Positions 1-64,000 of a DNA stretch of 64,000 nucleotides are shown one piece after another. The translations under genes and the position numbers were made by a program. The notes under the pieces were generated by a model. It was given only the letters and a program-made list of their open reading frames with translations, was not told the origin of the DNA and searched no databases. The stretch's first letter is position 1; each line of letters starts with the position of its first letter. Source of the DNA: Candidatus Methanosphaera massiliense (GTDB lineage: Archaea > Methanobacteriota > Methanobacteria > Methanobacteriales > Methanobacteriaceae); contig NZ_JARBXM010000001.1 in NCBI RefSeq assembly GCF_028890305.1, positions 1,282,501 to 1,346,500 of the forward strand, in the 5' to 3' direction.

Positions 1-216
1 AAATTCTTCCCGAAAGATACAATAAAAACAATATCATTTGAAACAGCAGGTACACTAGATTTTGATGTAGACATAAAAATAGGTGTAACAAACAATACAA
101 CAGTAACAGCAGAAGGAGCAGCATTCAGTGCACCTCTTTCATTTAAAGTACCCTCAGAACAAGCAAATGAAGCAAAACAAATTGTTAATCTAGTAAAAAT
201 ACATTACTTATTATAA
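1..216 (+). CDS. C-terminal fragment of an unknown protein (cut by window edge)
   Basis: An open frame enters from the left edge and ends at TAA 214-216, leaving 71 residues. The visible part alternates short hydrophobic beta-type stretches with polar turns and ends in HYLL. I do not recognise the family; the beta-rich end could belong to a PH-like or Ig-like domain. It is followed by a T-rich stretch that could terminate transcription. The frame uses normal codons for this genome, so I take it as a real gene end. Confidence 0.55.
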   Translation, partial: KFFPKDTIKTISFETAGTLDFDVDIKIGVTNNTTVTAEGAAFSAPLSFKVPSEQANEAKQIVNLVKIHYLL

Positions 217-321
217 AAATAGATTACATATTTTATTTCTTTTTTTATTTTTATATATACTACTAATTTTGGAATTTTTTTTTTAAAAATAGAATAATAG
301 ATGAAGTAATATCATCTATAT

Positions 322-909
322 TTAAAATGATCTATAATAACCTACACCATGAGAACCAAATATTAGTCCAGATTGATGTGATTTCTGATGACTATATTGA
401 TAACCTTGTTGAATACTCATTGAATCTATCTCATCAGCAGTTTGTTGTTCAAGATACTCTTGTCTTTGTTGATTATAATCATCAAAGTATTGTCTTTGGT
501 CAGCTGTTAAATCATTATCACTAATGTCAAGAGATTTTATTTCAGTACCATTCTTGTAATACATGAAAAGTACTCCAAATACATCAGAATCTGTGAGTTT
601 ATATCTGGTTGTCTGAATAGTTTCATTGAATTTAAATGTACCTTTGGTAGCATATGCAATACCTCTTACACTACCAGGACTTAGTCTATAAGTAGCATTA
701 TCCTCAGTATTTGTACAAAAAGCATGTTGAAGACCAAGATCACCCTTGTAATCAGTAGTATTACCATCAGAATACTCAAATACAAAGTCTACTGGGAAGA
801 AATCATGTTTAACCATTCTGTCCTCAGAATCATCAGCTGAAACAATAGTAGTTAACAGGCAAGAAACCATCAAGAATATTAATATTAAAGATAATTTCTT
901 AATATTCAT
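322..909 (-). CDS. secreted protein of unknown function
   Basis: 195 residues. The N-terminus is a clear signal peptide: basic MNIKK, a hydrophobic core to about residue 22, then VSA-DD as a likely cleavage site. The mature part is polar with several N-x-S/T sites and a C-terminal stretch rich in Q, Y, S and H. I recognise no domain. Upstream of the start the minus strand reads GAGGATGAATACTA before ATG, a good ribosome site. It appears to be transcribed alone. Export is inferred from the signal peptide; function is unknown. Confidence 0.75.
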   Translation of the reverse strand: MNIKKLSLILIFLMVSCLLTTIVSADDSEDRMVKHDFFPVDFVFEYSDGNTTDYKGDLGLQHAFCTNTEDNATYRLSPGSVRGIAYATKGTFKFNETIQTTRYKLTDSDVFGVLFMYYKNGTEIKSLDISDNDLTADQRQYFDDYNQQRQEYLEQQTADEIDSMSIQQGYQYSHQKSHQSGLIFGSHGVGYYRSF

Positions 910-968
910 TAGTATTCATCCTCCATATTAATTGAAATTTAGATAATAATTTGTCATTACAACTATAA

Positions 969-1292
969 AATTATATCCTAAATAATAGAATCAATCTAAT
1001 TAAAAATTTTTTATACTTACCACCAAACTTACTACCTCTTGCTGGTGAAGGAGCAATGCAGGCTGTTACTATAGTTACTAAGCAGCCGTTTCATAGAATT
1101 AAAATAATATTTGACACTACAATGGTAGTAGTATCATTATGTGTTTGTTTATTTATGATACATTCACCAGGTAGCGTTAATATTGGAACAATTATATCCG
1201 CATTTCTTGTAGGTACAGTCTTAAAATATATTGTGAAAATATTTGAGCACTATAAAGGATATAATCCAATGGTTATAAATCATAATAAATAA
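969..1292 (+). pseudogene. 5'-truncated remnant of a YczE/YitT-like membrane protein
   Basis: The frame is open from 969 after a stop at 966-968 and has no start codon until ATG 1056. Residues before that ATG read LPPNLLPLAGEGAM, which resembles the conserved loop before the last helices in YczE-like (COG2364-type) membrane proteins. Two hydrophobic helices follow. The family is usually about 200 residues, so this is the C-terminal third of a decayed gene. A short functional membrane protein started at 1056 (78 aa) is possible but less likely. Confidence 0.5.
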
Positions 1293-1329
1293 AAAAAATT
1301 AGTTGGATGAAGATGTAAAAAAAGTAATA

Positions 1330-1425
1330 TTAATTCTTATCCTTCTTTTGTTTTCGGCGTTCTTTTTTCTCTTTTTCTAGTTCCGAATCTTTAATCTTGT
1401 TAACTAGTTCATTTACCTTATTCAT
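1330..1425 (-). CDS. possible small highly charged protein (31 aa)
   Basis: A 31-codon frame MNKVNELVNKIKDSELEK... ends in a run of K, E and R residues. AAGGTGT lies about 6 nt before the ATG and resembles the local GGTG-type ribosome sites. It lies 27 nt downstream of the 1453-1833 gene on the same strand, so it may be the second gene of that transcript. The composition would suit a short helix. It could be a chance frame, as no family is known to me. Confidence 0.35.
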   Translation of the reverse strand: MNKVNELVNKIKDSELEKEKKERRKQKKDKN

Positions 1426-1452
1426 ATAAGACACCTTATCAAATAGTAGATG

Positions 1453-1833
1453 TTATAATTTTAATCGTTTAAAATAGGTGAATGCTTGTCGTACTAGACT
1501 AATACCGTATTGTTTTTCGAAATCACTGTTAATATGATAGTTTATTATGTCAACACCATTTTTACCTTTATAGTAGTCAACTTGGCATGCCTGTGATAAA
1601 TCTATTATTCTGGCGTATGGCATTTCAATTCTAATAAGAACATAATCCTCTTCTGGTATAATGGTGGCGAAATTCATGTTACGTATATAATATGAGATAG
1701 ATGAATCATCTCGTTTTTCTGTTATTTCACCGCTAAGTTTTTTAATTCTATCAATTACATCATTTAACACATTTATTAATGGGTATTCCTTGTCATTGAT
1801 TATCTCTTCAATAGTTTTATCTTGAAATGTCAT
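1453..1833 (-). CDS. hypothetical protein, 126 aa
   Basis: Cytosolic, with no signal peptide. An N-terminal helical part is followed by a beta-rich section around residues 45-85 and a C-terminal segment ending FKRLKL. The shape is loosely reminiscent of DUF5655-type predicted nucleic-acid or transport accessory domains, but I cannot confirm this. Upstream on the minus strand, AAAGGTGATAAT precedes the ATG, a standard ribosome site, so the start is secure. Confidence 0.6.
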   Translation of the reverse strand: MTFQDKTIEEIINDKEYPLINVLNDVIDRIKKLSGEITEKRDDSSISYYIRNMNFATIIPEEDYVLIRIEMPYARIIDLSQACQVDYYKGKNGVDIINYHINSDFEKQYGISLVRQAFTYFKRLKL

Positions 1834-2015
1834 ATTATCACCTTTACTCTATTTATTATATTAGTCTCTTTTATTTTAAAAAATTATCACAATAAATGTT
1901 TATTATAATTATTAAATTGTTTTCAAATCCTTCTGAAATAATAAAAATAATAGTATAAAAAAGATAAATTAAATTATATAGAATTTTTGATTATTTAAAA
2001 AATAAAAGTGATAAG

Positions 2016-3182
2016 ATGAATACAAATATTTTAATAATAGGTGCAGGTATTGCTGGATTATGTGCAGCAAAGGAAGCTACAGCTAAGGGAGATAAAGTTG
2101 TAGTAATAGAACAAAAGGAGGACGTCTCTACAAATGGTGTTGAGTACATAACAAAAACTAATCTGCGACAGCTTAATATTAAATCTAATCCTGACTGGAT
2201 TCTAAATACTACGGATGGTTTTACATTAAATTCACCAGATAATAATAGAATTGTATTAGATGATTCAACTATTGCTATGCCTGAAAAATCATATATTGTT
2301 GATTTAGATAAATTTAATAAGGATTTAAAGAAAATGGCATTAGATAGTAATGCTGAAATATATTTTAATACAAAGGCTACAGGTATCAGTAGAAATGGTA
2401 GTAGTGTAGTTGTAACTGTAGATAATACTGATATAGGAGAAATAACTACTGATATACTTATCATAGCTGAGGGTTTAGATTCTAATATGACAAAAGAAGT
2501 TAATCTGGACTATGATTTATCAGATAAAAACACGCGTAGTATAGTTCAGTATAAAGTTAAATCTGTTAATGTTGGTGCTGATAATAATATTAATATGTAT
2601 TTTGGTAGTGTAGCACCTGGTGGCTATGCATGGATATTACCAGTGGATGAAAATAATGCATATATTGGTTTAAGTACATTAAATAGTAATGATTCAGATT
2701 CTGAGGAGTTATTGGATAACTTTTTATCAGAGAAATTAGATGATTATACTATTATAGATAAAGAATCCCGTATACTTCCGATTAATGGTATTAGTCGTGA
2801 ACGTGTTGATGATAATATTATGATAACTGGTGATGCTGCTGGTTTTATTAATCCATTAACTAATATGAAATTAGAGGATGTTATTGCTTCAGGAATATAT
2901 GCTGGTGTTGTTGCTGGTGAGTTAATATTCACTGGTGAGGATCTTGACAAAGTATATATGCAGAAATTTACAATGTATACTGACATGTTGATTAATGAAG
3001 ATACTGAGCGTTATAATGAAACTAGGAAATTTTTATTATCTTTAAGTGATGATGATTTTAATATAATCGCAAGTCAGTTAGAGAATGCAGAAATGTATGA
3101 ATCAGATATAGATAATATAATACGATACATGATAGAAAACTGTTCTAAGCCCGGATTACAATTAAAAAAGTTATACGCATAA
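2016..3182 (+). CDS. geranylgeranyl reductase family flavoprotein
   Basis: 388 residues. The N-terminal FAD-binding Rossmann motif is GAGIAG (residues 9-14), followed by a glutamate at the end of strand 2 (VVVIEQK). A second FAD motif, GDAAGFINPL, lies near residue 275. This is the architecture of digeranylgeranylglycerophospholipid reductases, which saturate the isoprenoid chains of archaeal membrane lipids using reduced ferredoxin or a similar donor. The length fits the family (about 390-400). Methanogens carry several paralogues, so the exact substrate is uncertain. The gene stands alone, converging with the 3196-4743 gene. Confidence 0.85.
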   Translation: MNTNILIIGAGIAGLCAAKEATAKGDKVVVIEQKEDVSTNGVEYITKTNLRQLNIKSNPDWILNTTDGFTLNSPDNNRIVLDDSTIAMPEKSYIVDLDKFNKDLKKMALDSNAEIYFNTKATGISRNGSSVVVTVDNTDIGEITTDILIIAEGLDSNMTKEVNLDYDLSDKNTRSIVQYKVKSVNVGADNNINMYFGSVAPGGYAWILPVDENNAYIGLSTLNSNDSDSEELLDNFLSEKLDDYTIIDKESRILPINGISRERVDDNIMITGDAAGFINPLTNMKLEDVIASGIYAGVVAGELIFTGEDLDKVYMQKFTMYTDMLINEDTERYNETRKFLLSLSDDDFNIIASQLENAEMYESDIDNIIRYMIENCSKPGLQLKKLYA

Positions 3183-3195
3183 GGGTTGTTAAGGA

Positions 3196-4743
3196 TTACT
3201 TTTTAAGTAATCTTAGTAATTCTTTCTTTGAATCTACACATGTGTAATCTTCATGTGGTAACTTTTTCTCATTAAATCCATAGCAGACATAATGTGTTTC
3301 AGGAGTTAAGAATTTACACCATTTTTTCCTTGAAAGTTCATGATATACTACTAAATAAAATCCTACATCAAACCATTCACTATCCTGTAGTGCTCGGTAT
3401 AATCTTATATTAATGAATGTTTCATTAAATGGCCTGGTTTTGAGTAGGATATACACGTAGGGTATCCATAATATTAACTTCTTTTTTAATGAACCTTTTA
3501 ATTTATAGTATTCAAGGGTAACCTTGTTACGTATAATTAATTTTTCTTTTAACTCATTGTATTTATTAGTGCTTTCCTGTTTATATTCCTTAAATTGAGT
3601 ATCTTCTTCAATAATCTTCCTATTTAACTTATCTAATTCTACTTGATAATCTGCTATTTTCTTATCATTAGCTTGTATTTGGTCTTCTTCGCTTAGGTAA
3701 TCTATCTTATAATCTTCAAGTAATTTATCATTATCATGAATCTTCTCGAGATGATATTTTAGTTCATTCTGATATTGGGCAATCTCCTTATTATTGATGG
3801 ATATCTGATTGATTTCATTTTTCAATTTTTCCTCATACTCTTTTATCTTTTTTTCTTGTTCAATAATCTTATTTTTGTGTATGGTAGATACATCATAAAA
3901 ACTAGTATCTATAATTTTATTAACATTACTAATAACATCTCTTAACTGCCAAGGTTTTAATGTTTCATGACCCTTATTTCTACCAATTATCCTGACATTA
4001 ATATTATTTTTATCATCTTTTTTAATGTAAGGTAATTCACATAACTTCTGGAAGAACGAGAAATACTCCTTATTAAGATCTAAATCAAATGTATAATCAA
4101 GTAATACAACAGAACGTGGAATATATTTCTCTTTTTTTATTAGTTCTATGATTGATATTCTATACTCATAATTATCATGTATCTGCTTAAGTGACATATT
4201 CTTAAATACATGTTTAATAAGGGGTTTAGGATATGACCTGAATATTTCAAGTTGTGGAACTTCTGCTATTGAAATAGAATTTTTAACGAGAATTGATAAC
4301 ATGATAGCCATATATCCACCTGATAAACTACCATAAAACATGAGGTTACCATATTGATTATTAACATCATACTTGTAGAGGTTCCGTGATATTTTAGAAA
4401 TGATTTCTGCAATAGTTTCTAAGTACCAGTTATCAATTGTACCTAATCCCCATCCTGTTGTTATTTCATTATTTATGTAAGTTGTAGGATCATTAATGAA
4501 TATTGTTGATTCTTCAAAGTACCAGTTATATCTTTCATAATAAGGTTTTGTTCTGTCATGTTTGTTAGGAATACTGCCCGGTGCTAGAATTAGTAATTTA
4601 TCGCTAGTATCCTTTAGATTAACAAGAAATTCATATTTAATATCATCTGCATATACAACTAGGTTGAATGGCTTATTCACTGGAAAATTATATCCTTCGA
4701 GTGATTCTAGGTTGCATTCAATTATTTTATCAGGTATGTTCAT
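3196..4743 (-). CDS. alpha/beta-hydrolase-like protein with long coiled coil and glycan-associated C-terminus
   Basis: 515 residues in three parts. Residues 1 to about 290 look like an alpha/beta-hydrolase fold with a nucleophile-elbow motif GSLSGG near residue 140. Residues about 295-405 form a coiled coil rich in E, K, I and N. The last about 85 residues contain FYLVVYHE...HYVCYGFNEKKLPHEDY, a pattern I associate with short repeats next to glycosyltransferases ('Yl...HYl..G..e.r.P'). I infer a role in surface-polysaccharide assembly or modification, perhaps de-acylation. Substrate unknown. Only 13 nt separate it from the convergent lipid-reductase gene. Confidence 0.55.
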   Translation of the reverse strand: MNIPDKIIECNLESLEGYNFPVNKPFNLVVYADDIKYEFLVNLKDTSDKLLILAPGSIPNKHDRTKPYYERYNWYFEESTIFINDPTTYINNEITTGWGLGTIDNWYLETIAEIISKISRNLYKYDVNNQYGNLMFYGSLSGGYMAIMLSILVKNSISIAEVPQLEIFRSYPKPLIKHVFKNMSLKQIHDNYEYRISIIELIKKEKYIPRSVVLLDYTFDLDLNKEYFSFFQKLCELPYIKKDDKNNINVRIIGRNKGHETLKPWQLRDVISNVNKIIDTSFYDVSTIHKNKIIEQEKKIKEYEEKLKNEINQISINNKEIAQYQNELKYHLEKIHDNDKLLEDYKIDYLSEEDQIQANDKKIADYQVELDKLNRKIIEEDTQFKEYKQESTNKYNELKEKLIIRNKVTLEYYKLKGSLKKKLILWIPYVYILLKTRPFNETFINIRLYRALQDSEWFDVGFYLVVYHELSRKKWCKFLTPETHYVCYGFNEKKLPHEDYTCVDSKKELLRLLKK

Positions 4744-4926
4744 TATTTACGTCCTATAAATTGTTTTAAAATTTTGTTATATTAGATGAAAAGATATTAT
4801 ATTATATTTCTATAATCTAAATTATTTATACATTAATAATCTATAATAATAAAAAAAAGTTAAAAAGAAAAGGAGTTTAGAAGTTTAGAGAATATATGCT
4901 ATTTTATCATGTATTTGAATTGATTC

Positions 4927-6075
4927 TTATTGATTAAATAATTCTTCTGCTTTATGCATATAGTCAATGACATCCACATCAAATGGACAGTTTTTTATAC
5001 ATTGACCGCATTCAATACAATCTGAAGCGTGTGCTGACAGGTTATTATAGTGTTCTCGTATACTTTCAGGTATTTGTTCATGTATTCTTGCTAAATCATA
5101 ATACTTGTTTACCATGGCTACGTTAATGTTAACGGGACATGGTGCACAGTGTCCACAATAGGTACATTGACCTTTGAATGAATGATTAGGTGCATTCTTT
5201 AATATTTTGGTGTAGTCACGTTCATCCTCATTAGCTTCGTAATATGCTAATGAATCATCTAATTCCTTAATACTTTTTACTCCTACAAAGACTGATTTCA
5301 CTGCTGGACGTGTAAGTGCATATTCTATACATTGGATTGGAGTGAATGCCACTCCAAATGGTGAGTCTTCATCGTTGAATAATCGGCCACCTGCAAAGCA
5401 TTTCATTACATTTATTGCTGTATTATTATTTTCACATTTCTGGTATAATTCTGCTCTTTCAGGTGCAATGCTTGATAAATCACGTGTATATTTCTCTTTA
5501 TTTGAGTAATCTTCAATATCTTCTGTAGCAGGCATTATATCATATGCAGGGTTAATGCTGAATAATATTAATTCTATTTCTGGTTCTTCTGCTGCTAGTA
5601 ATGCTACATCAGGGTTATGTGTACTTAGTCCTATGTGGTGTATGGTGTTATCTTCTTTTAGTTGTCGTATGTATTCTATGAATTCTCCATTCATAATTTC
5701 ATGGTACTCTTTTATTTCATCTACGTAGTGTATCATTCCAAAGTCCATGTAATCTGTTTTGAATTTTTTTAGTAAATCTTCGAATGCTGGTTTTACTTTA
5801 TCGATTTCACGTGTACGAACGTATTGGTTATTTTGCCATGTGGAACCAATATGACCCTGTATTATCCAGTTTTCACGGTTGCCTTCAATTGCATTTCCTA
5901 GTTTTCTTCTTATATCAGGATCTGACATCCAACAATCTAATGCATTTATTCCTTTTTGTTCACAGTATTTTACTAATTTGTTAACTTCTTCGTCAGGTAA
6001 TTCTCCCATCCATTCAGCACCGAAGGATAGTTCACTGATTTTTATCCCGGTATTTCCTATTTCCCTGTATTTCAT
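4927..6075 (-). CDS. aldo/keto reductase with C-terminal ferredoxin domain
   Basis: 382 residues from ATG 6075, chosen because AAAGGAGATTTTTT immediately precedes it; the frame runs further upstream to 6285 but without a ribosome site and into the next gene. The N-terminus MKYREIGNTGIKISELSFG is the classic aldo/keto reductase beta-hairpin and first strand, with a TIM barrel to about residue 290. Two 4Fe-4S motifs follow (CTYCGHCAPCP and CIECGQCIKNCP). Such fused proteins are common in anaerobes and are thought to couple carbonyl reduction to ferredoxin rather than NADPH. Substrate unknown. A paralogue lies at 22358-23476. Confidence 0.85.
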   Translation of the reverse strand: MKYREIGNTGIKISELSFGAEWMGELPDEEVNKLVKYCEQKGINALDCWMSDPDIRRKLGNAIEGNRENWIIQGHIGSTWQNNQYVRTREIDKVKPAFEDLLKKFKTDYMDFGMIHYVDEIKEYHEIMNGEFIEYIRQLKEDNTIHHIGLSTHNPDVALLAAEEPEIELILFSINPAYDIMPATEDIEDYSNKEKYTRDLSSIAPERAELYQKCENNNTAINVMKCFAGGRLFNDEDSPFGVAFTPIQCIEYALTRPAVKSVFVGVKSIKELDDSLAYYEANEDERDYTKILKNAPNHSFKGQCTYCGHCAPCPVNINVAMVNKYYDLARIHEQIPESIREHYNNLSAHASDCIECGQCIKNCPFDVDVIDYMHKAEELFNQ

Positions 6076-6247
6076 TAAAAAATCTCCTTTTCTATTTATT
6101 ATATTTATATATTTACATATATTTATATTTAAAGTGAATATATCATTAATATAATCATAAAAATTAGAACAGATATTATTATTTAAATGAATACTTGATA
6201 AAAAAAATAGTAAATGGTCAGGAATAGATGAATATAACATAATTATT

Positions 6248-6673
6248 TTATGATAAATCATCAATAATCTGAAATAGATTCTCATATTCGTTTAATGTTT
6301 TCTGTAATTTTTTCTTATTCATAGTGATTATTTGTATTTCATCCTTTTGTGGGGTAATTTCTGTTTTAGTTCTTAAATCATTATTATCTTTAAATAATTT
6401 ATCAACTAGTGTTTTTATTTGATTGTATTTTTCTTCAGTTATATTATACATTCGATGATTTTCAAGTACATCCATTGCATGGACAATACCCTTATTAATA
6501 GTTTCAGCACAGTGTGTTATTTTTATTTTAGTATCTAAGTAGTATGGTGTATCTATTTTATCTGATTGTATTAGTATGTTGATGATGCAAGTTATGTGTT
6601 CTTCATCTGAGTTATCAATAATGTGTTGAAGTGTTTGGAATTGTCTGAGGTTTGCATTGTTAAATGTTTCCAT
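6248..6673 (-). CDS. hypothetical protein, 141 aa
   Basis: Soluble, mostly helical by composition, with an acidic C-terminus ending IIDDLS. No recognised motif. The start is supported by GGGAAAAGATTAAA upstream. It lies 172 nt before the aldo/keto reductase start on the same strand and may be co-transcribed. Function unknown. Confidence 0.6.
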   Translation of the reverse strand: METFNNANLRQFQTLQHIIDNSDEEHITCIINILIQSDKIDTPYYLDTKIKITHCAETINKGIVHAMDVLENHRMYNITEEKYNQIKTLVDKLFKDNNDLRTKTEITPQKDEIQIITMNKKKLQKTLNEYENLFQIIDDLS

Positions 6674-6976
6674 TTTAATCTTTTCCCTATAAGTTTTTTG
6701 AATTTATATTTAGTATTATGTTATTTTTAATTTATATTCATATATTAAGTTTTATTAATTGAATTAAGTAGAATAATATAATCAATATTTTCAATTTTTC
6801 TTGTTAGGTTTTTCCCTAATACTTAATTTGATACTTTTTCTATTAATTAATTATATTTAATAAATAATTAACTAATATTACTTTTTTTTATTTGAATATT
6901 GTATATTAGAATTACAATAATTTACACATTAGATTTTATAATTCGAATATCTATGATTTAATAATAATATTCACAA

Positions 6977-6990
6977 TGTTTAATTAAACA
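6977..6990. promoter_or_regulatory. perfect palindrome upstream of mtaA promoter
   Basis: TGTTTAATTAAACA reads the same on both strands. It sits about 50-60 bp upstream of the TATA box of mtaA, a normal place for an archaeal activator or repressor site. Palindromes of this length also arise by chance in AT-rich DNA, so this is only a candidate operator. Confidence 0.3.
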
Positions 6991-7037
6991 ATGTAGATAT
7001 AATATTACTAATTAATTTAAATTTAATAACATAAAGC

Positions 7038-7051
7038 GCTTATATATAGAT
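7038..7051 (+). promoter_or_regulatory. probable TATA box of mtaA
   Basis: GCTTATATATAGAT is a strong archaeal TATA element in front of a methyltransferase gene that should be highly expressed. It implies a transcription start near 7067-7075 and a 5' leader of about 80 nt before the ATG at 7152. Confidence 0.5.
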
Positions 7052-7151
7052 GATTAAATAAGCAATTGTCTAAATAATGAACTTTATCATAATAACTTAA
7101 CTTATGACAAAGAAATTCATTAAATCTTAAATATTGGATAAAGTGGTGAAA

Positions 7152-8171
7152 ATGGATATAAATTATAAAAAAAATCTAGAAGACGTGTTAAATGGTAAAC
7201 AAACAGATATAACTCCAGTTATTACTGTTACACAATCAGGTATATTAGATGCAATGGAATTAACTGGAACATCTTGGCCAACAGCACATAAAGATCCCGA
7301 ACAAATGGCAACTCTAGGAGCATCATTATATGAACTAGCAGGCTTAGAAGATGCGAAAATACCATTCTGTCTAGCGGTAGAAGCAGAATCAATGGGATGT
7401 GAAGTAGATTTAGGTTCTGGTGGTAGAACACCTGAGGTAGTAAAATCACCATTTGAAAAACCAGAAGATATAGAAATCCCAGAAAACTTCGAAGAATCAG
7501 GCAGAATACCAGTAATATGCGAGGCAGTAGAAATATTGCATGAAAGATATGATAATCTACCCGTATGTGTAGGTATCACAGGACCATTTACAGTAGCCGG
7601 CCATTTAATAGGTGTGGAAGAAATACTAAAAATGATTAACCTAGATTTATTTGCAGTAGAGGATGCAATAGAAGTAGCAGCAGAAGCAGTATCAGCATAT
7701 ATCAGGAAATTAAATGAAGTAAAACCTGAAGTGATTTGTGTAGCAGATCCAACATCATCTGGTGACTTGCTTAGCCCTCTTGATTTTGAACAGTTATGTA
7801 GGCCTGCTCTTGAAGATATTGAAGAGGTTATGAAATCACAGAATGTCTTACATATATGTGGTCATACAGCCGGTATATTAAAGGACATGTTATCCTGTGG
7901 ATATAATGGTATAAGTATAGAGGAAGCAGTTGACATGAACTTTGCTCAAAAGGTAAAACATGACTTAGGAGATAAATGTCAAGTATGTGGTAATATTTCA
8001 ACAAGTAAAACCTTGTTTAGAGGAACACCTGAGGAAGTAAGAGAAGAGGTATTACAAGCATTAAATAAGGGAGTAGATGTAGTAGCTCCTAGTTGTGGTA
8101 TAGCAGCTGCTAGTCCATTAAAGAATATTCAAGCTATGGTTAATGCTCGTAATGAATTCTTTGGAATATAA
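7152..8171 (+). CDS. mtaA: methylcobamide:coenzyme M methyltransferase
   Basis: 339 residues of the uroporphyrinogen-decarboxylase superfamily. The zinc-binding motif of MtaA/MtbA enzymes is visible as H234-x-C236 (LHICGHT) plus C315 (APSCGI). The enzyme moves the methyl group from methylated corrinoid protein to coenzyme M, making methyl-CoM for methane formation. In Methanosphaera this serves methanol-dependent growth, with MtaB and MtaC (not in this window). I chose ATG 7152, which follows AAGTGGTGAAA. Upstream in-frame GTG and TTG codons (7134-7146) are possible but have no better ribosome site. MtaA versus a methylamine-type paralogue is not proven by sequence alone. Confidence 0.88.
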   Translation: MDINYKKNLEDVLNGKQTDITPVITVTQSGILDAMELTGTSWPTAHKDPEQMATLGASLYELAGLEDAKIPFCLAVEAESMGCEVDLGSGGRTPEVVKSPFEKPEDIEIPENFEESGRIPVICEAVEILHERYDNLPVCVGITGPFTVAGHLIGVEEILKMINLDLFAVEDAIEVAAEAVSAYIRKLNEVKPEVICVADPTSSGDLLSPLDFEQLCRPALEDIEEVMKSQNVLHICGHTAGILKDMLSCGYNGISIEEAVDMNFAQKVKHDLGDKCQVCGNISTSKTLFRGTPEEVREEVLQALNKGVDVVAPSCGIAAASPLKNIQAMVNARNEFFGI

Positions 8172-8303
8172 TAATAATTTACTTATTTTTTTTTATTTAT
8201 CTATTAATTATTGACTAATTTTTCTTGTTTAATTAATAAAAGATTTAAATATGTTATTAAAAGATAATATAATTATAAAAATGATAAAAGATGGCTTGAG
8301 AAT

Positions 8304-8696
8304 ATGAATGATAAAATAGAATACAAACCAATAGGATTTATACATAGTAAATACACTAATCCACAGGAAATGCCTAAAAATTACACAGAATCAAAAGATG
8401 TTGAAGCATACATTGAGTTAGATGAAAAATACATGAAAGGTATATCTGATTTACGTATAGGTGATGAATATATATTATTATTTCACTTCCATAAATCAGA
8501 AGGCTATGATTTAACAGTGCCTTGGCGTGGAGTGGGACCTATGAGAGGATTATTCTCTACACATGCTCCAAGAAGACCTAATCCTATAGGAGTATCTATA
8601 ATCGCTGTAACAAAAATTGAGGATAATAAGATATATTTCACAGGCGTCGACATGTTAGACGGTACACCTGTTCTTGATATTAAAAATCATAATTAA
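8304..8696 (+). CDS. TsaA/TrmO-family tRNA methyltransferase-like protein
   Basis: 130 residues. Hallmarks of the TsaA-like (YaeB/VirR) beta-barrel are present: YKPIGFIHSKY at the N-terminus and the signature FSTHAPRRPNPIGVS around residues 89-103, followed by GVDMLDGTPVLDIK. Bacterial TrmO uses S-adenosylmethionine to N6-methylate t6A37 of tRNA. Archaeal short homologues carry only the catalytic domain, as here. Activity on tRNA is therefore inferred. The gene stands alone downstream of mtaA. Confidence 0.82.
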   Translation: MNDKIEYKPIGFIHSKYTNPQEMPKNYTESKDVEAYIELDEKYMKGISDLRIGDEYILLFHFHKSEGYDLTVPWRGVGPMRGLFSTHAPRRPNPIGVSIIAVTKIEDNKIYFTGVDMLDGTPVLDIKNHN

Positions 8697-8755
8697 AAAA
8701 AAGTTATATTTAAGTATAAAAAAATAAAAAAAGAATAGTTTTATGATAATTACAT

Positions 8756-8974
8756 TTAATCATCATATACTTCTATACATTCACCTTGACATTTTTCTGC
8801 AGCTTCTTCATAAACTGATGCATCATCTACTTCTATTTCATCCATACCATCGTCTCTTTCTGAACCGATTATTGTAGCTTTGTCATCATCATCAAAAGTG
8901 AATTTTGTTTCATCTACTTCTACACAGTTTCCACAACTTGTGCATTCTTCTCTGTCTAATACTACTTCTACCAT
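8756..8974 (-). CDS. small 4Fe-4S ferredoxin
   Basis: 72 residues, very acidic. Cysteines C11-x2-C14-x2-C17 (ECTSCGNCVE) and a distal pair in EKCQGECIEVYD bind one 4Fe-4S cluster, as in single-cluster ferredoxins. The middle is rich in D and E (FDDDDKATIIG). A GGAGATATT ribosome site precedes the ATG. It is a likely electron carrier for the surrounding flavoproteins, but the partner cannot be told from sequence. Confidence 0.85.
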   Translation of the reverse strand: MVEVVLDREECTSCGNCVEVDETKFTFDDDDKATIIGSERDDGMDEIEVDDASVYEEAAEKCQGECIEVYDD

Positions 8975-9094
8975 AATATCTCCTCATTATAATTTTTTAA
9001 TAATAATATATACATTCTATTATTATTAAGTTTTTGTTACTATTATGGTAAAAAATTACTTAATCAATCAAATCTTTATTATTTGTTTTATTAA

Positions 9095-9622
9095 CTACCA
9101 TCTATCCCAATGAATTTTATTAGTATCCATTTTATCTAATGGTTCTTGCTTCTTTAATGGATATCCTAATGCTATTAAAGAGAATGGAATAATAGTCTCT
9201 GGTAAATTAAAGTATTTTATGAGTTTATTCATTCTTTTTTCTACTGGATGTATAGCTGTCCATACAGCTCCAAGCCCCAGTGCTTCTGCTGCTAGTAATA
9301 TATTTTCTGTTGCTGCTGAGAGATCTTGTATTGCTAATTCTTCTAATCCTTGATATGTTTTTTCAGTATCATATAATACTATTATACCAGCAGTAGCATC
9401 TTTAAACATTCCAGAGTATTCATGTATACTTGCCATATCAATTAGTGTTTGTTTATCTTGTATTACAATAAAATGCCATGGTTGAAGATTTAATCCAGAG
9501 GGAGCACTTATTCCTGCTTTAATTATTTTATCTAAATCTTCTTTTGTTATCTTTTTATCAGTGTATTGTCTGACACTTTTTCTATTGTATATATTATCTA
9601 GTATTATATCGGTTTTATTCAT
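9095..9622 (-). CDS. nitroreductase-family flavoprotein
   Basis: 175 residues. NRKSVRQYTDKKI near residue 14 and SAPSGLNLQPWHFIVI near residue 40 are the FMN-binding signatures of the nitroreductase fold. GLGAVWTAIHP near residue 117 and the C-terminal ALGYP complete it. Such enzymes are FMN dimers that reduce nitroaromatics, quinones or flavins with NAD(P)H. The physiological substrate in methanogens is unknown. The gene is monocistronic, next to a ferredoxin gene on the same strand. Confidence 0.85.
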   Translation of the reverse strand: MNKTDIILDNIYNRKSVRQYTDKKITKEDLDKIIKAGISAPSGLNLQPWHFIVIQDKQTLIDMASIHEYSGMFKDATAGIIVLYDTEKTYQGLEELAIQDLSAATENILLAAEALGLGAVWTAIHPVEKRMNKLIKYFNLPETIIPFSLIALGYPLKKQEPLDKMDTNKIHWDRW

Positions 9623-9694
9623 ATTATTTTTCCTCTTTTATAGTTAAAGTTAATTATCTTTTGATTATATAAATAGTTTTAATGGTTGATGATT

Positions 9695-9898
9695 ATGAAA
9701 ATGGAAATAAATATTGATCCTGAACTTCAAAGACGTGCACGTGCCGTATGTAGAAATGTTAGTGGTTTAACCTTAGCTGGCTATTATGAATATTTGATAG
9801 AAATGAAATTAAGGGATTTACCTAGTGTGGATAAGATTGAAGATAAGCGTCCTAGATTGGATAGTTATAATCCTGATGAATTGGATGATTTATGGTAA
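9695..9898 (+). CDS. small ribbon-helix-helix-like protein
   Basis: 67 residues from ATG 9695, behind GGTTGATGATT; in-frame TTG 9686 and ATG 9689 are alternatives. A short beta strand (MEINIDPEL) is followed by two helices (QRRARAVCRNV and TLAGYYEYLIEMKLRDL), the layout of ribbon-helix-helix DNA-binding proteins and antitoxins. The acidic tail PDELDDLW is unusual. No toxin gene is next to it. A DNA-binding role is inferred only from the pattern. Confidence 0.5.
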   Translation: MKMEINIDPELQRRARAVCRNVSGLTLAGYYEYLIEMKLRDLPSVDKIEDKRPRLDSYNPDELDDLW

Positions 9899-9977
9899 TC
9901 GTAATCTATGAATCATCTTTTATTAGATTATTTATTATATCTATATTTTAAAAAAAAAGTTAAAGATAATAAAAGTA

Positions 9978-10589
9978 TTATCTTATAAAGTTTGTAAACA
10001 TTACCTCTTCACATTCTGGTTCTGTTTCGTGTTGTATTGATTTTAGTAACCATGCCATGTTTTTTGCTAGAGTTCTCATGGTTTGTAATCCTTCAAGGTC
10101 TTGTTTTACTTCTTCTGGTGTATTACCATGTACAGCGTTCCAGTACTGACTTGTTACTATAGGCATCTTGGATATTGCGAAGTATTTATTTAATCTATCG
10201 AATGATACTGTACTTCCTGATCTACGACAACTTACTATTCCTGCTGCTGGTTTATTAGCAAATTTTTCTGCATCTGCATAGAATACTCTGTCTAATAGTG
10301 CACTGAGAGCTCCATTTATACTTGCATAATATACTGGAGATCCTATTATTATACCATCTGCTTCTTCGAATTTCTTGATTAATTCATTACATGAATCGTT
10401 ATCAAATACACATTTTCCAGGATTTTTTTTACATACTCCGCATGCAATACATCCCTGTACTGGTTTTGTTCCTATCCAGAATATTTCAGAATCTACATCA
10501 TTTCTTTCTAATTCATTTGCTATTTCTGTTAGTGCTGTGTATGTACATCCTTCTTTGTGGGGACTACCATTTACAAGTAAAACTTTCAT
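9978..10589 (-). CDS. iron-sulfur flavoprotein (NADPH-dependent FMN reductase family)
   Basis: 203 residues. MKVLLVNGSPHKEGCTY is the FMN phosphate-binding loop of the flavodoxin-like fold. The compact cluster motif CIACGVCKKNPGKC around residues 47-60 is diagnostic of Isf-type iron-sulfur flavoproteins of methanogens, and GSPVYYASINGALSALLDR follows. Isf proteins take electrons from ferredoxin and have been linked to reduction of O2 or H2O2. A GGTGATTATAA ribosome site precedes the ATG. An inactivated tandem copy lies directly upstream (10731-11340). Confidence 0.88.
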   Translation of the reverse strand: MKVLLVNGSPHKEGCTYTALTEIANELERNDVDSEIFWIGTKPVQGCIACGVCKKNPGKCVFDNDSCNELIKKFEEADGIIIGSPVYYASINGALSALLDRVFYADAEKFANKPAAGIVSCRRSGSTVSFDRLNKYFAISKMPIVTSQYWNAVHGNTPEEVKQDLEGLQTMRTLAKNMAWLLKSIQHETEPECEEVMFTNFIR

Positions 10590-10730
10590 TTATAATCACC
10601 TATATATTTATATATATTAATATATGGATACTTTTATAAATAATTAATCGTAAAATTAAGAATTTAAGAATTAGCAATAATTACAAATAATAATCAAAAA
10701 ATAATTAAAGAAAAGATAATAATAAAAATA

Positions 10731-11340
10731 TCATCTTATAAAGTTTGTGAAGGTCTTTTCTTCATAATCTGGTGTTGGTTCATCTTTTAATGATTTAAGT
10801 AACCATGCCATGTTTTTTGCTAGGGTTCTCATTATTTGTAATCCTTCAATATCCTGCTTTACTTCTTCCGGTGTATTACCATGTACAACATTCCAGTATT
10901 GACTAGGTACTACTGGCATTTTATTATATGTGAAATACTTATTAAGTCTGTCAAATGATGCACTTGCTCCTGCTCTACGACAGCTTACTACTCCTGCTCC
11001 TGGCTTATTTTCAAAGTTAATTCCACCAGCATAGAATACCCTGTCAAGTATTGCTGAGAGTCCTCCATTAATACCAGCAAAGTATACAGGTGAACCTAAT
11101 CATACCATCAGCTTCTTCGCATTTCTTGATTAATTCATTACAGATATCGTCATCAAATACACATTTTCCAGGATTCTTTTTACATACTCTGCATCCAGTA
11201 CATCCACGTATCTGTTCTGTTCCTATCCAGAATATTTCAGAGTCTATATCATTTTTTTCTAATTCATTTGCTATTTCTGTTAGTGCTGTCTATGTACATC
11301 CCTCTTTATGGGGGCTACCATTTATTAGTAATACTTTCAT
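10731..11340 (-). pseudogene. inactivated tandem copy of the iron-sulfur flavoprotein gene
   Basis: This 610-bp copy matches the 612-bp intact gene at 9978-10589 along its whole length, including the GGTGATTATAA ribosome site and the ATG at 11340. Two lesions kill it. At 11290-11292 the ACA-TAC-ACA of the intact copy has become ACA-TAG-ACA, a stop after 16 codons. Near 11097 two bases are missing relative to the intact copy, shifting the frame. The last 62 codons are intact and end in FTNFIR like the functional copy. Tandem duplication followed by decay is the simplest explanation. Confidence 0.88.
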
Positions 11341-11494
11341 TTATAATCACCTATAATATATTTACATATATAAATATCATTTTGTATTATAAATAATTAC
11401 TTAAGAAAAATAAGAATTAAACATATAAAGAAAAATTCAGAAATAAAAATTAATCATAATAATTTTAAACAAAAAAAGAATAAAAAAAGGAATA

Positions 11495-13495
11495 TTAGAA
11501 TGGTAGAGATGTATAATACTTAATTGTTCCACATTTAGACCAATTAACAATATTACCAAACGTGTTACTACTTGATGATGCATCACAATTATACCATACT
11601 CCATTAACATATACCTGTGCCCATACGTGACCTACTACTAGACCACTACGGAATGTACATGTAGCATGACAATACCTTGCCGGTATATTACATGCACGCA
11701 TCACAGCAACCACTAGATGTGCTAAATCACAACAATTACCACTACCACGGGTTAAGGTACCAACAGCACCATAACGAGTGTTAGAATAGTAAGTATAACT
11801 TGTAATACTATTCACATAACTAAATATATAAGATGCAATAGTTTTAGTATTAGAGCTAGATACCTTAGATAAGATAGTATTAGCTAAACTAACAATCTTA
11901 CTATTAGTAATGTCACAATTTGAAGTAGATTTAACATAACTTTCATAACCAGATGGAACTGAAATCTTAGAATTACTACTATTATTACTTGTAATATTCA
12001 GTTTAAGTGTTCCGTTAGCTCTTGAACTAGAATAATATTCATTATCACCATACACAACAGTAATAGTATATGAGGATGAACCCCAACTAGAAGGTATAGT
12101 GTAATTAATCTTAGCTACACCATTGGTTACATTGGTTGAACCTATTGTTTTTCCATTAATCTTAAATGCAACAGTACCATTTTTCACATAGGACCCATTA
12201 CTACTTTTTATAACAGCTGAAAAGGTAGCAGTAGACCCTGGTTTAACAGTAACAGTATTTACAGTTATAGATGTTGTTTGTTTATGAAGAACTGTAAGAG
12301 TACTATTTGCTCTAGAAGCAATATATTTACCATTACCACCATATACTGCTGTTATAGTATATGTTGAATCCTTATAACTTGATGGTATTGTATAAGTTAT
12401 TGATGCTCCACCATTAGATACTGTACCGTATCCAATTGTTTTTCCATTGATTTTAAATGCGACAATTCCAGATTTTATGTAAGAACCATTATTTGTGGTT
12501 ATAATTGCTTTAATTGTTGTTGTTTTACCTGCTAATACGGGTGTTGTTTTAATAGTTATTTTTGATTCGACAGTTGGAGTCAATGTTAAATTTCCATTAT
12601 TTTTTGATGATGAATATATATTATTTCCACCATAAACAGCTGTGACTGTATATAGTGTAGATCCATATGTTGATGGAATAATATAATCCAACTTAGCTCC
12701 ACCGTTGGATACATTAGCATATCCCACTGTGTTTCCATTAATCTTAAATGCAACAAGTCCATTTTTTACATAAGAACCGTTACTTGTCGTAATTACTGCT
12801 TTTAATGTTACTGATGACCCTGATTTTCCAGTCACTGATGTTACTGTAGTTTTTGTATCATACTTGTTAATATTTAAAGTACCAGCCGCACTAGCTGAAC
12901 TGTATTTTGTAGTACCGGAGTATATAGCAGTAATATTATATGTACCTGCAGAAAAGCCGTTTAATGGATATACATAACTAGCTTTTCCATTACTTACTGT
13001 AGTGTTTCCTACAGTCACTCCATTTATTTTAAAAGCTACTGTTCCACTATTCACATATTTACTTGAATTATCTACGACGGTAGCTTTCATTGTATAATTG
13101 GAGTATCCATATAATGTAGTATTTGTTACTGACATTTTTGTGCTAGTTTTAGATGAGCTACTATTACTGCTTTTTAAGGACTTTGTTTGAGTATTACTGT
13201 TAGTATCAGAACTTGAAACAGAAGTTGTGTTTTTCACTGTTGAACTTGATTGTGTTGAAGTTACTGAATTCGTTTTCACTGTATTTTCATCAGAAACTGT
13301 ACTAGATGTATCTGATGTGCTTGGCGTTGTAATCTTTTCACTTACAGTATCTGTATCTGATGCTTCACTACTTGCTGTTGTAGTTTGTAAGCTAGATGCA
13401 GTTGATATACTGCTATGTGTTGTATCATTGGATGCAGTGTCTGTAGCTGCTACTGATCCTATTAATAATATCATAGTTGCTAGTAATAGAATCAT
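11495..13495 (-). CDS. adhesin-like surface protein with Ig-like repeats and C-terminal transglutaminase domain
   Basis: A signal peptide is followed by an S/T-rich stem to about residue 115. Four Ig-like (Big_3-type) domains of about 95 residues come next, each with the phrase VAFKING and ending Y-S-S-x-A-N-x-T-L. The last about 95 residues are a transglutaminase-like domain with the full triad: Cys in GSGNCCDLA (about 588), His in VGHVWAQV (about 623) and Asp in YNCDAS (about 638). In Methanobacteriales such proteins sit on the pseudomurein wall; the domain may act as a cross-linking or cleaving cysteine peptidase. The first ATG (13495) lies 25 nt behind GGAGG, so the true start is probably the in-frame ATT at 13511-13513. 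Confidence 0.85.
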   Translation of the reverse strand: MILLLATMILLIGSVAATDTASNDTTHSSISTASSLQTTTASSEASDTDTVSEKITTPSTSDTSSTVSDENTVKTNSVTSTQSSSTVKNTTSVSSSDTNSNTQTKSLKSSNSSSSKTSTKMSVTNTTLYGYSNYTMKATVVDNSSKYVNSGTVAFKINGVTVGNTTVSNGKASYVYPLNGFSAGTYNITAIYSGTTKYSSASAAGTLNINKYDTKTTVTSVTGKSGSSVTLKAVITTSNGSYVKNGLVAFKINGNTVGYANVSNGGAKLDYIIPSTYGSTLYTVTAVYGGNNIYSSSKNNGNLTLTPTVESKITIKTTPVLAGKTTTIKAIITTNNGSYIKSGIVAFKINGKTIGYGTVSNGGASITYTIPSSYKDSTYTITAVYGGNGKYIASRANSTLTVLHKQTTSITVNTVTVKPGSTATFSAVIKSSNGSYVKNGTVAFKINGKTIGSTNVTNGVAKINYTIPSSWGSSSYTITVVYGDNEYYSSSRANGTLKLNITSNNSSNSKISVPSGYESYVKSTSNCDITNSKIVSLANTILSKVSSSNTKTIASYIFSYVNSITSYTYYSNTRYGAVGTLTRGSGNCCDLAHLVVAVMRACNIPARYCHATCTFRSGLVVGHVWAQVYVNGVWYNCDASSSSNTFGNIVNWSKCGTIKYYTSLPF

Positions 13496-13520
13496 TCCAA
13501 AATATCGCTTAATTATAAAA

Positions 13521-13525
13521 CCTCC
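13521..13525 (-). promoter_or_regulatory. strong ribosome site that points to an ATT start codon
   Basis: On the minus strand GGAGG is followed after 7 nt by ATT, and the in-frame translation is I/M-K-R-Y-F-G-M-I-L-L-L. This restores the basic n-region expected of a signal peptide. The first ATG lies 25 nt away and would give a signal peptide with no positive charge. An ATA three nt upstream of the ATT is the other candidate. Confidence 0.5.
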
Positions 13526-13550
13526 TTATAATTATATAATTTGGATATAA

Positions 13551-14329
13551 TTACATTCATATAGTTAGTTAAATTATTTTTTCATAACTAACCTATTATA
13601 TATTTAAATTGTTTATGACTAATAAATTTATTCTAATGGAAAATGTTTTTTAAGCTTTTTTAATCCATTTGTTATCTTTAAATAAAAAATAGAACCCATA
13701 TAAACAAATTCGATTGATTGAGATTTTTTTTATTAATATCTAATTATATGACCTTTGTTATATCATTATAAGGAATTTTATCCTTATTTTACCGTGTTTT
13801 ATACTTTCTGTCTGTTCTTTATTTTATTTATTAATGATTTATCTTCTTTTTATATTTTTTACAGATGAAGTTATCTCTTTTATAGGATATTAATCAGAGT
13901 ATATCTTATCATTATTAATACTCATGGAATAACTTTATTCTTATGCTGATTATAATTAACTTCTTCTTTAAGAAATTTCTATTTATATAGATAGTAGAGA
14001 CATGAGTCAATACTGTTATTAAATGGATAATAGAACTAGATTAATTGATAATAATCCTTTTTATTTAATATAAAGATTTTTTTAGTAGTTATAATTAATA
14101 TAGTTGATTAATTCTCTAGGTTAACGTATTTCAAAGAGAAATGATATATATTTTAATAGATATTAATTCTTAAAGTTAACGATATTAAAATAAGAGCATA
14201 CATCTAATACTATCTATTTTATCCAAAAACCTGCTTAATATAATAGATTAAAATAAGCATGCTTTTATTAAATATTATTTAAATACTATTAAGAATCAAC
14301 AATGACAAAATTAATATTAGAGAATAAAT
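13551..14329. other. long AT-rich intergenic region
   Basis: Nearly 780 bases with no credible gene. It holds a 7-bp-arm hairpin at 13768-13787 (ATAAGGA / TCCTTAT) and a direct repeat at 14111-14126 / 14166-14181. Otherwise I see only A/T-rich sequence between two divergent genes, the adhesin and the MFS transporter. Confidence 0.5.
14111..14181. repeat. two direct copies of an ATTCT...GTTAACG element
   Basis: ATTCTCTAGGTTAACG (14111-14126) recurs as ATTCTTAAAGTTAACG (14166-14181), 13 of 16 identical, 55 bp apart or about five helical turns. They lie 150-220 bp upstream of the MFS transporter gene. The spacing would put two bound proteins on one face of the DNA. Candidate operator pair; no factor is identified. 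Confidence 0.35.
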
Positions 14330-15529
14330 ATGATTAATGAAAATACAAGGATGAAAATTGGATTCATAGTAGCCAGTATAACAATAACAGTATTATTCAT
14401 TGCAAGCAGTACGGCAATACCCTTCTATGCAACATATCAAACATTATATAACATACCAAATAATATCATATCATTCAGTACAGTTGTATATTTTATTGGA
14501 AACGTATTTAGCTTAATATTTCTATCAAAAATAAGTAACTACCTAGGAAGAAAACCAACAATCAGAATAACATTAATCTTAAGTATACTAGGATGTTTAA
14601 GCTTCATCTACGTAAATAATGGACAGTTATTATTGTTAGGACGGTTATTACAGGGAATTTGTTGTGGAATGACAGCAGGTAGTATACAAGCATATATTAT
14701 AGATACCTCACCCGAAAATTCAAATATAGGCGTAATAATAGCAACAAACATGCCATTAATTGGATTTAGTATAGGAGCAATAAACTCAGGGGTAATAGTA
14801 GACTATAATCCATCACTAATCTCAACAGTATTTCTGCCAATAATACTAATTCTAATAATCTGTATAATCTTGATATCATTAGGAAAAGAAACAGTAACAC
14901 CTAAAAAAGGAGTAATAAAATCAATAAAACCAGAAATCAGCATACCTCATAATATCAGAAAATACATACCAATTACCATAATAGCCACAATATCAACATA
15001 TTCCATCACAGGATTCTATCAATCATTTAGTTCAATAATGTCATTAATGCAATTCGGAACAAATAGTAAACTAATAGCAGCAATAGTATATGCTAATATA
15101 ATGGCTCCACAAATATTAGGAAGTAGTCTAATAAACCATTTTGGAAATAAAAAAGGTCAAAAATATGGTATAATTGGATTTACAGCATGTTTAGTAATAA
15201 TAAACATATCTTTAATAATGTCATGGATAATACCATTTATCATATCAAGTATTCTAACAGCAATATTCTGTGGATTAACATTTACAGCTACAATGAATAA
15301 CTTAGTAGAAAAAACTAGTCAAGAAGACATGGCAGGAGTATTATCAACATCATACCTAATAACAGATGGAGGAACGGCACTAGTAAACATGATGATAAGT
15401 ATTATAATTACATATACAACATTAATAAATGTATCATTATTGTATCTGGTATTTGTAATTATATCATGTATATTAACACTTAAATTATCTAAAAATTTAT
15501 CAACAAAAAAAGAAAATAGAGGAATATGA
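14330..15529 (+). CDS. MFS-type transporter
   Basis: 399 residues with about 12 hydrophobic helices. The MFS loop 2-3 signature is visible as SKISNYLGRKPTIR near residue 65, and GRLLQGICCGMTAG near residue 103 matches the helix 4 drug-transporter motif. It probably acts as a proton-coupled exporter of small molecules. No ribosome site stands before the ATG, but an AT-rich TATA-like element (TTATTTAAATAC) lies about 50 nt upstream, so the transcript may have a short or absent leader. It converges with the flavoprotein gene at 15544. Substrate unknown. Confidence 0.85.
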   Translation: MINENTRMKIGFIVASITITVLFIASSTAIPFYATYQTLYNIPNNIISFSTVVYFIGNVFSLIFLSKISNYLGRKPTIRITLILSILGCLSFIYVNNGQLLLLGRLLQGICCGMTAGSIQAYIIDTSPENSNIGVIIATNMPLIGFSIGAINSGVIVDYNPSLISTVFLPIILILIICIILISLGKETVTPKKGVIKSIKPEISIPHNIRKYIPITIIATISTYSITGFYQSFSSIMSLMQFGTNSKLIAAIVYANIMAPQILGSSLINHFGNKKGQKYGIIGFTACLVIINISLIMSWIIPFIISSILTAIFCGLTFTATMNNLVEKTSQEDMAGVLSTSYLITDGGTALVNMMISIIITYTTLINVSLLYLVFVIISCILTLKLSKNLSTKKENRGI

Positions 15530-15543
15530 ATGATTAATTCCTT

Positions 15544-16227
15544 TTAATTTCCCTTAATAGTATCTTCTGCTATTTGAACACCCATTTCATAAGCTTTCTT
15601 AAGATCACGGGGAAATTGTTTTTGTTGATGAATAGCTTTATCTTCTTCTTTAAATAGATAATTTTCATATTTGGAATAATCATCAAATTGATACGTATCA
15701 TATACTTTTAAAGAGTAAACATCTTTTAAAAGAAGACCACTTAAACCAGATTCCAATGGTTCATAAATAGTTTCTTTATATAATTTATCGGATAATTTCT
15801 CATCAACATTCATAGTGTAAATTAATCCCATAGGAATACTCTTTTCTAATAATGGTCCTCCACCATAAACATATTTTGGAAATCTAAATCTTTCAAGAAA
15901 ACTTTCTGTTTCACCATTAATATTACTAAAATAGATAGGAGTACCTATTATAATACCATCAGCATTCCATAATTTTTCAAGTAATGGTTTAAGGTCATCA
16001 TTTATAGGACAAGTTCCATAAAAAGGACCATCTATTCGTTTACAAGCAAAACAAGACATACAACCTTTATAATCAAGAGAATATAAATCAATTATTTCAA
16101 CATTAACCTCAGCATCTAAATCACAAGTTTTATCCAAAATACCAGCTACTGCTTCGTCTAATAGTTTTCCAGTGTTATTATTTTTACGAGGACTACCATT
16201 TATAACATAAAAATTCAAGTTATTCAC
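15544..16227 (-). CDS. NADPH-dependent FMN reductase / iron-sulfur-flavoprotein family
   Basis: 227 residues. NFYVINGSPRKNNNTGKLL is the FMN phosphate loop. CMSCFACKRIDGPFYGTC around residues 56-73 resembles the Isf cluster motif but with longer spacing to the last cysteine, and GTPIYFSNINGETESFLERF follows. It probably carries FMN, with or without an Fe-S cluster. It is longer than the Isf-type gene at 9978, with an extended C-terminus. The start has GGAGTGAATAA upstream. Confidence 0.82.
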   Translation of the reverse strand: MNNLNFYVINGSPRKNNNTGKLLDEAVAGILDKTCDLDAEVNVEIIDLYSLDYKGCMSCFACKRIDGPFYGTCPINDDLKPLLEKLWNADGIIIGTPIYFSNINGETESFLERFRFPKYVYGGGPLLEKSIPMGLIYTMNVDEKLSDKLYKETIYEPLESGLSGLLLKDVYSLKVYDTYQFDDYSKYENYLFKEEDKAIHQQKQFPRDLKKAYEMGVQIAEDTIKGN

Positions 16228-16338
16228 TCCTTATTTAATATAATATTTAATATCTATCTTTTGATTAATTAATATATTAATATAAGGATTACATGTATAT
16301 AAATAGTACAAATTTAATTATGGAAAATAATTATTTTA

Positions 16339-16428
16339 GATAAAGTAGCAGTAGCCTCTTGTAATGGTAGGAGTTCAGTGAGACTTGTTGCAAGGGTAAG
16401 TTATGAAATCTTTCAAAATCAGATATTT
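16339..16428 (+). pseudogene. short decayed duplicate of the 5' end of the downstream DGC-type gene
   Basis: About 90 bp match the first third of the gene at 16598: residues K-V-A-V-A-S-C-N-G...LVARVSY, including an uninterrupted stretch GACTTGTTGCAAGGGTAAGTT. A one-base deletion near 16405 breaks the frame and there is no start codon. It lies about 260 bp upstream of the intact gene in the same direction, which suggests a past tandem duplication with loss of most of one copy. Confidence 0.75.
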
Positions 16429-16597
16429 TTTATTTCCTTGTTTAGTAGATTATATTATATACCATCTAATTTATATATAGATATTAGTACATTTTTAATA
16501 AGATTTATAATGTTATTATTCTCAATTTATTTATTTTTAATTGTTTAAAAAGATAAAAATATAATTAATATGTAAACAAAAATTAAGAGGTATTCAC

Positions 16598-16984
16598 ATG
16601 TCAGAAAAGGTATCCGTAGCAGCATGTAGTGGTATGAGTCCTATGGGACTTGTTGCAAGGGTAAGTTGTGATGATCTTTCAAAATCAGATAATCATATTT
16701 CATCAATATGTATGTCAAGTGTATCAGCAAACCGTGATGGATACATAAATTATATTGATAAATACCCAATAATAGCAGTTAATGGCTGTAAAAATAATTG
16801 TGTTAATAGTATACTTAAACAAAAGAAGATAAGTGTTTCACGAACGGTAATTGTCAAAAAAGTACTTGACGAAGCAAATCTTAAAGCTAACGATACATCA
16901 CGATTAGATATAGAAGGAGAAAAATGTGTTGATAAGGTAAAAGATGTTATTAATGAAGTTGTAATAAAAATGAGTAAAAAATAG
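16598..16984 (+). CDS. DGC-domain-like putative metal-binding protein
   Basis: 128 residues. The N-terminal VAACSGMSPMGLVARVSC and the central IIAVNGCKNNCV (near residue 62) match the layout of DGC-domain proteins, cysteine-rich putative zinc-binding proteins of anaerobes. Further cysteines at about 38 and 109 could complete a site. The function of the family is not established; metal or selenium/sulfur handling has been proposed. The start is supported by AGAGGTATTCAC before ATG. A partial duplicate lies upstream. Confidence 0.65.
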   Translation: MSEKVSVAACSGMSPMGLVARVSCDDLSKSDNHISSICMSSVSANRDGYINYIDKYPIIAVNGCKNNCVNSILKQKKISVSRTVIVKKVLDEANLKANDTSRLDIEGEKCVDKVKDVINEVVIKMSKK

Positions 16985-17026
16985 AGAATAATATTCTAGA
17001 ATTAGTCTAGATTATTCCTATTTTTT

Positions 17027-17428
17027 TTATTCTTCGTTTGTAACTACTACATTCTTTTTTAATGTGAATAGGATAGGACCCTTTGCATCCACATAATAAT
17101 CTGATGGAAAATGTGCTGGTTCTGGATTTTCTTTTATGCTGATATGATTCATATTCATAGTTGCACCAATATCCTTTTTATGGAATACTTCATAGAATGC
17201 TTCATCTATAGCGCCAACTATCATTTCTATATCATTATCAGTTATTTCATCCTCATATTCATATGACCATTCGTCACCATTTTTATATTCAATGTCTTCT
17301 ATTAAACCTAATTCATTATTAATTATACGGAAGTCAACAACTTTATCGTTATAACTACATTCGCATAGTTGAATAATTTCCTTAACATTATTTAATAGTT
17401 TTGCATCATTAATATTTCTTATTTCCAT
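17027..17428 (-). CDS. hypothetical protein, 133 aa
   Basis: An acidic soluble protein. It has a WSYEYEDEITDNDIEMIVGAI segment in the middle and PSDYYVDAKGPILF near the end. No recognised motif. Its start is 24 nt from the end of the ferredoxin gene on the same strand, with GGTGGGGATGTAATC before the ATG, so it is probably co-transcribed behind 17453-17632. It may be a partner of that ferredoxin, but this is only positional. Confidence 0.6.
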   Translation of the reverse strand: MEIRNINDAKLLNNVKEIIQLCECSYNDKVVDFRIINNELGLIEDIEYKNGDEWSYEYEDEITDNDIEMIVGAIDEAFYEVFHKKDIGATMNMNHISIKENPEPAHFPSDYYVDAKGPILFTLKKNVVVTNEE

Positions 17429-17452
17429 GATTACATCCCCACCAATTCTTAC

Positions 17453-17632
17453 TTATTTTGATATTGCATCACTAGGACAAGCTATTATGCATAAACCACA
17501 GTCTACACATCCTGGAACTTTAGGTTTGGGTGTATTATCTACATCCTGAAGCATGTTTAATGCACATGCATCAAAACATGTTCCACAGTTATTTATCCCT
17601 TGACATTTGTTTTCATCTATTTTTACTGTCAT
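17453..17632 (-). CDS. two-cluster ferredoxin
   Basis: 59 residues from ATG 17632; an in-frame TTG 9 nt upstream is an alternative. It has the C-terminal motif CVDCGLCIIACP and an N-terminal variant CQGINNCGTCFDACA, in which the first two cysteines are spread apart. Such 8-Cys ferredoxins carry two 4Fe-4S clusters; the variant may hold only one or a modified first cluster. It lies between two small unknown genes on the same strand. Confidence 0.8.
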   Translation of the reverse strand: MTVKIDENKCQGINNCGTCFDACALNMLQDVDNTPKPKVPGCVDCGLCIIACPSDAISK

Positions 17633-17665
17633 ATATGTCAAATCCTCTTTTTGATTATATTTTTG

Positions 17666-18046
17666 TTATAAAAACCTACGTTGTTTCTGATTATTTGTTA
17701 ATCTGGTTAACTCTTTATAGAATTCGTGCATTACTATTTTATCATTGAATTCCAGATAGATTTTAGAAGCATTTACCTGTACTGTTAATATATTTCTAGT
17801 ACTTGTAATTATTGTATTAATAAGATCTATAGACTTATAATAAATTAAAGTGTTACCTAACCACTCTGTTTCATCTAAGTTATATTTTATTATTTTAAGT
17901 GTACCTCTTTGTAATAGAAGCATGCATTTTAAATCTAATTTGTCTTTGTCTATTTTTTCATGAATTCTAGCATAATACACGTATTTTTTCTCTTCTAATT
18001 CTTTAATGTATTTATATTCATCCTTATTAATGTTTAATACTTTCAT
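17666..18046 (-). CDS. hypothetical protein, 126 aa
   Basis: A soluble basic protein with no recognised domain. The frame stays open upstream of the first ATG for at least 14 codons. A GGGGGG tract lies 8 nt before an in-frame ATA (reading ATA-GAA-GAC-ACT), whereas the ATG at 18046 has no ribosome site. The protein may therefore begin at a non-ATG codon near 18070. It lies upstream of the ferredoxin gene on the same strand, with a gap of 33 nt. Confidence 0.55.
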   Translation of the reverse strand: MKVLNINKDEYKYIKELEEKKYVYYARIHEKIDKDKLDLKCMLLLQRGTLKIIKYNLDETEWLGNTLIYYKSIDLINTIITSTRNILTVQVNASKIYLEFNDKIVMHEFYKELTRLTNNQKQRRFL

Positions 18047-18340
18047 CCATGTTTCAATAGTGTCTTCTATATCTATTTCCCCCCTTTCTTTAGAAAATTA
18101 TAGTTATTATTATATTTATTTTATTAATAATTTAATACTTGTATTTAATAACAATGTTAATAAAATTATATTAAAAAAAGATTAAAGGAATATTTATAAA
18201 ATATTAGTTTAAATAGATAACAATAATAAATTAAGAAGGAAAATAACTGGATAAAAGGAGTATTATTATACTTTAATTTAGTTTTTCATAATTTTAAAAA
18301 AAAGTAGTAATGGAGGTTATACCTATTTAATTATATCTTT

Positions 18341-19261
18341 TTAGGCATTTTCTGTCATTATGGGTACTACTTGTTTTTTACGGGATACTACGCCTTCAAG
18401 AAGTACAGTGTTATCTTCTAGTTTTACGTTGTATGCTTTTTCTACAAGTTTTGCTTCTTTACCTAATGCTATTACTTGAGAGTTACTGTTTATTATGTCA
18501 GTGATTAGAAGCATGAATATATCTAAATCTTGTTCTTTGATGATTTTATTCATTCCTTTTTCTAATTGGTCTTTCATTTGCATTACATCATCAATACTTG
18601 CAGTGTTAACTTGGTTTACTATGGATTTAATGTCTTTAAAGTCTATTTGTTTTGCATCTAATTGTAGTATTTCATCAATTGTAAATCCTGATAGGTCTGT
18701 TCCAGCTTTTAACATGTCTAGTCCATATTCTTCATAGTCTATTTCTGCTATTTTTGATAGTTGTTCTACAGCTTCTTTGTCTTCTTCTGTGGTAGTTGGT
18801 GATTTTAGTAGTAGTGTGTCTGATATTATTGCTGATAGCATTAATGATGCTATTTCTTTTGTTATTTCTATATTGTTTTCCTGGTATAGCTTGTATAATA
18901 TTGTTTCAGTACATCCTACTGGTTCTGTTCTAACATATAATGGATAGCTGGTGTTAAATGCGATTTTATGGTGGTCTATTATTTTCTGTATTTTCGCATT
19001 TTCTAGGTTATCCACTGATTCTTTTGGACTGTTATGGTCTACTAGTATAACATTTGCATTATCATCTATTTTTTCTAGTAGTTCTGGTGCTTCTAGGTCT
19101 AGGTAGTTTAGTACGTATTCTGTTTCCTTGTTTATATTTCCTAGTCTGTATGCTTTTGCTTCTGTATTTCCTAGTTGTTGTTCTAGGTTTGCCATTACTA
19201 TACTTGATGTTATTGTATCGGTGTCTGGACTTTTATGTCCGAATACATATGTTTTTTCCAT
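18341..19261 (-). CDS. ppaC: manganese-dependent inorganic pyrophosphatase
   Basis: 306 residues of the DHH phosphoesterase family, type II pyrophosphatase. Metal ligands are visible: H9, D13 and D15 in GHKSPDTDT, D75 in VDHN, and D96-H97-H98 (the DHH motif). The C-terminal substrate motif SRKKQVVP lies near residue 297. It hydrolyses pyrophosphate to phosphate in the cytosol and so pulls biosynthetic reactions forward. Length matches the family (about 305-310). Monocistronic. Confidence 0.95.
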   Translation of the reverse strand: MEKTYVFGHKSPDTDTITSSIVMANLEQQLGNTEAKAYRLGNINKETEYVLNYLDLEAPELLEKIDDNANVILVDHNSPKESVDNLENAKIQKIIDHHKIAFNTSYPLYVRTEPVGCTETILYKLYQENNIEITKEIASLMLSAIISDTLLLKSPTTTEEDKEAVEQLSKIAEIDYEEYGLDMLKAGTDLSGFTIDEILQLDAKQIDFKDIKSIVNQVNTASIDDVMQMKDQLEKGMNKIIKEQDLDIFMLLITDIINSNSQVIALGKEAKLVEKAYNVKLEDNTVLLEGVVSRKKQVVPIMTENA

Positions 19262-19435
19262 ATTTTTTAATCTCCATTAATAGATAATGATTTCTCATTT
19301 ATTATTTATATATTTCTTTTTTATTTTATTAGTCTTTTATCTTAATTTTAGTTAAGTATTTATGTTAGTTGGGTTAAATTATAATAAAAGTGGGTAAAGG
19401 ACATATGCAAAGAAAATTATGGAGGTTTTTTAGTT

Positions 19436-19765
19436 ATGAATAATGATACTAAGTTATTATTAGTGTTATTAGTTGTGGCTTTTGGTATAATTCTAATATT
19501 ATTTGGATCTTATTATTTAGATAATAACTCAGCTAATAATACAACTGTAGCTAATAATACAACGGATGATAATGTTACTATTGTTGGAAGTAGACAGATA
19601 GATAATAGTAGTAATACTTATGAAGTATTGTATTCTAATGGTTATGTTCGTAGATTTACTGATAACCAATTAGTAATGAGTTATTGGCAGGATAATTATA
19701 CACGTAATGATAGTTTTTCATTATATGTGAGTGATCAAAACACACTTAATAATTCAAATGGATAG
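19436..19765 (+). CDS. membrane-anchored small surface protein
   Basis: 109 residues. An N-terminal transmembrane anchor (residues about 7-27) is followed by an N/T-rich linker and a short extracellular part, YEVLYSNGYVRRFTDNQLVMSYWQDNYTRND. GGAGGTTTTTTAGTT precedes the ATG. The build, one anchor, an Asn/Thr linker and a small domain, is shared with proteins at 47680, 48619 and 60343. Function unknown. Confidence 0.7.
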   Translation: MNNDTKLLLVLLVVAFGIILILFGSYYLDNNSANNTTVANNTTDDNVTIVGSRQIDNSSNTYEVLYSNGYVRRFTDNQLVMSYWQDNYTRNDSFSLYVSDQNTLNNSNG

Positions 19766-19854
19766 AATACTTATACTTTTTACCACCATAATTAATTTTT
19801 TACTATTTTTTTTAGAGGTAAATCTAAATAATTACTTGTTACAGATGATTAACT

Positions 19855-20205
19855 ATGACAGATTATAGTATAGAATCATTAGGAATTACAGGAGAAATTA
19901 GATTTATAGATAATTATCTTGAATATTTTATTGGATACTTGAATAAGCATCAGATTGGATTATATAAAAATGAGTATGAAATAATACAGGATTCAATGAA
20001 ATTCTTTGAAGATTTACTGAATAATAGTAGTGATAATTTATCACAGAATGATTTAGAAGATATTCCTAAAACATTAAATATTATGTGGACAGCATTAACT
20101 AATCTAACTGAACTATACACATTAAATAATATACATGTTGCAATGGAGAAACCATCATCTATCATTGAATCAAAAGTAAATCCTTTAATAGAAAAAGATA
20201 ATTAA
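19855..20205 (+). CDS. hypothetical protein, 116 aa
   Basis: A soluble, mostly helical acidic protein with no recognised domain. It follows the membrane protein gene after 89 nt on the same strand and converges with the MATE gene. Function unknown. Confidence 0.6.
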   Translation: MTDYSIESLGITGEIRFIDNYLEYFIGYLNKHQIGLYKNEYEIIQDSMKFFEDLLNNSSDNLSQNDLEDIPKTLNIMWTALTNLTELYTLNNIHVAMEKPSSIIESKVNPLIEKDN

Positions 20206-20275
20206 TTTAAAATAGTTTTTAGAAAAGTGGTGGGTAGTAATTGTATATGAAATAATTCATATACCTTTTTTTATC

Positions 20276-21658
20276 TTATTTTGATTGAGTATAATTATGT
20301 TCTAGACGACTAATATAGAATCTTGAATATAGGAATGATATTATACCACCTAAAAGACCACCTGATACTACTCCAAGGTAGACTCCTTGTTCTCCCATTC
20401 CAAGCAATATACCCAGTATATAGGCAACAACTACTTCTAATAATAATGCTCTTATGAATGTTAATGTTAATGAGGTGAATCCTTTTCCTACTCCCTGGAA
20501 TAACATTGCTCCTAACATACCAAGACATACTCCATATATGAATATTATCATTAAACGTATTAGACTTGCTATTCTTGGTGCAAGGGATGCTGTTGAACCA
20601 TAAGCAAATATTATACTTATTTGTGGTGCAAATATATAGAATATCACTGCCATAATTGTAGAGATTAATAATCCTAATTTTAAAGTGTAATAGAATGAAT
20701 CATTTAATCTCTTGAAGTCATGTGCTCCATAGGATACTCCAATTACTGTTAGTAATGCTGTACCAAATCCTACTAATGGTATCATTGATAATTGTATTAA
20801 ACGCATTCCTGCTGTATATGTAGCTACTGCAACGTTTCCTGATACTATTACAAGGAAGTAATTTATACATATACCTAATACACTGAATATTAAATTTTCT
20901 GCTGTAGATGGTATTGCTACAGTTAATATGTTTTTATATATGTATCCGCTAGTATGATAGTTACTAAGGGTTAAATCGATGAAGGTATCTTTCTTTACAT
21001 GCATCCAGTATAATAATACCGCACAGCTAACTGTTGCTGATATAACTGTTGCCCAAGCTGCTCCTGCTATTCCCATACCTAGTATGTATATGAAAATCGG
21101 GTCTAATACTATATTTAGTATTGCTGTTATAGCCATAACATACATAGCACGTGTTACATCACCCTCTGACCTTAGGATTGCTGCTCCAACGTTACTGTAA
21201 ATAAATACTATCATAAACATAAATACTATGTTTCCATAATCTAGTGCTAATTGTGTTGAAGATCCAGCACCCATAATCTCTAGTAATGTTGGTAGTATTA
21301 TATACATCACTACTGATCCTAGTATACTAATTATTAATGTCAGTACTAGACTATGTAATGCCGCGTTATTTACTCCATCTTTGTCTTTAGCTCCAATATA
21401 TCTTGCTATAAGACTGTTTGCTCCTGCTCCTACTCCATTACCTAATCCTACTAGTATCATGAATAAAGGGGTGATAAATCCTATTGCTGCTAATGCATCT
21501 GATCCTAAACCTGCTACCCATATACTGTCTGCTAAGTTATATGCCATTACTAGAAACATACTGACCATCATTGGCCATGCTAATTTTTTTATTGCTTGTT
21601 TATAGTCTCCAGTTATTAGTTCTATATTACTATTGTTTCCTCTATCCTTTGAGTTCAT
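20276..21658 (-). CDS. MATE-family multidrug efflux transporter
   Basis: 460 residues, about 12 transmembrane helices. The MATE pattern is clear: ITGDYKQAIKKLAWPMM before helix 1, SIWVAGLGSDALAAIGF in helix 2, and GVGAGANSLIARYIGAKD. These proteins export cationic compounds using a Na+ or H+ gradient. I set the start at ATG 21658 because AAGGAGGAGAAT precedes it; an upstream in-frame ATG (21688) would overlap the MarR gene and lacks a ribosome site. It forms an operon with the MarR-type gene, 13 nt upstream, which probably controls it. Confidence 0.92.
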   Translation of the reverse strand: MNSKDRGNNSNIELITGDYKQAIKKLAWPMMVSMFLVMAYNLADSIWVAGLGSDALAAIGFITPLFMILVGLGNGVGAGANSLIARYIGAKDKDGVNNAALHSLVLTLIISILGSVVMYIILPTLLEIMGAGSSTQLALDYGNIVFMFMIVFIYSNVGAAILRSEGDVTRAMYVMAITAILNIVLDPIFIYILGMGIAGAAWATVISATVSCAVLLYWMHVKKDTFIDLTLSNYHTSGYIYKNILTVAIPSTAENLIFSVLGICINYFLVIVSGNVAVATYTAGMRLIQLSMIPLVGFGTALLTVIGVSYGAHDFKRLNDSFYYTLKLGLLISTIMAVIFYIFAPQISIIFAYGSTASLAPRIASLIRLMIIFIYGVCLGMLGAMLFQGVGKGFTSLTLTFIRALLLEVVVAYILGILLGMGEQGVYLGVVSGGLLGGIISFLYSRFYISRLEHNYTQSK

Positions 21659-21671
21659 ATTCTCCTCCTTT

Positions 21672-22121
21672 TTATTTTCCTTCATCATATTCTTTTGATA
21701 TTTCTATAATTTTTAGTAGATAATCTATCAGTTCTTCTCTTGAGATTGGGGAATGTTCCATGATAGCTTCTTCTCGTTCGCGTTCTTCTTTTTTTAGAAG
21801 GTTTGCTAATTCATTGCCTTTTTTGGTTATTCTTATTTTGTTTTGCCTGCGGTTTTCATCGTCCTCGATGCGTTCTATGTATTGGTGGTCTTCAAGTTTT
21901 CGTATATATCTTGTAAGTAATCCCCCATCCATATTTAGTATTTCTGAAATTTCTTTTTGGTAGACGTATTCCTTGTTTTTTAGTATTAAAAGTATCATAG
22001 CTTGTTTTATGTGTATTCCTGTGTTTTCTAATAGTTTATTGTATGCATTGTTTTGTAATTTGATGTATATGCTGAATAAGAATGTCATTGATAGATTTTC
22101 TTTTTTGAATGAATATTCCAT
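21672..22121 (-). CDS. MarR-family transcriptional regulator
   Basis: 149 residues from ATG 22121, behind GGGGGTTGACA; an in-frame TTG 6 nt upstream is an alternative. The winged-helix core is visible as KEISEILNMDGGLLTRYIRKLEDHQYIERIEDDENRRQNKIRITKKG (in part, residues about 60-110), with the wing basic as usual. It leads the operon with the MATE pump and probably represses it from TTGATAAAGTCAA sites at 22180 and 22235. Confidence 0.88.
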   Translation of the reverse strand: MEYSFKKENLSMTFLFSIYIKLQNNAYNKLLENTGIHIKQAMILLILKNKEYVYQKEISEILNMDGGLLTRYIRKLEDHQYIERIEDDENRRQNKIRITKKGNELANLLKKEEREREEAIMEHSPISREELIDYLLKIIEISKEYDEGK

Positions 22122-22179
22122 TGTCAACCCCCTTTCATTGTCAATTATTATTTATTGTAATTTTTGATATATATAATTA

Positions 22180-22247
22180 TTGATAAAGTCAAGAGTTTAC
22201 AGAGTAATAAAAATAAAGTTTATATATATAATCTTTGATAAAGTCAA
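22180..22247. promoter_or_regulatory. two TTGATAAAGTCAA operators between marR and the aldo/keto reductase gene
   Basis: TTGATAAAGTCAA occurs at 22180-22192 and again identically at 22235-22247, 55 bp apart. Each copy is an interrupted palindrome (TTGA / TCAA), suited to a MarR-type dimer. Related TTGTCAA boxes lie at the marR start (22121-22127 and 22138-22144). The sites lie between divergent genes, so the regulator may control both the efflux operon and the oxidoreductase at 22358. Confidence 0.6.
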
Positions 22248-22357
22248 TAATATACTTAGTATACAGAATTTATAAATACTAATAAAAATAAAATAAATTA
22301 CAATTAAGATATTTAAATATTTATGATTATTAATATGTAAAATAAGGAGTTAAAAAA

Positions 22358-23476
22358 ATGAGTAAAGACGTAATACTAGGATTTGGAGCAATGAGATTAC
22401 CTCTCACAGACAAAAATAATGATTCAAAAGTTAATGATGAAGAATTCTCAAAAATGATAGACTACTACATGAATCAAGGCTACAACTACTTTGACACATC
22501 ATACGCATACCACCAAGAAAAATCTGAAGAACACCTAAGAACACAACTAGTAGAAAGATACCCAAGAGAATCATTTAAAATAGCAGATAAAATGCCAACA
22601 TGGCTACTTACAGGACCAGAAGACAATGAAAGACTAGTAAACGTAATGCTAGAAAGATTAGGAATAACATACTTTGACGTGTTTTTAATACACAACATAA
22701 ACAGTGCTTTTCTACCACTAGCAGAAAAAGCAGAAACATTCCAATACATAGCAAAAATGAAAGAAGAAGGAACAGCAAAAAAAGTAGGAATAAGCTACCA
22801 TGATAAATCAGACTTACTAGAACAAATACTAGAAAAATATGGAGACATACTCGACGTTGTACAACTACAACTAAACTACCTAGACTGGGAAAGTAACCTT
22901 ACAGAAGCACGTAAAAACTATGAACTATGCGAAAAATATGGATTAGATGTAATAGTAATGGAACCAGTAAAAGGTGGAACACTAGCTAAATTACCTGACA
23001 ATATAGAACAAGAATTCAAAGAATACAACAATGAATACACATTACCACAATGGGCACTAAGATTTGCAGGAACACCAAAAAATGTTAAAATCGTATTAAG
23101 TGGAATGAATAACTTCCAACAAACAAAAGATAACTGTGAAGTATTCAAAGACTTCAAACCAATCAATGATGAAGAACATGAATTCCTACAAAAAATTGCT
23201 GATGAGATAAATAAATTAATACCAATACCATGTAGTTACTGTGGATACTGTAAAAAACAATGTCCCAAAGAAATACCAATACCAGACTACTTTGAATTAT
23301 ATAATAACCAATCACTATATAAATTAGAATCAATATCAGCAATATACGGTACAACATCAGCAGTAAATACACCCGCATCAGGATGTATTGAATGCGGAAA
23401 CTGTTTAGATATTTGTCCACAAAAAATTAACATACCAGAAGAACTTAAAAAAGTAGCAAAAGAATTCGGACAATAA
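22358..23476 (+). CDS. aldo/keto reductase with C-terminal ferredoxin domain
   Basis: 372 residues. VILGFGAMRLPLTD begins the aldo/keto barrel, NYFDTSYAYH holds the catalytic Asp/Tyr region, and VMEPVKGGTLAKLP is typical of the ferredoxin-fused group. The C-terminus has two cluster motifs, CSYCGYCKKQCP and CIECGNCLDICP. AAGGAGTTAAAAAA precedes the ATG. It is a paralogue of the 4927-6075 protein. Divergent from marR-MATE and sharing its repeated operator region, so it may detoxify compounds that the pump exports. Confidence 0.88.
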   Translation: MSKDVILGFGAMRLPLTDKNNDSKVNDEEFSKMIDYYMNQGYNYFDTSYAYHQEKSEEHLRTQLVERYPRESFKIADKMPTWLLTGPEDNERLVNVMLERLGITYFDVFLIHNINSAFLPLAEKAETFQYIAKMKEEGTAKKVGISYHDKSDLLEQILEKYGDILDVVQLQLNYLDWESNLTEARKNYELCEKYGLDVIVMEPVKGGTLAKLPDNIEQEFKEYNNEYTLPQWALRFAGTPKNVKIVLSGMNNFQQTKDNCEVFKDFKPINDEEHEFLQKIADEINKLIPIPCSYCGYCKKQCPKEIPIPDYFELYNNQSLYKLESISAIYGTTSAVNTPASGCIECGNCLDICPQKINIPEELKKVAKEFGQ

Positions 23477-23644
23477 AAGAAATCATTTCATAGTAGATAT
23501 AAAAATAATAATTATCTACTTATATCTCCACCCTTTTATAACAAAACTATTTCTAAACATTATTTAATTTATATAAAGAGTAAATTTACTAAATACTATG
23601 AAAAATAAAATAAATACTATCTACCAAAACAAGGGAATCATACA

Positions 23645-25309
23645 ATGAAATGGAAAACATACTTTGACGAAGAAAGAATAAAAAGAGGATACCAATACTA
23701 CCAGGAAGGAAAAGTATACAATACAATAATAACACCTAACACTATAACCACAAAAGTAGAAGGATCACACTCCCATACATATGAAGTAAAAATAACATTA
23801 AATAAGGATAAACAGATAGAATCAATGTACTGTACATGCCCATATGCTTATTCTATGGATTACTGTAAACACATGGTAGCAACACTATATAAGTATGAAG
23901 AAATAACAAAAAATAAAGATTCAAACATCACAAATAATATAAAAAATCCTCAACAACAATTTAAACAATTATTAGATAATACAAGTGAAATAGAATTAAA
24001 AGAATACATATACCAACGATATAAGGATGATGAAGATTTCATAAAAGATTATAATCTACAATTTAAGCCAGATACAACACGAGAAGACTACTATGAAGCA
24101 CTGAATTTATTAAACAATATCTTTAGTACAGATACAAGAAAATTATATAATGAAAATGCTTATTATGAGGAGTTACCATTAAACAAGTATCTCTATGATT
24201 TCTTAAATAATAATGTAAAAATTTTCTATGATAAATGTGAATTTGATTATCTTCAAAGATTAATTTATATAATCTATGAGAATATATCATTAAAAGATGA
24301 AATAACTCAATATATTGACGTGGATAATATATTAGACATGACTGACTACTACCTAGAAAAGGTCATAGAATCTGATAATGAAACTAAAGATGATGTATTT
24401 AATTATATACTTAATAATATACAATATGAATACAATAAGTATACATCAATACATTTAGCTCAAGTATGTATTAAGATGTATGATAAGAAAAGTTATCTTC
24501 AGAAATTAAGTGATATTATTTCCTTAAAAATAAAACAGTACGATGATAATATTCCTGTGGAATTATTAGCTCAACAATATGAAATATTAAAGAAAATAGG
24601 TACTCCAATTGTTAATATTGAGAAATACTTGGAAAAATTTAGGAATTATAATCTTATTAGACAATATTATATTGATTATGAAATTAATGAGAATAATTAT
24701 TATAAAGCTATAGAATTATTATGTGAAAAAAGACAATTAGGCAGTGAATTATCATTAGATGAGAATAAAAAACTATTACAATTATATGATAAAACAGAAG
24801 ATAATGTTAACTATAAAAAAGAGCTTAAAAATATTTTAAATAAGTACACTATTAATGATATAGCTTATGTTAATAGATTAAAAGAGACATGTACTCCTGA
24901 TGAATGGAAGAAAGAATATTCTACTCTTGTAAATAGTTATCAGCGTAGTCATAATTATGATTTTCTTAATGTGATTTATGTTAATGAGGAGAATTATGAT
25001 GCATTATATGAAAATCTTATTAATCATTTCTCGTTAGATTCTTTTGAGGAATATAAGAAGTATCTTGAAGATAGATACGGTATGGATATATTAATGCTGT
25101 ATAAAAACAGAATATTAGAAGAGGCCAAGGTTGCTAAACATAGAGGTGCATATAATTTAATAATCAGGTATATTAAGGCTATGCTTTCTTATAAGAATAG
25201 TAAGGATATTGTCACTGAATTAATTAATATATTAAAAAATAAGTATAAGAATAAGAATCTCTTAATCACTGAGTTAAGAGATATAGAACAGGAATATCAA
25301 CTAGATTAG
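23645..25309 (+). CDS. SWIM zinc-finger protein
   Basis: 554 residues. The SWIM motif CxCx(n)CxH is seen as C-T-C-P...YCKHMVA around residues 60-75, preceded by the usual GYQYYQEGKV and SHTYEVKI beta strands. The remaining about 450 residues are helical and rich in K, E, Y and N without other motifs, as in other SWIM proteins with long helical tails. SWIM domains bind DNA or proteins; the role here is unknown. The start carries GGGAATCATACA before ATG. Confidence 0.8.
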   Translation: MKWKTYFDEERIKRGYQYYQEGKVYNTIITPNTITTKVEGSHSHTYEVKITLNKDKQIESMYCTCPYAYSMDYCKHMVATLYKYEEITKNKDSNITNNIKNPQQQFKQLLDNTSEIELKEYIYQRYKDDEDFIKDYNLQFKPDTTREDYYEALNLLNNIFSTDTRKLYNENAYYEELPLNKYLYDFLNNNVKIFYDKCEFDYLQRLIYIIYENISLKDEITQYIDVDNILDMTDYYLEKVIESDNETKDDVFNYILNNIQYEYNKYTSIHLAQVCIKMYDKKSYLQKLSDIISLKIKQYDDNIPVELLAQQYEILKKIGTPIVNIEKYLEKFRNYNLIRQYYIDYEINENNYYKAIELLCEKRQLGSELSLDENKKLLQLYDKTEDNVNYKKELKNILNKYTINDIAYVNRLKETCTPDEWKKEYSTLVNSYQRSHNYDFLNVIYVNEENYDALYENLINHFSLDSFEEYKKYLEDRYGMDILMLYKNRILEEAKVAKHRGAYNLIIRYIKAMLSYKNSKDIVTELINILKNKYKNKNLLITELRDIEQEYQLD

Positions 25310-25346
25310 TTTATTTTTTCTTTTTTAAAATTAATAAAAAGGAAAT

Positions 25347-25757
25347 TTAACTCATGACATAATCTGTGAATTGTTTCCAGGGTTCTCTCTTCATGCTTTC
25401 CTGTAGATTAGTTTTATGATGGTCAAACACTTTTTGTCCTGTTTCTGTTATTTTATAAATTTTTATATTTTTCTTTTCATGTGTTCCATCATATTTTTTT
25501 ATTAATCCATCATGTTCCATGTCTTTGAGTATAGGGTATATTTTATTTGATCTGCTTTTATTTATTAATCCATCCTCAATTTGTGGCTGGAAGAATGTAT
25601 CTATTTCTTTCATTAATCCGTAACCATGTAAATCCTTGTTTTTTAATGTCCATAATATTAGTATTCTGAATAATCCATTGCTTAAATCTCTTAGGAATAT
25701 TTTTCTTTGTTTATTTACTATATTCTGGTAGTTGTCTCCTTTTATCTCATTATCCAT
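25347..25757 (-). CDS. PadR-family transcriptional regulator
   Basis: 136 residues. The winged helix reads FRILILWTLKNKDLHGYGLMKEI...SNKIYPILKDMEHDGLIKKYDG...YKITETGQKVF, the PadR pattern with the typical LHGY and YPIL phrases. The C-terminus is a short helix for dimerisation. It faces away from a glutamate-cysteine-ligase-like gene on the same strand. Effector and targets are unknown. Confidence 0.85.
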   Translation of the reverse strand: MDNEIKGDNYQNIVNKQRKIFLRDLSNGLFRILILWTLKNKDLHGYGLMKEIDTFFQPQIEDGLINKSRSNKIYPILKDMEHDGLIKKYDGTHEKKNIKIYKITETGQKVFDHHKTNLQESMKREPWKQFTDYVMS

Positions 25758-25977
25758 AATAAAAACCCTCTATATTAATAATTATATATATTTTTATATA
25801 TATATTCCTTTTTATATATTCCATTTTTAAAAATATAAACAATTTAAGGTATAGTATCAAATATCAAAAATAAAAGTTATAATACACAGAAAAATAAAAA
25901 AAAGATAGTCAAAGGAGGTTAATAACTAATCAATCGTTTAATAATCGAAAAATATTAAAATCGAGATTTAATAAATA

Positions 25978-27372
25978 TTAATCTAATTTACCGTATTCTT
26001 TAATGATTGAGTCTAAACTAATATTATTATCAAGTGCAGATAATAATCTTTTACCAGGATTTGTTCTATTTTTTATATTCTCATAAATCGGTTTAAGAAA
26101 TACCTCTTCACCATAGCCTCTTTCTTTAAGACCCTCACGTGATAAGTCAACAATCTTTTTACATAAATCATATAATTCATCCTCAGATATGAATTTAGGA
26201 AGGTCTTTTTTAATAAATAATTTTCTTAACTCACTTGATGAATACCCATGATTATAAAGATCAGAATTATCAAATAATTCATTTAATTCATTAACTTTAT
26301 GTTTTAATCCAATTTGAAATGCAGGAGAAGATATAGTATCCTTTATTGGCTGAGTACATACACTTCTATATTCTATAGTTCCACGGAAAGTGAGGTCTAT
26401 GAACTTAAATGATCTTACATAGTCAATATCATCTAATGATGGAGTAAATTCAATCGTTTTATACTCTCCATTATCATAATAGTCTCCAGTTATTTTATCT
26501 TTACTAAAATAATCATATAAATTCATTGAAGTAAAGTTAATATAATGGCCATCTCTAACTACACAATAAATATTTAATGTGGACAGGTAATTTATTAAAC
26601 TATTAATATCCTTTAATTTAAAGTCATACATTCCAATATTATGTGGATTTATTCCATGAGTACTATATTCCCAGAATATATCCCGATAACAGAGATAATC
26701 CGTATTTTCACCTAGAAATACGGAATTTGAAAATAGAATTGCTTTAATTGGTTCTAATTTTGTAGATATATTGATGGTATTAATTAATTCATCATATGGA
26801 ACATCTAATTGTATTTGTGAAGCACTTGAGAATAATCCGTATTCTGGGTAGTGATGGAAGTACATTGGGTTTTTATATTGGGGATATGTTTTTAAATGAT
26901 GGTAGAGCATTAAATATCTTTCATTAGGAATAGGTTCTTTAACATTGTATTTCCAATATGGATTGATACCCATTCCGACTAGTGTATGGTTGTTTTTTTC
27001 TAGTTCTTCCTTGATGAATTTGTAATATTTTCTGAAACGTTTATTAATAGTAAATAGGTCTTTTTCTTTTCCCATTGCAAATTCTATATTATTATAAGAG
27101 CAGTCAAAGCAGATTATATCATTGTTTGATTTGTTTTTTAAGGCATTGATGTTTCCTTCATAATCTGTTTCTTCTACGTCGAAATTGTTGAATTTATCTT
27201 TAAATATATTGGTTACTTTGTGAACAACATTAAAGTTCACGGGTTCTTTGTTTAAGTTAATGATTGGTATTTCTATTTCTATTCCTATGTATTCTTCCTT
27301 ATTGTTTTTGGTAGGCTTTATATATTTTTGGTAAATTCTATTTTTTATATCTTCTTCTGTAATGTTAACCAT
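25978..27372 (-). CDS. glutamate-cysteine ligase-like (GCS2 family) enzyme
   Basis: 464 residues. EYIGIEIEIPIIN near residue 26 matches the first ATP/metal-binding strand of GCS2-type carboxylate-amine ligases. SASQIQLDVPYDELI near residue 188 and FRGTIEYRSVCTQP near residue 350 match later conserved segments. Family members join glutamate to cysteine or another amine with ATP. Most methanogens do not make glutathione, so the true product may be another gamma-glutamyl compound. Start behind GAGGATATTA. Monocistronic. Confidence 0.65.
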   Translation of the reverse strand: MVNITEEDIKNRIYQKYIKPTKNNKEEYIGIEIEIPIINLNKEPVNFNVVHKVTNIFKDKFNNFDVEETDYEGNINALKNKSNNDIICFDCSYNNIEFAMGKEKDLFTINKRFRKYYKFIKEELEKNNHTLVGMGINPYWKYNVKEPIPNERYLMLYHHLKTYPQYKNPMYFHHYPEYGLFSSASQIQLDVPYDELINTINISTKLEPIKAILFSNSVFLGENTDYLCYRDIFWEYSTHGINPHNIGMYDFKLKDINSLINYLSTLNIYCVVRDGHYINFTSMNLYDYFSKDKITGDYYDNGEYKTIEFTPSLDDIDYVRSFKFIDLTFRGTIEYRSVCTQPIKDTISSPAFQIGLKHKVNELNELFDNSDLYNHGYSSSELRKLFIKKDLPKFISEDELYDLCKKIVDLSREGLKERGYGEEVFLKPIYENIKNRTNPGKRLLSALDNNISLDSIIKEYGKLD

Positions 27373-27510
27373 TAATATCCTCTTTATATTTTTTATGTGG
27401 TGTGCTATAAAATTATTATAACTATTGTTATATTTTTAATGTTATATAAAATTAGTTATCATATATAAAATAAAATAATAAAAAAAATAAAATAAAAAAA
27501 GTAAGATAAT

Positions 27511-29868
27511 TTATAAACGCTGTTTTTTAGTAAATCCATAAATCAGGGAACCAGCAACAATAATAATCAATAACACAACTTCACCTAAATTCAAATCATC
27601 ATTTTTTTGATTATTATTAATAGGACTAATTTCACTAACAATACCAGTAGCCTCTGCTGTTGAAGAAACACTATTATCAGAGTCAACAAGTAGATTACTA
27701 TTACTACTATCAGAGGAAGATGCATCTTCATGGGAATTAGAATTACCACTATCGCCTACAGCAGATGAACTAGATGCACTATTATCTGAATTATTAGTTT
27801 TAACCAGGTTAGAGCTATTAGTTATAACATTTGTATGAGTCATATTAGTCTGTTGATTATTATTAGTGTTAGTAGGGTTAGAATTAACAGGTACTGTAGG
27901 AGTTGTCTGATTTACTGGTGTAGTTGGATTAGTTGGTACTGTAGGAGTTGTTGGTGTAGGAGTTGTTGGCACTGTCTGATTTATTGGTGTGGTTGGAGTT
28001 GTTGGTGTGGTTGGAGTTGTTGGTGTGGTTGGAGTTGTTGGTGTTGTCTGGTTTGTTGGTGTGGTTGGAGTTGTTGGTGTGGTTGGAGTTGTTGGTGTGG
28101 TTGGAGTTATTGGTACTGTTTGATTAGTTGTAGTGGAACTATTTGTAGCTGTAGAGTTAGTACTTGTCTGATTTTCCTTTATTGTAGTGTTAGATTCGGT
28201 AGTATTTGGTGTTGGTGTATTAACTGGTATATTATTAAATACTTGGTTATTTTCTGCTGATATTGATGAATCAGTATAATGATTTATAGTATTATCATGA
28301 ATAGTTGAGCCACTTGTATTATGTATTGTTACTATTGATACACTATTATCTATACTGTCTATATTATTATAGGATACAGTTGAACCTTCTTCAATATCTA
28401 AGGTTACACCAGGTCCTCTTTCTGTTACTATTGTATTACCCGTTATAGTGGTGTTAGTTCCATAGTATGCATATACACCAGTTGTTCTAGGTCTTAAGTA
28501 ATCGGGTGAAGGAACTGTATTATTAGTATATCCTCTGCAATGAATATTATTGTTTATTATTGTAGTATTTGCACCAATAACACCAACACCCATCGTGTAT
28601 ATTCCATCAAGATTTATGTCATTATCTTCAATAAGTGTGTTATTTCCACCGAATTGTTCAATTCCATACATTTGAGCTGCTGAGCCAGTTATCCTGTTTC
28701 CTCGTAGTATATTGTTTGATGTTTCAGAATTTTCTATATTATACTTATATCCATGGTAATCGCTTTCTATTATAATAATACCATATGCTGAGTCTACTCT
28801 TGATGTATCATTATTGGTTCCATTTTCACATACTACATTAATTGTATTGTTTTCAACTGTACAATTTGATGCTTTTCCATCTACTGAAATCCCGTTAGCG
28901 TATCTTACTGAAATTACATTTATTGTATTATATGTTATCGTGTTATTATGGTAGTAAACCATTATTCCATAGAGGAATAGCTTTCCTCTGACATCAATGT
29001 TATTTCTTGTTACGAGGTTATTATTACCGAAGACATCTATTGCTTCTACTGTACCATAATCAGCATCTATTAATTTTCCTTGTTTTAGTTTAATAGTATT
29101 GTAGCTTATTGTATTGTTATCACCATATGCTATGATTACATTAGCCTTTCTTGATCCACCATATACTGTCCAGTCTATATTTAATCCGGGGTATGTAGCA
29201 TTAAAGTAGTTATTAGTTATTGTATTATTGTTTCCGTTTATGTTTATTTCTCTGTAGTAATCAGTTGCTCGTTGTGTTTTATAATCTAGGAATGTGCAGT
29301 TTTCTATGATGTTGTTATTATTGTTTATGTTGATTACACTGGAGTATTGGCTAGAATCATCACTTTTAAATGATACATTATATATGTGTATTGAACCATC
29401 TATTACATCTATCATTGAATTTGATAATGTTACATTATTATTTGCTGTTAGTGTGATATTTTCATTGAATATTGTTAAGTATATATCATTTACTGATTCA
29501 TTTATAACTATATTTGTATTTGCTTCGAATTCGTAATCATTGTATTCTTCTTTGTTGTTATTATTTATGTAGATTGTATTATTGGTTGTATTGCTTGTTT
29601 TTAGATATTTTTTATGGTTTGTTACTTCTTTTGTAGGAATATTTGTTGTTTTATTATCTTTTATGGTTATTTCTTCTTTGTTATTGTTTATTGGATCTTT
29701 TTGTTGTGGTGTTATTTTATCTGTTATTGTGTCGTGATTGTAATTGTTTTTTATTGTCGTGTTTGTGGTGTTTTGATCTGTTGCTGATACTATTGATAGT
29801 GTTAGTATTATTGTGATTAATATTATTAGGGTGATATATGTTTTATGTTGTTTTCTGAATTTATTCAC
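27511..29868 (-). CDS. adhesin-like surface protein with beta-helix repeats, Pro-Thr stalk and C-terminal anchor
   Basis: 785 residues. A signal peptide (residues about 11-31) starts behind GGAGGTGAATAA. Residues about 100-540 are right-handed beta-helix repeats with the recurring phrases NNTI, ITGN and YNNI. Then comes a Pro/Thr-rich stalk of TPT repeats (about residues 575-660) with N-Q-T interruptions, a Ser/Asn-rich linker, and a final transmembrane helix ending GFTKKQRL. This is the standard layout of adhesin-like proteins of gut Methanobacteriales, displayed on the wall. Ligand unknown. Confidence 0.88.
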   Translation of the reverse strand: MNKFRKQHKTYITLIILITIILTLSIVSATDQNTTNTTIKNNYNHDTITDKITPQQKDPINNNKEEITIKDNKTTNIPTKEVTNHKKYLKTSNTTNNTIYINNNNKEEYNDYEFEANTNIVINESVNDIYLTIFNENITLTANNNVTLSNSMIDVIDGSIHIYNVSFKSDDSSQYSSVININNNNNIIENCTFLDYKTQRATDYYREININGNNNTITNNYFNATYPGLNIDWTVYGGSRKANVIIAYGDNNTISYNTIKLKQGKLIDADYGTVEAIDVFGNNNLVTRNNIDVRGKLFLYGIMVYYHNNTITYNTINVISVRYANGISVDGKASNCTVENNTINVVCENGTNNDTSRVDSAYGIIIIESDYHGYKYNIENSETSNNILRGNRITGSAAQMYGIEQFGGNNTLIEDNDINLDGIYTMGVGVIGANTTIINNNIHCRGYTNNTVPSPDYLRPRTTGVYAYYGTNTTITGNTIVTERGPGVTLDIEEGSTVSYNNIDSIDNSVSIVTIHNTSGSTIHDNTINHYTDSSISAENNQVFNNIPVNTPTPNTTESNTTIKENQTSTNSTATNSSTTTNQTVPITPTTPTTPTTPTTPTTPTNQTTPTTPTTPTTPTTPTTPTTPINQTVPTTPTPTTPTVPTNPTTPVNQTTPTVPVNSNPTNTNNNQQTNMTHTNVITNSSNLVKTNNSDNSASSSSAVGDSGNSNSHEDASSSDSSNSNLLVDSDNSVSSTAEATGIVSEISPINNNQKNDDLNLGEVVLLIIIVAGSLIYGFTKKQRL
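27890..28120. repeat. tandem TPT-coding minisatellite in the adhesin stalk
   Basis: A nine-base unit (GTTGGTGTG / GTTGGAGTT on the plus strand) repeats in several blocks and encodes the Thr-Pro-Thr stalk. Such repeats change copy number by slippage, so stalk length is likely to vary between strains. The unit is in frame, so changes would lengthen or shorten the protein without breaking it. Confidence 0.75.
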
Positions 29869-30092
29869 CTCCCATAACTTTTTTTTTAATATATTATAAA
29901 ACTATTTAAATATTTTTTATAATAATTTTATTTTTTATTATTAGTTTATATTTATCATAATCATATTAATAAAATTTAGGCGTATTTTTTCCTTTTTTCA
30001 GGCTATTTGAACTATTTTATTATAGATTACTTGATAAATTAGTTCATTAAAAAGGAAATTAGGATTATTTCAAATATTCTTTAAAAAAATAA

Positions 30093-30302
30093 AATATTAG
30101 TCTCCCTATATTAGGTAGGATTATTTGCCAGTTTATTTGCAAAAATAGCTATATTAGTGGATTAGTATTGTTATTAATATTCCTTAATATAAATAGGAAG
30201 AACGTAATTATTTATTCATCAGCTGTTTTTCATGAATCAATTTTCGTATTAGTTACTGCTTTAATACTCTTCATAACTAGAATTAGACTATCAGAAAATT
30301 AA
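30093..30302 (+). pseudogene. possible C-terminal remnant of a membrane protein
   Basis: The frame is open from 30093 to TAA 30300-30302 with no start codon. It encodes two hydrophobic stretches, SGLVLLLIFL and ESIFVLVTALILFITRI, ending RLSEN. The surrounding 500 bp between the adhesin and thioesterase genes otherwise hold no gene. I read it as a decayed end of a membrane protein, though a chance frame cannot be excluded. Confidence 0.3.
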
Positions 30303-30386
30303 TAAGTATTGTTTTTTTTATTAGATATTCTTTTTTATACTATTTAGTACATACATATATTAATATAAGATAGTAGATGATTTATC

Positions 30387-30782
30387 ATGTTTAAAAGTAA
30401 AATTGATGTTTGTTCCAGGGATACTGATGGTTTAGGCCATGTGAATAATACGTCTTTACCTATATGGTTTGAAACGGCTCGTAATCCTCTTTATAAAATT
30501 TTTAATCCAGATATGAGGCTGCGTCCTGATTCTTGGAATATTATAATGGTTCATCTCAGTGTAGATTATCTTGATCAGATTTATTATGGCTATGAAGTGG
30601 AAATTAGAACGTATGTTTCTAAGATTGGTAATTCATCTTTCACTGTTTATCAGGAAGCTTGGCAGAATGGTGTGAAGAAGGCTACTGGTGAAGTTGTTCT
30701 TGTTTATTTTGATTTTAATAATCAGAAGTCCATGAGGATTCCTGATGATATTCGAAAGGATTTGAGTGAGCATTTATTATAA
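30387..30782 (+). CDS. 4HBT (hotdog-fold) thioesterase
   Basis: 131 residues. CSRDTDGLGHVNNTSLPIWF near residue 9 carries the catalytic-site pattern D-x-D-G-x-G-H-V-N-N of YbgC/4HBT acyl-CoA thioesterases, with the Asp at about 12-14. The central helix and beta strands (VDYLDQIYYGYEVEIRTYV) fit the hotdog fold. It hydrolyses a thioester, probably an acyl-CoA; substrate unknown. Length is typical. A stem-loop and promoter-like sequence follow the gene. Confidence 0.85.
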   Translation: MFKSKIDVCSRDTDGLGHVNNTSLPIWFETARNPLYKIFNPDMRLRPDSWNIIMVHLSVDYLDQIYYGYEVEIRTYVSKIGNSSFTVYQEAWQNGVKKATGEVVLVYFDFNNQKSMRIPDDIRKDLSEHLL

Positions 30783-30817
30783 TTTTTTCATCTTAATTTT
30801 TAGGTATGCCAAAACCT

Positions 30818-30877
30818 TTATATAGTATAGTGTCTAATATAATATTGACTAAGAGTTAGGTTTACCTAAATTCTTAG
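30818..30877 (+). promoter_or_regulatory. TATA box plus DtxR/MntR-like palindrome with no gene behind it
   Basis: TTTATATAG (30818-30826) is a good TATA element. About 30 bp downstream lies TTAGGTTTACCTAA (30856-30869), a perfect palindrome of half-sites TTAGG/CCTAA like those bound by DtxR/MntR/IdeR-type metal regulators. It is nested in a longer imperfect stem, CTAAGA...TCTTAG (30849-30877). The next frame starts 270 nt later and is a pseudogene. The site would overlap the transcription start, as a repressor operator does. Confidence 0.5.
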
Positions 30878-30895
30878 TTGGATATAAAAAAATAA

Positions 30896-30922
30896 GATTT
30901 TTTCAGACAAAAAGAAAAAATC
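30896..30922. other. hairpin downstream of the orphan metal-type operator
   Basis: GATTTTTTC (30896-30904) pairs perfectly with GAAAAAATC (30914-30922) around a 9-nt loop. It lies about 40 nt after the presumed transcription start, so a transcript of 70-80 nt with this stem could be made. No poly-U follows, so it is not a standard terminator. Confidence 0.3.
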
Positions 30923-31143
30923 ACCACTCCTTATTATATAAAAAACATAACATATTCAAAAAAAAAAAGGAAAATATAAACCGAAAAATCATCCTACCAA
31001 ATACCAAACAAAATTATCTTTTCCTTTTTTACCCAAAATCTAATTTTAAATATAAACTAGAAAATCACTATTTTTATTATAAATAAATTTATATTAACTA
31101 TTCTCTATATAATAACGTATAATCATATAATAAAGTGGTTACT

Positions 31144-32019
31144 ATGATGAAAATACATGTATTACAAACAGGAAAAGTTAATATATCTGAATCACTAGCA
31201 TTTCGTGATGAAAAAGTAAATCCTTCACTACCAAAACTAACAATACTAAGCAATTACGGTAGAAAAAATCGTAAATAGTTCCCTGTATCAGCATACCTAA
31301 TAGGATATGATGACCAACTAATATTATATGATACAGGATGGCATAGAGATATATCACCAAATGGTAAATATAACAGGTTATCACAAATTAAACACCAAAC
31401 ACTAAAAGACTATCTAACAAACTAGGGATTAGTACCACCAGGTCAAGCAATCAATGAACAATTAGCGGATATGAATATAAAACCGGAAGACCTAGATTAT
31501 GTATTATTAAGTCACTTAGACGTTGTCCATGTTTCAGGCTTAAAACATGTACAAGATGCTAAAAACATACTAGTAAGTAGGGATGAACTAGAATTTGCTA
31601 ATAATAACAAGATTAGATATGTAAGTAACATGTGGAAGGGAGTAAATATGAAAACTTTTCAATTCAAAGAAAAACCACATGATACTAATGATGAAATCTA
31701 TGGAAATGGTCCAGCAGGTAAAGTATATGACCTATTTGATGATAAAAAATTCCAATTAATTAATATACCTGGACATACACCAGGACTAGCAGCACTAAAA
31801 ATAACAAACACAGACACTGGTAAATATGTATTATTATTCTCTGATGGAGGATATGCAGAAAAATCATGGTACGACATGATACTACCGGGAATAGTAGAGA
31901 ACCTGAATCAGGCAATAGACTCACTAAAATGGATAAGACAACAAAGTCTAAATGATAACTGTATAGAAAGCTTAGCTAATCATGATCCAGACATAGAACC
32001 ACATACTATAACTTTATAA
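31144..32019 (+). pseudogene. metallo-beta-lactamase-fold (lactonase-like) gene with two in-frame TAG codons
   Basis: One continuous frame of 292 codons, broken only by TAG at 31276-31278 and 31423-31425. The protein (MKIHVLQTGKVNIS..., LILYDTGWH, NIPGHTPGLAALK, LFSDGGY) fits AHL-lactonase-type MBL hydrolases. The usual HxHxDH metal motif is degraded to H-L-D-V-V-H, so two metal ligands are lost. Together with the two stops this argues for a dead gene. Reading TAG as pyrrolysine is unlikely, because the altered metal site also points to loss of function. Confidence 0.8.
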
Positions 32020-32107
32020 TCCTTCTATTTTTCATATACTCCCTTTTTTTTATATAATTTTTATTTTATCGTAAATTTAATAATCAAATTAAATCATATA
32101 TAAGAAT

Positions 32108-32731
32108 ATGAAAACATTATATATATTTGATTTTGATGGAACACTAGTAGATTCCTTATATGATTCAATACATTGTGTGAACCAGGCACTAGAACAGGAA
32201 GGAAAGCCAGTATATCGTGGAAATCTTGAAACAATAATATACAAGGATTTCAGAAAATTCTTAGTAGATAATGATGCTGGTAAAAACTCTAAAGTATATC
32301 ACTTATACAATGACATATACCGTAAATATGATAAACCAAACACAAAGCCATACGAGGGAATAATAGATGTATTAAAAACTCTTTCTAAACAAGGTGCAAC
32401 ACTAGCAGTATGCTCTAACAAGGAAAATAATTATCTAGTAGAATATACTAAAAAACTTTTTCCTAACATAGATTTTAAATATATATCAGGACATAGGGAG
32501 GGTATACGAGATAAGCCTAATCCTGACAGACTCTTAGAAATAATAGAAAAAGAGGGTACACCACTAGATGAAGTGATATATTATGGAGATAAAGATGTGG
32601 ATATAGAAGCAGCTAAACAAGCAGGAATAGACATGATACTAGTAAGTTATGGACAGGGAAATGAGGAAGACTATAATAATGATTATCCACTAAAAATAAT
32701 GGATTCACCAAGAGATTTACTAGACTTTTAA
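32108..32731 (+). CDS. HAD-superfamily phosphatase (phosphoglycolate-phosphatase-like)
   Basis: 207 residues. Motif I is DFDGTLVDS (Asp nucleophile at residue 9, acid at 11). Motif II is VCSN near residue 100, the motif III lysine is in RDKPNP near residue 137, and motif IV is YYGDKDVDIEAAKQAG. A helical cap lies between residues 15 and 85. These enzymes hydrolyse small phosphate monoesters; the substrate is unknown. A related tandem copy follows after 25 nt. Confidence 0.85.
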   Translation: MKTLYIFDFDGTLVDSLYDSIHCVNQALEQEGKPVYRGNLETIIYKDFRKFLVDNDAGKNSKVYHLYNDIYRKYDKPNTKPYEGIIDVLKTLSKQGATLAVCSNKENNYLVEYTKKLFPNIDFKYISGHREGIRDKPNPDRLLEIIEKEGTPLDEVIYYGDKDVDIEAAKQAGIDMILVSYGQGNEEDYNNDYPLKIMDSPRDLLDF

Positions 32732-32756
32732 TAATAAACTTATGGGAGTAATAACG

Positions 32757-33374
32757 TTGACAAAGAAATTATTCATATTTGATTTTGATGGAACACTTGT
32801 AAACACCTTCTATGATTCAGTGATTGCATATAATAAAGCATTAGAACAACATGGAAGAGAAGTATATCATTATGATAAGCTTGAAGACCTAGAATTTGAT
32901 GATTTCATAGAAAATATGACTCGTGACGAGGAAATACTAGAAACATATGGCGAAATATATACTAATAGTAACATGGAATACACAAAACCATACCCTGGAA
33001 TAATGGAAGTACTAGAAACACTAGATAATAACCCCGAGGTAGAATTAGCAATCTGCTCAAACAGGATACAAAACCTCCTAGATATGCTCACAGAACGATT
33101 ATTCTCAAACATCAACTTCAAACATGTAATAGGATACAATGAGGGAGGCTACTTCAAGCCAAACCCTGAAATGATGAATCAAATACTAGACCATGAAAAC
33201 TATTCCCGTGATGAAATTATATATATAGGCGACAGAGGTACTGATATTAAAACAGCAAAAAACTCAAATCTAGACCTAATTCTTGTAACATGGGGACAAG
33301 GAAATAGTGAAGCATACAATGATTCATATCCGTTAAAAGTTATAGATAACCCCAAACAATTATTAAACTTATAA
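32757..33374 (+). CDS. HAD-superfamily phosphatase, tandem paralogue
   Basis: 205 residues from TTG 32757 (MTKKLFIFDFDGT), which aligns with the neighbour's start (MKTLYIFDFDGT) and has GGGAG at the right distance. An in-frame ATG at 32742 is the alternative. Motifs I to IV are intact: DFDGTLVNT, ICSN, FKPNP, YIGDRGTDIKTAK. It also shares the C-terminal phrase WGQGNSEAYNDSYPLKVIDNPKQLL with its paralogue. Probably an old tandem duplication. Substrate unknown. Confidence 0.85.
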   Translation: MTKKLFIFDFDGTLVNTFYDSVIAYNKALEQHGREVYHYDKLEDLEFDDFIENMTRDEEILETYGEIYTNSNMEYTKPYPGIMEVLETLDNNPEVELAICSNRIQNLLDMLTERLFSNINFKHVIGYNEGGYFKPNPEMMNQILDHENYSRDEIIYIGDRGTDIKTAKNSNLDLILVTWGQGNSEAYNDSYPLKVIDNPKQLLNL

Positions 33375-33395
33375 AAATATGCGAGATAAAATACA

Positions 33396-33611
33396 ATGAT
33401 GATGAAATGTGATATATGTGGATGTGAATTTGACCATACAAAAGCAGGACACTGTGACTGTGGATTTGACTGTTGTGGCCTAATGCTAAAATGTCCACGG
33501 TGTGGAATACACATAGACCTTCCACCAGAACTAAAAAAAGAAAAACAAGAAGAACATGATAAAAAATCAATATTCACGAGACTAGAAAAAGAATTAGAAG
33601 ACAAATTATGA
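33396..33611 (+). CDS. small cysteine-rich zinc-ribbon protein
   Basis: 71 residues with nine cysteines: CDICGCEFDH, CDCGFDCCG and CPRCG, followed by a charged helix EKQEEHDKK...LEKELEDKL. Two CxxC knuckles and a CxC make one or two zinc sites likely. Three ATGs in a row start the frame. It lies 21 nt after the HAD gene and is likely in the same transcript. Function unknown. Confidence 0.7.
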   Translation: MMMKCDICGCEFDHTKAGHCDCGFDCCGLMLKCPRCGIHIDLPPELKKEKQEEHDKKSIFTRLEKELEDKL

Positions 33612-33788
33612 ATAAAATAAAATTCATATTAAATAGAAAAAAGAATAATTAACATATATATGGAGTATGTAAAAAGAGAATTGAGGGCTCTTGATAATAT
33701 AAATAAAAGAATAAATAAGATTTAAGTAAAGTATTTGATGAATATGATGTGTCTTATTGTATTATCAATGTTTAATAGGAGAGATATA

Positions 33789-34004
33789 ATGTCTATGGTA
33801 AGTATTATTCGTCCTGATCATCCTGAAAGTCCTGACGATATAGGAATAGTAAGAGAAGAAATTCAAGAGAAAAGAACAGATCCAGAAGCAATGATATTAA
33901 GAGAATTTATAAAATTATGTATGGATAATTTTAAAGATATGGATAAGTTAAACGAATTAGTTAATGAGTATTCTGAAAAATTAAGTATAACTCCAAAGAG
34001 TTAA
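33789..34004 (+). CDS. small protein of unknown function, 71 aa
   Basis: ATG 33789 is chosen because AGGAGAGATATA precedes it; the frame extends 18 codons further upstream without a ribosome site. MSMVSIIRPDHPESPDD is followed by a charged helical part. The reading frame directly downstream, shifted by one, continues as LIHKRAIFEGLIEDDERELREE before a stop at 34082-34084. The gene may thus be a shortened form of a longer ancestor. Function unknown. Confidence 0.5.
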   Translation: MSMVSIIRPDHPESPDDIGIVREEIQEKRTDPEAMILREFIKLCMDNFKDMDKLNELVNEYSEKLSITPKS

Positions 34005-34161
34005 TACATAAACGGGCAATATTTGAAGGACTTATTGAAGATGATGAGCGTGAGTTGCGTGAAGAAAAATATGGAAAACATTAATAGGCGAAGAATACAA
34101 TGAATTAATAAAGGAATACCTTGACAGACTATGCAGTGACACCATACATACTCATAACTAA
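34001..34161 (+). pseudogene. coding remnants behind the 33789 gene
   Basis: Two protein-like stretches lack start codons: LIHKRAIFEGLIEDDERE... ending at 34084, and IGEEYNELIKEYLDRLCSDT... ending at 34161. Both are rich in E, K and L, like genuine helical proteins here. They are in different frames and overlap the end of the 33789 gene. I read this as a decayed gene end. The rest of the gap up to 34425 shows nothing. Confidence 0.35.
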
Positions 34162-34425
34162 AACAAAAGAATAAGATATAGAAGAATACAAAGAAGAAGT
34201 TTTTTTATAATACTATTAATTCGAAGATAAAATACAATAATTAATCCCAAATACTTAAAGATATATCACTGTTTTATAAATTTAATGATTGCTAAAACAA
34301 ATCAAATCACATTAATAATAATCCAAGAACAATAATTGAAGTGAATATAGACACATGCTAACTGATGTAATCTACATAAAATGCTGTGTACTCGCAAGCT
34401 AATTTAAGGATAAATAAGATAGGTC

Positions 34426-34869
34426 CTAATCTCTTTTAAGATCTAGACCTTGAATAATAACCAATCCCTGTTTTCTAAAAACAGGATCACACTCAGATAC
34501 ATTAACTAAGAAAATAATATCACCTGTAACATTTAAGTTTTCATCTAAGTTAACTGTATGAACTTTACGTCCATCAACTATTTTTTCATTTATATCTAAG
34601 TATACTGGTTTATCAATAAGAGCTGGTACATCATCAACATCCCTTGGAGACATAATAATATTATATGAGACATTATCCTCAGCACTGTAATCAGAGACAA
34701 GGTACTCATAGATTAATATAGCTTCTAATGGATTATCACTTAATGAATTCCACCAATGATATATATCATCTGGTAAGATAAGCTCGTTATCAGATAAAAC
34801 ACCATCATATCGTAACTCTAATTCTCCATATTTATCAGTTATAATCATAAAATATCCATCCAGGACCAT
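34426..34869 (-). CDS. hypothetical protein, 147 aa
   Basis: A soluble acidic protein, beta-rich by composition (GELELRYDGVLSDNELIL, YHWWNSLSDNPLEAILIYEYL). No signal peptide and no known motif. The first ATG (34869) has no ribosome site; an internal ATG at 34848 (MIITDKYGE) follows GGATGGATATTTT and may be the true start. Monocistronic. Confidence 0.55.
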   Translation of the reverse strand: MVLDGYFMIITDKYGELELRYDGVLSDNELILPDDIYHWWNSLSDNPLEAILIYEYLVSDYSAEDNVSYNIIMSPRDVDDVPALIDKPVYLDINEKIVDGRKVHTVNLDENLNVTGDIIFLVNVSECDPVFRKQGLVIIQGLDLKRD

Positions 34870-34994
34870 GTAAATTTTTTTATCTATAAACTATTTTATC
34901 TATCTTATAATTAATATGAATATCCATTATGATAAAAGATTTATCTAATATATAACAAATAGTTATAACAAAAAAGAAGTAGGAATAGTTAACT

Positions 34995-35585
34995 ATGAAA
35001 ACACATATAATATATTGTCATCCAAGTAATAAAAGCCTCACATACCAGATAAAAGAAAAATATATTCAAGCACTAACAGATGTAGGAAAAGAATACACAA
35101 TATCTGATTTATATGCAAAGAATTTTAACTCAGATATGACTGAGGAAGAATATCTCAGAGAATCAAATTACACACTAGATACACCATCAAGTGACGTGTT
35201 AGAAGAACAAAAACTACTGGATGAAGCTGATAATCTAACATTCATCTTCCCAGTATTCTGGCTAGACTGCCCATCAAAACTCGTGGGATGGTTTACAAGA
35301 GTATTCACATATGGCTACAGATATTACTCAACAGAGGGCAAAGAACAAATGAAAACATATGATAATATAAGATTTATCATAACCATGGGCAGCGGATACA
35401 AAGATTTAGAAGCTGATGGAAAAATAAGTGCAATAAAAACAATCTTCGACGTCGATAGAATAAAAGATAAAGCAAGAAATACACAATTCTACATCTACAC
35501 TAGTACAAGTCATGATAAAATAACTGATGAAAGAAAAAGAAAAATATTAGATGATGTATATAAAATAGGTATTAATTCAAACTAG
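34995..35585 (+). CDS. NAD(P)H:quinone oxidoreductase-like flavoprotein (flavodoxin fold)
   Basis: 196 residues. MKTHIIYCHPSNKSLTYQIK is the FMN/FAD phosphate loop of the NQO1/MdaB/KefF group, and LTFIFPVFWLDCPSKLVGWFTRVFTYGYRY is the diagnostic central motif (around residues 80-110). It reduces quinone-like or flavin acceptors with two electrons from NAD(P)H. It is single, converging with the RiPP-type operon, and may be unrelated to it. Confidence 0.85.
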   Translation: MKTHIIYCHPSNKSLTYQIKEKYIQALTDVGKEYTISDLYAKNFNSDMTEEEYLRESNYTLDTPSSDVLEEQKLLDEADNLTFIFPVFWLDCPSKLVGWFTRVFTYGYRYYSTEGKEQMKTYDNIRFIITMGSGYKDLEADGKISAIKTIFDVDRIKDKARNTQFYIYTSTSHDKITDERKRKILDDVYKIGINSN

Positions 35586-35755
35586 AATAATATACATTTT
35601 ATCTATATTATACAAAAATTAGGGTAATTGTATATAATAATATGCTGTTTAACAATGGATGATTCTTTTAAATTAGATTAAGAAATAATTTTATATTAAT
35701 TATCTTGGATAAAAATTAAAACTAAAAAAAAGAATGTTAGAGAAAAGAAGATATT

Positions 35756-36370
35756 CTAGTAAGGATCTTCTATAGCATTAACAGGACAATTTTCGTAACA
35801 TGTACCACAATCAAGACAATGATTAGACATTATATGATATGGACTTCCTTCTTCTATAGCATTTTGAGGACAGGTAGCTTTACATACATCACATTCTATA
35901 CAATTATCAGTTATCACATATTTTTTATTGAAATATGTTGATTCTTCAGTGTTTATCTTGAATGTTTTCCGATATATTGGTTTTTGGGTTAAATCAAAGA
36001 ATTCCATTTCTCCACATTCTACCTTAAATGGTTCTAAGATGTATCGTGCATCACCTGGATAAACATTATTCATATACTTATTTTTTTCAAACATTTTATC
36101 TATCCATTTGTGTTGATCTTCTAATTGTTTTACTTCACCTATTATACGTACTGTTTTATTATCTTTTAATCCTACTAATGCAATGTGATTGTTTTCTTGT
36201 AATTGTTTATAGAATCTTTTTCCTCTTGCAGTTAGGAAGTATACTGTTTCTCCATCTTCTAACATTACATCTATTACCCTACTTTGCGGATTTCCATCCT
36301 TATCTACTGTAGCTATAGTTGTATCTATTAATTCTCTTAAAAATTTTAAGCAATCCTGTTTACTATCCAT
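35756..36370 (-). CDS. PPOX-type flavin-binding protein fused to a two-cluster ferredoxin
   Basis: 204 residues. Residues 1 to about 145 match the pyridoxamine-5'-phosphate-oxidase-like split-barrel flavin domain (TTIATVDKDGNPQSRVIDV, VYFLTARGKRFYKQL, NHIALVGLK). The C-terminus carries two 4Fe-4S motifs, CIECDVCKATCP and CLDCGTCYENCP. It could pass electrons between ferredoxin and a flavin-bound substrate. It is the last gene of the operon with the TACGS peptide and radical SAM enzyme, 5 nt behind the dehydrogenase gene. It may deliver electrons to the maturation enzymes or reduce the product; both are inferences. Confidence 0.85.
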   Translation of the reverse strand: MDSKQDCLKFLRELIDTTIATVDKDGNPQSRVIDVMLEDGETVYFLTARGKRFYKQLQENNHIALVGLKDNKTVRIIGEVKQLEDQHKWIDKMFEKNKYMNNVYPGDARYILEPFKVECGEMEFFDLTQKPIYRKTFKINTEESTYFNKKYVITDNCIECDVCKATCPQNAIEEGSPYHIMSNHCLDCGTCYENCPVNAIEDPY

Positions 36371-36375
36371 AAAAT

Positions 36376-37365
36376 TTACTCCTTATTATTGATTACTACT
36401 ATTTTCCCTAATTTTTTATTATTCTCTGTTACACTATGTGCTTTTCCAATTTCTTCTAATGAATATTTATCTGCAATGATTGGTCTTATATCATTCTTGT
36501 AAATATATCTAAATATTTCATTCATCTTTTCCTGTGTTGGGTAATTACTATAGAATGATGTAAGATATTTATCATTTGGTATATCAATAATAGGATCGAA
36601 TTTTTCTATTGTTTCTTGTCCACCAAGTATACCTGTAATGCATAAAGTTCCATGTTTTTGCAGAGCTTTGAATGATTCCTTCATAGTTAAAGGACCAAGC
36701 AGTTCAAGTACCTTACTAACACCCTCAGGAGCTAATGATAATATATTAGTTATTAGATTATCATCATCTATGAGAGCATAGCTTGCTCCATACATACTAA
36801 GATATTTAAGCCTGTCACGGCTACGAGTAGTAGCTATTACTGTAGCACCACACCTGGAGGCTAATTGTATTGCAGCTATACCAACAGTACTACTTCCACC
36901 ACGGATGAGTATAACATCCCTACTGTTTAATTCTAATGAATCAAATAAGGAACAATAGGCTGTGAAGAATGTTTCTGGAAGTGCACTGATTTCCTCTACA
37001 CTATACTTCTCTGCCAGTTTTTCATCTATTTTAAAAACGTTAGATTCTGGTAGAAGGGCGTACTCTGCATAGCTTCCATCAAAGCTTCTGCCCATACCTC
37101 CCATTAATGCTACAACATGGTCTCCTATATCCAGACAACAATCTGATTTATCAACAACAACACCATAACATTCAATACCTGGTATAACGGGCAAGTTAAT
37201 ATAATCCTCATCTGCCTCATATTCCCTGAGTATTAACTCTGAACGATTAAGACCAAAACCTAATACTTCTACTAATACCCAGCCATTCTTTACTTCTGGC
37301 TTAGCTATCTCTGACACGTGTAATTGACTAGCTTCACATGTCTCGGTTAGTAATACTGCTTTCAT
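36376..37365 (-). CDS. zinc-type alcohol dehydrogenase / quinone-reductase-like oxidoreductase (MDR family)
   Basis: 329 residues from ATG 37365, set by GGTGATTTC; an upstream in-frame ATG would overlap the preceding gene. It has the GroES-like N-terminal domain (VLGFGLNRSELILREY, PVIPGIECYGVVV) and a Rossmann domain with IRGGSSTVGIAAIQLA near residue 145. Catalytic zinc ligands are not obvious, so it may be a quinone-oxidoreductase or enoyl-reductase type. It lies 8 nt after the radical SAM gene and 5 nt before the PPOX-ferredoxin gene, so it is part of the peptide operon and a candidate tailoring reductase. Confidence 0.85.
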   Translation of the reverse strand: MKAVLLTETCEASQLHVSEIAKPEVKNGWVLVEVLGFGLNRSELILREYEADEDYINLPVIPGIECYGVVVDKSDCCLDIGDHVVALMGGMGRSFDGSYAEYALLPESNVFKIDEKLAEKYSVEEISALPETFFTAYCSLFDSLELNSRDVILIRGGSSTVGIAAIQLASRCGATVIATTRSRDRLKYLSMYGASYALIDDDNLITNILSLAPEGVSKVLELLGPLTMKESFKALQKHGTLCITGILGGQETIEKFDPIIDIPNDKYLTSFYSNYPTQEKMNEIFRYIYKNDIRPIIADKYSLEEIGKAHSVTENNKKLGKIVVINNKE

Positions 37366-37373
37366 GAAATCAC

Positions 37374-38399
37374 CTATATTTTCTTCCAACACTGAGGGTC
37401 ACTACTATACATAGAACCCGTATAACCATAGCTTACAGCAGGACAGCCCCTACAGAATCTTAGTAATTCACATTTACTGCATTTCTCGAAATTCTCGTAT
37501 TGTCTGTATTCATCCATCTTTCTACTGGTAAATAGTGATACAATATTTTCCTCAAAGGCATTACCAATTAGACTGTTCATACGTCTACAAGCATATACAT
37601 TACCATTTGGCAGTATTGTTACATGAGAATTACCACAGTTACATCCATCATAGATTACATCATCATCTAAATCACTAGGGATTTCAAATAATCCTTTTTC
37701 ATACAGGAATAATGTCCATAGATGATCTTTTAAATCAAAATTAGTACTGGAATCCTTGTATTGTTCATATTTATCCCAGCATTTCTCTAAAAACTGATGA
37801 TATTCCTCTGGCGTCATATGACTGTCCTCATCAAATCCTTCAGGACAATATCTTGCAAAACTATAAGTATCAACACCATGCTCTACCACTACATCAATTA
37901 ATTCTGGTATTTCATCCATATTAACTTTAGAGACTGTTGTCATGATATTAACATTCATACCAGCATCTTTTAGTACTTTAATCTTATCTAGTGTTGTATC
38001 ATATGAACCAGGCATTCTGAAGTAATCATGTGTTTTTCTTAAACCATCTAGTGATAATTGGTATGCAAGGCATCCTGCATCCTTTAATTTTTCACATACT
38101 TCACTTGTTAGATGGAAGGGATTGCCCATAATACCAAATTTAATGTTATTTTCCTTAAATAAATTTATTAACTTCCAGAAATCTGGATGAAGTAGTGGAT
38201 CTCCACCTGTGACATAAAAGAATGGTTCTCTGTTTACTATGTTACACATGTTTATACAGTTATTGAATATATCCTCTAAATCATTAATACTTGTTGTTGT
38301 TAGATTTGTTGTATGTTCATTATTAAATATATAACAGTGTTTGCAGCGTTGGTCACATTCATCTGTTATATGCCATTGAAATGCGAAAAAATCTCTCAT
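37374..38399 (-). CDS. radical SAM/SPASM peptide maturase
   Basis: 341 residues. The radical SAM cluster ligands C15-x3-C19-x2-C22 (ECDQRCKHC) are intact, followed by TGGDPLLHPDFW, the GGE-like SAM-binding strand. The C-terminus is a SPASM domain with cysteines at 253, 255, 271, 307, 310, 316, 319 and 337, enough for two auxiliary clusters. SPASM enzymes commonly modify ribosomal peptides, making thioether, C-C or other links, as in anSME, AlbA and PqqE. The gene lies 86 nt downstream of a Cys-repeat peptide gene on the same strand, its likely substrate. Chemistry is not known. Confidence 0.9.
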   Translation of the reverse strand: MRDFFAFQWHITDECDQRCKHCYIFNNEHTTNLTTTSINDLEDIFNNCINMCNIVNREPFFYVTGGDPLLHPDFWKLINLFKENNIKFGIMGNPFHLTSEVCEKLKDAGCLAYQLSLDGLRKTHDYFRMPGSYDTTLDKIKVLKDAGMNVNIMTTVSKVNMDEIPELIDVVVEHGVDTYSFARYCPEGFDEDSHMTPEEYHQFLEKCWDKYEQYKDSSTNFDLKDHLWTLFLYEKGLFEIPSDLDDDVIYDGCNCGNSHVTILPNGNVYACRRMNSLIGNAFEENIVSLFTSRKMDEYRQYENFEKCSKCELLRFCRGCPAVSYGYTGSMYSSDPQCWKKI

Positions 38400-38485
38400 A
38401 TATAATCTCTCTATGATAATAAAAAAATAGGTTAAAAAAAATGTAAAAAGGGAAAAAAGTTATTAAAAATTATTAATTTTACTAT

Positions 38486-38683
38486 TTATAAGTTAATTTC
38501 ACTACCACATGCAGTATTGATTTCGCTTCCACAAGCTGTGTTAACTTCACTACCGCATGCTGTACTTACTTTACTTCCACAAGCAGTATTGATTTCACTA
38601 CCGCAAGCTGTGTTTAAGTAGTTTTTAGAGTTTTTTGATTGGTAATAATTAGCGTTTTTAGTCCAAGAGTTTAATTTGTACAT
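38486..38683 (-). CDS. Cys-repeat precursor peptide with five TACGS units (candidate RiPP)
   Basis: 65 residues. A 23-residue leader (MYKLNSWTKNANYYQSKNSK...) is followed by five copies of an 8-residue unit, NTACGSEI, with only outer positions varying (K for E, V for I, S for N). Cysteines fall at 27, 35, 43, 51 and 59, exactly 8 apart, and the tail is NL. AAGGAG lies 10 nt before the ATG. Codons for T, A, C, G and S differ between copies while the residues do not, so the core is under protein-level selection. With the radical SAM/SPASM gene downstream it is a strong precursor candidate; each TACGS is probably one modification site. Confidence 0.88.
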   Translation of the reverse strand: MYKLNSWTKNANYYQSKNSKNYLNTACGSEINTACGSKVSTACGSEVNTACGSEINTACGSEINL

Positions 38684-38877
38684 TGTATTAATTCTCCTTT
38701 TGATTTAGTTTATTTTTTTTAATATGAGTCATATAATTCTAACTCTTATTTTATAATATTATTTTTCTCTTATTTAAAGAAAATGTAATCTTAATGTTAC
38801 TTAGTTACTAAAAAGTTACCATAATATCTAATAGTAGTAATAATATAAAGTTTTATAGTATTTAAGGATTAGATTTT
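38684..38877. promoter_or_regulatory. shared promoter region of the peptide operon and the HxlR-type gene
   Basis: About 190 bp between divergent starts. It contains GTTAC at 38796-38800, 38804-38808 and 38815-38819, with a small palindrome TTAGTTACTAA across the middle copy. AT-rich TATA-like elements lie on both sides (for example AATATAAAG near 38840 for the regulator). The repeats are candidate sites for the HxlR-type protein. Confidence 0.45.
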
Positions 38878-39276
38878 ATGACAAATGATAAAGATGAGAT
38901 TCCATGTCCTATGGAATTAGCAATTCAGTTAATTAATAAGAAGTGGGTTATTCAGATTATTAGGGACATGTTTTTTGGTAAGACTCATTTTAGTGAGTTT
39001 AAGGAGGATAAACCTGGCCTATCTAATAAGGTTTTATCTGGTTGTCTTAAGAATTTGGAAGAAAATGGTTTGATTGAGAAGAATATTTCTGATATTGATG
39101 GTGTTGTTGATATTTCTTATAATCTTACTGATCATGGTCGTGCTTTAAATAAGGTTATTTATGAGCTTGCCATGTATACTTTGAATGAGGATATTAATAA
39201 TAAGATTTATGATGATGAACAGAAGAAAGAAATTGGTGAATATTTTAGGGATAAGTTAAATATTGATGATAATTAA
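38878..39276 (+). CDS. HxlR-family transcriptional regulator
   Basis: 132 residues. CPMELAIQLINKKWVIQIIRDMFFGKTHFSEFKED begins the HxlR winged helix with its conserved N-terminal cysteine (C10) and the K-W-x-x-I-I helix. NKVLSGCLKNLEENGLIEK holds the recognition helix and YNLTDHGRAL the wing. HxlR-type proteins often sense aldehydes, quinones or thiol stress through this cysteine. Divergence from the TACGS peptide operon across 190 bp makes it the probable regulator of that operon. Confidence 0.85.
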   Translation: MTNDKDEIPCPMELAIQLINKKWVIQIIRDMFFGKTHFSEFKEDKPGLSNKVLSGCLKNLEENGLIEKNISDIDGVVDISYNLTDHGRALNKVIYELAMYTLNEDINNKIYDDEQKKEIGEYFRDKLNIDDN

Positions 39277-39469
39277 TATTTTTTTCATTGTTTTTTTTAT
39301 GTAAAAGTTTAGTATTTAAAAGCAAGATTATTAGATATTATTACACATATTTTTAATAAAAAAATTACTAAAATACTAAAATGAGTATAGTTGATGTATA
39401 TGTATTGGTTGATTTATAGTGTTTTTGAAGACTTTTTTACATGTATTTCTGTTGAATGAAAAATTGAAA

Positions 39470-39503
39470 TTTACTTCGTTAAACCCAGCTATAACGAAGT
39501 AAA
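39470..39503. repeat. perfect 12-bp inverted repeat
   Basis: TTTACTTCGTTA and TAACGAAGTAAA pair perfectly around the 10-nt loop AACCCAGCTA. It lies about 195 bp past the HxlR gene and just before the TGTGCTACA repeats. No U-run follows on the plus strand; on the minus strand TTTCAATTTTT follows, so it may end minus-strand transcripts, or be an operator. Confidence 0.6.
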
Positions 39504-39569
39504 ATAAAAAATAGATTAAAAATTGTGCTACAATTAATAAATGTGCTACAAATAAAAGGAGGTGATAAA

Positions 39570-39593
39570 GTGTTAGGAGAAATCCTAGAATAA
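39570..39593 (+). CDS. seven-codon leader-type ORF behind a perfect Shine-Dalgarno
   Basis: AGGAGGTGAT (39557-39566) is fully complementary to the 16S rRNA 3' end and its GGAGG core lies 7 nt before GTG 39570. The frame reads M-L-G-E-I-L-E and stops at TAA 39591. The same bases form a small hairpin, TAGGA-GAAA-TCCTA (39574-39587), with a GNRA-type loop. It may be a leader peptide, the stump of a decayed gene or part of an RNA element. Confidence 0.35.
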   Translation: MLGEILE

Positions 39594-39650
39594 TTTCTAA
39601 ATAATTATAATATTCTTAGTGTTCAGCCTGAGAATAAAAATAAAAATTAT

Positions 39651-39694
39651 AATTAAGAAGGTTAAAAAATAACTTTCTTTTTAATTATATTTTT
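39651..39694 (+). terminator. terminator-like hairpin
   Basis: AATTAAGAAGGTTA pairs imperfectly with TAACTTTCTTTTTAATT and is followed by ATATTTTTAT. A stem followed by a U-rich tail fits an intrinsic-like terminator for a short transcript from the tiny-ORF region. Confidence 0.4.
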
Positions 39695-39900
39695 ATGTAA
39701 GGACTTTTTCCAAACACAGATAATAGTTTATTTCATATAATATAATAACTTTAAAGGATATACATCAAATTTATTGTGCTACACATAATTATTGTGCTAC
39801 AAAATTATTAATTGTTTAGCTTTATTTACTCAAACATAGATTGATAAAATAAATTATATGTTACAATTAAGTAACAGATAACTTTAAATTTATAAATAAG

Positions 39901-40449
39901 TTATCCGATTACATCTTCATTAATTTTAAAAGTTTGAATAAATATTTTTGCTTCATCTAAGCTTTGGAATGTACCACTGAAGTAATCATATTGTTCTTCA
40001 AATCCATCTGGTTTTACAATTGTCATATTATTTAAATCAATATAAACTTCATATTCTTCCATATTATCATATTTAAATATATGTGTTTCATATCCTTGGA
40101 AAGTTGGATTACTTTCAATTTCTTCTATATAAGCAGTATTTTGTTTACTTTCAACCCAATCACTACTACCTGAAGAAACTAATCCTCCAAGCATATTTAC
40201 TAAACCATGTTCTTTACCCTCTTTAGCAGGATATTCGTAAGAAACTCCTTCACCAAATAAAATAGTTTCAACACCAGTTTTATCCGTTAATTCATCATTT
40301 AAATTAAAAACTGCTTTATTAGCATAATTAAATTCGTGTGTTTTTACATCACTACTTGAATCAATACCATCAAAAAGACCTGCTGAGACAACAGTAGATG
40401 AAAGTATAATTAAAAATAGTGTTAAAGTAATCGTTAATCTTTTATTCAT
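39901..40449 (-). CDS. secreted protein of unknown function
   Basis: 182 residues. The signal peptide spans residues 1-23 (MNKRLTITLTLFLIILSST, then VSAG). The mature part is acidic, with ANKAVFNLNDELTD and MEEYEVYIDLNNMTIV. No cysteines or recognised domain. It is divergent from the 40494 membrane protein by only 44 bp, so the two share a promoter region. Confidence 0.7.
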   Translation of the reverse strand: MNKRLTITLTLFLIILSSTVVSAGLFDGIDSSSDVKTHEFNYANKAVFNLNDELTDKTGVETILFGEGVSYEYPAKEGKEHGLVNMLGGLVSSGSSDWVESKQNTAYIEEIESNPTFQGYETHIFKYDNMEEYEVYIDLNNMTIVKPDGFEEQYDYFSGTFQSLDEAKIFIQTFKINEDVIG

Positions 40450-40493
40450 AGTATCCCTAATTTATTTATATTTTAAATAACAAAATAAAAATT

Positions 40494-41489
40494 ATGGATA
40501 ATTTAAAATACACCCATAAAATAAAAAAAGACAATATTATTGGTAAATTAGAGATCTATAATGATTTTCTGAAAATTAACACATCTCAAACAAATAGAAA
40601 AATAGAATATAATTTTATCAAATCAGTTTTTTTAAGTGAAATAAATAAAAAAGATTTTGAAATAGAATTAAAAAACAATGAAATAATCCATTTAGTTATA
40701 TTAGATTCTATAAATACATTTGATGAAACTTATGTATTTCTTAAAGAAAATATTGCTTATGATAAAAAAGAAAATTTTAAAACAATTGAACTTCCAGAGA
40801 ATCCTCAAAATTCAGTTAATAATATAAATCCGAATATAGTTGAAAAAATTCCTGGTGATATTGAAACTCAAAATCAATCTAATGAAATAGATAATTTACC
40901 ACTTATTATTAATGCAAGTTCAACAATTAATAAAAATTTACTATATACTTTGAGTAATGAAACTTTTATTAAACAAGAGTTAAATTCTGTTAATAATATT
41001 AATATTACTGCAGATGGTGAATTCGGTATTTATAAAGAATATATTAGCATAAATAATTTTTATTTTGAGTTAAATCTTCCGTATTCTATGTTAAAAAGTA
41101 TTGATGTGAAAAATATAATGGGAAAACTAATAATAATCAATCTTAAAAATGGATCTCATTTTTTTATAAATCCAAAAAATATTGACAACAATCAATTAAA
41201 CAAAATAGAATACATATTAAATCATTATATAACCCCAATGTATAATCAAGTACCAATGAACAAAAAGAGTGTATTAGTTGCAATAATCCTTCATCTTTTA
41301 TTAGTAGGGTTAGGATATACTTATTTAAATAAATGGGGAAAATTCTTAATAGTTTTAATAGTCGAAATATTTTGTGCATTAACAAGTTGGTTAGTTATCC
41401 CTGCTATAATTGGACTAATATTATGGTTATATGCTTTAATTGATTGTATAACCATGGTGGGTAAATATAATAACGGAGAACAATACTAG
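40494..41489 (+). CDS. membrane protein with PH-like soluble part and TM2-like C-terminus
   Basis: 331 residues. Residues 1 to about 245 are soluble and resemble two bacterial-PH-type beta domains (GKLEIYNDFLKI..., GEFGIYKEYISINNFYFELNLPYSMLKSIDV). The last 80 residues form two or three transmembrane helices, SVLVAIILHLLLVGLGYTYL and WLVIPAIIGLILWLYALIDCI, like TM2-domain proteins. The gene is 9 nt before the broken zinc-ribbon gene at 41499, probably in one operon. Function unknown. Confidence 0.65.
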   Translation: MDNLKYTHKIKKDNIIGKLEIYNDFLKINTSQTNRKIEYNFIKSVFLSEINKKDFEIELKNNEIIHLVILDSINTFDETYVFLKENIAYDKKENFKTIELPENPQNSVNNINPNIVEKIPGDIETQNQSNEIDNLPLIINASSTINKNLLYTLSNETFIKQELNSVNNINITADGEFGIYKEYISINNFYFELNLPYSMLKSIDVKNIMGKLIIINLKNGSHFFINPKNIDNNQLNKIEYILNHYITPMYNQVPMNKKSVLVAIILHLLLVGLGYTYLNKWGKFLIVLIVEIFCALTSWLVIPAIIGLILWLYALIDCITMVGKYNNGEQY

Positions 41490-41498
41490 GTGTGAATC

Positions 41499-41759
41499 AT
41501 GTCAAAAAAAATGTCCTAAATGTTACACTTTAAATGATAACAATAATAGATTTTGTATTAAATGTGGAGAAGAATTGATTTATAATAATATTCAACAAAA
41601 TCAAATAATCCTTATCAACAGAATTTAAATCAAATTCCCTATCAACAAAGACCACAAACAAACTCCACAGCTGGAACTATCACAATAGTAGTTGTAGTTA
41701 TAATCATTACGATATTAATTATCAGTTCTTTATCTGCCTTTGTATTATACTTAGTATAA
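41499..41759 (+). pseudogene. zinc-ribbon membrane protein broken by two compensating A-run frameshifts
   Basis: ATG 41499 follows AGGTGTGAATC. Reading seven rather than eight A's at 41504-41511 gives M-S-K-K-C-P-K-C-Y-T-L-N...FCIKCGEEL, a standard two-knuckle zinc ribbon. A second lesion near 41605, where one A is missing, must be corrected to reach a Q/N/P-rich linker and a C-terminal helix (IVVVVIIITILIISSL). As read, the frame stops after six codons. Both changes lie in A-runs, so slippage or sequencing error should be considered. Confidence 0.7.
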
Positions 41760-41783
41760 TAAAAAAATAAAATAGAAGTAAAT

Positions 41784-43316
41784 TTAATTATTTACTTTCA
41801 AACTCATATGTTTTGCATTATATAGGTATCCATTACTTTCTAATGCTTTTACTGTTACATCATAAGTTCCTTTTGTTTGTGTTACTGTGTATTCATAGTT
41901 GAATTTTCCATCTTTTAATGTAATGTTAGCGATTGTCACGCCACCTATTTTTATGTTTAGTTTAGTTCCTGCTAATAAGTTCCTGTTTTTGTCTGTTATA
42001 TTACCATTTATACTAATCTTTGATCCTTTACTTGTGGTGATGGTGGTTTTTTCCAGGTTGATAAACTGGTAGTCCTTGCTGATTTTTAATGTGGTTGTTG
42101 CATTTCGCGGGTTGTATTTACTATTTTCATATATGTTTATGGTTATTCTACTGTTTGACTGTGTGCCTTGTGGTATGGTATAGTTATAGCTTAGTATTCC
42201 ATTTGTGATGTCTATACCAGTTGCTACTGTTTTACCGTTTAATAGTATGTCTGCTTTAAGTGATTCTTTTACTATGTTACCAGTCGTGTTTGTTATATTG
42301 GCCTTGATGTTTATCAGGTTGCCTATTTTTGCAGTTATTGGAGTTGCTCTTATGCGTAGTGCGTTTTTATTGCTTGTAAAGTTAACACTCCTACTTGTAG
42401 TGTTGTATATATCATCTCCTTTATAGTTGTATGTGATGTTGTGCTGTCCTTTGGCGTAGTTGTTTTTTAGTGTGTATTTGAATGTTCCTTTTGTAGCATT
42501 TACTGTTGCTATTTTTTTGTTGTCTATTAGTATGTCAACTTGTGTATTTATATTTGCCTTGCTTCTTGTTATTGAATCCATGACTGTTCCATTAACTATT
42601 ACGTTGGAGTCGATGTATGATTGGATGTTGGATGCTGTTATGTAGTTCGACGATTGTTTAGTGTCATGTTTCACTGTTTTATAACATCCTGCATAGTCAT
42701 TGTTACTGCCTGCTGTAATATTTACAGTGTAAGTGTTATCTGTTAGTGTTGCTGGTATTTTATAGGTGTATTCTAGTTTACCTTTTATTATACTGCATTG
42801 AAGCATGTCTTTAGGTTGTATTTATTGTCTTTTAGTGTGTATATATCAATTTGCTGTTGTATTGGTTGTTACTTGTTTTCCGTCTGCATCTTGTAGTGTG
42901 CTGTTGAATGTTACGTTTGCATTTTTGTATCCCCATAGTGTTTTCTGGTATAATTTAGTATACTCACCTATATTAACCGTTGCAGATTGACTGGTTTCTT
43001 TGAAGTTTTTACTCTGCCTGGTATTGATTGTTAGTGTGTATCGTGTTATTTCTCGTCCTTCAAATGTGAAGAGTTCAAAGTCCTTTGGTATGGATAGCTT
43101 AGTGTTTAATACTCCATTGTGGAATGTTACATTCTGCGTGTATACTACTGTTCCCCAGGTAGCATTAAGGTTAATGGTTGCGTTGATGTCTTCGGTTATG
43201 TTGCGGCTATAACAGGTTAGTGTTGCATTTATATCAGTACTGCTTCCACGCTTTACAGATAATGACTTATTTAATATGTTCATGTATATGGTATGATAGT
43301 AGGGAGTCTTTGTCAC
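41784..43316 (-). pseudogene. C-terminal remnant of an adhesin-like gene
   Basis: On the minus strand, Ig-like repeats of the adhesin type run from 43316 to the stop at 41784. Examples are GSSTDINATLTCYSRNI and KGSKISINGNITDKNRNLLAGTKLNIKIGG. The frame is broken at 42846-42848 (TGA); the expected linking segment IYTLKDNKYNLKTCF lies in another frame before the first frame resumes at 42806. There is no signal peptide, and the coding sequence ends abruptly at 43316, where a plus-strand adhesin fragment begins. Confidence 0.8.
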
Positions 43317-43319
43317 TGA

Positions 43320-44531
43320 AGAGTAACCGGTGGAGTTGCAACGATAAACTACACCATACCAACAACATACACAGCCAAAACCTACAAACTAAGTGCAACC
43401 TACGAGGGAAACGAAGAATACTATGGAAACACAAGCAACACGCCACTGTTAAATCTTAAACAAAGACAAGCCAAACTAAGCATAAACACCGACACCACAG
43501 TAGAAGTAGACCAAAAACTAACAATAACTGTGACAATCAAGGACAAAAAAGATCCAAATAGAAAAGTAGAAGGATATGTAATCTTCAAGATAGATGGCCT
43601 AACACTAAAAGATGCAAACAACCAGACAATACAAGCAAAAATAACAGACAACAATGCAAACTACACATACACCATAGGACACCAATACTCAGCAAGAGAA
43701 CATACAATAACAGCACTACTGGTAAACAATACATATGTAAGAAGTCAGGCAAACAATACATTCAACGTAACACCAACAAAGACACAAATACAGCTAAACA
43801 CTCCACAAACAAATAGTAAAAACATTAAACTAACCGGTACACTACAAGACGCGGCAGGACATAGACTAACAGGTACCAACAAGGCAATTGTAAAAATCGA
43901 CGGAATAACAATAAAAACCACAAGTGACACACCACAATACCACACCATCACTGATGGTCAAATAGACATAACACTAAACAAGACACTAAAATCTGGACTC
44001 CACAACATAACACTGGTAACAGGACAGAGAGGAGCATTCACAGGAGCAAGAAACAACACCACAATCAACATACAAGCAAACAATAAAAACCTGAAAAGTG
44101 CCAGCATAACAGACAAACAACTAGTAAACATCATACCACAAAAACAAATAGCAATTATAAATGAAACAAACACGATAAGCATCAAAATACAAGATGCCAA
44201 CAACAAGGACATAAAAAAAGGACAAGTAACGTTCACTAGTAACGGCAAAACACTATCAGTCAGTAAAATCACAAACGGACAAGCAGTCCTAAACCACAAG
44301 TACAATAAAGCTGGAACATACAATATACAAGCAACATACCATGATCCAACAGGAAGCTACCAAGACACCACAAAACAATTCACAATAACAATCAAAGACC
44401 AGCCACAAACAACCATCAAAATAACAGCAAACAACACCACAGCCCGTGTAGGTGAAACCCTCACCTACACAACCCTCTTTAGCGACACCCACAACAACAA
44501 ATACAAAAATAGAAAACAACTCACCACCTAA
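43320..44531 (+). pseudogene. internal adhesin fragment in opposite orientation
   Basis: The plus-strand frame is open from 43320 and starts in mid-domain (GGVATINYTIPTTYTAKTYK), with no start codon or signal peptide. About 400 residues of Ig-like repeats follow (YVIFKIDGLTLKDA, RLTGTNKAIVKIDGI). It ends within the first strands of a further domain (ARVGETLTYTTLFSD...NRKQLTT), so the true C-terminus is also missing. Codons are richer in C than in neighbouring genes, as is common for long adhesins. It is a piece of a larger gene, inverted relative to 41784-43316. Confidence 0.8.
44446..44470. repeat. perfect 10-bp inverted repeat inside the adhesin fragment
   Basis: GTGTAGGTGA and TCACCTACAC are separated by AACCC. 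It lies 60 bp before the frame ends. A stem this strong inside coding DNA near a rearrangement end could be a recombination or inversion site, or chance. Confidence 0.6.
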
Positions 44532-45390
44532 AAATTTTATTACAAACGAACTAATTTTAGACAAATGTTGTAAAACAAAAAAGTAATAAAAAATTCAATA
44601 AAAATAATAACTGATAGAAAATAGAAAAAATAATAGAATATAAACATGACAAAAAATATCATACTCCTAAAAAAATAAAAAGAAAAAGATTATCACAAAA
44701 AATCAACACTCAACTCTACAAAAAAAATAACAAAAATAATACAACACGTTACACAATAAACATGAAAATAGAAAAAATCAACTCAATACCAATTCCAATA
44801 TAATCCCCAAAAATCCAAAATATTTATCCAAAAATTTAAACCTTACTAAAATAGTAAAAATATTATAGTACATGTACATGTAATATATTAAAAAACATAT
44901 TCTAAGAAGATTATAATTGATGAAAAAAAATCAACTCCTAAAAATTTACAATTCTACATAAATTTTCATAAAAAAGATATTAAAATTATGATTTTTTATA
45001 TATTTTAAATTATTAATTGATTAGATTATATTAAAAAATTACTTCAATTTAAAAAATACTATTAAACAGTGAAAAATGAGTTAATACATGTGCATGTAGC
45101 TATAAAAAATTGATTTTTATCATGGAAAAATATCATAAATAACTTACTTATCTATGTAAATTCAATTACCATTAATAACTCTTTCTAATACTTTTTTTTA
45201 TAATTATACTATTTAGGTTAATTAAATTTTAATTGATTAAATATTATATTAGGGTGGTTATTTTTTTAAGTAAAATTAACTTTATCTTACAATTTAAAAA
45301 GTATTACCATAACCTTTTAATACAAGTAGCATATTTAATTAATAATATTAATCTATACATTTTAAAATTAATAATGAAGAATTGATATCA
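44532..45390. other. long AT-rich intergenic region with two TACATG palindromes
   Basis: About 860 bases with no gene. It holds TACATGTACATGTA (44869-44882, a perfect palindrome), the related TACATGTGCATGTA (45085-45098) and TTACTAAAATAGTAA (about 44843-44857). The rest is A/T-rich. Confidence 0.5.
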
Positions 45391-46491
45391 ATGTTTAAAA
45401 ACAATAATGAAAATCATGTAGTAAATGAACGAATTACATATGTAGACCAATTAAGAACACTAAGCATAATATGGCTAATACTAATAAATGTAGCATTCAC
45501 ATTCAGATTTCAAAACTCGGCGACATTAGAAGAATATGTATTATTCACATCATTTGCATTTGGAGTACCAGTATTTCTAATGCTTCTAGGATTACTAATG
45601 TTAGAAAGAGACTACACTGATATAAAAAACTTCCTAAAAACAGACTTCATACGCATACTAATACCATTCCTTATATGGAACACAGTAATGGCTATTATAG
45701 CAACAATAAACAATAACGGATTTATACTAACTACAGCTACATTATACCAGTTCTATCTAAATTTCATGAAACAACACTGGTATGCATGGATGTTACTAGG
45801 AATATATCTATCACTACCAATCCTAAGTGAATTTATCAGATCATGGAAACTAAAAGGAGCAGCATACTACCTAATACTAGGAGTAATAGCATCAATAATA
45901 TATCAGGCACTAGCATACTACAACACACCCAGCTACTTCAACCTCACATTCTTCATAGGACCACTAATATACGTATTTGCAGGATACTATTTTGAAAACA
46001 AGGAAATAAAACTATCACACAACAAAATAGTAACAATAGGATTCATAATATTTCTATTAACATCAATTATAATTATATACAACGCTGTAGTAATCAACCA
46101 CTACACATTCACTATACTACTACATCATTATAATTTCTTCACACACTCCTACCTAGACGTAAGTCTAATAGTAGTATTACAAGCCATAGGATTATTCCTT
46201 GTATTCAAATACATCAACATGAACGTAACAGGACTCTTAATACCAATAAAACACGTACTAGAAAACAGATGGATAATGAAATTCACAACATCAATAAGCA
46301 GGTCATGCTATGGAATATACCTTACACATCAATCACTTATAATAATACTAACAACACTAATCAGCCCCTATTCAATAAACGAGGCATACGGAACAATAAT
46401 ACTCACAATCATAATACTACTAACAAGCTGGTTTATAATACTATTACTAAAAAAAGTAGGAGTCCCAACAAAATATATAGGATACGATTAA
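45391..46491 (+). CDS. membrane acyltransferase (acyltransferase 3 family)
   Basis: 366 residues from ATG 45391; an in-frame TTG 9 nt upstream is possible. About ten transmembrane helices. NERITYVDQLRTLSIIWLILINVAFTF is the family's N-terminal motif, though the usual catalytic His is replaced by N-V-A. LIPFLIWN, SISRSCYGIYLTHQSLI and WFIILLLKKV follow. Such enzymes O-acetylate surface polysaccharides or glycolipids. Substrate unknown. Confidence 0.82.
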   Translation: MFKNNNENHVVNERITYVDQLRTLSIIWLILINVAFTFRFQNSATLEEYVLFTSFAFGVPVFLMLLGLLMLERDYTDIKNFLKTDFIRILIPFLIWNTVMAIIATINNNGFILTTATLYQFYLNFMKQHWYAWMLLGIYLSLPILSEFIRSWKLKGAAYYLILGVIASIIYQALAYYNTPSYFNLTFFIGPLIYVFAGYYFENKEIKLSHNKIVTIGFIIFLLTSIIIIYNAVVINHYTFTILLHHYNFFTHSYLDVSLIVVLQAIGLFLVFKYINMNVTGLLIPIKHVLENRWIMKFTTSISRSCYGIYLTHQSLIIILTTLISPYSINEAYGTIILTIIILLTSWFIILLLKKVGVPTKYIGYD

Positions 46492-46589
46492 AAAAAAAAT
46501 ATTTAAAATTATCTTCTCCCTCCTTTTTTTTATTATTAGACATTTCTTATAAAAATTTTATATAATCTATAAGATATTGTACATTTAAA

Positions 46590-47325
46590 TCATAGTTTTA
46601 TTTCAAAAATAAGTGGAACATGATCACTTTTCATATTTTCACAGCCCACAAATTCTTCATAAGATCCAATTGATAATGTTTTTACTAAATTAGGTGTTGA
46701 AAACACATAATCTATGTGGTAAGGTTTATCTTTATGAAAATATTGATAAAATGTAGGAACGGATTCTTTTCCTTCTTCCTCTTGAGATAATTCATGATAT
46801 ATACTTTTTAAATTCATTGAATTAAATAGTTTAACCATGTCCATATGACCCTTTCCATTATTCTTATCCCAAATTTTATTACTGTTAAAATCTCCACAGA
46901 ATATAATTTTTCCTGATTTTTTTATTTTTTCTTCAAATATTCTAAGATAGGCTATCATTTCTTCAACGTAATATGAGTTTAACTTTGTATTATTTTGTGT
47001 CCATACACCCACTAAATCAAAATAATTATTAACATTAATTGATAAAAATAATTCATGTTTTGAATTCCAGAAGTTGTTTTTTAAGGCGATATCTTTTTTT
47101 GCAAAAATTAGTAATCCTTTAATCTTCATATAATTTTCCATCTCTATAAGAACCAATCCAGTAATGATTTGAAATAATGTCAAGATATTCTTTATACTTA
47201 GATTGATGAGCGTATTTCTCCGGTCTTTCAGCTTCAGAAATTATATAAATATCTGCATTATATTTTAAAACTTTTTTATATTTATTACGAAAGGCTCGGT
47301 TACAATTCCAACTAATAATTTTCAT
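46590..47325 (-). pseudogene. endonuclease/exonuclease/phosphatase-family gene with a frameshift
   Basis: N-terminal half (47325 to about 47120): MKIISWNCNRAFRNKYKKVL and DIYIISEAERP, the first strands and the catalytic Asn and Glu of the EEP fold. C-terminal half, in another frame: GLLIFAKKD, FCGDFNSNKIWD, YHIDYVF and KSDHVPLIFEI, carrying the remaining catalytic residues. A one-base indel near 47120, inside DGK/NYMKIKG, separates them. All active-site motifs survive, so the break is recent or a sequencing error. Confidence 0.8.
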
Positions 47326-47679
47326 ATAATTTCACTCTTATTTAAGTAAATATATAACTCATTTTTTATTTATTCTTTTTTAAATTCATGATTTTTAAAT
47401 AATTATTTGTTACAATTTATTTACATAAGTATAATGTTTCTCTGCTTATTAATAGTAGAATAGTTATCTTTTAAAAAAATAATAGAGGCTAATATAATCC
47501 CTAAGATATCCCCTCTTGATTTATTATATAACAAAAAAATACTCGAAAAATATATACATTCATGATTAATAGTTTTTTAATATAAACTAAAAAAAGGTTT
47601 TAAATTATCAATTACTTATCTAATGAATTAAAATTGTTTAATTAAAAATAAAAAAAGTAAGGTTAAATGGAGAAATGAG
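47326..47679. other. AT-rich intergenic region, nothing seen
   Basis: About 350 bases between two minus-strand genes. It contains only A/T-rich sequence and the promoter of the nuclease-family pseudogene. Confidence 0.5.
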
Positions 47680-48426
47680 TTATTTACGACTTTTGTAGTA
47701 TTCACCTGACATATGATTATCTCCACCATAATAATCGTAATGTCCGGGTCCATAATAAGTGTATTCACCATCATCCTGTTGAACTGTCACTGGATGATCC
47801 ACACTTGCATGTTGATGACTAGCATCACGTTTTGGGTCGTAATCAGGGTCTATATTATTATTGTTATCGTTTGTTTTCTTGTTTATTTCCTGATTATTAG
47901 ATAAGTCATTAATACTTGTATCCTTCATCTGACTTGTCATGTTAGTTATTGAGGAATTTGAAGCAATCTGAGGTATTCCTGTTTTATTCATTGTTTTTAC
48001 TGCATGTGTCACCTGATTTATGTCTGTTCCTGTTATTACTATCATATAGTTTTTCTGAATATCCTCTTCGTAGTATGTGTATGTTCCACTTTTGTTATAT
48101 ACTGATATATTATCATATGTGATGTTTGAACCTATATTGGAGCTTTGTTGTGTACCAATATCCCAACCTGCCTGTAATGATCCGTTAATATCGTTTGTAT
48201 CTCTTACAGACCATGATTTTATGCTTAGATTATTTTTTGAGTCACTGTATGAATTATAGTTTGCACTATTATTTTGTACGGATGCATTACTACTTGGTAC
48301 TTCTAATGTTATTCCACTCATTGATATTGTCTTATATTGTGGCTGAAGTGTGTAATATGCTCCTGCACTAATAGTACAGAGTAATATTACTAATATTAGT
48401 AATACCACTATGTTTTTTGTTCTCAT
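47680..48426 (-). CDS. membrane-anchored surface protein, paralogue of the 60343 gene
   Basis: 248 residues. The N-terminal anchor MRTKNIVVLLILVILLCTI is followed by a conserved extracellular domain: YKTISMSGITLEVPSSNASVQ, SANYNSYSDSKNNLSIKSW and KSGTYTYYEEDIQKNYMIVITGTDINQVTHAVKTMNKTGI. The C-terminus differs and is rich in N, D, H and Y. The domain is shared nearly segment by segment with the 60343-61074 protein. Function unknown. AGGAGAAATCC precedes the ATG. Confidence 0.78.
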   Translation of the reverse strand: MRTKNIVVLLILVILLCTISAGAYYTLQPQYKTISMSGITLEVPSSNASVQNNSANYNSYSDSKNNLSIKSWSVRDTNDINGSLQAGWDIGTQQSSNIGSNITYDNISVYNKSGTYTYYEEDIQKNYMIVITGTDINQVTHAVKTMNKTGIPQIASNSSITNMTSQMKDTSINDLSNNQEINKKTNDNNNNIDPDYDPKRDASHQHASVDHPVTVQQDDGEYTYYGPGHYDYYGGDNHMSGEYYKSRK

Positions 48427-48618
48427 TTTGGATTTCTCCTAATTTCTTTTGTTTTAATTCATGTTTAGAATTAAAAAGAATTCAACGAATCTATTAGTTC
48501 ATATATTTCATTTATTCCTCCATTATATTTATAATCTTGCTCTATTTTTAATAAATAAATTTTTTTATTATGAAAACTACAAAATAATATATAAGAATAT
48601 AATAAAAAAAACAGGAGG

Positions 48619-49041
48619 GTGGTAATTATAAGAAGAAACAATTTAATAATGATTTGTGTTACTGTTGTTATTTGTGTTGTTATAATAGCTGCGACTGTAA
48701 CTTATATAATGATTAATGATAATTCTAATAATACTACAAATAACACAACAAATATAACTAATAGTAGTGTAAATAATACAACAAATCAGTCAAATACTAC
48801 TCACACTAGTTCCAATAGCTCTAGTTCAAGTAGTTCACAAAGTAACGCGAGGTCAGGTTCAAGTTATTCTGATCAATATAAGTCCCCATATCTAGAAGAT
48901 GAAGTAATTGATGGTTGGGATCCAAGTGAACATGAAGTCTCTAGAGAAAATATGGGAAACGGCTTACATAAAATTCATTATGATGATGGCTATTTCCGAA
49001 TTGCTGATTCTAGTGGTCATATAGTAACATATGGATACTAG
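48619..49041 (+). CDS. membrane-anchored Ser/Asn-rich surface protein
   Basis: About 137-140 residues: a transmembrane anchor (LIMICVTVVICVVIIAATVTY), an N/T/S-rich linker and a short C-terminal domain SDQYKSPYLEDEVIDGWDPSEHEV...YFRIADSSGHIVTYGY. The GTG at 48619 overlaps the Shine-Dalgarno GGAGG (48614-48618) and cannot be the real start. ATT 48625 lies 6 nt and ATA 48628 lies 9 nt behind it, giving I/M-R-R-N-N, which resembles the MRTKN start of the paralogues. Function unknown. Confidence 0.65.
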   Translation: MVIIRRNNLIMICVTVVICVVIIAATVTYIMINDNSNNTTNNTTNITNSSVNNTTNQSNTTHTSSNSSSSSSSQSNARSGSSYSDQYKSPYLEDEVIDGWDPSEHEVSRENMGNGLHKIHYDDGYFRIADSSGHIVTYGY

Positions 49042-49066
49042 ATAAAAAAAATATTTTCCTTTTCAT

Positions 49067-51394
49067 TTATTTTTCATTTATGTATCCTGTTTCCTCGTCA
49101 TAACTATCTTTTATATTATCATGTGATATGTATCCTATTCCTCTTTTTTCATCATATTCATTGTTTCCTAGTTTATCTTTGTAGATTTGTATGACGTAGT
49201 TATAGAATTCTGGTTTTATTTTCTTAAATTCCTCTCTATTATTTGTTTCTCTTATAATCCTGTATTTATTCCAGATCTCCTTTGCTTTTTCGTCTTTTTC
49301 TATGAATACGTCTACTAGTTTATCCGTGTCTTCGATTAATCTGAAGTCGTCTTGCAGATTTCTTAGTTCTAGCTTCTCTATTTTTTCCATTAATCTATAT
49401 GATTCTTCCTGTGATATTGATTCTTTTACTTTCTCATGGTATAATTCGGGTATTTTCATGTTGAACTCTTTTTCTGAGATTATGTTAATATTTCTTGTTA
49501 GTTCCTCTGTTGCTTTAATTAGTGTTTGGCTGTATATTGTTGAGTATGTATTACCCTTATTATCGGTTAGTTTTACTAGGTGTACTTCACCTTTTTCGTG
49601 GTTGTTGTTTCTGTTACATCTTCCGGCTGTTTGTATTATACTATCTATTGGAGCCTGGTCACGGTAAATTATGTCAACGTCGATATCTACTCCTGCCTCG
49701 ATTAGCTGTGTTGTTACTATTATCTTTTGCTTACTTGTTTTTGTATTAATCCTATTTATTCTATCTAACCTGTCTAGTGGTATTAGGTTTGTTGACAAGT
49801 ATATTAATTGGAAACTATTATTAAGATTTTGTTTTAAGTAGTCATAAAGGTATTTTGAGGATTCTGTTGTGTTTAATACAAACATCACGTCTTTGTTTAT
49901 ATTGTTTTTTATTTTTGTAACCATATTATGGGCAAATGTGGTTAATGGTATTTTGTTATTGTGGAAGTAGTAGTTTACTCTGTCTAGTTGTTGGAAGTAT
50001 TTGTCTTTATCTGTTATTATTTCACTGATTTCTTTAGGATTAAAAATTAGTGGTTGTGTTGCACTCATGAAGATTATCCATGTGTTATAATATCTAGCAA
50101 GGTCGATGAATATTGTTTTTAGTAGGTACCAGTATTTTGGTGGTATTGTTTGTACTTCATCTAGGATTATTATGGAATTTGTTATGTTATGAAATTTCCT
50201 TAGTGACTTGTTTTTATCACTTATCAGTGAATAAAATAATTGGATGAAAGTTGTAATAATAATCTCGGAGTACCATCCATCAATAAGAAGTTCTGGTGAT
50301 TGTTCTTTTACAAAATCATTCTCGGAGGGAGTATAATTACTATCTGATAATGAGGTATGTTTCTGAAGATAATCAACTCCTCGTATATCTGAATTATATA
50401 GGATATCTTCTATTACAGATGCATTCTGATCAATTATACTAAGAAATGGTAATGTGTATATAATTCTGGGAGTAAATCATTTCTCTTTTTCTATTTTTTC
50501 ACGTAATTTTAAAGAAAAGGATATTATATCAATTGTTTTTCCCATACCTGTTGGTAAAGTTAATGAATAGATTTTATTTTTTAAATCTAACTTACTAGTA
50601 TAAGCGTTAATTTCATTATATGCATCATCCCTGATACTACTTATATTTGATGAATAATCATGATACGCTGATACATAACTACTCATAATCTCCGGTGAAA
50701 CATGTTTTCTTAGATGCATACTAGTATTTGATGCATCAAACTTATCAGCATCAAGAAGAACAGAATATAAGAATATTAATTCTTCATAATTGATTAAATT
50801 CATATCACCACTAAGAAGCTTTAAATCACAGATAATATATTGCTTAACTAACTCATATTTGCCAATAAAATCATTAACACTAATATTATATGCCTTATAA
50901 AACTTTCTAAGATTCTGAAATCTATGAGTATACTTCTGATTTTTCAAGTTTTTAATCTGAAGAAGTGTGACATGCTCCTGATTTAGGATCTTAGTTTCAC
51001 CAAGAATACCCTTTACATCAATCAAATCACCATGATGTCTGTTAATCACAATATAAGCTAATATAGGATAAAATTTAGTATCCTCTGATTTTCTAAAATA
51101 ATTCTTTATAACATAATATCCAAAAATAGCAGATAAACGACCATGACCCTTACTATCATTATTATATACAGGGTCATCACTAAATAAGTAATCCTGAAAA
51201 AAAGTAGTACTCTTAGCAAAATCATGACATATACCAATAAGAAAACTAAGATCCATGAATAGCTCCTTATTTTCAACAGCTAATTCCTCAATAATACGTC
51301 TAGAATTAACAGCAACATTCAAAAGATGATCAACAAGCCTCTTATCAGTATGAGAATAATAATCATTAATACTATCTGGCAATATATTCACCAT
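49067..51394 (-). pseudogene. cas3: CRISPR helicase-nuclease Cas3, interrupted by one UGA codon
   Basis: A single frame of 776 codons with only one stop, TGA at 50477-50479. The HD nuclease domain has H23, the pair H57-D58 (CHDFAKS) and H120-H121 (NRHHGDL). Walker A LPTGMGKT lies just before the stop, and DExx box IILDEVQ, motif III SAT (FMSATQP) and motif VI QTAGRCNRN lie after it. Cas3 unwinds and degrades target DNA once Cascade has bound. With the stop, a 305-residue HD fragment and perhaps a separate helicase part would be made. It lies upstream of and divergent from CRISPR array 1. Confidence 0.9.
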
Positions 51395-51561
51395 GAAATT
51401 TACTAATTATATACTATTATATCATATCTAATTAATATACTATGAAAAAAAGTCATCTAAAAAAATAATATATGACGTCAACTTGAATTTTAAGTCAACG
51501 TCAATATCCTTTCATTTATCAAAAATAAGTTCTATTATTTTATTGGAAAAAATGTAATCAA
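51395..51561 (+). promoter_or_regulatory. probable leader of CRISPR array 1
   Basis: AT-rich, directly before the first repeat and shared with the cas3 promoter. It contains the inverted repeat TGACGTCAACTT / AAGTCAACGTCA (51473-51503, 10 of 12 paired, 7-nt loop). The leader side is inferred from repeat orientation, with the TTTTAAAG end on the right. Confidence 0.45.
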
Positions 51562-52255
51562 ATTTCTATACTATTAAGTCTATTTTAAAGGGGGAGGTAC
51601 ACCACACACACCCTATCCTTTTTTTCAGTTTCTATACTATTAAGTCTATTTTAAAGGAGAATCAATATTTACTTTTAAAAACTGGTGATTCTGGTTTCTA
51701 TACTATTAAGTCTATTTTAAAGAAATACAAGTATTACACGAAACAATACACTAATGAAATAGGTTTCTATACTATTAAGTCTATTTTAAAGTCAGTTCCA
51801 ATTAGTCCATTTTTTTCTTATTCGCATATGTGTTTCTATACTATTAAGTCTATTTTAAAGTGGATTTGTAGGTATGGATGAATTATGTCGACTAGGTTTC
51901 TATACTATTAAGTCTATTTTAAAGTTTGTTGTTGCAACTGAATAAACTTTTATTCTATCTTGTTTCTATACTATTAAGTCTATTTTAAAGTGTTTCAAAA
52001 GAGGACTTCACAGCATTACAAGATAGAGGTTTCTATACTATTAAGTCTATTTTAAAGGGAATCTTTAAGATAAGCATTGTTTGGACAAAAATCAGTTTCT
52101 ATACTATTAAGTCTATTTTAAAGGACCTGCATAATTATCCTTATCTTTATATGCATAGTCGTTTCTATACTATTAAGTCTATTTTAAAGTATCTATCACC
52201 ATTCACTCACCCAACCTACCCACCATGTTTCTATACTATTAAGTCTATTTTAAAG
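51562..52255 (+). CRISPR. CRISPR array 1: 11 repeats, 10 spacers
   Basis: The 29-bp repeat starts GTTTCTATACT, continues ATTAAGT and ends CTATTTTAAAG. All copies are identical except the first, which has A at position 1. Repeat starts: 51562, 51628, 51694, 51763, 51832, 51896, 51962, 52029, 52095, 52161, 52227. Spacers are 35-40 bp. The repeat's 3' end TTTTAAAG would give the 8-nt crRNA handle of a type I-B-like system. It shares 26 of 29 positions with the array 2 repeat. Neighbours: interrupted cas3 on the left, orphan small genes on the right. Confidence 0.97.
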
Positions 52256-52301
52256 AGAAAATATTAAGGAGAATACTTAAACAACCTTCCTCAATAATAC
52301 C

Positions 52302-52325
52302 AGTGACGTTTTTAAAAACGTCACT
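52302..52325. repeat. 24-bp perfect palindrome after array 1
   Basis: AGTGACGTTTTT is followed directly by its reverse complement AAAAACGTCACT. It lies 46 bp past the last repeat and shares the TGACGT core with the inverted repeat in the leader. It could be a protein site or an RNA stem ending the array transcript, though A's, not U's, follow on the plus strand. Confidence 0.6.
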
Positions 52326-52364
52326 CAAAAAAAAAATGTATGAAAAAAAAAGTGAAAAAGAATA

Positions 52365-52375
52365 GGGGGGGGGGG
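52365..52375. repeat. run of eleven G in a very AT-rich context
   Basis: The tract abuts the stop codon of the 52376 gene and lies outside coding DNA. Such tracts slip readily. In this window no other G or C run comes near this length. Confidence 0.7.
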
Positions 52376-52789
52376 TTATATAATCTCTAAAAGTGTTATT
52401 AGGTCATTATTTGTATTATTTGCATAACAGGTGAGTTTTACTTTTGAATTAATACTATATGTATCATCAAGGAATTTAAAATATTTTTTTATTAATCTTA
52501 AACGGTATTCCTTGTAATTATTGTTTTTATTTTCTTTTATTGTTGTAGCTGTACTATTGATGGACTCCCTTGTGGATAATTTATACATTGTACTACTCAA
52601 TTGTTCTACGTATAATTTTTTTGTATTATAATATTCTATGATAGCAGAAGGTAATTTAATATAATAACTATTATTAATGTAAAATTCATTTTTTTTATCT
52701 TTTTTTCTTTGTTTGTTTTTTATTTTTATTATTTTTGTTTCTATTTCAACAGTAAACCCATTTTCAGTTATTTTAAATGTATAATCCAT
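52376..52789 (-). CDS. hypothetical basic protein beside CRISPR array 1
   Basis: 137 residues from ATG 52789, behind AAAGGAGACATTATA; an in-frame TTG at 52816 lacks a ribosome site. Lysine-rich, with YINNSYYIKLPSAIIEYYNTKKLYVEQLSSTMYKLS, whose pattern 'iklPsaii...' faintly recalls AbrB-like beta strands. The rest is unknown. It probably follows the small 52841 gene in one transcript. Confidence 0.5.
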   Translation of the reverse strand: MDYTFKITENGFTVEIETKIIKIKNKQRKKDKKNEFYINNSYYIKLPSAIIEYYNTKKLYVEQLSSTMYKLSTRESINSTATTIKENKNNNYKEYRLRLIKKYFKFLDDTYSINSKVKLTCYANNTNNDLITLLEII

Positions 52790-52840
52790 TATAATGTCTC
52801 CTTTTATTCTTGACAATGTATGAAAAAAATGGAAGAAAAT

Positions 52841-52969
52841 TTAAAAAAGATTTTGTATAATCTTTTTTAATTTAGTCCAATCCTCTTTAATTATTTGATG
52901 TGGCGGGGTTAATTTGATTTTAATGGTAATTGTCCCTTTTTTTAATGGAATTTTAATATTTTTAATCAT
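52841..52969 (-). CDS. small basic protein, 42 aa
   Basis: MIKNIKIPLKKGTITIKIKL, then TPPHQIIKEDWTKLKKIIQNLF. AAAGGAGATGAAAATTA precedes the ATG. It lies 51 nt before the 52376 gene's start on the same strand. The alternation of K and I in the first half suggests a beta hairpin, and the end is an amphipathic helix. Unknown function. Confidence 0.45.
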   Translation of the reverse strand: MIKNIKIPLKKGTITIKIKLTPPHQIIKEDWTKLKKIIQNLF

Positions 52970-53099
52970 TAATTTTCATCTCCTTTTTTTTTATGTGTAA
53001 TTTTCATGTGGTTTTAGCATCTTTTTTTTTATTATGAGTATTTATAAATATGAATTAATGATATACATTATATTAGGATAAGTAAAGGGATGTCCCCCT

Positions 53100-53204
53100 T
53101 TACTTCTTTTTGCTCTTCTTATACTCATAAGTTATCGTTATTTTCACTGTTTTTGCAATAGTGAATGCTATGAGTATAAGAATTAACTCAATACTTATTT
53201 TCAT
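53100..53204 (-). CDS. possible small single-span membrane peptide (34 aa)
   Basis: The frame reads M-K-I-S-I-E, then LILILIAFTIAKTVKI, and ends in a lysine-rich tail (YEYKKSKKK). One hydrophobic helix with a basic tail is the build of type I toxins and other membrane micropeptides. The same DNA forms a long hairpin (53118-53129 with 53169-53180), and a second inverted repeat AAGTAAAGGG / CCCTTTACTT ends it near 53079-53104. No clear ribosome site is seen, so an RNA element is the alternative. Confidence 0.4.
   Translation of the reverse strand: MKISIELILILIAFTIAKTVKITITYEYKKSKKK
53118..53180. repeat. nested inverted repeats (hairpin)
   Basis: CTTATACTCATA (53118-53129) pairs perfectly with TATGAGTATAAG (53169-53180). 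Inside it, TTCACT (53143-53148) pairs with AGTGAA (53160-53165). Together they make an extended stem of about 63 nt overlapping the possible membrane-peptide frame. Confidence 0.65.
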
Positions 53205-53662
53205 GCTTTCTTTTTAGCTTTCTATATAATAATATGTTTTGATAGTATATAAATGTTTGGGTACTTAATTAAGTTCTATAACTCTATTTTTAAAAAAATA
53301 ACAAATTTACTTTACTTTTTTACAATCCATTTTTTATTCATTCTTCCTTGTTTTCTCGTATGTATTGTATGTCGATTTCTTTTGAGAGGGGCGTGTTTTT
53401 TCTTCTTTGATTATTTTCTTTTTTTTATCTAGGGGTTAATTGAAAATAGATAAAAAAATAAATTAATTAAAATTATTATTTATACTTTAAGTGATTTTGG
53501 TCTAGTTATTCAAATAGGTGTTAAATGAGAAATGAATTTCTCTTAGAAAAAAATTATTCCCCCTCATAATTATATGTAACGTTTTTAAATTACCAAAAGA
53601 ATTAAAAATTCTAAATATAATAACTAATAATTAATTATACTTTTTTAGGGGAAATACATTTT
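53205..53662. other. T-rich intergenic region before the restriction-modification gene
   Basis: About 460 bases. One short charged frame without a start (minus strand, around 53345-53425, N-Q-R-R-K-N-T-P-L-S-K-E-I-D) could be a remnant. Otherwise nothing but the promoter of the 53663 gene. Confidence 0.4.
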
Positions 53663-56560
53663 ATGTCTGCACCACAAGAAATAATAGACTTAGTCAAAAC
53701 ATTTAAAAGAAATGAACATCTTTACAAAGATGCTACACAATATGATGAAGAAAATACTAAAATTGACTTTATTAACCCCTTCTTTGAAGCTTTGGGATGG
53801 GACGTACATAATAAACAAAAAAGGTCCCCCCTATATAAAGATGTAGAATTTGAAAATAGCATTAAAATTGGAAATAAAACAAAAGCACCAGACTATGCTT
53901 TCAGAATTGGTGGAACACCCAAATTTTTTGTAGAAGCAAAAAAACCAAGTGTAGAAATAGAAACAGATAAAAATCCAGCATTCCAAATAAGAAGATATGG
54001 ATGGAGTGCAGGACTAGATTTATGTATTCTCACTGATTTTGAAACACTTGCAGTATATGAAACAACCACTAAACCTGATAAAAATCAAAGTGCAAGTATT
54101 GGTAGAATTAAATTTTATCATTATTCAGAATATATTGATAAATGGGATGAAATTTATAATCTATTTAGTAAAGATGCTGTACTACAAGGAAAATTTGATA
54201 ATTATATATCTGGACATGAAGGTATTAAAAAGGGAACTACTAGGGTAGATGCGGAATTCCTTAAAGAGATAGAACAATGGAGAGAAATATTAGCTAAAAA
54301 TATAGCACTTAGAAACAGTGAATTAACAGTTGAAGAACTAAACTATGCTGTGCAACTTATAATTGATCGTATAATATTTCTAAGAATAGCAGAAGATAGA
54401 GGAATAGAAAGATATGAAACGTTAAAAAAACTATTAGAAAAAGAGGATATTTATCATAATTTCTGTAAACTATGTAAAAAAGCAGATTCGGAGTATAATA
54501 GTGGACTTTTTCATTTTACAACAGAAAACGATAATGATTTTACAGTAGATACTTACACGCTTAGTTTAAATATTGATGATAAGATATTTAAAGAAATATT
54601 TTCTAATCTTTATTATCCTAATAGTCCCTATGAATTTAAAGTGTTACCTATTGAAATATTAGGACAAGTATATGAACAATTCTTAGGAAAAACAATTAGA
54701 TTAACCCCTGGACATCATGCAAAAGTAGAAGAAAGACCTGAAATTAAGAAAGTTGGAGGTGTTTATTATACTCCACAAAAGGTAACTAAATATATAGTGG
54801 AAAATACTATAGGTTTATTGATTGATGATAAAACACCCGAGGAAATAAGTAAAATAAAAATATTGGATCCATCATGTGGGTCAGGTAGTTTCTTATTAAG
54901 AGCTTACACATATTTATTAGATTATCATTTAAATTATTATCTTAAACCAGAAGTTAAAACACCAAAAGAAGTAGTATATGAAAAAAATGGAAATTATTAT
55001 TTAACTATACGAGAAAAGAAAAGAATTTTAAAAAACAATATTTATGGAGTAGATATAGATCCTCTTGCAATAGAAGTAACTAAACTAAGTTTATTACTTA
55101 AAGTACTGGAAGATCAGTTTAAAGATGAATTACAACAACAAAGAACATTATTCCATGAAAGAGCATTACCCAATTTAAATGATAATATTAAATGTGGTAA
55201 CTCTCTTGTAAGCATGGATGTATATGATAAAGAATACAAAGATATAGATAAACCGAATATGGAACATCCTTTTAATTATGAATTTGAATTTAAAGAGGTA
55301 TTTGACAAAGGAGGATTTGATATTATTATAGGCAATCCTCCATTCGTTCGACAAGAATCTATAAAAGATATGAAAGAATATCTAAAAGATCATTATGATA
55401 TATACACTGGAGAATCAGATAAATATGTATACTTCTTTGAAAAATCACTTAAACTACTAAAACAAGGAGGGTATTTAGGATATATATGTTCAAATACTTA
55501 TACAAGAACAAAATATGGAAAAGGATTACGAAATAAATTAACATCTGACACTACAATAATTAGATACAACGAATGTAAAAAAGTCTTTAAAGCAACAGTA
55601 GACACAAGTATTATTATTGTTCAAAATAAAAAACCAAAAGAAAATCATAAAATATCAATTAATAATAATAAATATTTTTTAAACCAAACCTTATTAACTG
55701 ATAAAAGTTGGGCTATAAAACCTCCGGAAGTAATTAAGTTAAAGAATAAATTATTAGATATGAAAACTACAATTAAAACAATTAAACATATTAAGATTTA
55801 TAGAGGATTAGTTACAGGTTGTAATGAAGCATTTTATGTTAATGAAACTACCAAAAAGGAATTAATTTCTAAAAATATTAAAAATAAGGAATTAATTAAA
55901 CCAATAATAAAAGGAAAAAATTTATCAACATATAATTTAAAATTTGATAATTTGTATGTATTATGTACAGCTAATGGAATAAATATTAAAAAAGAATACC
56001 CTGATATTTTTGAATATTTAACTCAATTTGAAGATAAATTAAAAAAGAGATATGATAAAGGGGATAAATGGTTTAATTTAAGAAATTGTACTTATTATGA
56101 TGTTTTTGAAATTCCTAAAATAATCTATAGTCGGATTGCACAAAAACCCCAATTTTATTACGATAAAAATAAATATTATGCGGATGCAACATCATTTATA
56201 ATGCACTCTGAAACAATATCTATGCCATATTTAACTTCATTATTAAACTCAAATACTTTATATTGGTTAATTAGATTAATAGCGAATTCTTTATCTAAAA
56301 AAGGTTTTGAATATCGAAAAACATATGTTGAACAATTACCTATTCCTGTAGTTACTCCTGAAAAACAAGACGAAATCGGAAAATATACGTTAAACATACA
56401 ATCATTATATGAAAAGTTAGACGTTGTTAAAACACCACTACAAAAAAAAGAGATACAGCAGAGAATAACACTACTAGAAAAAGAAGTTAATAATAAAATA
56501 TATGAATTATATGAATTAACACCAGGAGAAATACAACTTATCGAAGATGAATTACAATAA
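53663..56560 (+). CDS. type IIG-like restriction-modification enzyme (fused nuclease and adenine methyltransferase)
   Basis: 965 residues. The N-terminal nuclease domain has the PD-(D/E)xK signature P76-D77...E91-A-K93. A helical linker follows to about residue 340. The N6-adenine methyltransferase has motif I DPSCGSGSFL (near residue 402) and motif IV NPPF (near 558). The C-terminal part (residues about 700-920), with YYADATSFIMH and KKGFEYRKTYVEQLPIPV, is a TaqI-type target-recognition domain ending in a coiled coil. One chain both cuts and methylates, as in Eco57I-like enzymes. Recognition site unknown. No separate S or R gene nearby. Confidence 0.9.
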   Translation: MSAPQEIIDLVKTFKRNEHLYKDATQYDEENTKIDFINPFFEALGWDVHNKQKRSPLYKDVEFENSIKIGNKTKAPDYAFRIGGTPKFFVEAKKPSVEIETDKNPAFQIRRYGWSAGLDLCILTDFETLAVYETTTKPDKNQSASIGRIKFYHYSEYIDKWDEIYNLFSKDAVLQGKFDNYISGHEGIKKGTTRVDAEFLKEIEQWREILAKNIALRNSELTVEELNYAVQLIIDRIIFLRIAEDRGIERYETLKKLLEKEDIYHNFCKLCKKADSEYNSGLFHFTTENDNDFTVDTYTLSLNIDDKIFKEIFSNLYYPNSPYEFKVLPIEILGQVYEQFLGKTIRLTPGHHAKVEERPEIKKVGGVYYTPQKVTKYIVENTIGLLIDDKTPEEISKIKILDPSCGSGSFLLRAYTYLLDYHLNYYLKPEVKTPKEVVYEKNGNYYLTIREKKRILKNNIYGVDIDPLAIEVTKLSLLLKVLEDQFKDELQQQRTLFHERALPNLNDNIKCGNSLVSMDVYDKEYKDIDKPNMEHPFNYEFEFKEVFDKGGFDIIIGNPPFVRQESIKDMKEYLKDHYDIYTGESDKYVYFFEKSLKLLKQGGYLGYICSNTYTRTKYGKGLRNKLTSDTTIIRYNECKKVFKATVDTSIIIVQNKKPKENHKISINNNKYFLNQTLLTDKSWAIKPPEVIKLKNKLLDMKTTIKTIKHIKIYRGLVTGCNEAFYVNETTKKELISKNIKNKELIKPIIKGKNLSTYNLKFDNLYVLCTANGINIKKEYPDIFEYLTQFEDKLKKRYDKGDKWFNLRNCTYYDVFEIPKIIYSRIAQKPQFYYDKNKYYADATSFIMHSETISMPYLTSLLNSNTLYWLIRLIANSLSKKGFEYRKTYVEQLPIPVVTPEKQDEIGKYTLNIQSLYEKLDVVKTPLQKKEIQQRITLLEKEVNNKIYELYELTPGEIQLIEDELQ

Positions 56561-56738
56561 CATATACATCACATTCATCTTTTATAATTCCTTTGATTAA
56601 TTACTCTATTATTTATTTATCTTTCCTATATTTTGTCTCATTTACTGCAAAATTTACCAATTATTCTCACAAATAAAGATTTTTTAAAATATAAAAAACA
56701 TAGAGAAAAAAAGAATAAACTATAATAACTTTATATAA

Positions 56739-57038
56739 TTAAAATATCAATAAAATACGTAAATCCCCATATTTCTTTTTATTATCCTCATCTTTTAAAG
56801 TATGAGTAACTTTTCGACCTTTTTGAGAAACCATCAAATTATCTGGACGTCTATAATATCCAATATATCCTTTACGAATTAAATTATTAATAGCTTTATC
56901 ACATTTTTTATGAAGTTTATTAGGAACACGTTTCAAAATTGTTTGTCTTTGAACATTACAATTTTTTGAAATATTCAAACCACCCAAAATTATTAGAACT
57001 TTCTTTTCATATTCAGAAAATTCTTCTTCATTTGACAT
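56739..57038 (-). CDS. winged-helix-like hypothetical protein
   Basis: 99 residues. EYEKKVLIILGGLNISKNCNVQRQTILKRVPN and KCDKAINNLIRKGYIGYYRRPDNLMVSQKG look like a winged-helix DNA-binding domain. It is the third gene of a minus-strand trio (57745, 57320, 57038), 9 nt after the second, and converges with the restriction-modification gene. Confidence 0.6.
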   Translation of the reverse strand: MSNEEEFSEYEKKVLIILGGLNISKNCNVQRQTILKRVPNKLHKKCDKAINNLIRKGYIGYYRRPDNLMVSQKGRKVTHTLKDEDNKKKYGDLRILLIF

Positions 57039-57047
57039 TTAATCCTC

Positions 57048-57320
57048 CTAATTTTTAGATGATTTTTTATATTTTTGAGCTTCAGAAATTAATAATTGAC
57101 CAATTTGTTCAGCAGTTTCAGGTGTTAAAATAATATCCATTTCTGCTTTTCTTGATATACTTAATGGGTTTCCAGGGATAATACGATTAGATAATAAAAT
57201 CAAGTGGATTTCATTTGGAGTAGATAACACGCCTCCACCATTTACGTATTTTTGTTCTAATTCATCGTCCACATCAGGAAATTGATTATAATTTATATCT
57301 TTAGTAACATTTTTACTCAT
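57048..57320 (-). CDS. DUF3467-like small protein
   Basis: 90 residues. EQKYVNGGGVLSTPNEIHLILLSNRI followed by MDIILTPETAEQIGQLLISEAQKYKK resembles the DUF3467 pattern (Y-x-N-x-V...P-x-D-x-x-L...L-S-P-x-x-A). Its function is unknown. Middle gene of the trio; GTGATAAAAAATG starts it. Confidence 0.5.
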   Translation of the reverse strand: MSKNVTKDINYNQFPDVDDELEQKYVNGGGVLSTPNEIHLILLSNRIIPGNPLSISRKAEMDIILTPETAEQIGQLLISEAQKYKKSSKN

Positions 57321-57340
57321 TTTTTATCACACCAATAATA

Positions 57341-57745
57341 CTATATACTCACTAATTCACATGATTTAATAGGTGATTCTTCTTTTAAATACGTGAACGT
57401 AGCTTTATTCCCTGAATTTTGTTCAATATAGTTTATATCCGAAGAAAAGGTTTTTACTTCATTAAAAATTCCCTTTTTATTCATTTCTTTAATTTTCCTA
57501 GAATATTCTTCATTATCAATTAAACTTAAATAAATAACACGCTTATCTTTTAGGTTTAATTCGTATTCTCCATTGCGTTCAGAGAGTACTCCTATTTTTA
57601 CTAAAATAGTTAAATCAGGTAATGGATTAGAAACTTCACTAATCCGTCTAACATCATCCAAAGTTAAACTGTAACCTTCATTATCTAAAAAGGATTCTAA
57701 AATCTCAATTCTACTAGAATCCCCTAAAAAATCATTTAATATCAT
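57341..57745 (-). CDS. archaeal winged-helix-type protein
   Basis: 134 residues. GDSSRIEILESFLDNEGYSLTLDDVRRISEVS and LVKIGVLSERNGEYELNLKDK form a typical archaeal winged helix. The C-terminal half is unlike anything I know. First gene of the trio, with AGGAGAAAAATATA before ATG. It may regulate the operon itself. Confidence 0.6.
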   Translation of the reverse strand: MILNDFLGDSSRIEILESFLDNEGYSLTLDDVRRISEVSNPLPDLTILVKIGVLSERNGEYELNLKDKRVIYLSLIDNEEYSRKIKEMNKKGIFNEVKTFSSDINYIEQNSGNKATFTYLKEESPIKSCELVSI

Positions 57746-57961
57746 TATATTTTTCTCCTATAAGTAACATGTGGTAATAATTCTAATTTTTGTTATTATA
57801 CCTTTTTTTTGGTTGGTTTTAGTTTAATAATGGTATATCCTTTTATAATTTTAGAGAGGTAATGTACTATTTTTTTCATAATTAAAAGAATAAATCCTCC
57901 TTCGAATCGATATGTTATACTTTATTTAATATGAATATGTATATGAACTAAGGAGTATTAT

Positions 57962-58216
57962 TTAATTGTATACTTTGGATCTATTTTCAATGCGTCCAAT
58001 ATATATACAATTATTTAATACTTTAAAACATATTCTGTAATCTCCTTTTCTTGCTCTTTTATATTGTGGATATTTCTTTACTTTTTTATAACTGGAATCA
58101 TTTGGATTTTCCATTATTTCTTCTAATTTTTTATAAATTATTTTATAAGCTTCTGGATTTTTCTTTTTATAATATTTTAATTGTTTTAAAGCAGAACGTT
58201 TAAATTCTAATTCCAT
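57962..58216 (-). CDS. RelE/ParE-family toxin
   Basis: 84 residues. ELEFKRSALKQLKYYKKKNPEAYKIIYKKLEEI...YKRARKGDYRICFKVLNNCIYIGRIENRSKVYN is the RelE fold with the conserved basic residues and the R-x-G-D-Y-R-I strand. RelE toxins cleave mRNA on the ribosome. Its gene starts 2 nt after the antitoxin gene. Confidence 0.88.
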   Translation of the reverse strand: MELEFKRSALKQLKYYKKKNPEAYKIIYKKLEEIMENPNDSSYKKVKKYPQYKRARKGDYRICFKVLNNCIYIGRIENRSKVYN

Positions 58217-58218
58217 TG

Positions 58219-58437
58219 TTAATCCTCTAAGTATTCTTCAAGTTCAGTTAATGAATTGAAATGTATTGTTTTTCCTTGTTCAAGTTCTTCGTCTGCTTCT
58301 ATTAAATCTTTAATTTCATGATATTCATCGTAGTCTTCTAGTAAGCGTTGGATAATATCATTATATGTGTCATTTTTATTTCCTTTTAATCCTAGTTGGT
58401 AGTGTACACTATCACTTATTTTAATTGTTTTGGACAT
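58219..58437 (-). CDS. RelB-type antitoxin
   Basis: 72 residues. An N-terminal ribbon-helix-helix-like DNA-binding part (KTIKISDSVHYQLGLKGNKNDTYNDIIQRLLEDY) is followed by an acidic C-terminus that would wrap the toxin. It is the first gene of the toxin-antitoxin operon, which it probably autoregulates. An insertion sequence has landed 80 bp upstream. Confidence 0.82.
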   Translation of the reverse strand: MSKTIKISDSVHYQLGLKGNKNDTYNDIIQRLLEDYDEYHEIKDLIEADEELEQGKTIHFNSLTELEEYLED

Positions 58438-58509
58438 ATTATATCAAACCTCTATTAATTATTATATTATAATTATTATAAGTATTATACTAATTATATT
58501 AGTTATAAT

Positions 58510-59728
58510 TTAATTTGGGCTTTGTAGAAAACATATAATTTTATAATAAAAATCTTTATGAAAACATTATCAGATCTTTTAAAATTAAATTATAATAGAA
58601 AATAGATAATTAAATAAAAAAATTACACTTGAAATTAATCTAAATTATAAAATCAAAGAATAATAATAAGTTTAAAAGTAATACAATAAGAATAAGTATT
58701 TATTTAAAGAGTAGAATAGATATAAATATGCTAAACGAAAATATCTATTCTACAAATAAGTATTTGAATTCTAAACAACTTAAACTTTTCGATTTTGGAA
58801 TTCAAAGACAAAATAATAATTATTTATCAGAAATATCCAAAAATGAAAAAATAAATTTAACACACAATATGATGTTAGATTTCGTATTAACAGCATATAA
58901 TTATGCTAAATTAACTTTTAACAAATATTCATCACACTATTCAAAGAAAAAATACACACAACCACAATTATTTGCAATAATAGCTTATAAAATATACAAT
59001 AAATACGATTACAGAACAACAATTGATAATCTAAACGTATCAACTAAATTACAGAAAGCTTTAAGACTAAAAACGATACCACATCACACAACAATTCAGA
59101 AATTCTTCAAAAGAATAGAAACAAAACAAATAAACAATATTAACAGACTATTATTACAATATTTCCCTGTGAAAGAGTGTTATTTCAGTTTAGATGGAAC
59201 AGGATACACTAATTCCTATTCAGACATCTATTACAACAATAGAACAAATAAAACAAGACGACAATACATAAAAAACCATATCACAATCGATTCAAAATAT
59301 ATGTTAATAAGACATTACAATGCTTTAAAAGGACCAAAATTCGATACAGTATTTGCAATAAGTGCAATTAGAGCAATAAAGAAGTACAAACCACGGTATA
59401 TATTAGCAGATAGAGCATATGACTCAGAAATAATTAAAAAAACAATAGTAGAAGAAACAACAGCATTACCACAAATACCTGTGAAAACTAGACAAAAATC
59501 AGGAAAATATAGGAGTAAATGTAGAACTATCTTCTTAAAACCAGTATATAACTTCAGAAATCAAGTAGAATGTGTGAATAGTATTCAAAAAAGAAGATTT
59601 AATGGAATAAACAATAGTAGATCTACGAAATTACAAATAAAAGAAACAAAATTAAAAAATGTGTTTTATAATATTTATAGATCTATTCAAATTTTGCAAA
59701 AATAGGATTTCTACAAAGCCTTAATTTG
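58510..59728. mobile_element. complete insertion sequence with 13-bp inverted ends and 8-bp target duplications
   Basis: The element spans 58518-59720 (1203 bp). Its ends are GGCTTTGTAGAAA (58518-58530) and the exact reverse complement TTTCTACAAAGCC (59708-59720). The 8-bp sequence TTAATTTG is duplicated directly outside both ends (58510-58517 and 59721-59728). Intact ends, perfect duplications and an uninterrupted transposase mean a recent insertion. The family is IS4/IS5-like by its transposase. Confidence 0.95.
58728..59705 (+). CDS. DDE transposase (IS4/IS5 superfamily)
   Basis: 325 residues, uninterrupted. An N-terminal helix-turn-helix-like part (QPQLFAIIAYKIYNKYDYRTTIDNL) precedes the DDE core: D156 in FSLDGTGY, D228 in ILADRAYDSE and E281 in NQVECVNSIQKRRF. 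This is the layout of IS4/IS5-type transposases. It fills the element, ending 15 bp before the right end. Confidence 0.92.
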   Translation: MLNENIYSTNKYLNSKQLKLFDFGIQRQNNNYLSEISKNEKINLTHNMMLDFVLTAYNYAKLTFNKYSSHYSKKKYTQPQLFAIIAYKIYNKYDYRTTIDNLNVSTKLQKALRLKTIPHHTTIQKFFKRIETKQINNINRLLLQYFPVKECYFSLDGTGYTNSYSDIYYNNRTNKTRRQYIKNHITIDSKYMLIRHYNALKGPKFDTVFAISAIRAIKKYKPRYILADRAYDSEIIKKTIVEETTALPQIPVKTRQKSGKYRSKCRTIFLKPVYNFRNQVECVNSIQKRRFNGINNSRSTKLQIKETKLKNVFYNIYRSIQILQK

Positions 59729-60342
59729 TTTAAAGGAAGGGGTATGTTTTTTTTGAATATTATTTTAGTTCATTTTATGTATTTTATAATTCACTTTATT
59801 AGTACAATAATTGTATATACTACAAAGAATTATAATACATAATTAATAATAACTAGGTGGAATTACATATACCAAAGAACAAACTAATTGAAATATTAAC
59901 ATTTCTCGAAACAATCACAACAGACAAAATTAATGTTTGTGGATAATATTATAAAACTAATACATATACTTATAATAAAACACCTACTTTCAACTAAAAC
60001 ATAACATTAACCTAATCTTTTGACAAATTTATTTCATGTTTAATCAGTATATTTTTAGGTAGTGTTTATTAAATCAGAATAATACTTATTTAAATGAATT
60101 CACTTAATCATAGGATAATTATGATATACTTGACGTAGTTCATTTAATTCTTTTTCATGTTTAATTATTAATTGTTGACAATCAATAGTAACCTTAAAAT
60201 CATCTACTAATGGTATTATTACATCAAATATTTAATTTAAAGAAACCAACATAGTAAAATAATAGAAAAGATTATAACTCCTATAAGTATATACTATTAT
60301 ATAACCTATTCTAAAAAAATTATAGGAGTGAAATAATCAAAT
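59729..60342. other. intergenic region with small gene remnants
   Basis: About 610 bases. Plus strand 59869-59946: IPKNKLIEILTFLETITTD..., open from an ATA eight nt behind GGTGG, 25 codons. Minus strand about 60231-60100: IFDVIIPLVDDFKVTIDCQQ..., ending YHNYPMIK, with no start. Both look like real protein fragments and are probably decayed genes. The rest is A/T-rich. Confidence 0.4.
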
Positions 60343-61074
60343 ATGAGAACTAAAAACATGATAATAATAGTAGTAGCAGCAATAATTATATGTGCTATAG
60401 GAGTTGGAGCATACTACTTAACCCAATCAGAATATAAAACTATTTCCATGACTGGAATAACAATAGAAGTACCTAACAGTGATACAACAGTTAATAATAA
60501 CAGTGCAAACTATAACACCTATGATGACCACGATAATAATCTATCAATAAAGACATGGGCATTACGAGACCTAGCTGATGCAAATGGAACAGCACAAGCA
60601 GTAATAGATATAGGATTACAATATGGAAGTAATCTAGCACAAAATGTTACCTATAATAATGTATCCGTGTCAAATAAGAGTGGTACTTATTCATATTATG
60701 AAACAGACGAACAAAATAAGTGTATAATACTAATTACTGGTACAAACATTGATGCTGTTACACATGCAGCTAAAAGTATTAATAAAACAGGTATAAATCC
60801 TGTGGGGGGAAATACTACTCTTGCAAATCTAACACTTAATAATACAACTAATACTACTACATTAAGTACAGCAACTCCAAGTAGTTCTAAATCACAATCA
60901 ACAAGTAAAAGTAGAAGTAGTTCATCAAATAAACCAGATTATACTGATACAGACCAGTATAAGAAGGGATACATTGATGAGAATGGATATACTACGGGTA
61001 AAGGACAGTTTCAAGAAGCAGGACTTAGCCCACGAGAACAACAGAAACGATTACAGGAAATAGGAGATAGTTAA
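60343..61074 (+). CDS. membrane-anchored surface protein, paralogue of the 47680 gene
   Basis: 243 residues. The anchor MRTKNMIIIVVAAIIICAI is followed by the shared domain: YKTISMTGITIEVPNSDTTV, SANYNTYDDHDNNLSIKTW and KSGTYSYYETDEQNKCIILI. A Thr/Ser-rich linker and a charged end (TDQYKKGYIDENGYTTGKGQ...REQQKRLQEIGDS) differ from the paralogue. TAGGAGTGA precedes the ATG. It lies on the opposite strand from 47680-48426, at the other end of the defence island. Confidence 0.78.
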   Translation: MRTKNMIIIVVAAIIICAIGVGAYYLTQSEYKTISMTGITIEVPNSDTTVNNNSANYNTYDDHDNNLSIKTWALRDLADANGTAQAVIDIGLQYGSNLAQNVTYNNVSVSNKSGTYSYYETDEQNKCIILITGTNIDAVTHAAKSINKTGINPVGGNTTLANLTLNNTTNTTTLSTATPSSSKSQSTSKSRSSSSNKPDYTDTDQYKKGYIDENGYTTGKGQFQEAGLSPREQQKRLQEIGDS

Positions 61075-61250
61075 AAAAAATAATTGAGGAGAAATACCAA
61101 TACAGTTACATGCATGGTGAGTACACTCAAATCATATAGTTTATTATTATATTATCACTTAGGGGTTACTGTAACTTATAGGGTCTTCCATGAATTTTAT
61201 ATAAACTTGCATCTGCTTCTGGGACATATGTAACTGTATACAATTTTTTT

Positions 61251-61478
61251 TTATTCTTCCTTTTTTTCTTTTTCTTCACATTTCAAGGTAACCCAGTCAG
61301 GTTCTCCTATAAATTCAAGTGAATCTAATACCATACTTGTAAGATAATATTTTTCAAACATTTCTTTTTCGTATTTGTATGGGTTTTGTATCATATAGTA
61401 TAGGTCTTCTGATATTTTTGTTTGTGTTTTTAATACATTTTCTTGTATTTTATTTATTTTTTTCCTGTATTTCTTCAT
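61251..61478 (-). CDS. small charged protein next to the array 2 leader
   Basis: 75 residues. KKYRKKINKIQENVLKTQTKISEDLYYMIQNPYKYEKEMFEKYYL is helical and basic; the end is acidic (EEKEKKEE). GGAAAGTA stands before the ATG. It runs away from CRISPR array 2, 46 bp from the first repeat, so its promoter overlaps the leader. No family recognised. Confidence 0.5.
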   Translation of the reverse strand: MKKYRKKINKIQENVLKTQTKISEDLYYMIQNPYKYEKEMFEKYYLTSMVLDSLEFIGEPDWVTLKCEEKEKKEE

Positions 61479-61523
61479 TACTTTCCTGTTGCATATATAT
61501 CACCTTTAACTTATATTATGTAT
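61479..61523 (+). promoter_or_regulatory. leader-proximal sequence of CRISPR array 2
   Basis: A short AT-rich stretch between the 61251 gene and the first repeat. The full leader probably extends back through this small gene to about 61080. Side inferred from repeat orientation only. Confidence 0.35.
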
Positions 61524-63528
61524 GTTTACATACTATAAAGTCTATTTTAAAGTCTAATAATGCTGCTAGGTCATCAAAGTTATAGAGGTTTACATACTAT
61601 AAAGTCTATTTTAAAGATACTAGTCATTATGACAAGTATGGTCCAATTTACGGGGTTTACATACTATAAAGTCTATTTTAAAGTTCAAGTAGTTCATCGT
61701 ATAATTCATCTAGATGATCTTTGTTTACATACTATAAAGTCTATTTTAAAGAAGGTGAGAAAACAACATATCATCGTGCTTATCTTAGTTTACATACTAT
61801 AAAGTCTATTTTAAAGATAATTATTTTTCAGATAATTTTACAATTGATTCAAAGTTTACATACTATAAAGTCTATTTTAAAGGATAAAACAGCTTGTATG
61901 AGTATTACTCATTTTAGTGAGTTTACATACTATAAAGTCTATTTTAAAGAAAATCGTTATTATATTGAAGGAGTTACTGTTACTTAGTTTACATACTATA
62001 AAGTCTATTTTAAAGTGATGAAATAGAAGTAGACCTTACACTTGTACCTGAGTTTACATACTATAAAGTCTATTTTAAAGATGCTAATGGATCACATACA
62101 CTTATTATAAATTATAGGTTTACATACTATAAAGTCTATTTTAAAGTACAAAAATTAGTGGAATATGTCTTGATTATATACGTAGTTTACATACTATAAA
62201 GTCTATTTTAAAGCATGTTATTTTTAGTAATGCATTTATTACTGATAAAGTTTACATACTATAAAGTCTATTTTAAAGTTTGGTCTCGTAACTTGTTGAA
62301 CTGGTCAGTAATATGTTTACATACTATAAAGTCTATTTTAAAGCTTTGATTCTTGTGGTTATTAGTGAGTTATTGGTGAGGTTTACATACTATAAAGTCT
62401 ATTTTAAAGCAAGAAAAGGAAGGGATGATGTAATCAAAATGTATGACGTTTACATACTATAAAGTCTATTTTAAAGATGGTACATGGGTTGACGGAGCAT
62501 CTGCATTATCCAGGTTTACATACTATAAAGTCTATTTTAAAGCATATTAGATAATATTTTTGCTTGTCCCATAGATAAGTTTACATACTATAAAGTCTAT
62601 TTTAAAGCCGTCCCAAATACACGGCAATAGCTGTGAATGATTGGTTTACATACTATAAAGTCTATTTTAAAGGATACAAACACTCAAATTAATGAAGCAT
62701 TACTGTGGGTTTACATACTATAAAGTCTATTTTAAAGTCAAGTTTGTAAACAGTTCGAAGAAATAAGTACCTAGGTTTACATACTATAAAGTCTATTTTA
62801 AAGGTGGAAATTATTGTTAGTGGTATTATTGGTGCTTATACGTTTACATACTATAAAGTCTATTTTAAAGAAGCTGAAGGAGGATGTTTTCCACACGTTT
62901 GTATTGAGTTTACATACTATAAAGTCTATTTTAAAGGGTATTAGCGTAATCTGGGCAGCTGGACATAATAGCGAGTTTACATACTATAAAGTCTATTTTA
63001 AAGGATATGTTTTTAATACTGCTTGTTGACGATAATATAAGTTTACATACTATAAAGTCTATTTTAAAGTGATAAGTTGATTGCTAAAAAGGTGCAGTAT
63101 AGTAAGGGTTTACATACTATAAAGTCTATTTTAAAGGAGAATTCCTTACTTATGGATTGTCGGTTAGTGGGGTTTACATACTATAAAGTCTATTTTAAAG
63201 GGTAATTATACATGTACAGTAACACTCACAATACCAAGGTTTACATACTATAAAGTCTATTTTAAAGAAAAGCATCCCCTCTAAATAAGCTAAAAATCAT
63301 CAGGTTTACATACTATAAAGTCTATTTTAAAGTTGTTATGTTTATATTATAATTATGTGTATACTCGGGTTTACATACTATAAAGTCTATTTTAAAGCCT
63401 CTATTATAGACAAATCAAATTAGCTGCTGAAGGGTTTACATACTATAAAGTCTATTTTAAAGAACTTATATTATTTTCAAAGGTAATCTTTTTTTCAGTG
63501 TTTACATACTATAAAGTCTATTTTAAAG
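61524..63528 (+). CRISPR. CRISPR array 2: 31 repeats, 30 spacers
   Basis: The 29-bp repeat starts GTTTACATACT, continues ATAAAGT and ends CTATTTTAAAG. I counted 31 copies from 61524 to 63528, all intact by eye, with spacers of 35-39 bp. It differs from the array 1 repeat only at positions 5, 6 and 14. It lies beside cas2 and cas1, whose genes run toward it from the right. The intact terminal repeats and length suggest an active or recently active array. Confidence 0.97.
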
Positions 63529-63652
63529 GCCAGCTAATATGATGTATTATTACTATAAGAAAGTCTAAGTTGTCTTATATTATTATTTTATTTTGTCTAC
63601 ATATAATAATGTTGTTTTTATTGATACGTGGACAAGATTTTTATATAATTAT

Positions 63653-63913
63653 TTATATAATAAAATCAATATTATTTTTTTCGATTCCAATAATGGACTT
63701 TTTAACATATTTTTTAGGTATTTCATAAATTATTATGGAATCTTTTTCATAATCTACTAATTCATTGAGTTTTTCTTTAATTGTATTGTATTGTGCTTTT
63801 GTTACTTCTCCTTCAAATACTGAATTTTGTATCCATGTTAAATGTGTTCTTAAAAAGTTATGTATTATGCTTACATTTTTAGTATTAATGTCATATACAA
63901 TGAGTATATACAT
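63653..63913 (-). CDS. cas2: CRISPR adaptation protein Cas2
   Basis: 86 residues from ATG 63913, with GGTGGTAACA upstream; an in-frame GTG 12 nt earlier is possible. MYILIVYDINTKNVSIIHNFLRTHLTWIQNSVFEG is the Cas2 ferredoxin-like fold with Asp in VYDI. Cas2 bridges two Cas1 dimers in the spacer-integrating complex. The sequence resembles type I-B Cas2. The gene follows cas1 by 2 nt. Confidence 0.95.
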   Translation of the reverse strand: MYILIVYDINTKNVSIIHNFLRTHLTWIQNSVFEGEVTKAQYNTIKEKLNELVDYEKDSIIIYEIPKKYVKKSIIGIEKNNIDFII

Positions 63914-63915
63914 TG

Positions 63916-64000
63916 TTACCACCACATTTTAAAGCTTTCATATTTTTTATCATTTAATAAATGTTTTATTAGTTTATATCCTTCTAAACGAATTAAATAC
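63916..64000 (-). CDS. cas1: Cas1, C-terminal end (cut by window edge)
   Basis: The last 28 codons read Y-L-I-R-L-E-G-Y-K-L-I-K-H-L-L and end FKMWW before TAA. This matches the C-terminal helix of Cas1 (YLIRLEGYKLIKHL), the integrase that inserts new spacers. Tight coupling to cas2 supports the call. The rest lies beyond the window. Confidence 0.85.
   Translation of the reverse strand, partial: YLIRLEGYKLIKHLLNDKKYESFKMWW

Follow-up and report, generated by a model that had tools for sequence, protein, structure and literature searches.

The window analysed here, a stretch of 64,000 nucleotides from Candidatus Methanosphaera massiliense, carries on its minus strand a short gene for a repeat peptide and, after a gap of 86 bp, the gene of a radical SAM/SPASM enzyme (Table 1). 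Both had been described in the first-pass annotation, as a 65-residue peptide with five octamers that each hold a Cys in an invariant TACGS, and as a same-strand radical SAM enzyme with an intact CxxxCxxC motif and a Cys-rich SPASM domain, and both descriptions hold. Absent from it was the larger redox operon to which the pair belongs. The enzyme gene is followed by genes for an MDR/quinone-oxidoreductase-like protein and for a protein combining a PNPOx split barrel with two [4Fe-4S] motifs (PNPFd), and an HxlR-family regulator is encoded divergently. The MDR gene overlaps the stop codon of the enzyme gene if a GTG start is used, the ATG at 37365 being the likelier start. No convincing HxlR operator was found in the 194-bp divergent region, and scans for sigma-70 promoters and terminators returned 25 and 1 sites versus 24.8 and 0.7 in shuffled sequences, as is unsurprising in an archaeon. 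A gene for a flavodoxin-fold oxidoreductase and two short tandem arrays lie elsewhere in the window.

Table 1. Features of the ACGX locus in the window and of related loci discussed in the text
Feature	Position	Strand	Remarks
Flavodoxin-fold NAD(P)H oxidoreductase	34995-35585		opposite strand, just past the operon
PNPOx split-barrel protein with two [4Fe-4S] motifs (PNPFd)	35756..36370	-	PF01243, PF00037; 5 bp after the MDR gene
MDR/quinone-oxidoreductase-like protein	36376..37392	-	PF08240/PF00107; PIG3 166.9 bits, below its cut-off of 296.8
AcgM radical SAM/SPASM maturase	37374..38399	-	341 aa; TIGR04340 566.1 bits, cut-off 400
SPASM region, eight invariant Cys (C253 to C337)	37389..37643	-	35-enzyme alignment; PF13186
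CxxxCxxC cluster motif (C15, C19, C22)	38334..38357	-	invariant in 35 aligned enzymes
acgA-type precursor peptide	38486..38683	-	65 aa, ATG start
Core of the precursor, five 8-residue repeats (N/S)TACGS(E/K)(I/V)	38495..38614	-	TRF and pS/pN
Leader of the precursor, residues 1-23 (MYKLNSW...NYL)	38615..38683	-	identical in the 7-repeat strain
Divergent promoter region, 194 bp	38684..38877	.	short AT-rich inverted repeats only
GGAG	38694-38697		10 nt ahead of the ATG of the precursor peptide
HxlR-family regulator, divergent, N-terminal Cys-Pro (C10)	38878..39276	+	PF01638 62.0 bits
Two short AT-rich tandem arrays sharing GTGCTA	39515-39557 and 39766-39809		intergenic
SCCIDTT precursor loci	L027, L029, L036, L039, L043/L105, L106, L110, L112, L113; e.g. 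L112:634-897	+ (L112)
SirTM/Zn-Macro beside the ACGX enzyme, Roseburia sp. 831b plasmid	L114 (NZ_CP135163.1) 4222-9942
Unlinked SirTM/Zn-Macro pair, genome of the window	L117:4672-7572		~115 kb from the ACGX genes
Radical SAM/SPASM protein, genome of the window	L002:1123-2580		485 aa; by a TetR-like gene (by eye)

An archaeal ACGX pair with a repeat form of its own

The TIGR04340 match of the window enzyme covers positions 2-341 of 341 and exceeds the curated cut-off; in Pfam it matches Radical_SAM and SPASM. In an alignment of 35 of the 81 enzyme sequences at hand, the three cluster cysteines, eight C-terminal SPASM cysteines (C253, C255, C271, C307, C310, C316, C319 and C337) and an extra C185 are invariant, those of the window enzyme included. 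The name 'ACGX', given in the first-pass annotation, proved correct, TIGR04340 (enzyme) and TIGR04341 (peptide) being the ACGX families. This family assignment places the window pair, as an archaeal representative, in the ACGX (acgA-acgM) RiPP system, already a named prediction, and we consider it almost certain that peptide and enzyme form a RiPP pair. The enzyme lies far over the family cut-off and adjoins five TACGS repeats, most of the bacterial partner peptides scanned match TIGR04341 (AcgA), and NCBI labels acgA and acgM on a Roseburia plasmid. A further radical SAM/SPASM protein is encoded elsewhere in the genome of the window (Table 1), and a long match similar to it occurs in several Methanobacteriaceae genomes.

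Where the window departs from the named system is in its 8-residue, single-Cys repeat, for which there is no TIGR04341 match. Against NCBIfam at E 1 the peptide matched no family, so that it lies below the TIGR04341 cut-off (28 bits), and the peptide of a same-species strain gave no match to TIGR04341 even at E 10. Among the peptides of seven relatives scanned with this profile, four pass, two fall below the cut-off and one, the same-species peptide, has no match; a Methanobrevibacter peptide reached 18.0 bits, under the cut-off. A kin peptide of Methanosphaera sp. ISO3-F5 is annotated as a 'hypothetical protein' by NCBI. In the full-text literature searched, whose coverage excludes most subscription journals, we found no paper on the ACGX radical SAM system, TIGR04340 or TIGR04341, and, within the same coverage, no product or function for the system.

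The window peptide consists of a 23-residue leader, five octamers (NTACGSEI, NTACGSKV, STACGSEV, NTACGSEI and NTACGSEI) and two end residues, and the tandem array in its gene was also detected by TRF. Two strains of one species have different numbers of units (5 versus 7), and the peptide-bearing loci as a whole have between 2 and 11 (contig-end fragments counted), variation that would suit neutral slippage, with the peptide no substrate at all. The divergence between units argues otherwise. The five window units differ at pS 0.82 (synonymous, near saturation) versus pN 0.074; in the 7-unit strain, whose leader is identical to that of the window, the values are pS 0.76 and pN 0.086. The residues T, A, C, G and S are constant in 12 of 12 units of the two strains while the codons of all five vary. 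Since pS is near saturation and pN low between units, selection keeps each unit: the octamers are under purifying selection and each is maintained. The pS/pN comparison rules out a chance or slippage origin of the repeats, and with the linkage and co-occurrence of peptide and enzyme across genomes also standing against it, the no-substrate reading has a negligible probability.

Linkage, co-occurrence and a second precursor core

A contig scan for related loci returned 117, of which the best 80 (54-100% identical) were kept, giving 81 with the window; many of the 80 are close kin, and their neighbouring ORFs were called mechanically. By record titles, these 80 loci belong to Methanobacteriota, Thermoplasmatota, Bacteroidota, Bacillota, Elusimicrobiota and, in one case, Spirochaetota, and for many of these best 80 of 117 the titles point to a rumen or gut origin. 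In 74 of the 81 loci, two or more Cys-Gly units are present in a peptide encoded at most 1 kb upstream of the enzyme. Three of the other seven are too near a contig end upstream, and four are without such a peptide: two of these hold Cys-rich variants (L080, L090), one an SCCIDTT precursor described below (L043), and in the last (L092) no precursor peptide was found. In the peptides of the 74 loci, Gly directly follows 448 of 464 Cys, and Ala precedes the Cys in 94% of the Cys-Gly sites.

Within the Methanobacteriaceae, AcgM scored over the cut-off in 27 of 119 genomes (9 of 20 in the genus of the window). A peptide match was found in 25 of the 27 enzyme-positive versus 2 of the 92 enzyme-negative genomes (Fisher 4e-21, kinship ignored), an MDR match in 24 of 27 versus 2 of 92, and a PNPFd match in 24 of 27 versus 6 of 92; over the three genes the Fisher values range from 4e-21 to 2e-16, for 119 genomes of one family with kinship ignored. 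All 24 MDR and 24 PNPFd matches of the enzyme-positive genomes lie on the enzyme contig, within 323 and 1268 bp, respectively, and three of the 27 genomes are without MDR and three without PNPFd. Both unmatched enzyme-positive genomes do have a precursor, a divergent ACGX peptide in G053 and an SCCIDTT precursor in G110, and the match of G092, counted among the 25, is an SCCIDTT precursor found through its leader. On the enzyme-negative side, G050 has intact peptide, MDR and PNPFd genes beside a broken enzyme gene, in G087, which has no enzyme, two other genes separate MDR from PNPFd, and PNPFd matches are weaker or partial in G008, G022 and G040 and full in G081. A weak peptide match in G025 contains a stop and was judged due to chance. 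An apparent second peptide copy in G056 was rejected as a paralogue, the peptide gene being split over two contig ends; it is probably one gene cut by the assembly, and G046 looks alike.

Peptide, enzyme, MDR and PNPFd are thus gained and lost together in the Methanobacteriaceae, an observation that is new here. The pairing put forward in the first-pass annotation is strongly supported by its linkage across phyla together with this joint gain and loss: peptide and enzyme co-occur in other Methanobacteriaceae and in anaerobic bacteria, as the 25 of 27 genomes and 74 of 81 loci attest. HxlR kin are common, occurring in 76 of the 119 genomes with or without the enzyme, and we therefore rejected HxlR co-occurrence as specific to the enzyme.

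In a quick tree the Methanobacteriota fall to one side of a branch with support 93. Because five of the seven Thermoplasmatota fall inside a mostly Bacillota group, transfer of the system between domains appears likely from these sequences. The neighbouring genes change 8-12 times on the same tree, so their associations do not go back to one inheritance. Plasmid copies of the ACGX system are present in four records, two of which are versions of one plasmid. In plasmid pNP174 of Methanosphaera sp. ISO3-F5 (L107/L115) the peptide, MDR and PNPFd genes are intact and the enzyme gene is broken; BREX brxL is encoded near this ACGX copy.

At nine loci of Methanobrevibacter type, an ACGX-type leader precedes a core built of SCC(I/V)DTT units (Table 1), and several of these SCCIDTT precursors adjoin their own HxlR gene. 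The SCC core occurs in 8 of the 119 Methanobacteriaceae genomes, the enzyme being present in all eight; a leader-like match in G100, a genome without the enzyme, contains a stop. In G092 and G110 the SCCIDTT precursor is the only precursor found, and the genome of the window has, among the matches found, the ACGX form only. No family scored over its cut-off for these precursors, six of which were searched against NCBIfam and two against Pfam. Aligned each with the ACGX precursor from its own genome, three SCCIDTT precursors have 13/23, 15/24 and 15/23 leader residues in common and different cores. These three pairs hence show the pattern by which RiPP precursors are recognised, in which a tailoring enzyme adjoins precursors whose leaders are conserved and whose cores diverge; a leader kept while the core is exchanged is what leader recognition in RiPP systems predicts. 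Cys-Gly is rare in the new core (0-1 per peptide in three examined), so that a Gly after the Cys would not be required if AcgM also acts on it.

Redox and ADP-ribosylation genes around the pair

Downstream genes were counted by tblastn within 4.5 kb in those 62 of the 81 loci whose downstream sequence extends 2.2 kb or more. MDR is present in 39, a nitroreductase in 15, both in none, and PNPFd in 33; only two of the 62 loci, L080 and L090, have none of the three, the other 60 carrying one or more. In L030, which has MDR, a nitroreductase lies ~5.2 kb past the enzyme, outside the 4.5-kb limit. HxlR is found in 41 of the 62 loci and Rrf2 in five, and 18 have neither within 4.5 kb, seven of these with less than 250 bp upstream. 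The N-terminal Cys-Pro is kept in 49 of 50 linked HxlR ORFs, the exception being in L043, which is also without an ACGX peptide. According to the available portions of two papers, a conserved N-terminal Cys enables DUF24/HxlR regulators to sense electrophiles, quinones, diamide, HOCl or aldehydes, and nitro- and azoreductases are under their control (PMC6943732, PMC7835342). Ten clusters recur in at least seven loci, namely the enzyme, two peptide clusters, HxlR, MDR, PNPFd, nitroreductase, SirTM, Zn-Macro and a HAD-type cluster named by eye; among these ten we found no exporter, transporter, peptidase, protease, ligase or immunity gene. Pfam assigned families to six of nine further neighbouring ORFs scanned in other loci, with GcvH-L and LplA absent from them, and gave none for the remaining three; a MerR regulator (L044) and a glyoxalase (L041) were among the nine.

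SirTM occurs within 4.5 kb of the enzyme in 15 of the 81 loci, all among the 62 with at least 2.2 kb downstream (L041, L042, L044, L053, L058, L066, L067, L068, L078, L082, L089, L092, L095, L096 and L099), on the strand of the enzyme in 14 of them; Zn-Macro occurs in 14 loci, each of which also carries SirTM. The L044 sirtuin aligns with S. pyogenes SirTM (5a3a) at 194 bits, Gln to Gln in a QG motif, and we read this residue as probably the His-to-Gln site described for SirTM in the available text of PMC11490716. The macrodomain beside it matches the Zn-Macro structures 8rsi and 5kiv. Whole-genome searches covered 37 chosen genomes of the 81 loci and, in addition to these, that of the window. 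In 14 of the 15 linked loci (all but L099), every genome had a SirTM match, and just one in 12 of 14. A second batch of 23 genomes included L099; of the other 22, which have no linked SirTM, four have SirTM elsewhere. In total, SirTM is present in 19 of the 37 and ACGX-linked in 15. None of the Methanobacteriaceae loci examined has a linked SirTM, and the genome of the window, outside the 37, is a further case in which the SirTM/Zn-Macro pair is unlinked (Table 1). The latter pair is followed by glutathione-peroxidase-like and flavodoxin genes (all names by eye except SirTM), and DUF1848 occurs in some SirTM-carrying ACGX loci.

On the Roseburia plasmid the order is a divergent HTH regulator, acgA, acgM, a nitroreductase, a 4Fe-4S protein, a protein-ADP-ribose hydrolase, a Sir2-type protein and DUF1848. 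This resembles the extended SirTM/Zn-Macro operon of S. aureus and S. pyogenes, which comprises lipoyl-GcvH-L, LplA, OYE and LLM, in that the pair adjoins genes of flavin/NAD(P)H oxidoreductases and of what may be a carrier of sulfur. It differs in that no GcvH-L or LplA is annotated between acgA and DUF1848, and in the ACGX relatives the carrier would be the ACGX peptide. A speculative and on balance improbable extension would make the matured ACGX peptide an intracellular redox or thiol carrier gated by ADP-ribosylation, in which SirTM would mark the peptide or its modified Cys and Zn-Macro would remove the mark; such a peptide would be the counterpart of lipoyl-GcvH-L. As GcvH-L is the only known SirTM substrate in the portion of the Zn-Macro paper available (PMC11490716), the linkage bears on a stated gap. 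That paper does not mention 'radical SAM', and none in the full-text literature searched names both SirTM and radical SAM.

Candidate chemistry and function

After TIGR04340, the family closest to the window enzyme is SbtM (TIGR04082, 183.2 bits, below the cut-off of 350); the heme b synthase AhbD comes next (136 bits), and NirJ2 reaches 121 bits. All 35 enzymes are matched by the SbtM profile, and over them, of the 25 families listed out of 51, only TIGR04340 has a better E-value. By analogy, AcgM would carry out an SbtM-like four-electron oxidation of each Cys. In a 5-thiooxazole ring the Cys closes on the carbonyl of the preceding residue, which in the ACGX peptides would be that of the Ala, and each repeat would be expected to shift the mass by -4.031 Da, the five together by about -20.16 Da. 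The substrate of SbtM is likewise a Cys of a ribosomal peptide, which it turns into a thiooxazole with loss of 4 H, as shown by NMR according to the accessible part of a review (PMC11002830). Because SbtM is the nearest family and the substrate motif fits, we tentatively predict that each ACG repeat acquires a single thiooxazole in place of some other modification of its Cys, at somewhat below an even chance. Equal chemistry is a guess from the nearest family, since AcgM reaches about half the cut-off score (183 of 350), by which it is no SbtM member, and is without the first ~197 N-terminal positions of SbtM; AhbD and NirJ2, heme-pathway enzymes that do not act on peptides, moreover score not far behind. 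A search of 151 genomes from the same phylum as the window returned no SbtM match at E 1e-70, and its controls gave no match either. Of the earlier proposal that each repeat is modified once to give a cross-linked or cleaved product, the single modification per repeat is consistent with the conserved motif (448 of 464 Cys followed by Gly in 74 loci), while a cross-linked or cleaved product is no better supported than other chemistry, the next-closest curated enzyme being the thiooxazole-forming SbtM.

The main rival to the thiooxazole is thioether formation of the ranthipeptide or sactipeptide kind, in which AcgM would bond the sulfur of each Cys to a carbon atom in a residue close by, a Glu/Asp 3-4 positions on or an Ala/Ser, giving a string of small thioether rings. 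Profiles of SPASM families that form thioethers also match, that of the ranthipeptide maturase PapB (NF047865) 35 of 35 enzymes, StsB 34 and SkfB 33. In the window repeats +3 is E or K, and D or E occupies +3 in 23% of 448 Cys-Gly sites and +4 in 37% of 439. Yet PapB scores 72.6 bits for the window enzyme, under its cut-off of 340 and far under SbtM, AhbD and NirJ, acidic residues are absent between the two Cys of the bacterial ACGSACG unit, and the precursor of L055 is without any D or E. We consider this reading rather unlikely.

Thiooxazole chemistry on Cys repeats has a parallel in the multinuclear non-haem iron oxidative (MNIO) enzymes, which, in the available parts of two papers, act on Lys-Cys/EGKCG repeats with 4 H lost per repeat, as predicted for ACGX, and give products that bind copper (PMC12668002, PMC12452194). 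The bufferins and captophorins, 5-thiooxazole metallophores made in this way, share with the ACGX system Cys-containing repeat precursors and a context of metal or oxidative stress. They differ in that they are MNIO-made, and bufferin and oxazolin precursors have signal peptides according to the accessible text (PMC12452194); the ACGX system has a radical SAM enzyme, belongs to anaerobes, and no signal peptide was noticed by eye.

We propose that thiol or electrophile stress, sensed by HxlR through its N-terminal Cys, would turn the operon on, and that AcgM would bind the leader and then perform the same oxidation once per A-C-G unit. The product would be an intracellular poly-thiooxazole/thiol peptide that buffers a soft metal, electrophiles or redox equivalents, and the PNPOx/[4Fe-4S] protein and MDR (a nitroreductase elsewhere) may supply electrons to AcgM or recycle the product. 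As a whole, this explanation of an HxlR-switched ACGX RiPP in a redox operon, with SbtM-like chemistry and an intracellular thiol peptide, is tentative and falls a little short of even, while the redox/thiol-stress role taken separately is slightly favoured. Counting against the explanation are the wide occurrence of HxlR genes irrespective of the enzyme, the 18 loci with neither HxlR nor Rrf2, the exceptions to the MDR and PNPFd co-occurrence, the two loci that carry no oxidoreductase of the three kinds, and the scarcity of Cys-Gly in the SCCIDTT core.

The tight linkage to exchangeable oxidoreductases (MDR or a nitroreductase, never both within the limits counted) and the MDR bias towards enzyme-positive genomes could also point to a small redox cofactor, made from the peptide for the adjoining MDR, nitroreductase or PNPOx/[4Fe-4S] protein. 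Mycofactocin has such a redox use, and the mycofactocin maturase family matches the window enzyme at 86 bits. A precursor of 2 to 11 units, selected unit by unit in the one precursor tested, is nonetheless unlike that of a single-product cofactor, and the ten most frequent neighbour clusters include neither a protease nor a ligase, so that we regard a cofactor as improbable. Many RiPPs are secreted antimicrobial or signalling peptides, and the rumen or gut origin of many loci would suit such a product. The same ten clusters include no exporter, peptidase or immunity gene, on which ground we rejected the bacteriocin reading; the leaders show no signal peptide, judged by eye, and the neighbours are oxidoreductases instead. 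A secreted peptide is therefore very unlikely.

The preferred reading, an intracellular thiol-stress peptide with SbtM-like chemistry, predicts a mass shift per repeat, a 305 nm band and HxlR-dependent induction; the gated-carrier extension predicts ADP-ribosylation of the peptide. As far as we searched, three things are new: the archaeal repeat form, previously unrecognised; the further core behind an ACGX-type leader; and the conservation of a redox/ADP-ribosylation operon. A curated, functionally blank peptide system is found here in archaeal and bacterial anaerobes of several phyla, and its operon context shifts the likely function away from secretion and towards an intracellular peptide, with a predicted role in thiol, electrophile or metal stress; the operon points to thiol or electrophile stress, not to antibiosis. 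If the gated-carrier extension holds, orphan SirTM/Zn-Macro pairs would gain a substrate, and anaerobes would possess an oxygen-independent, radical-SAM-made counterpart of the thiooxazole metallophores.
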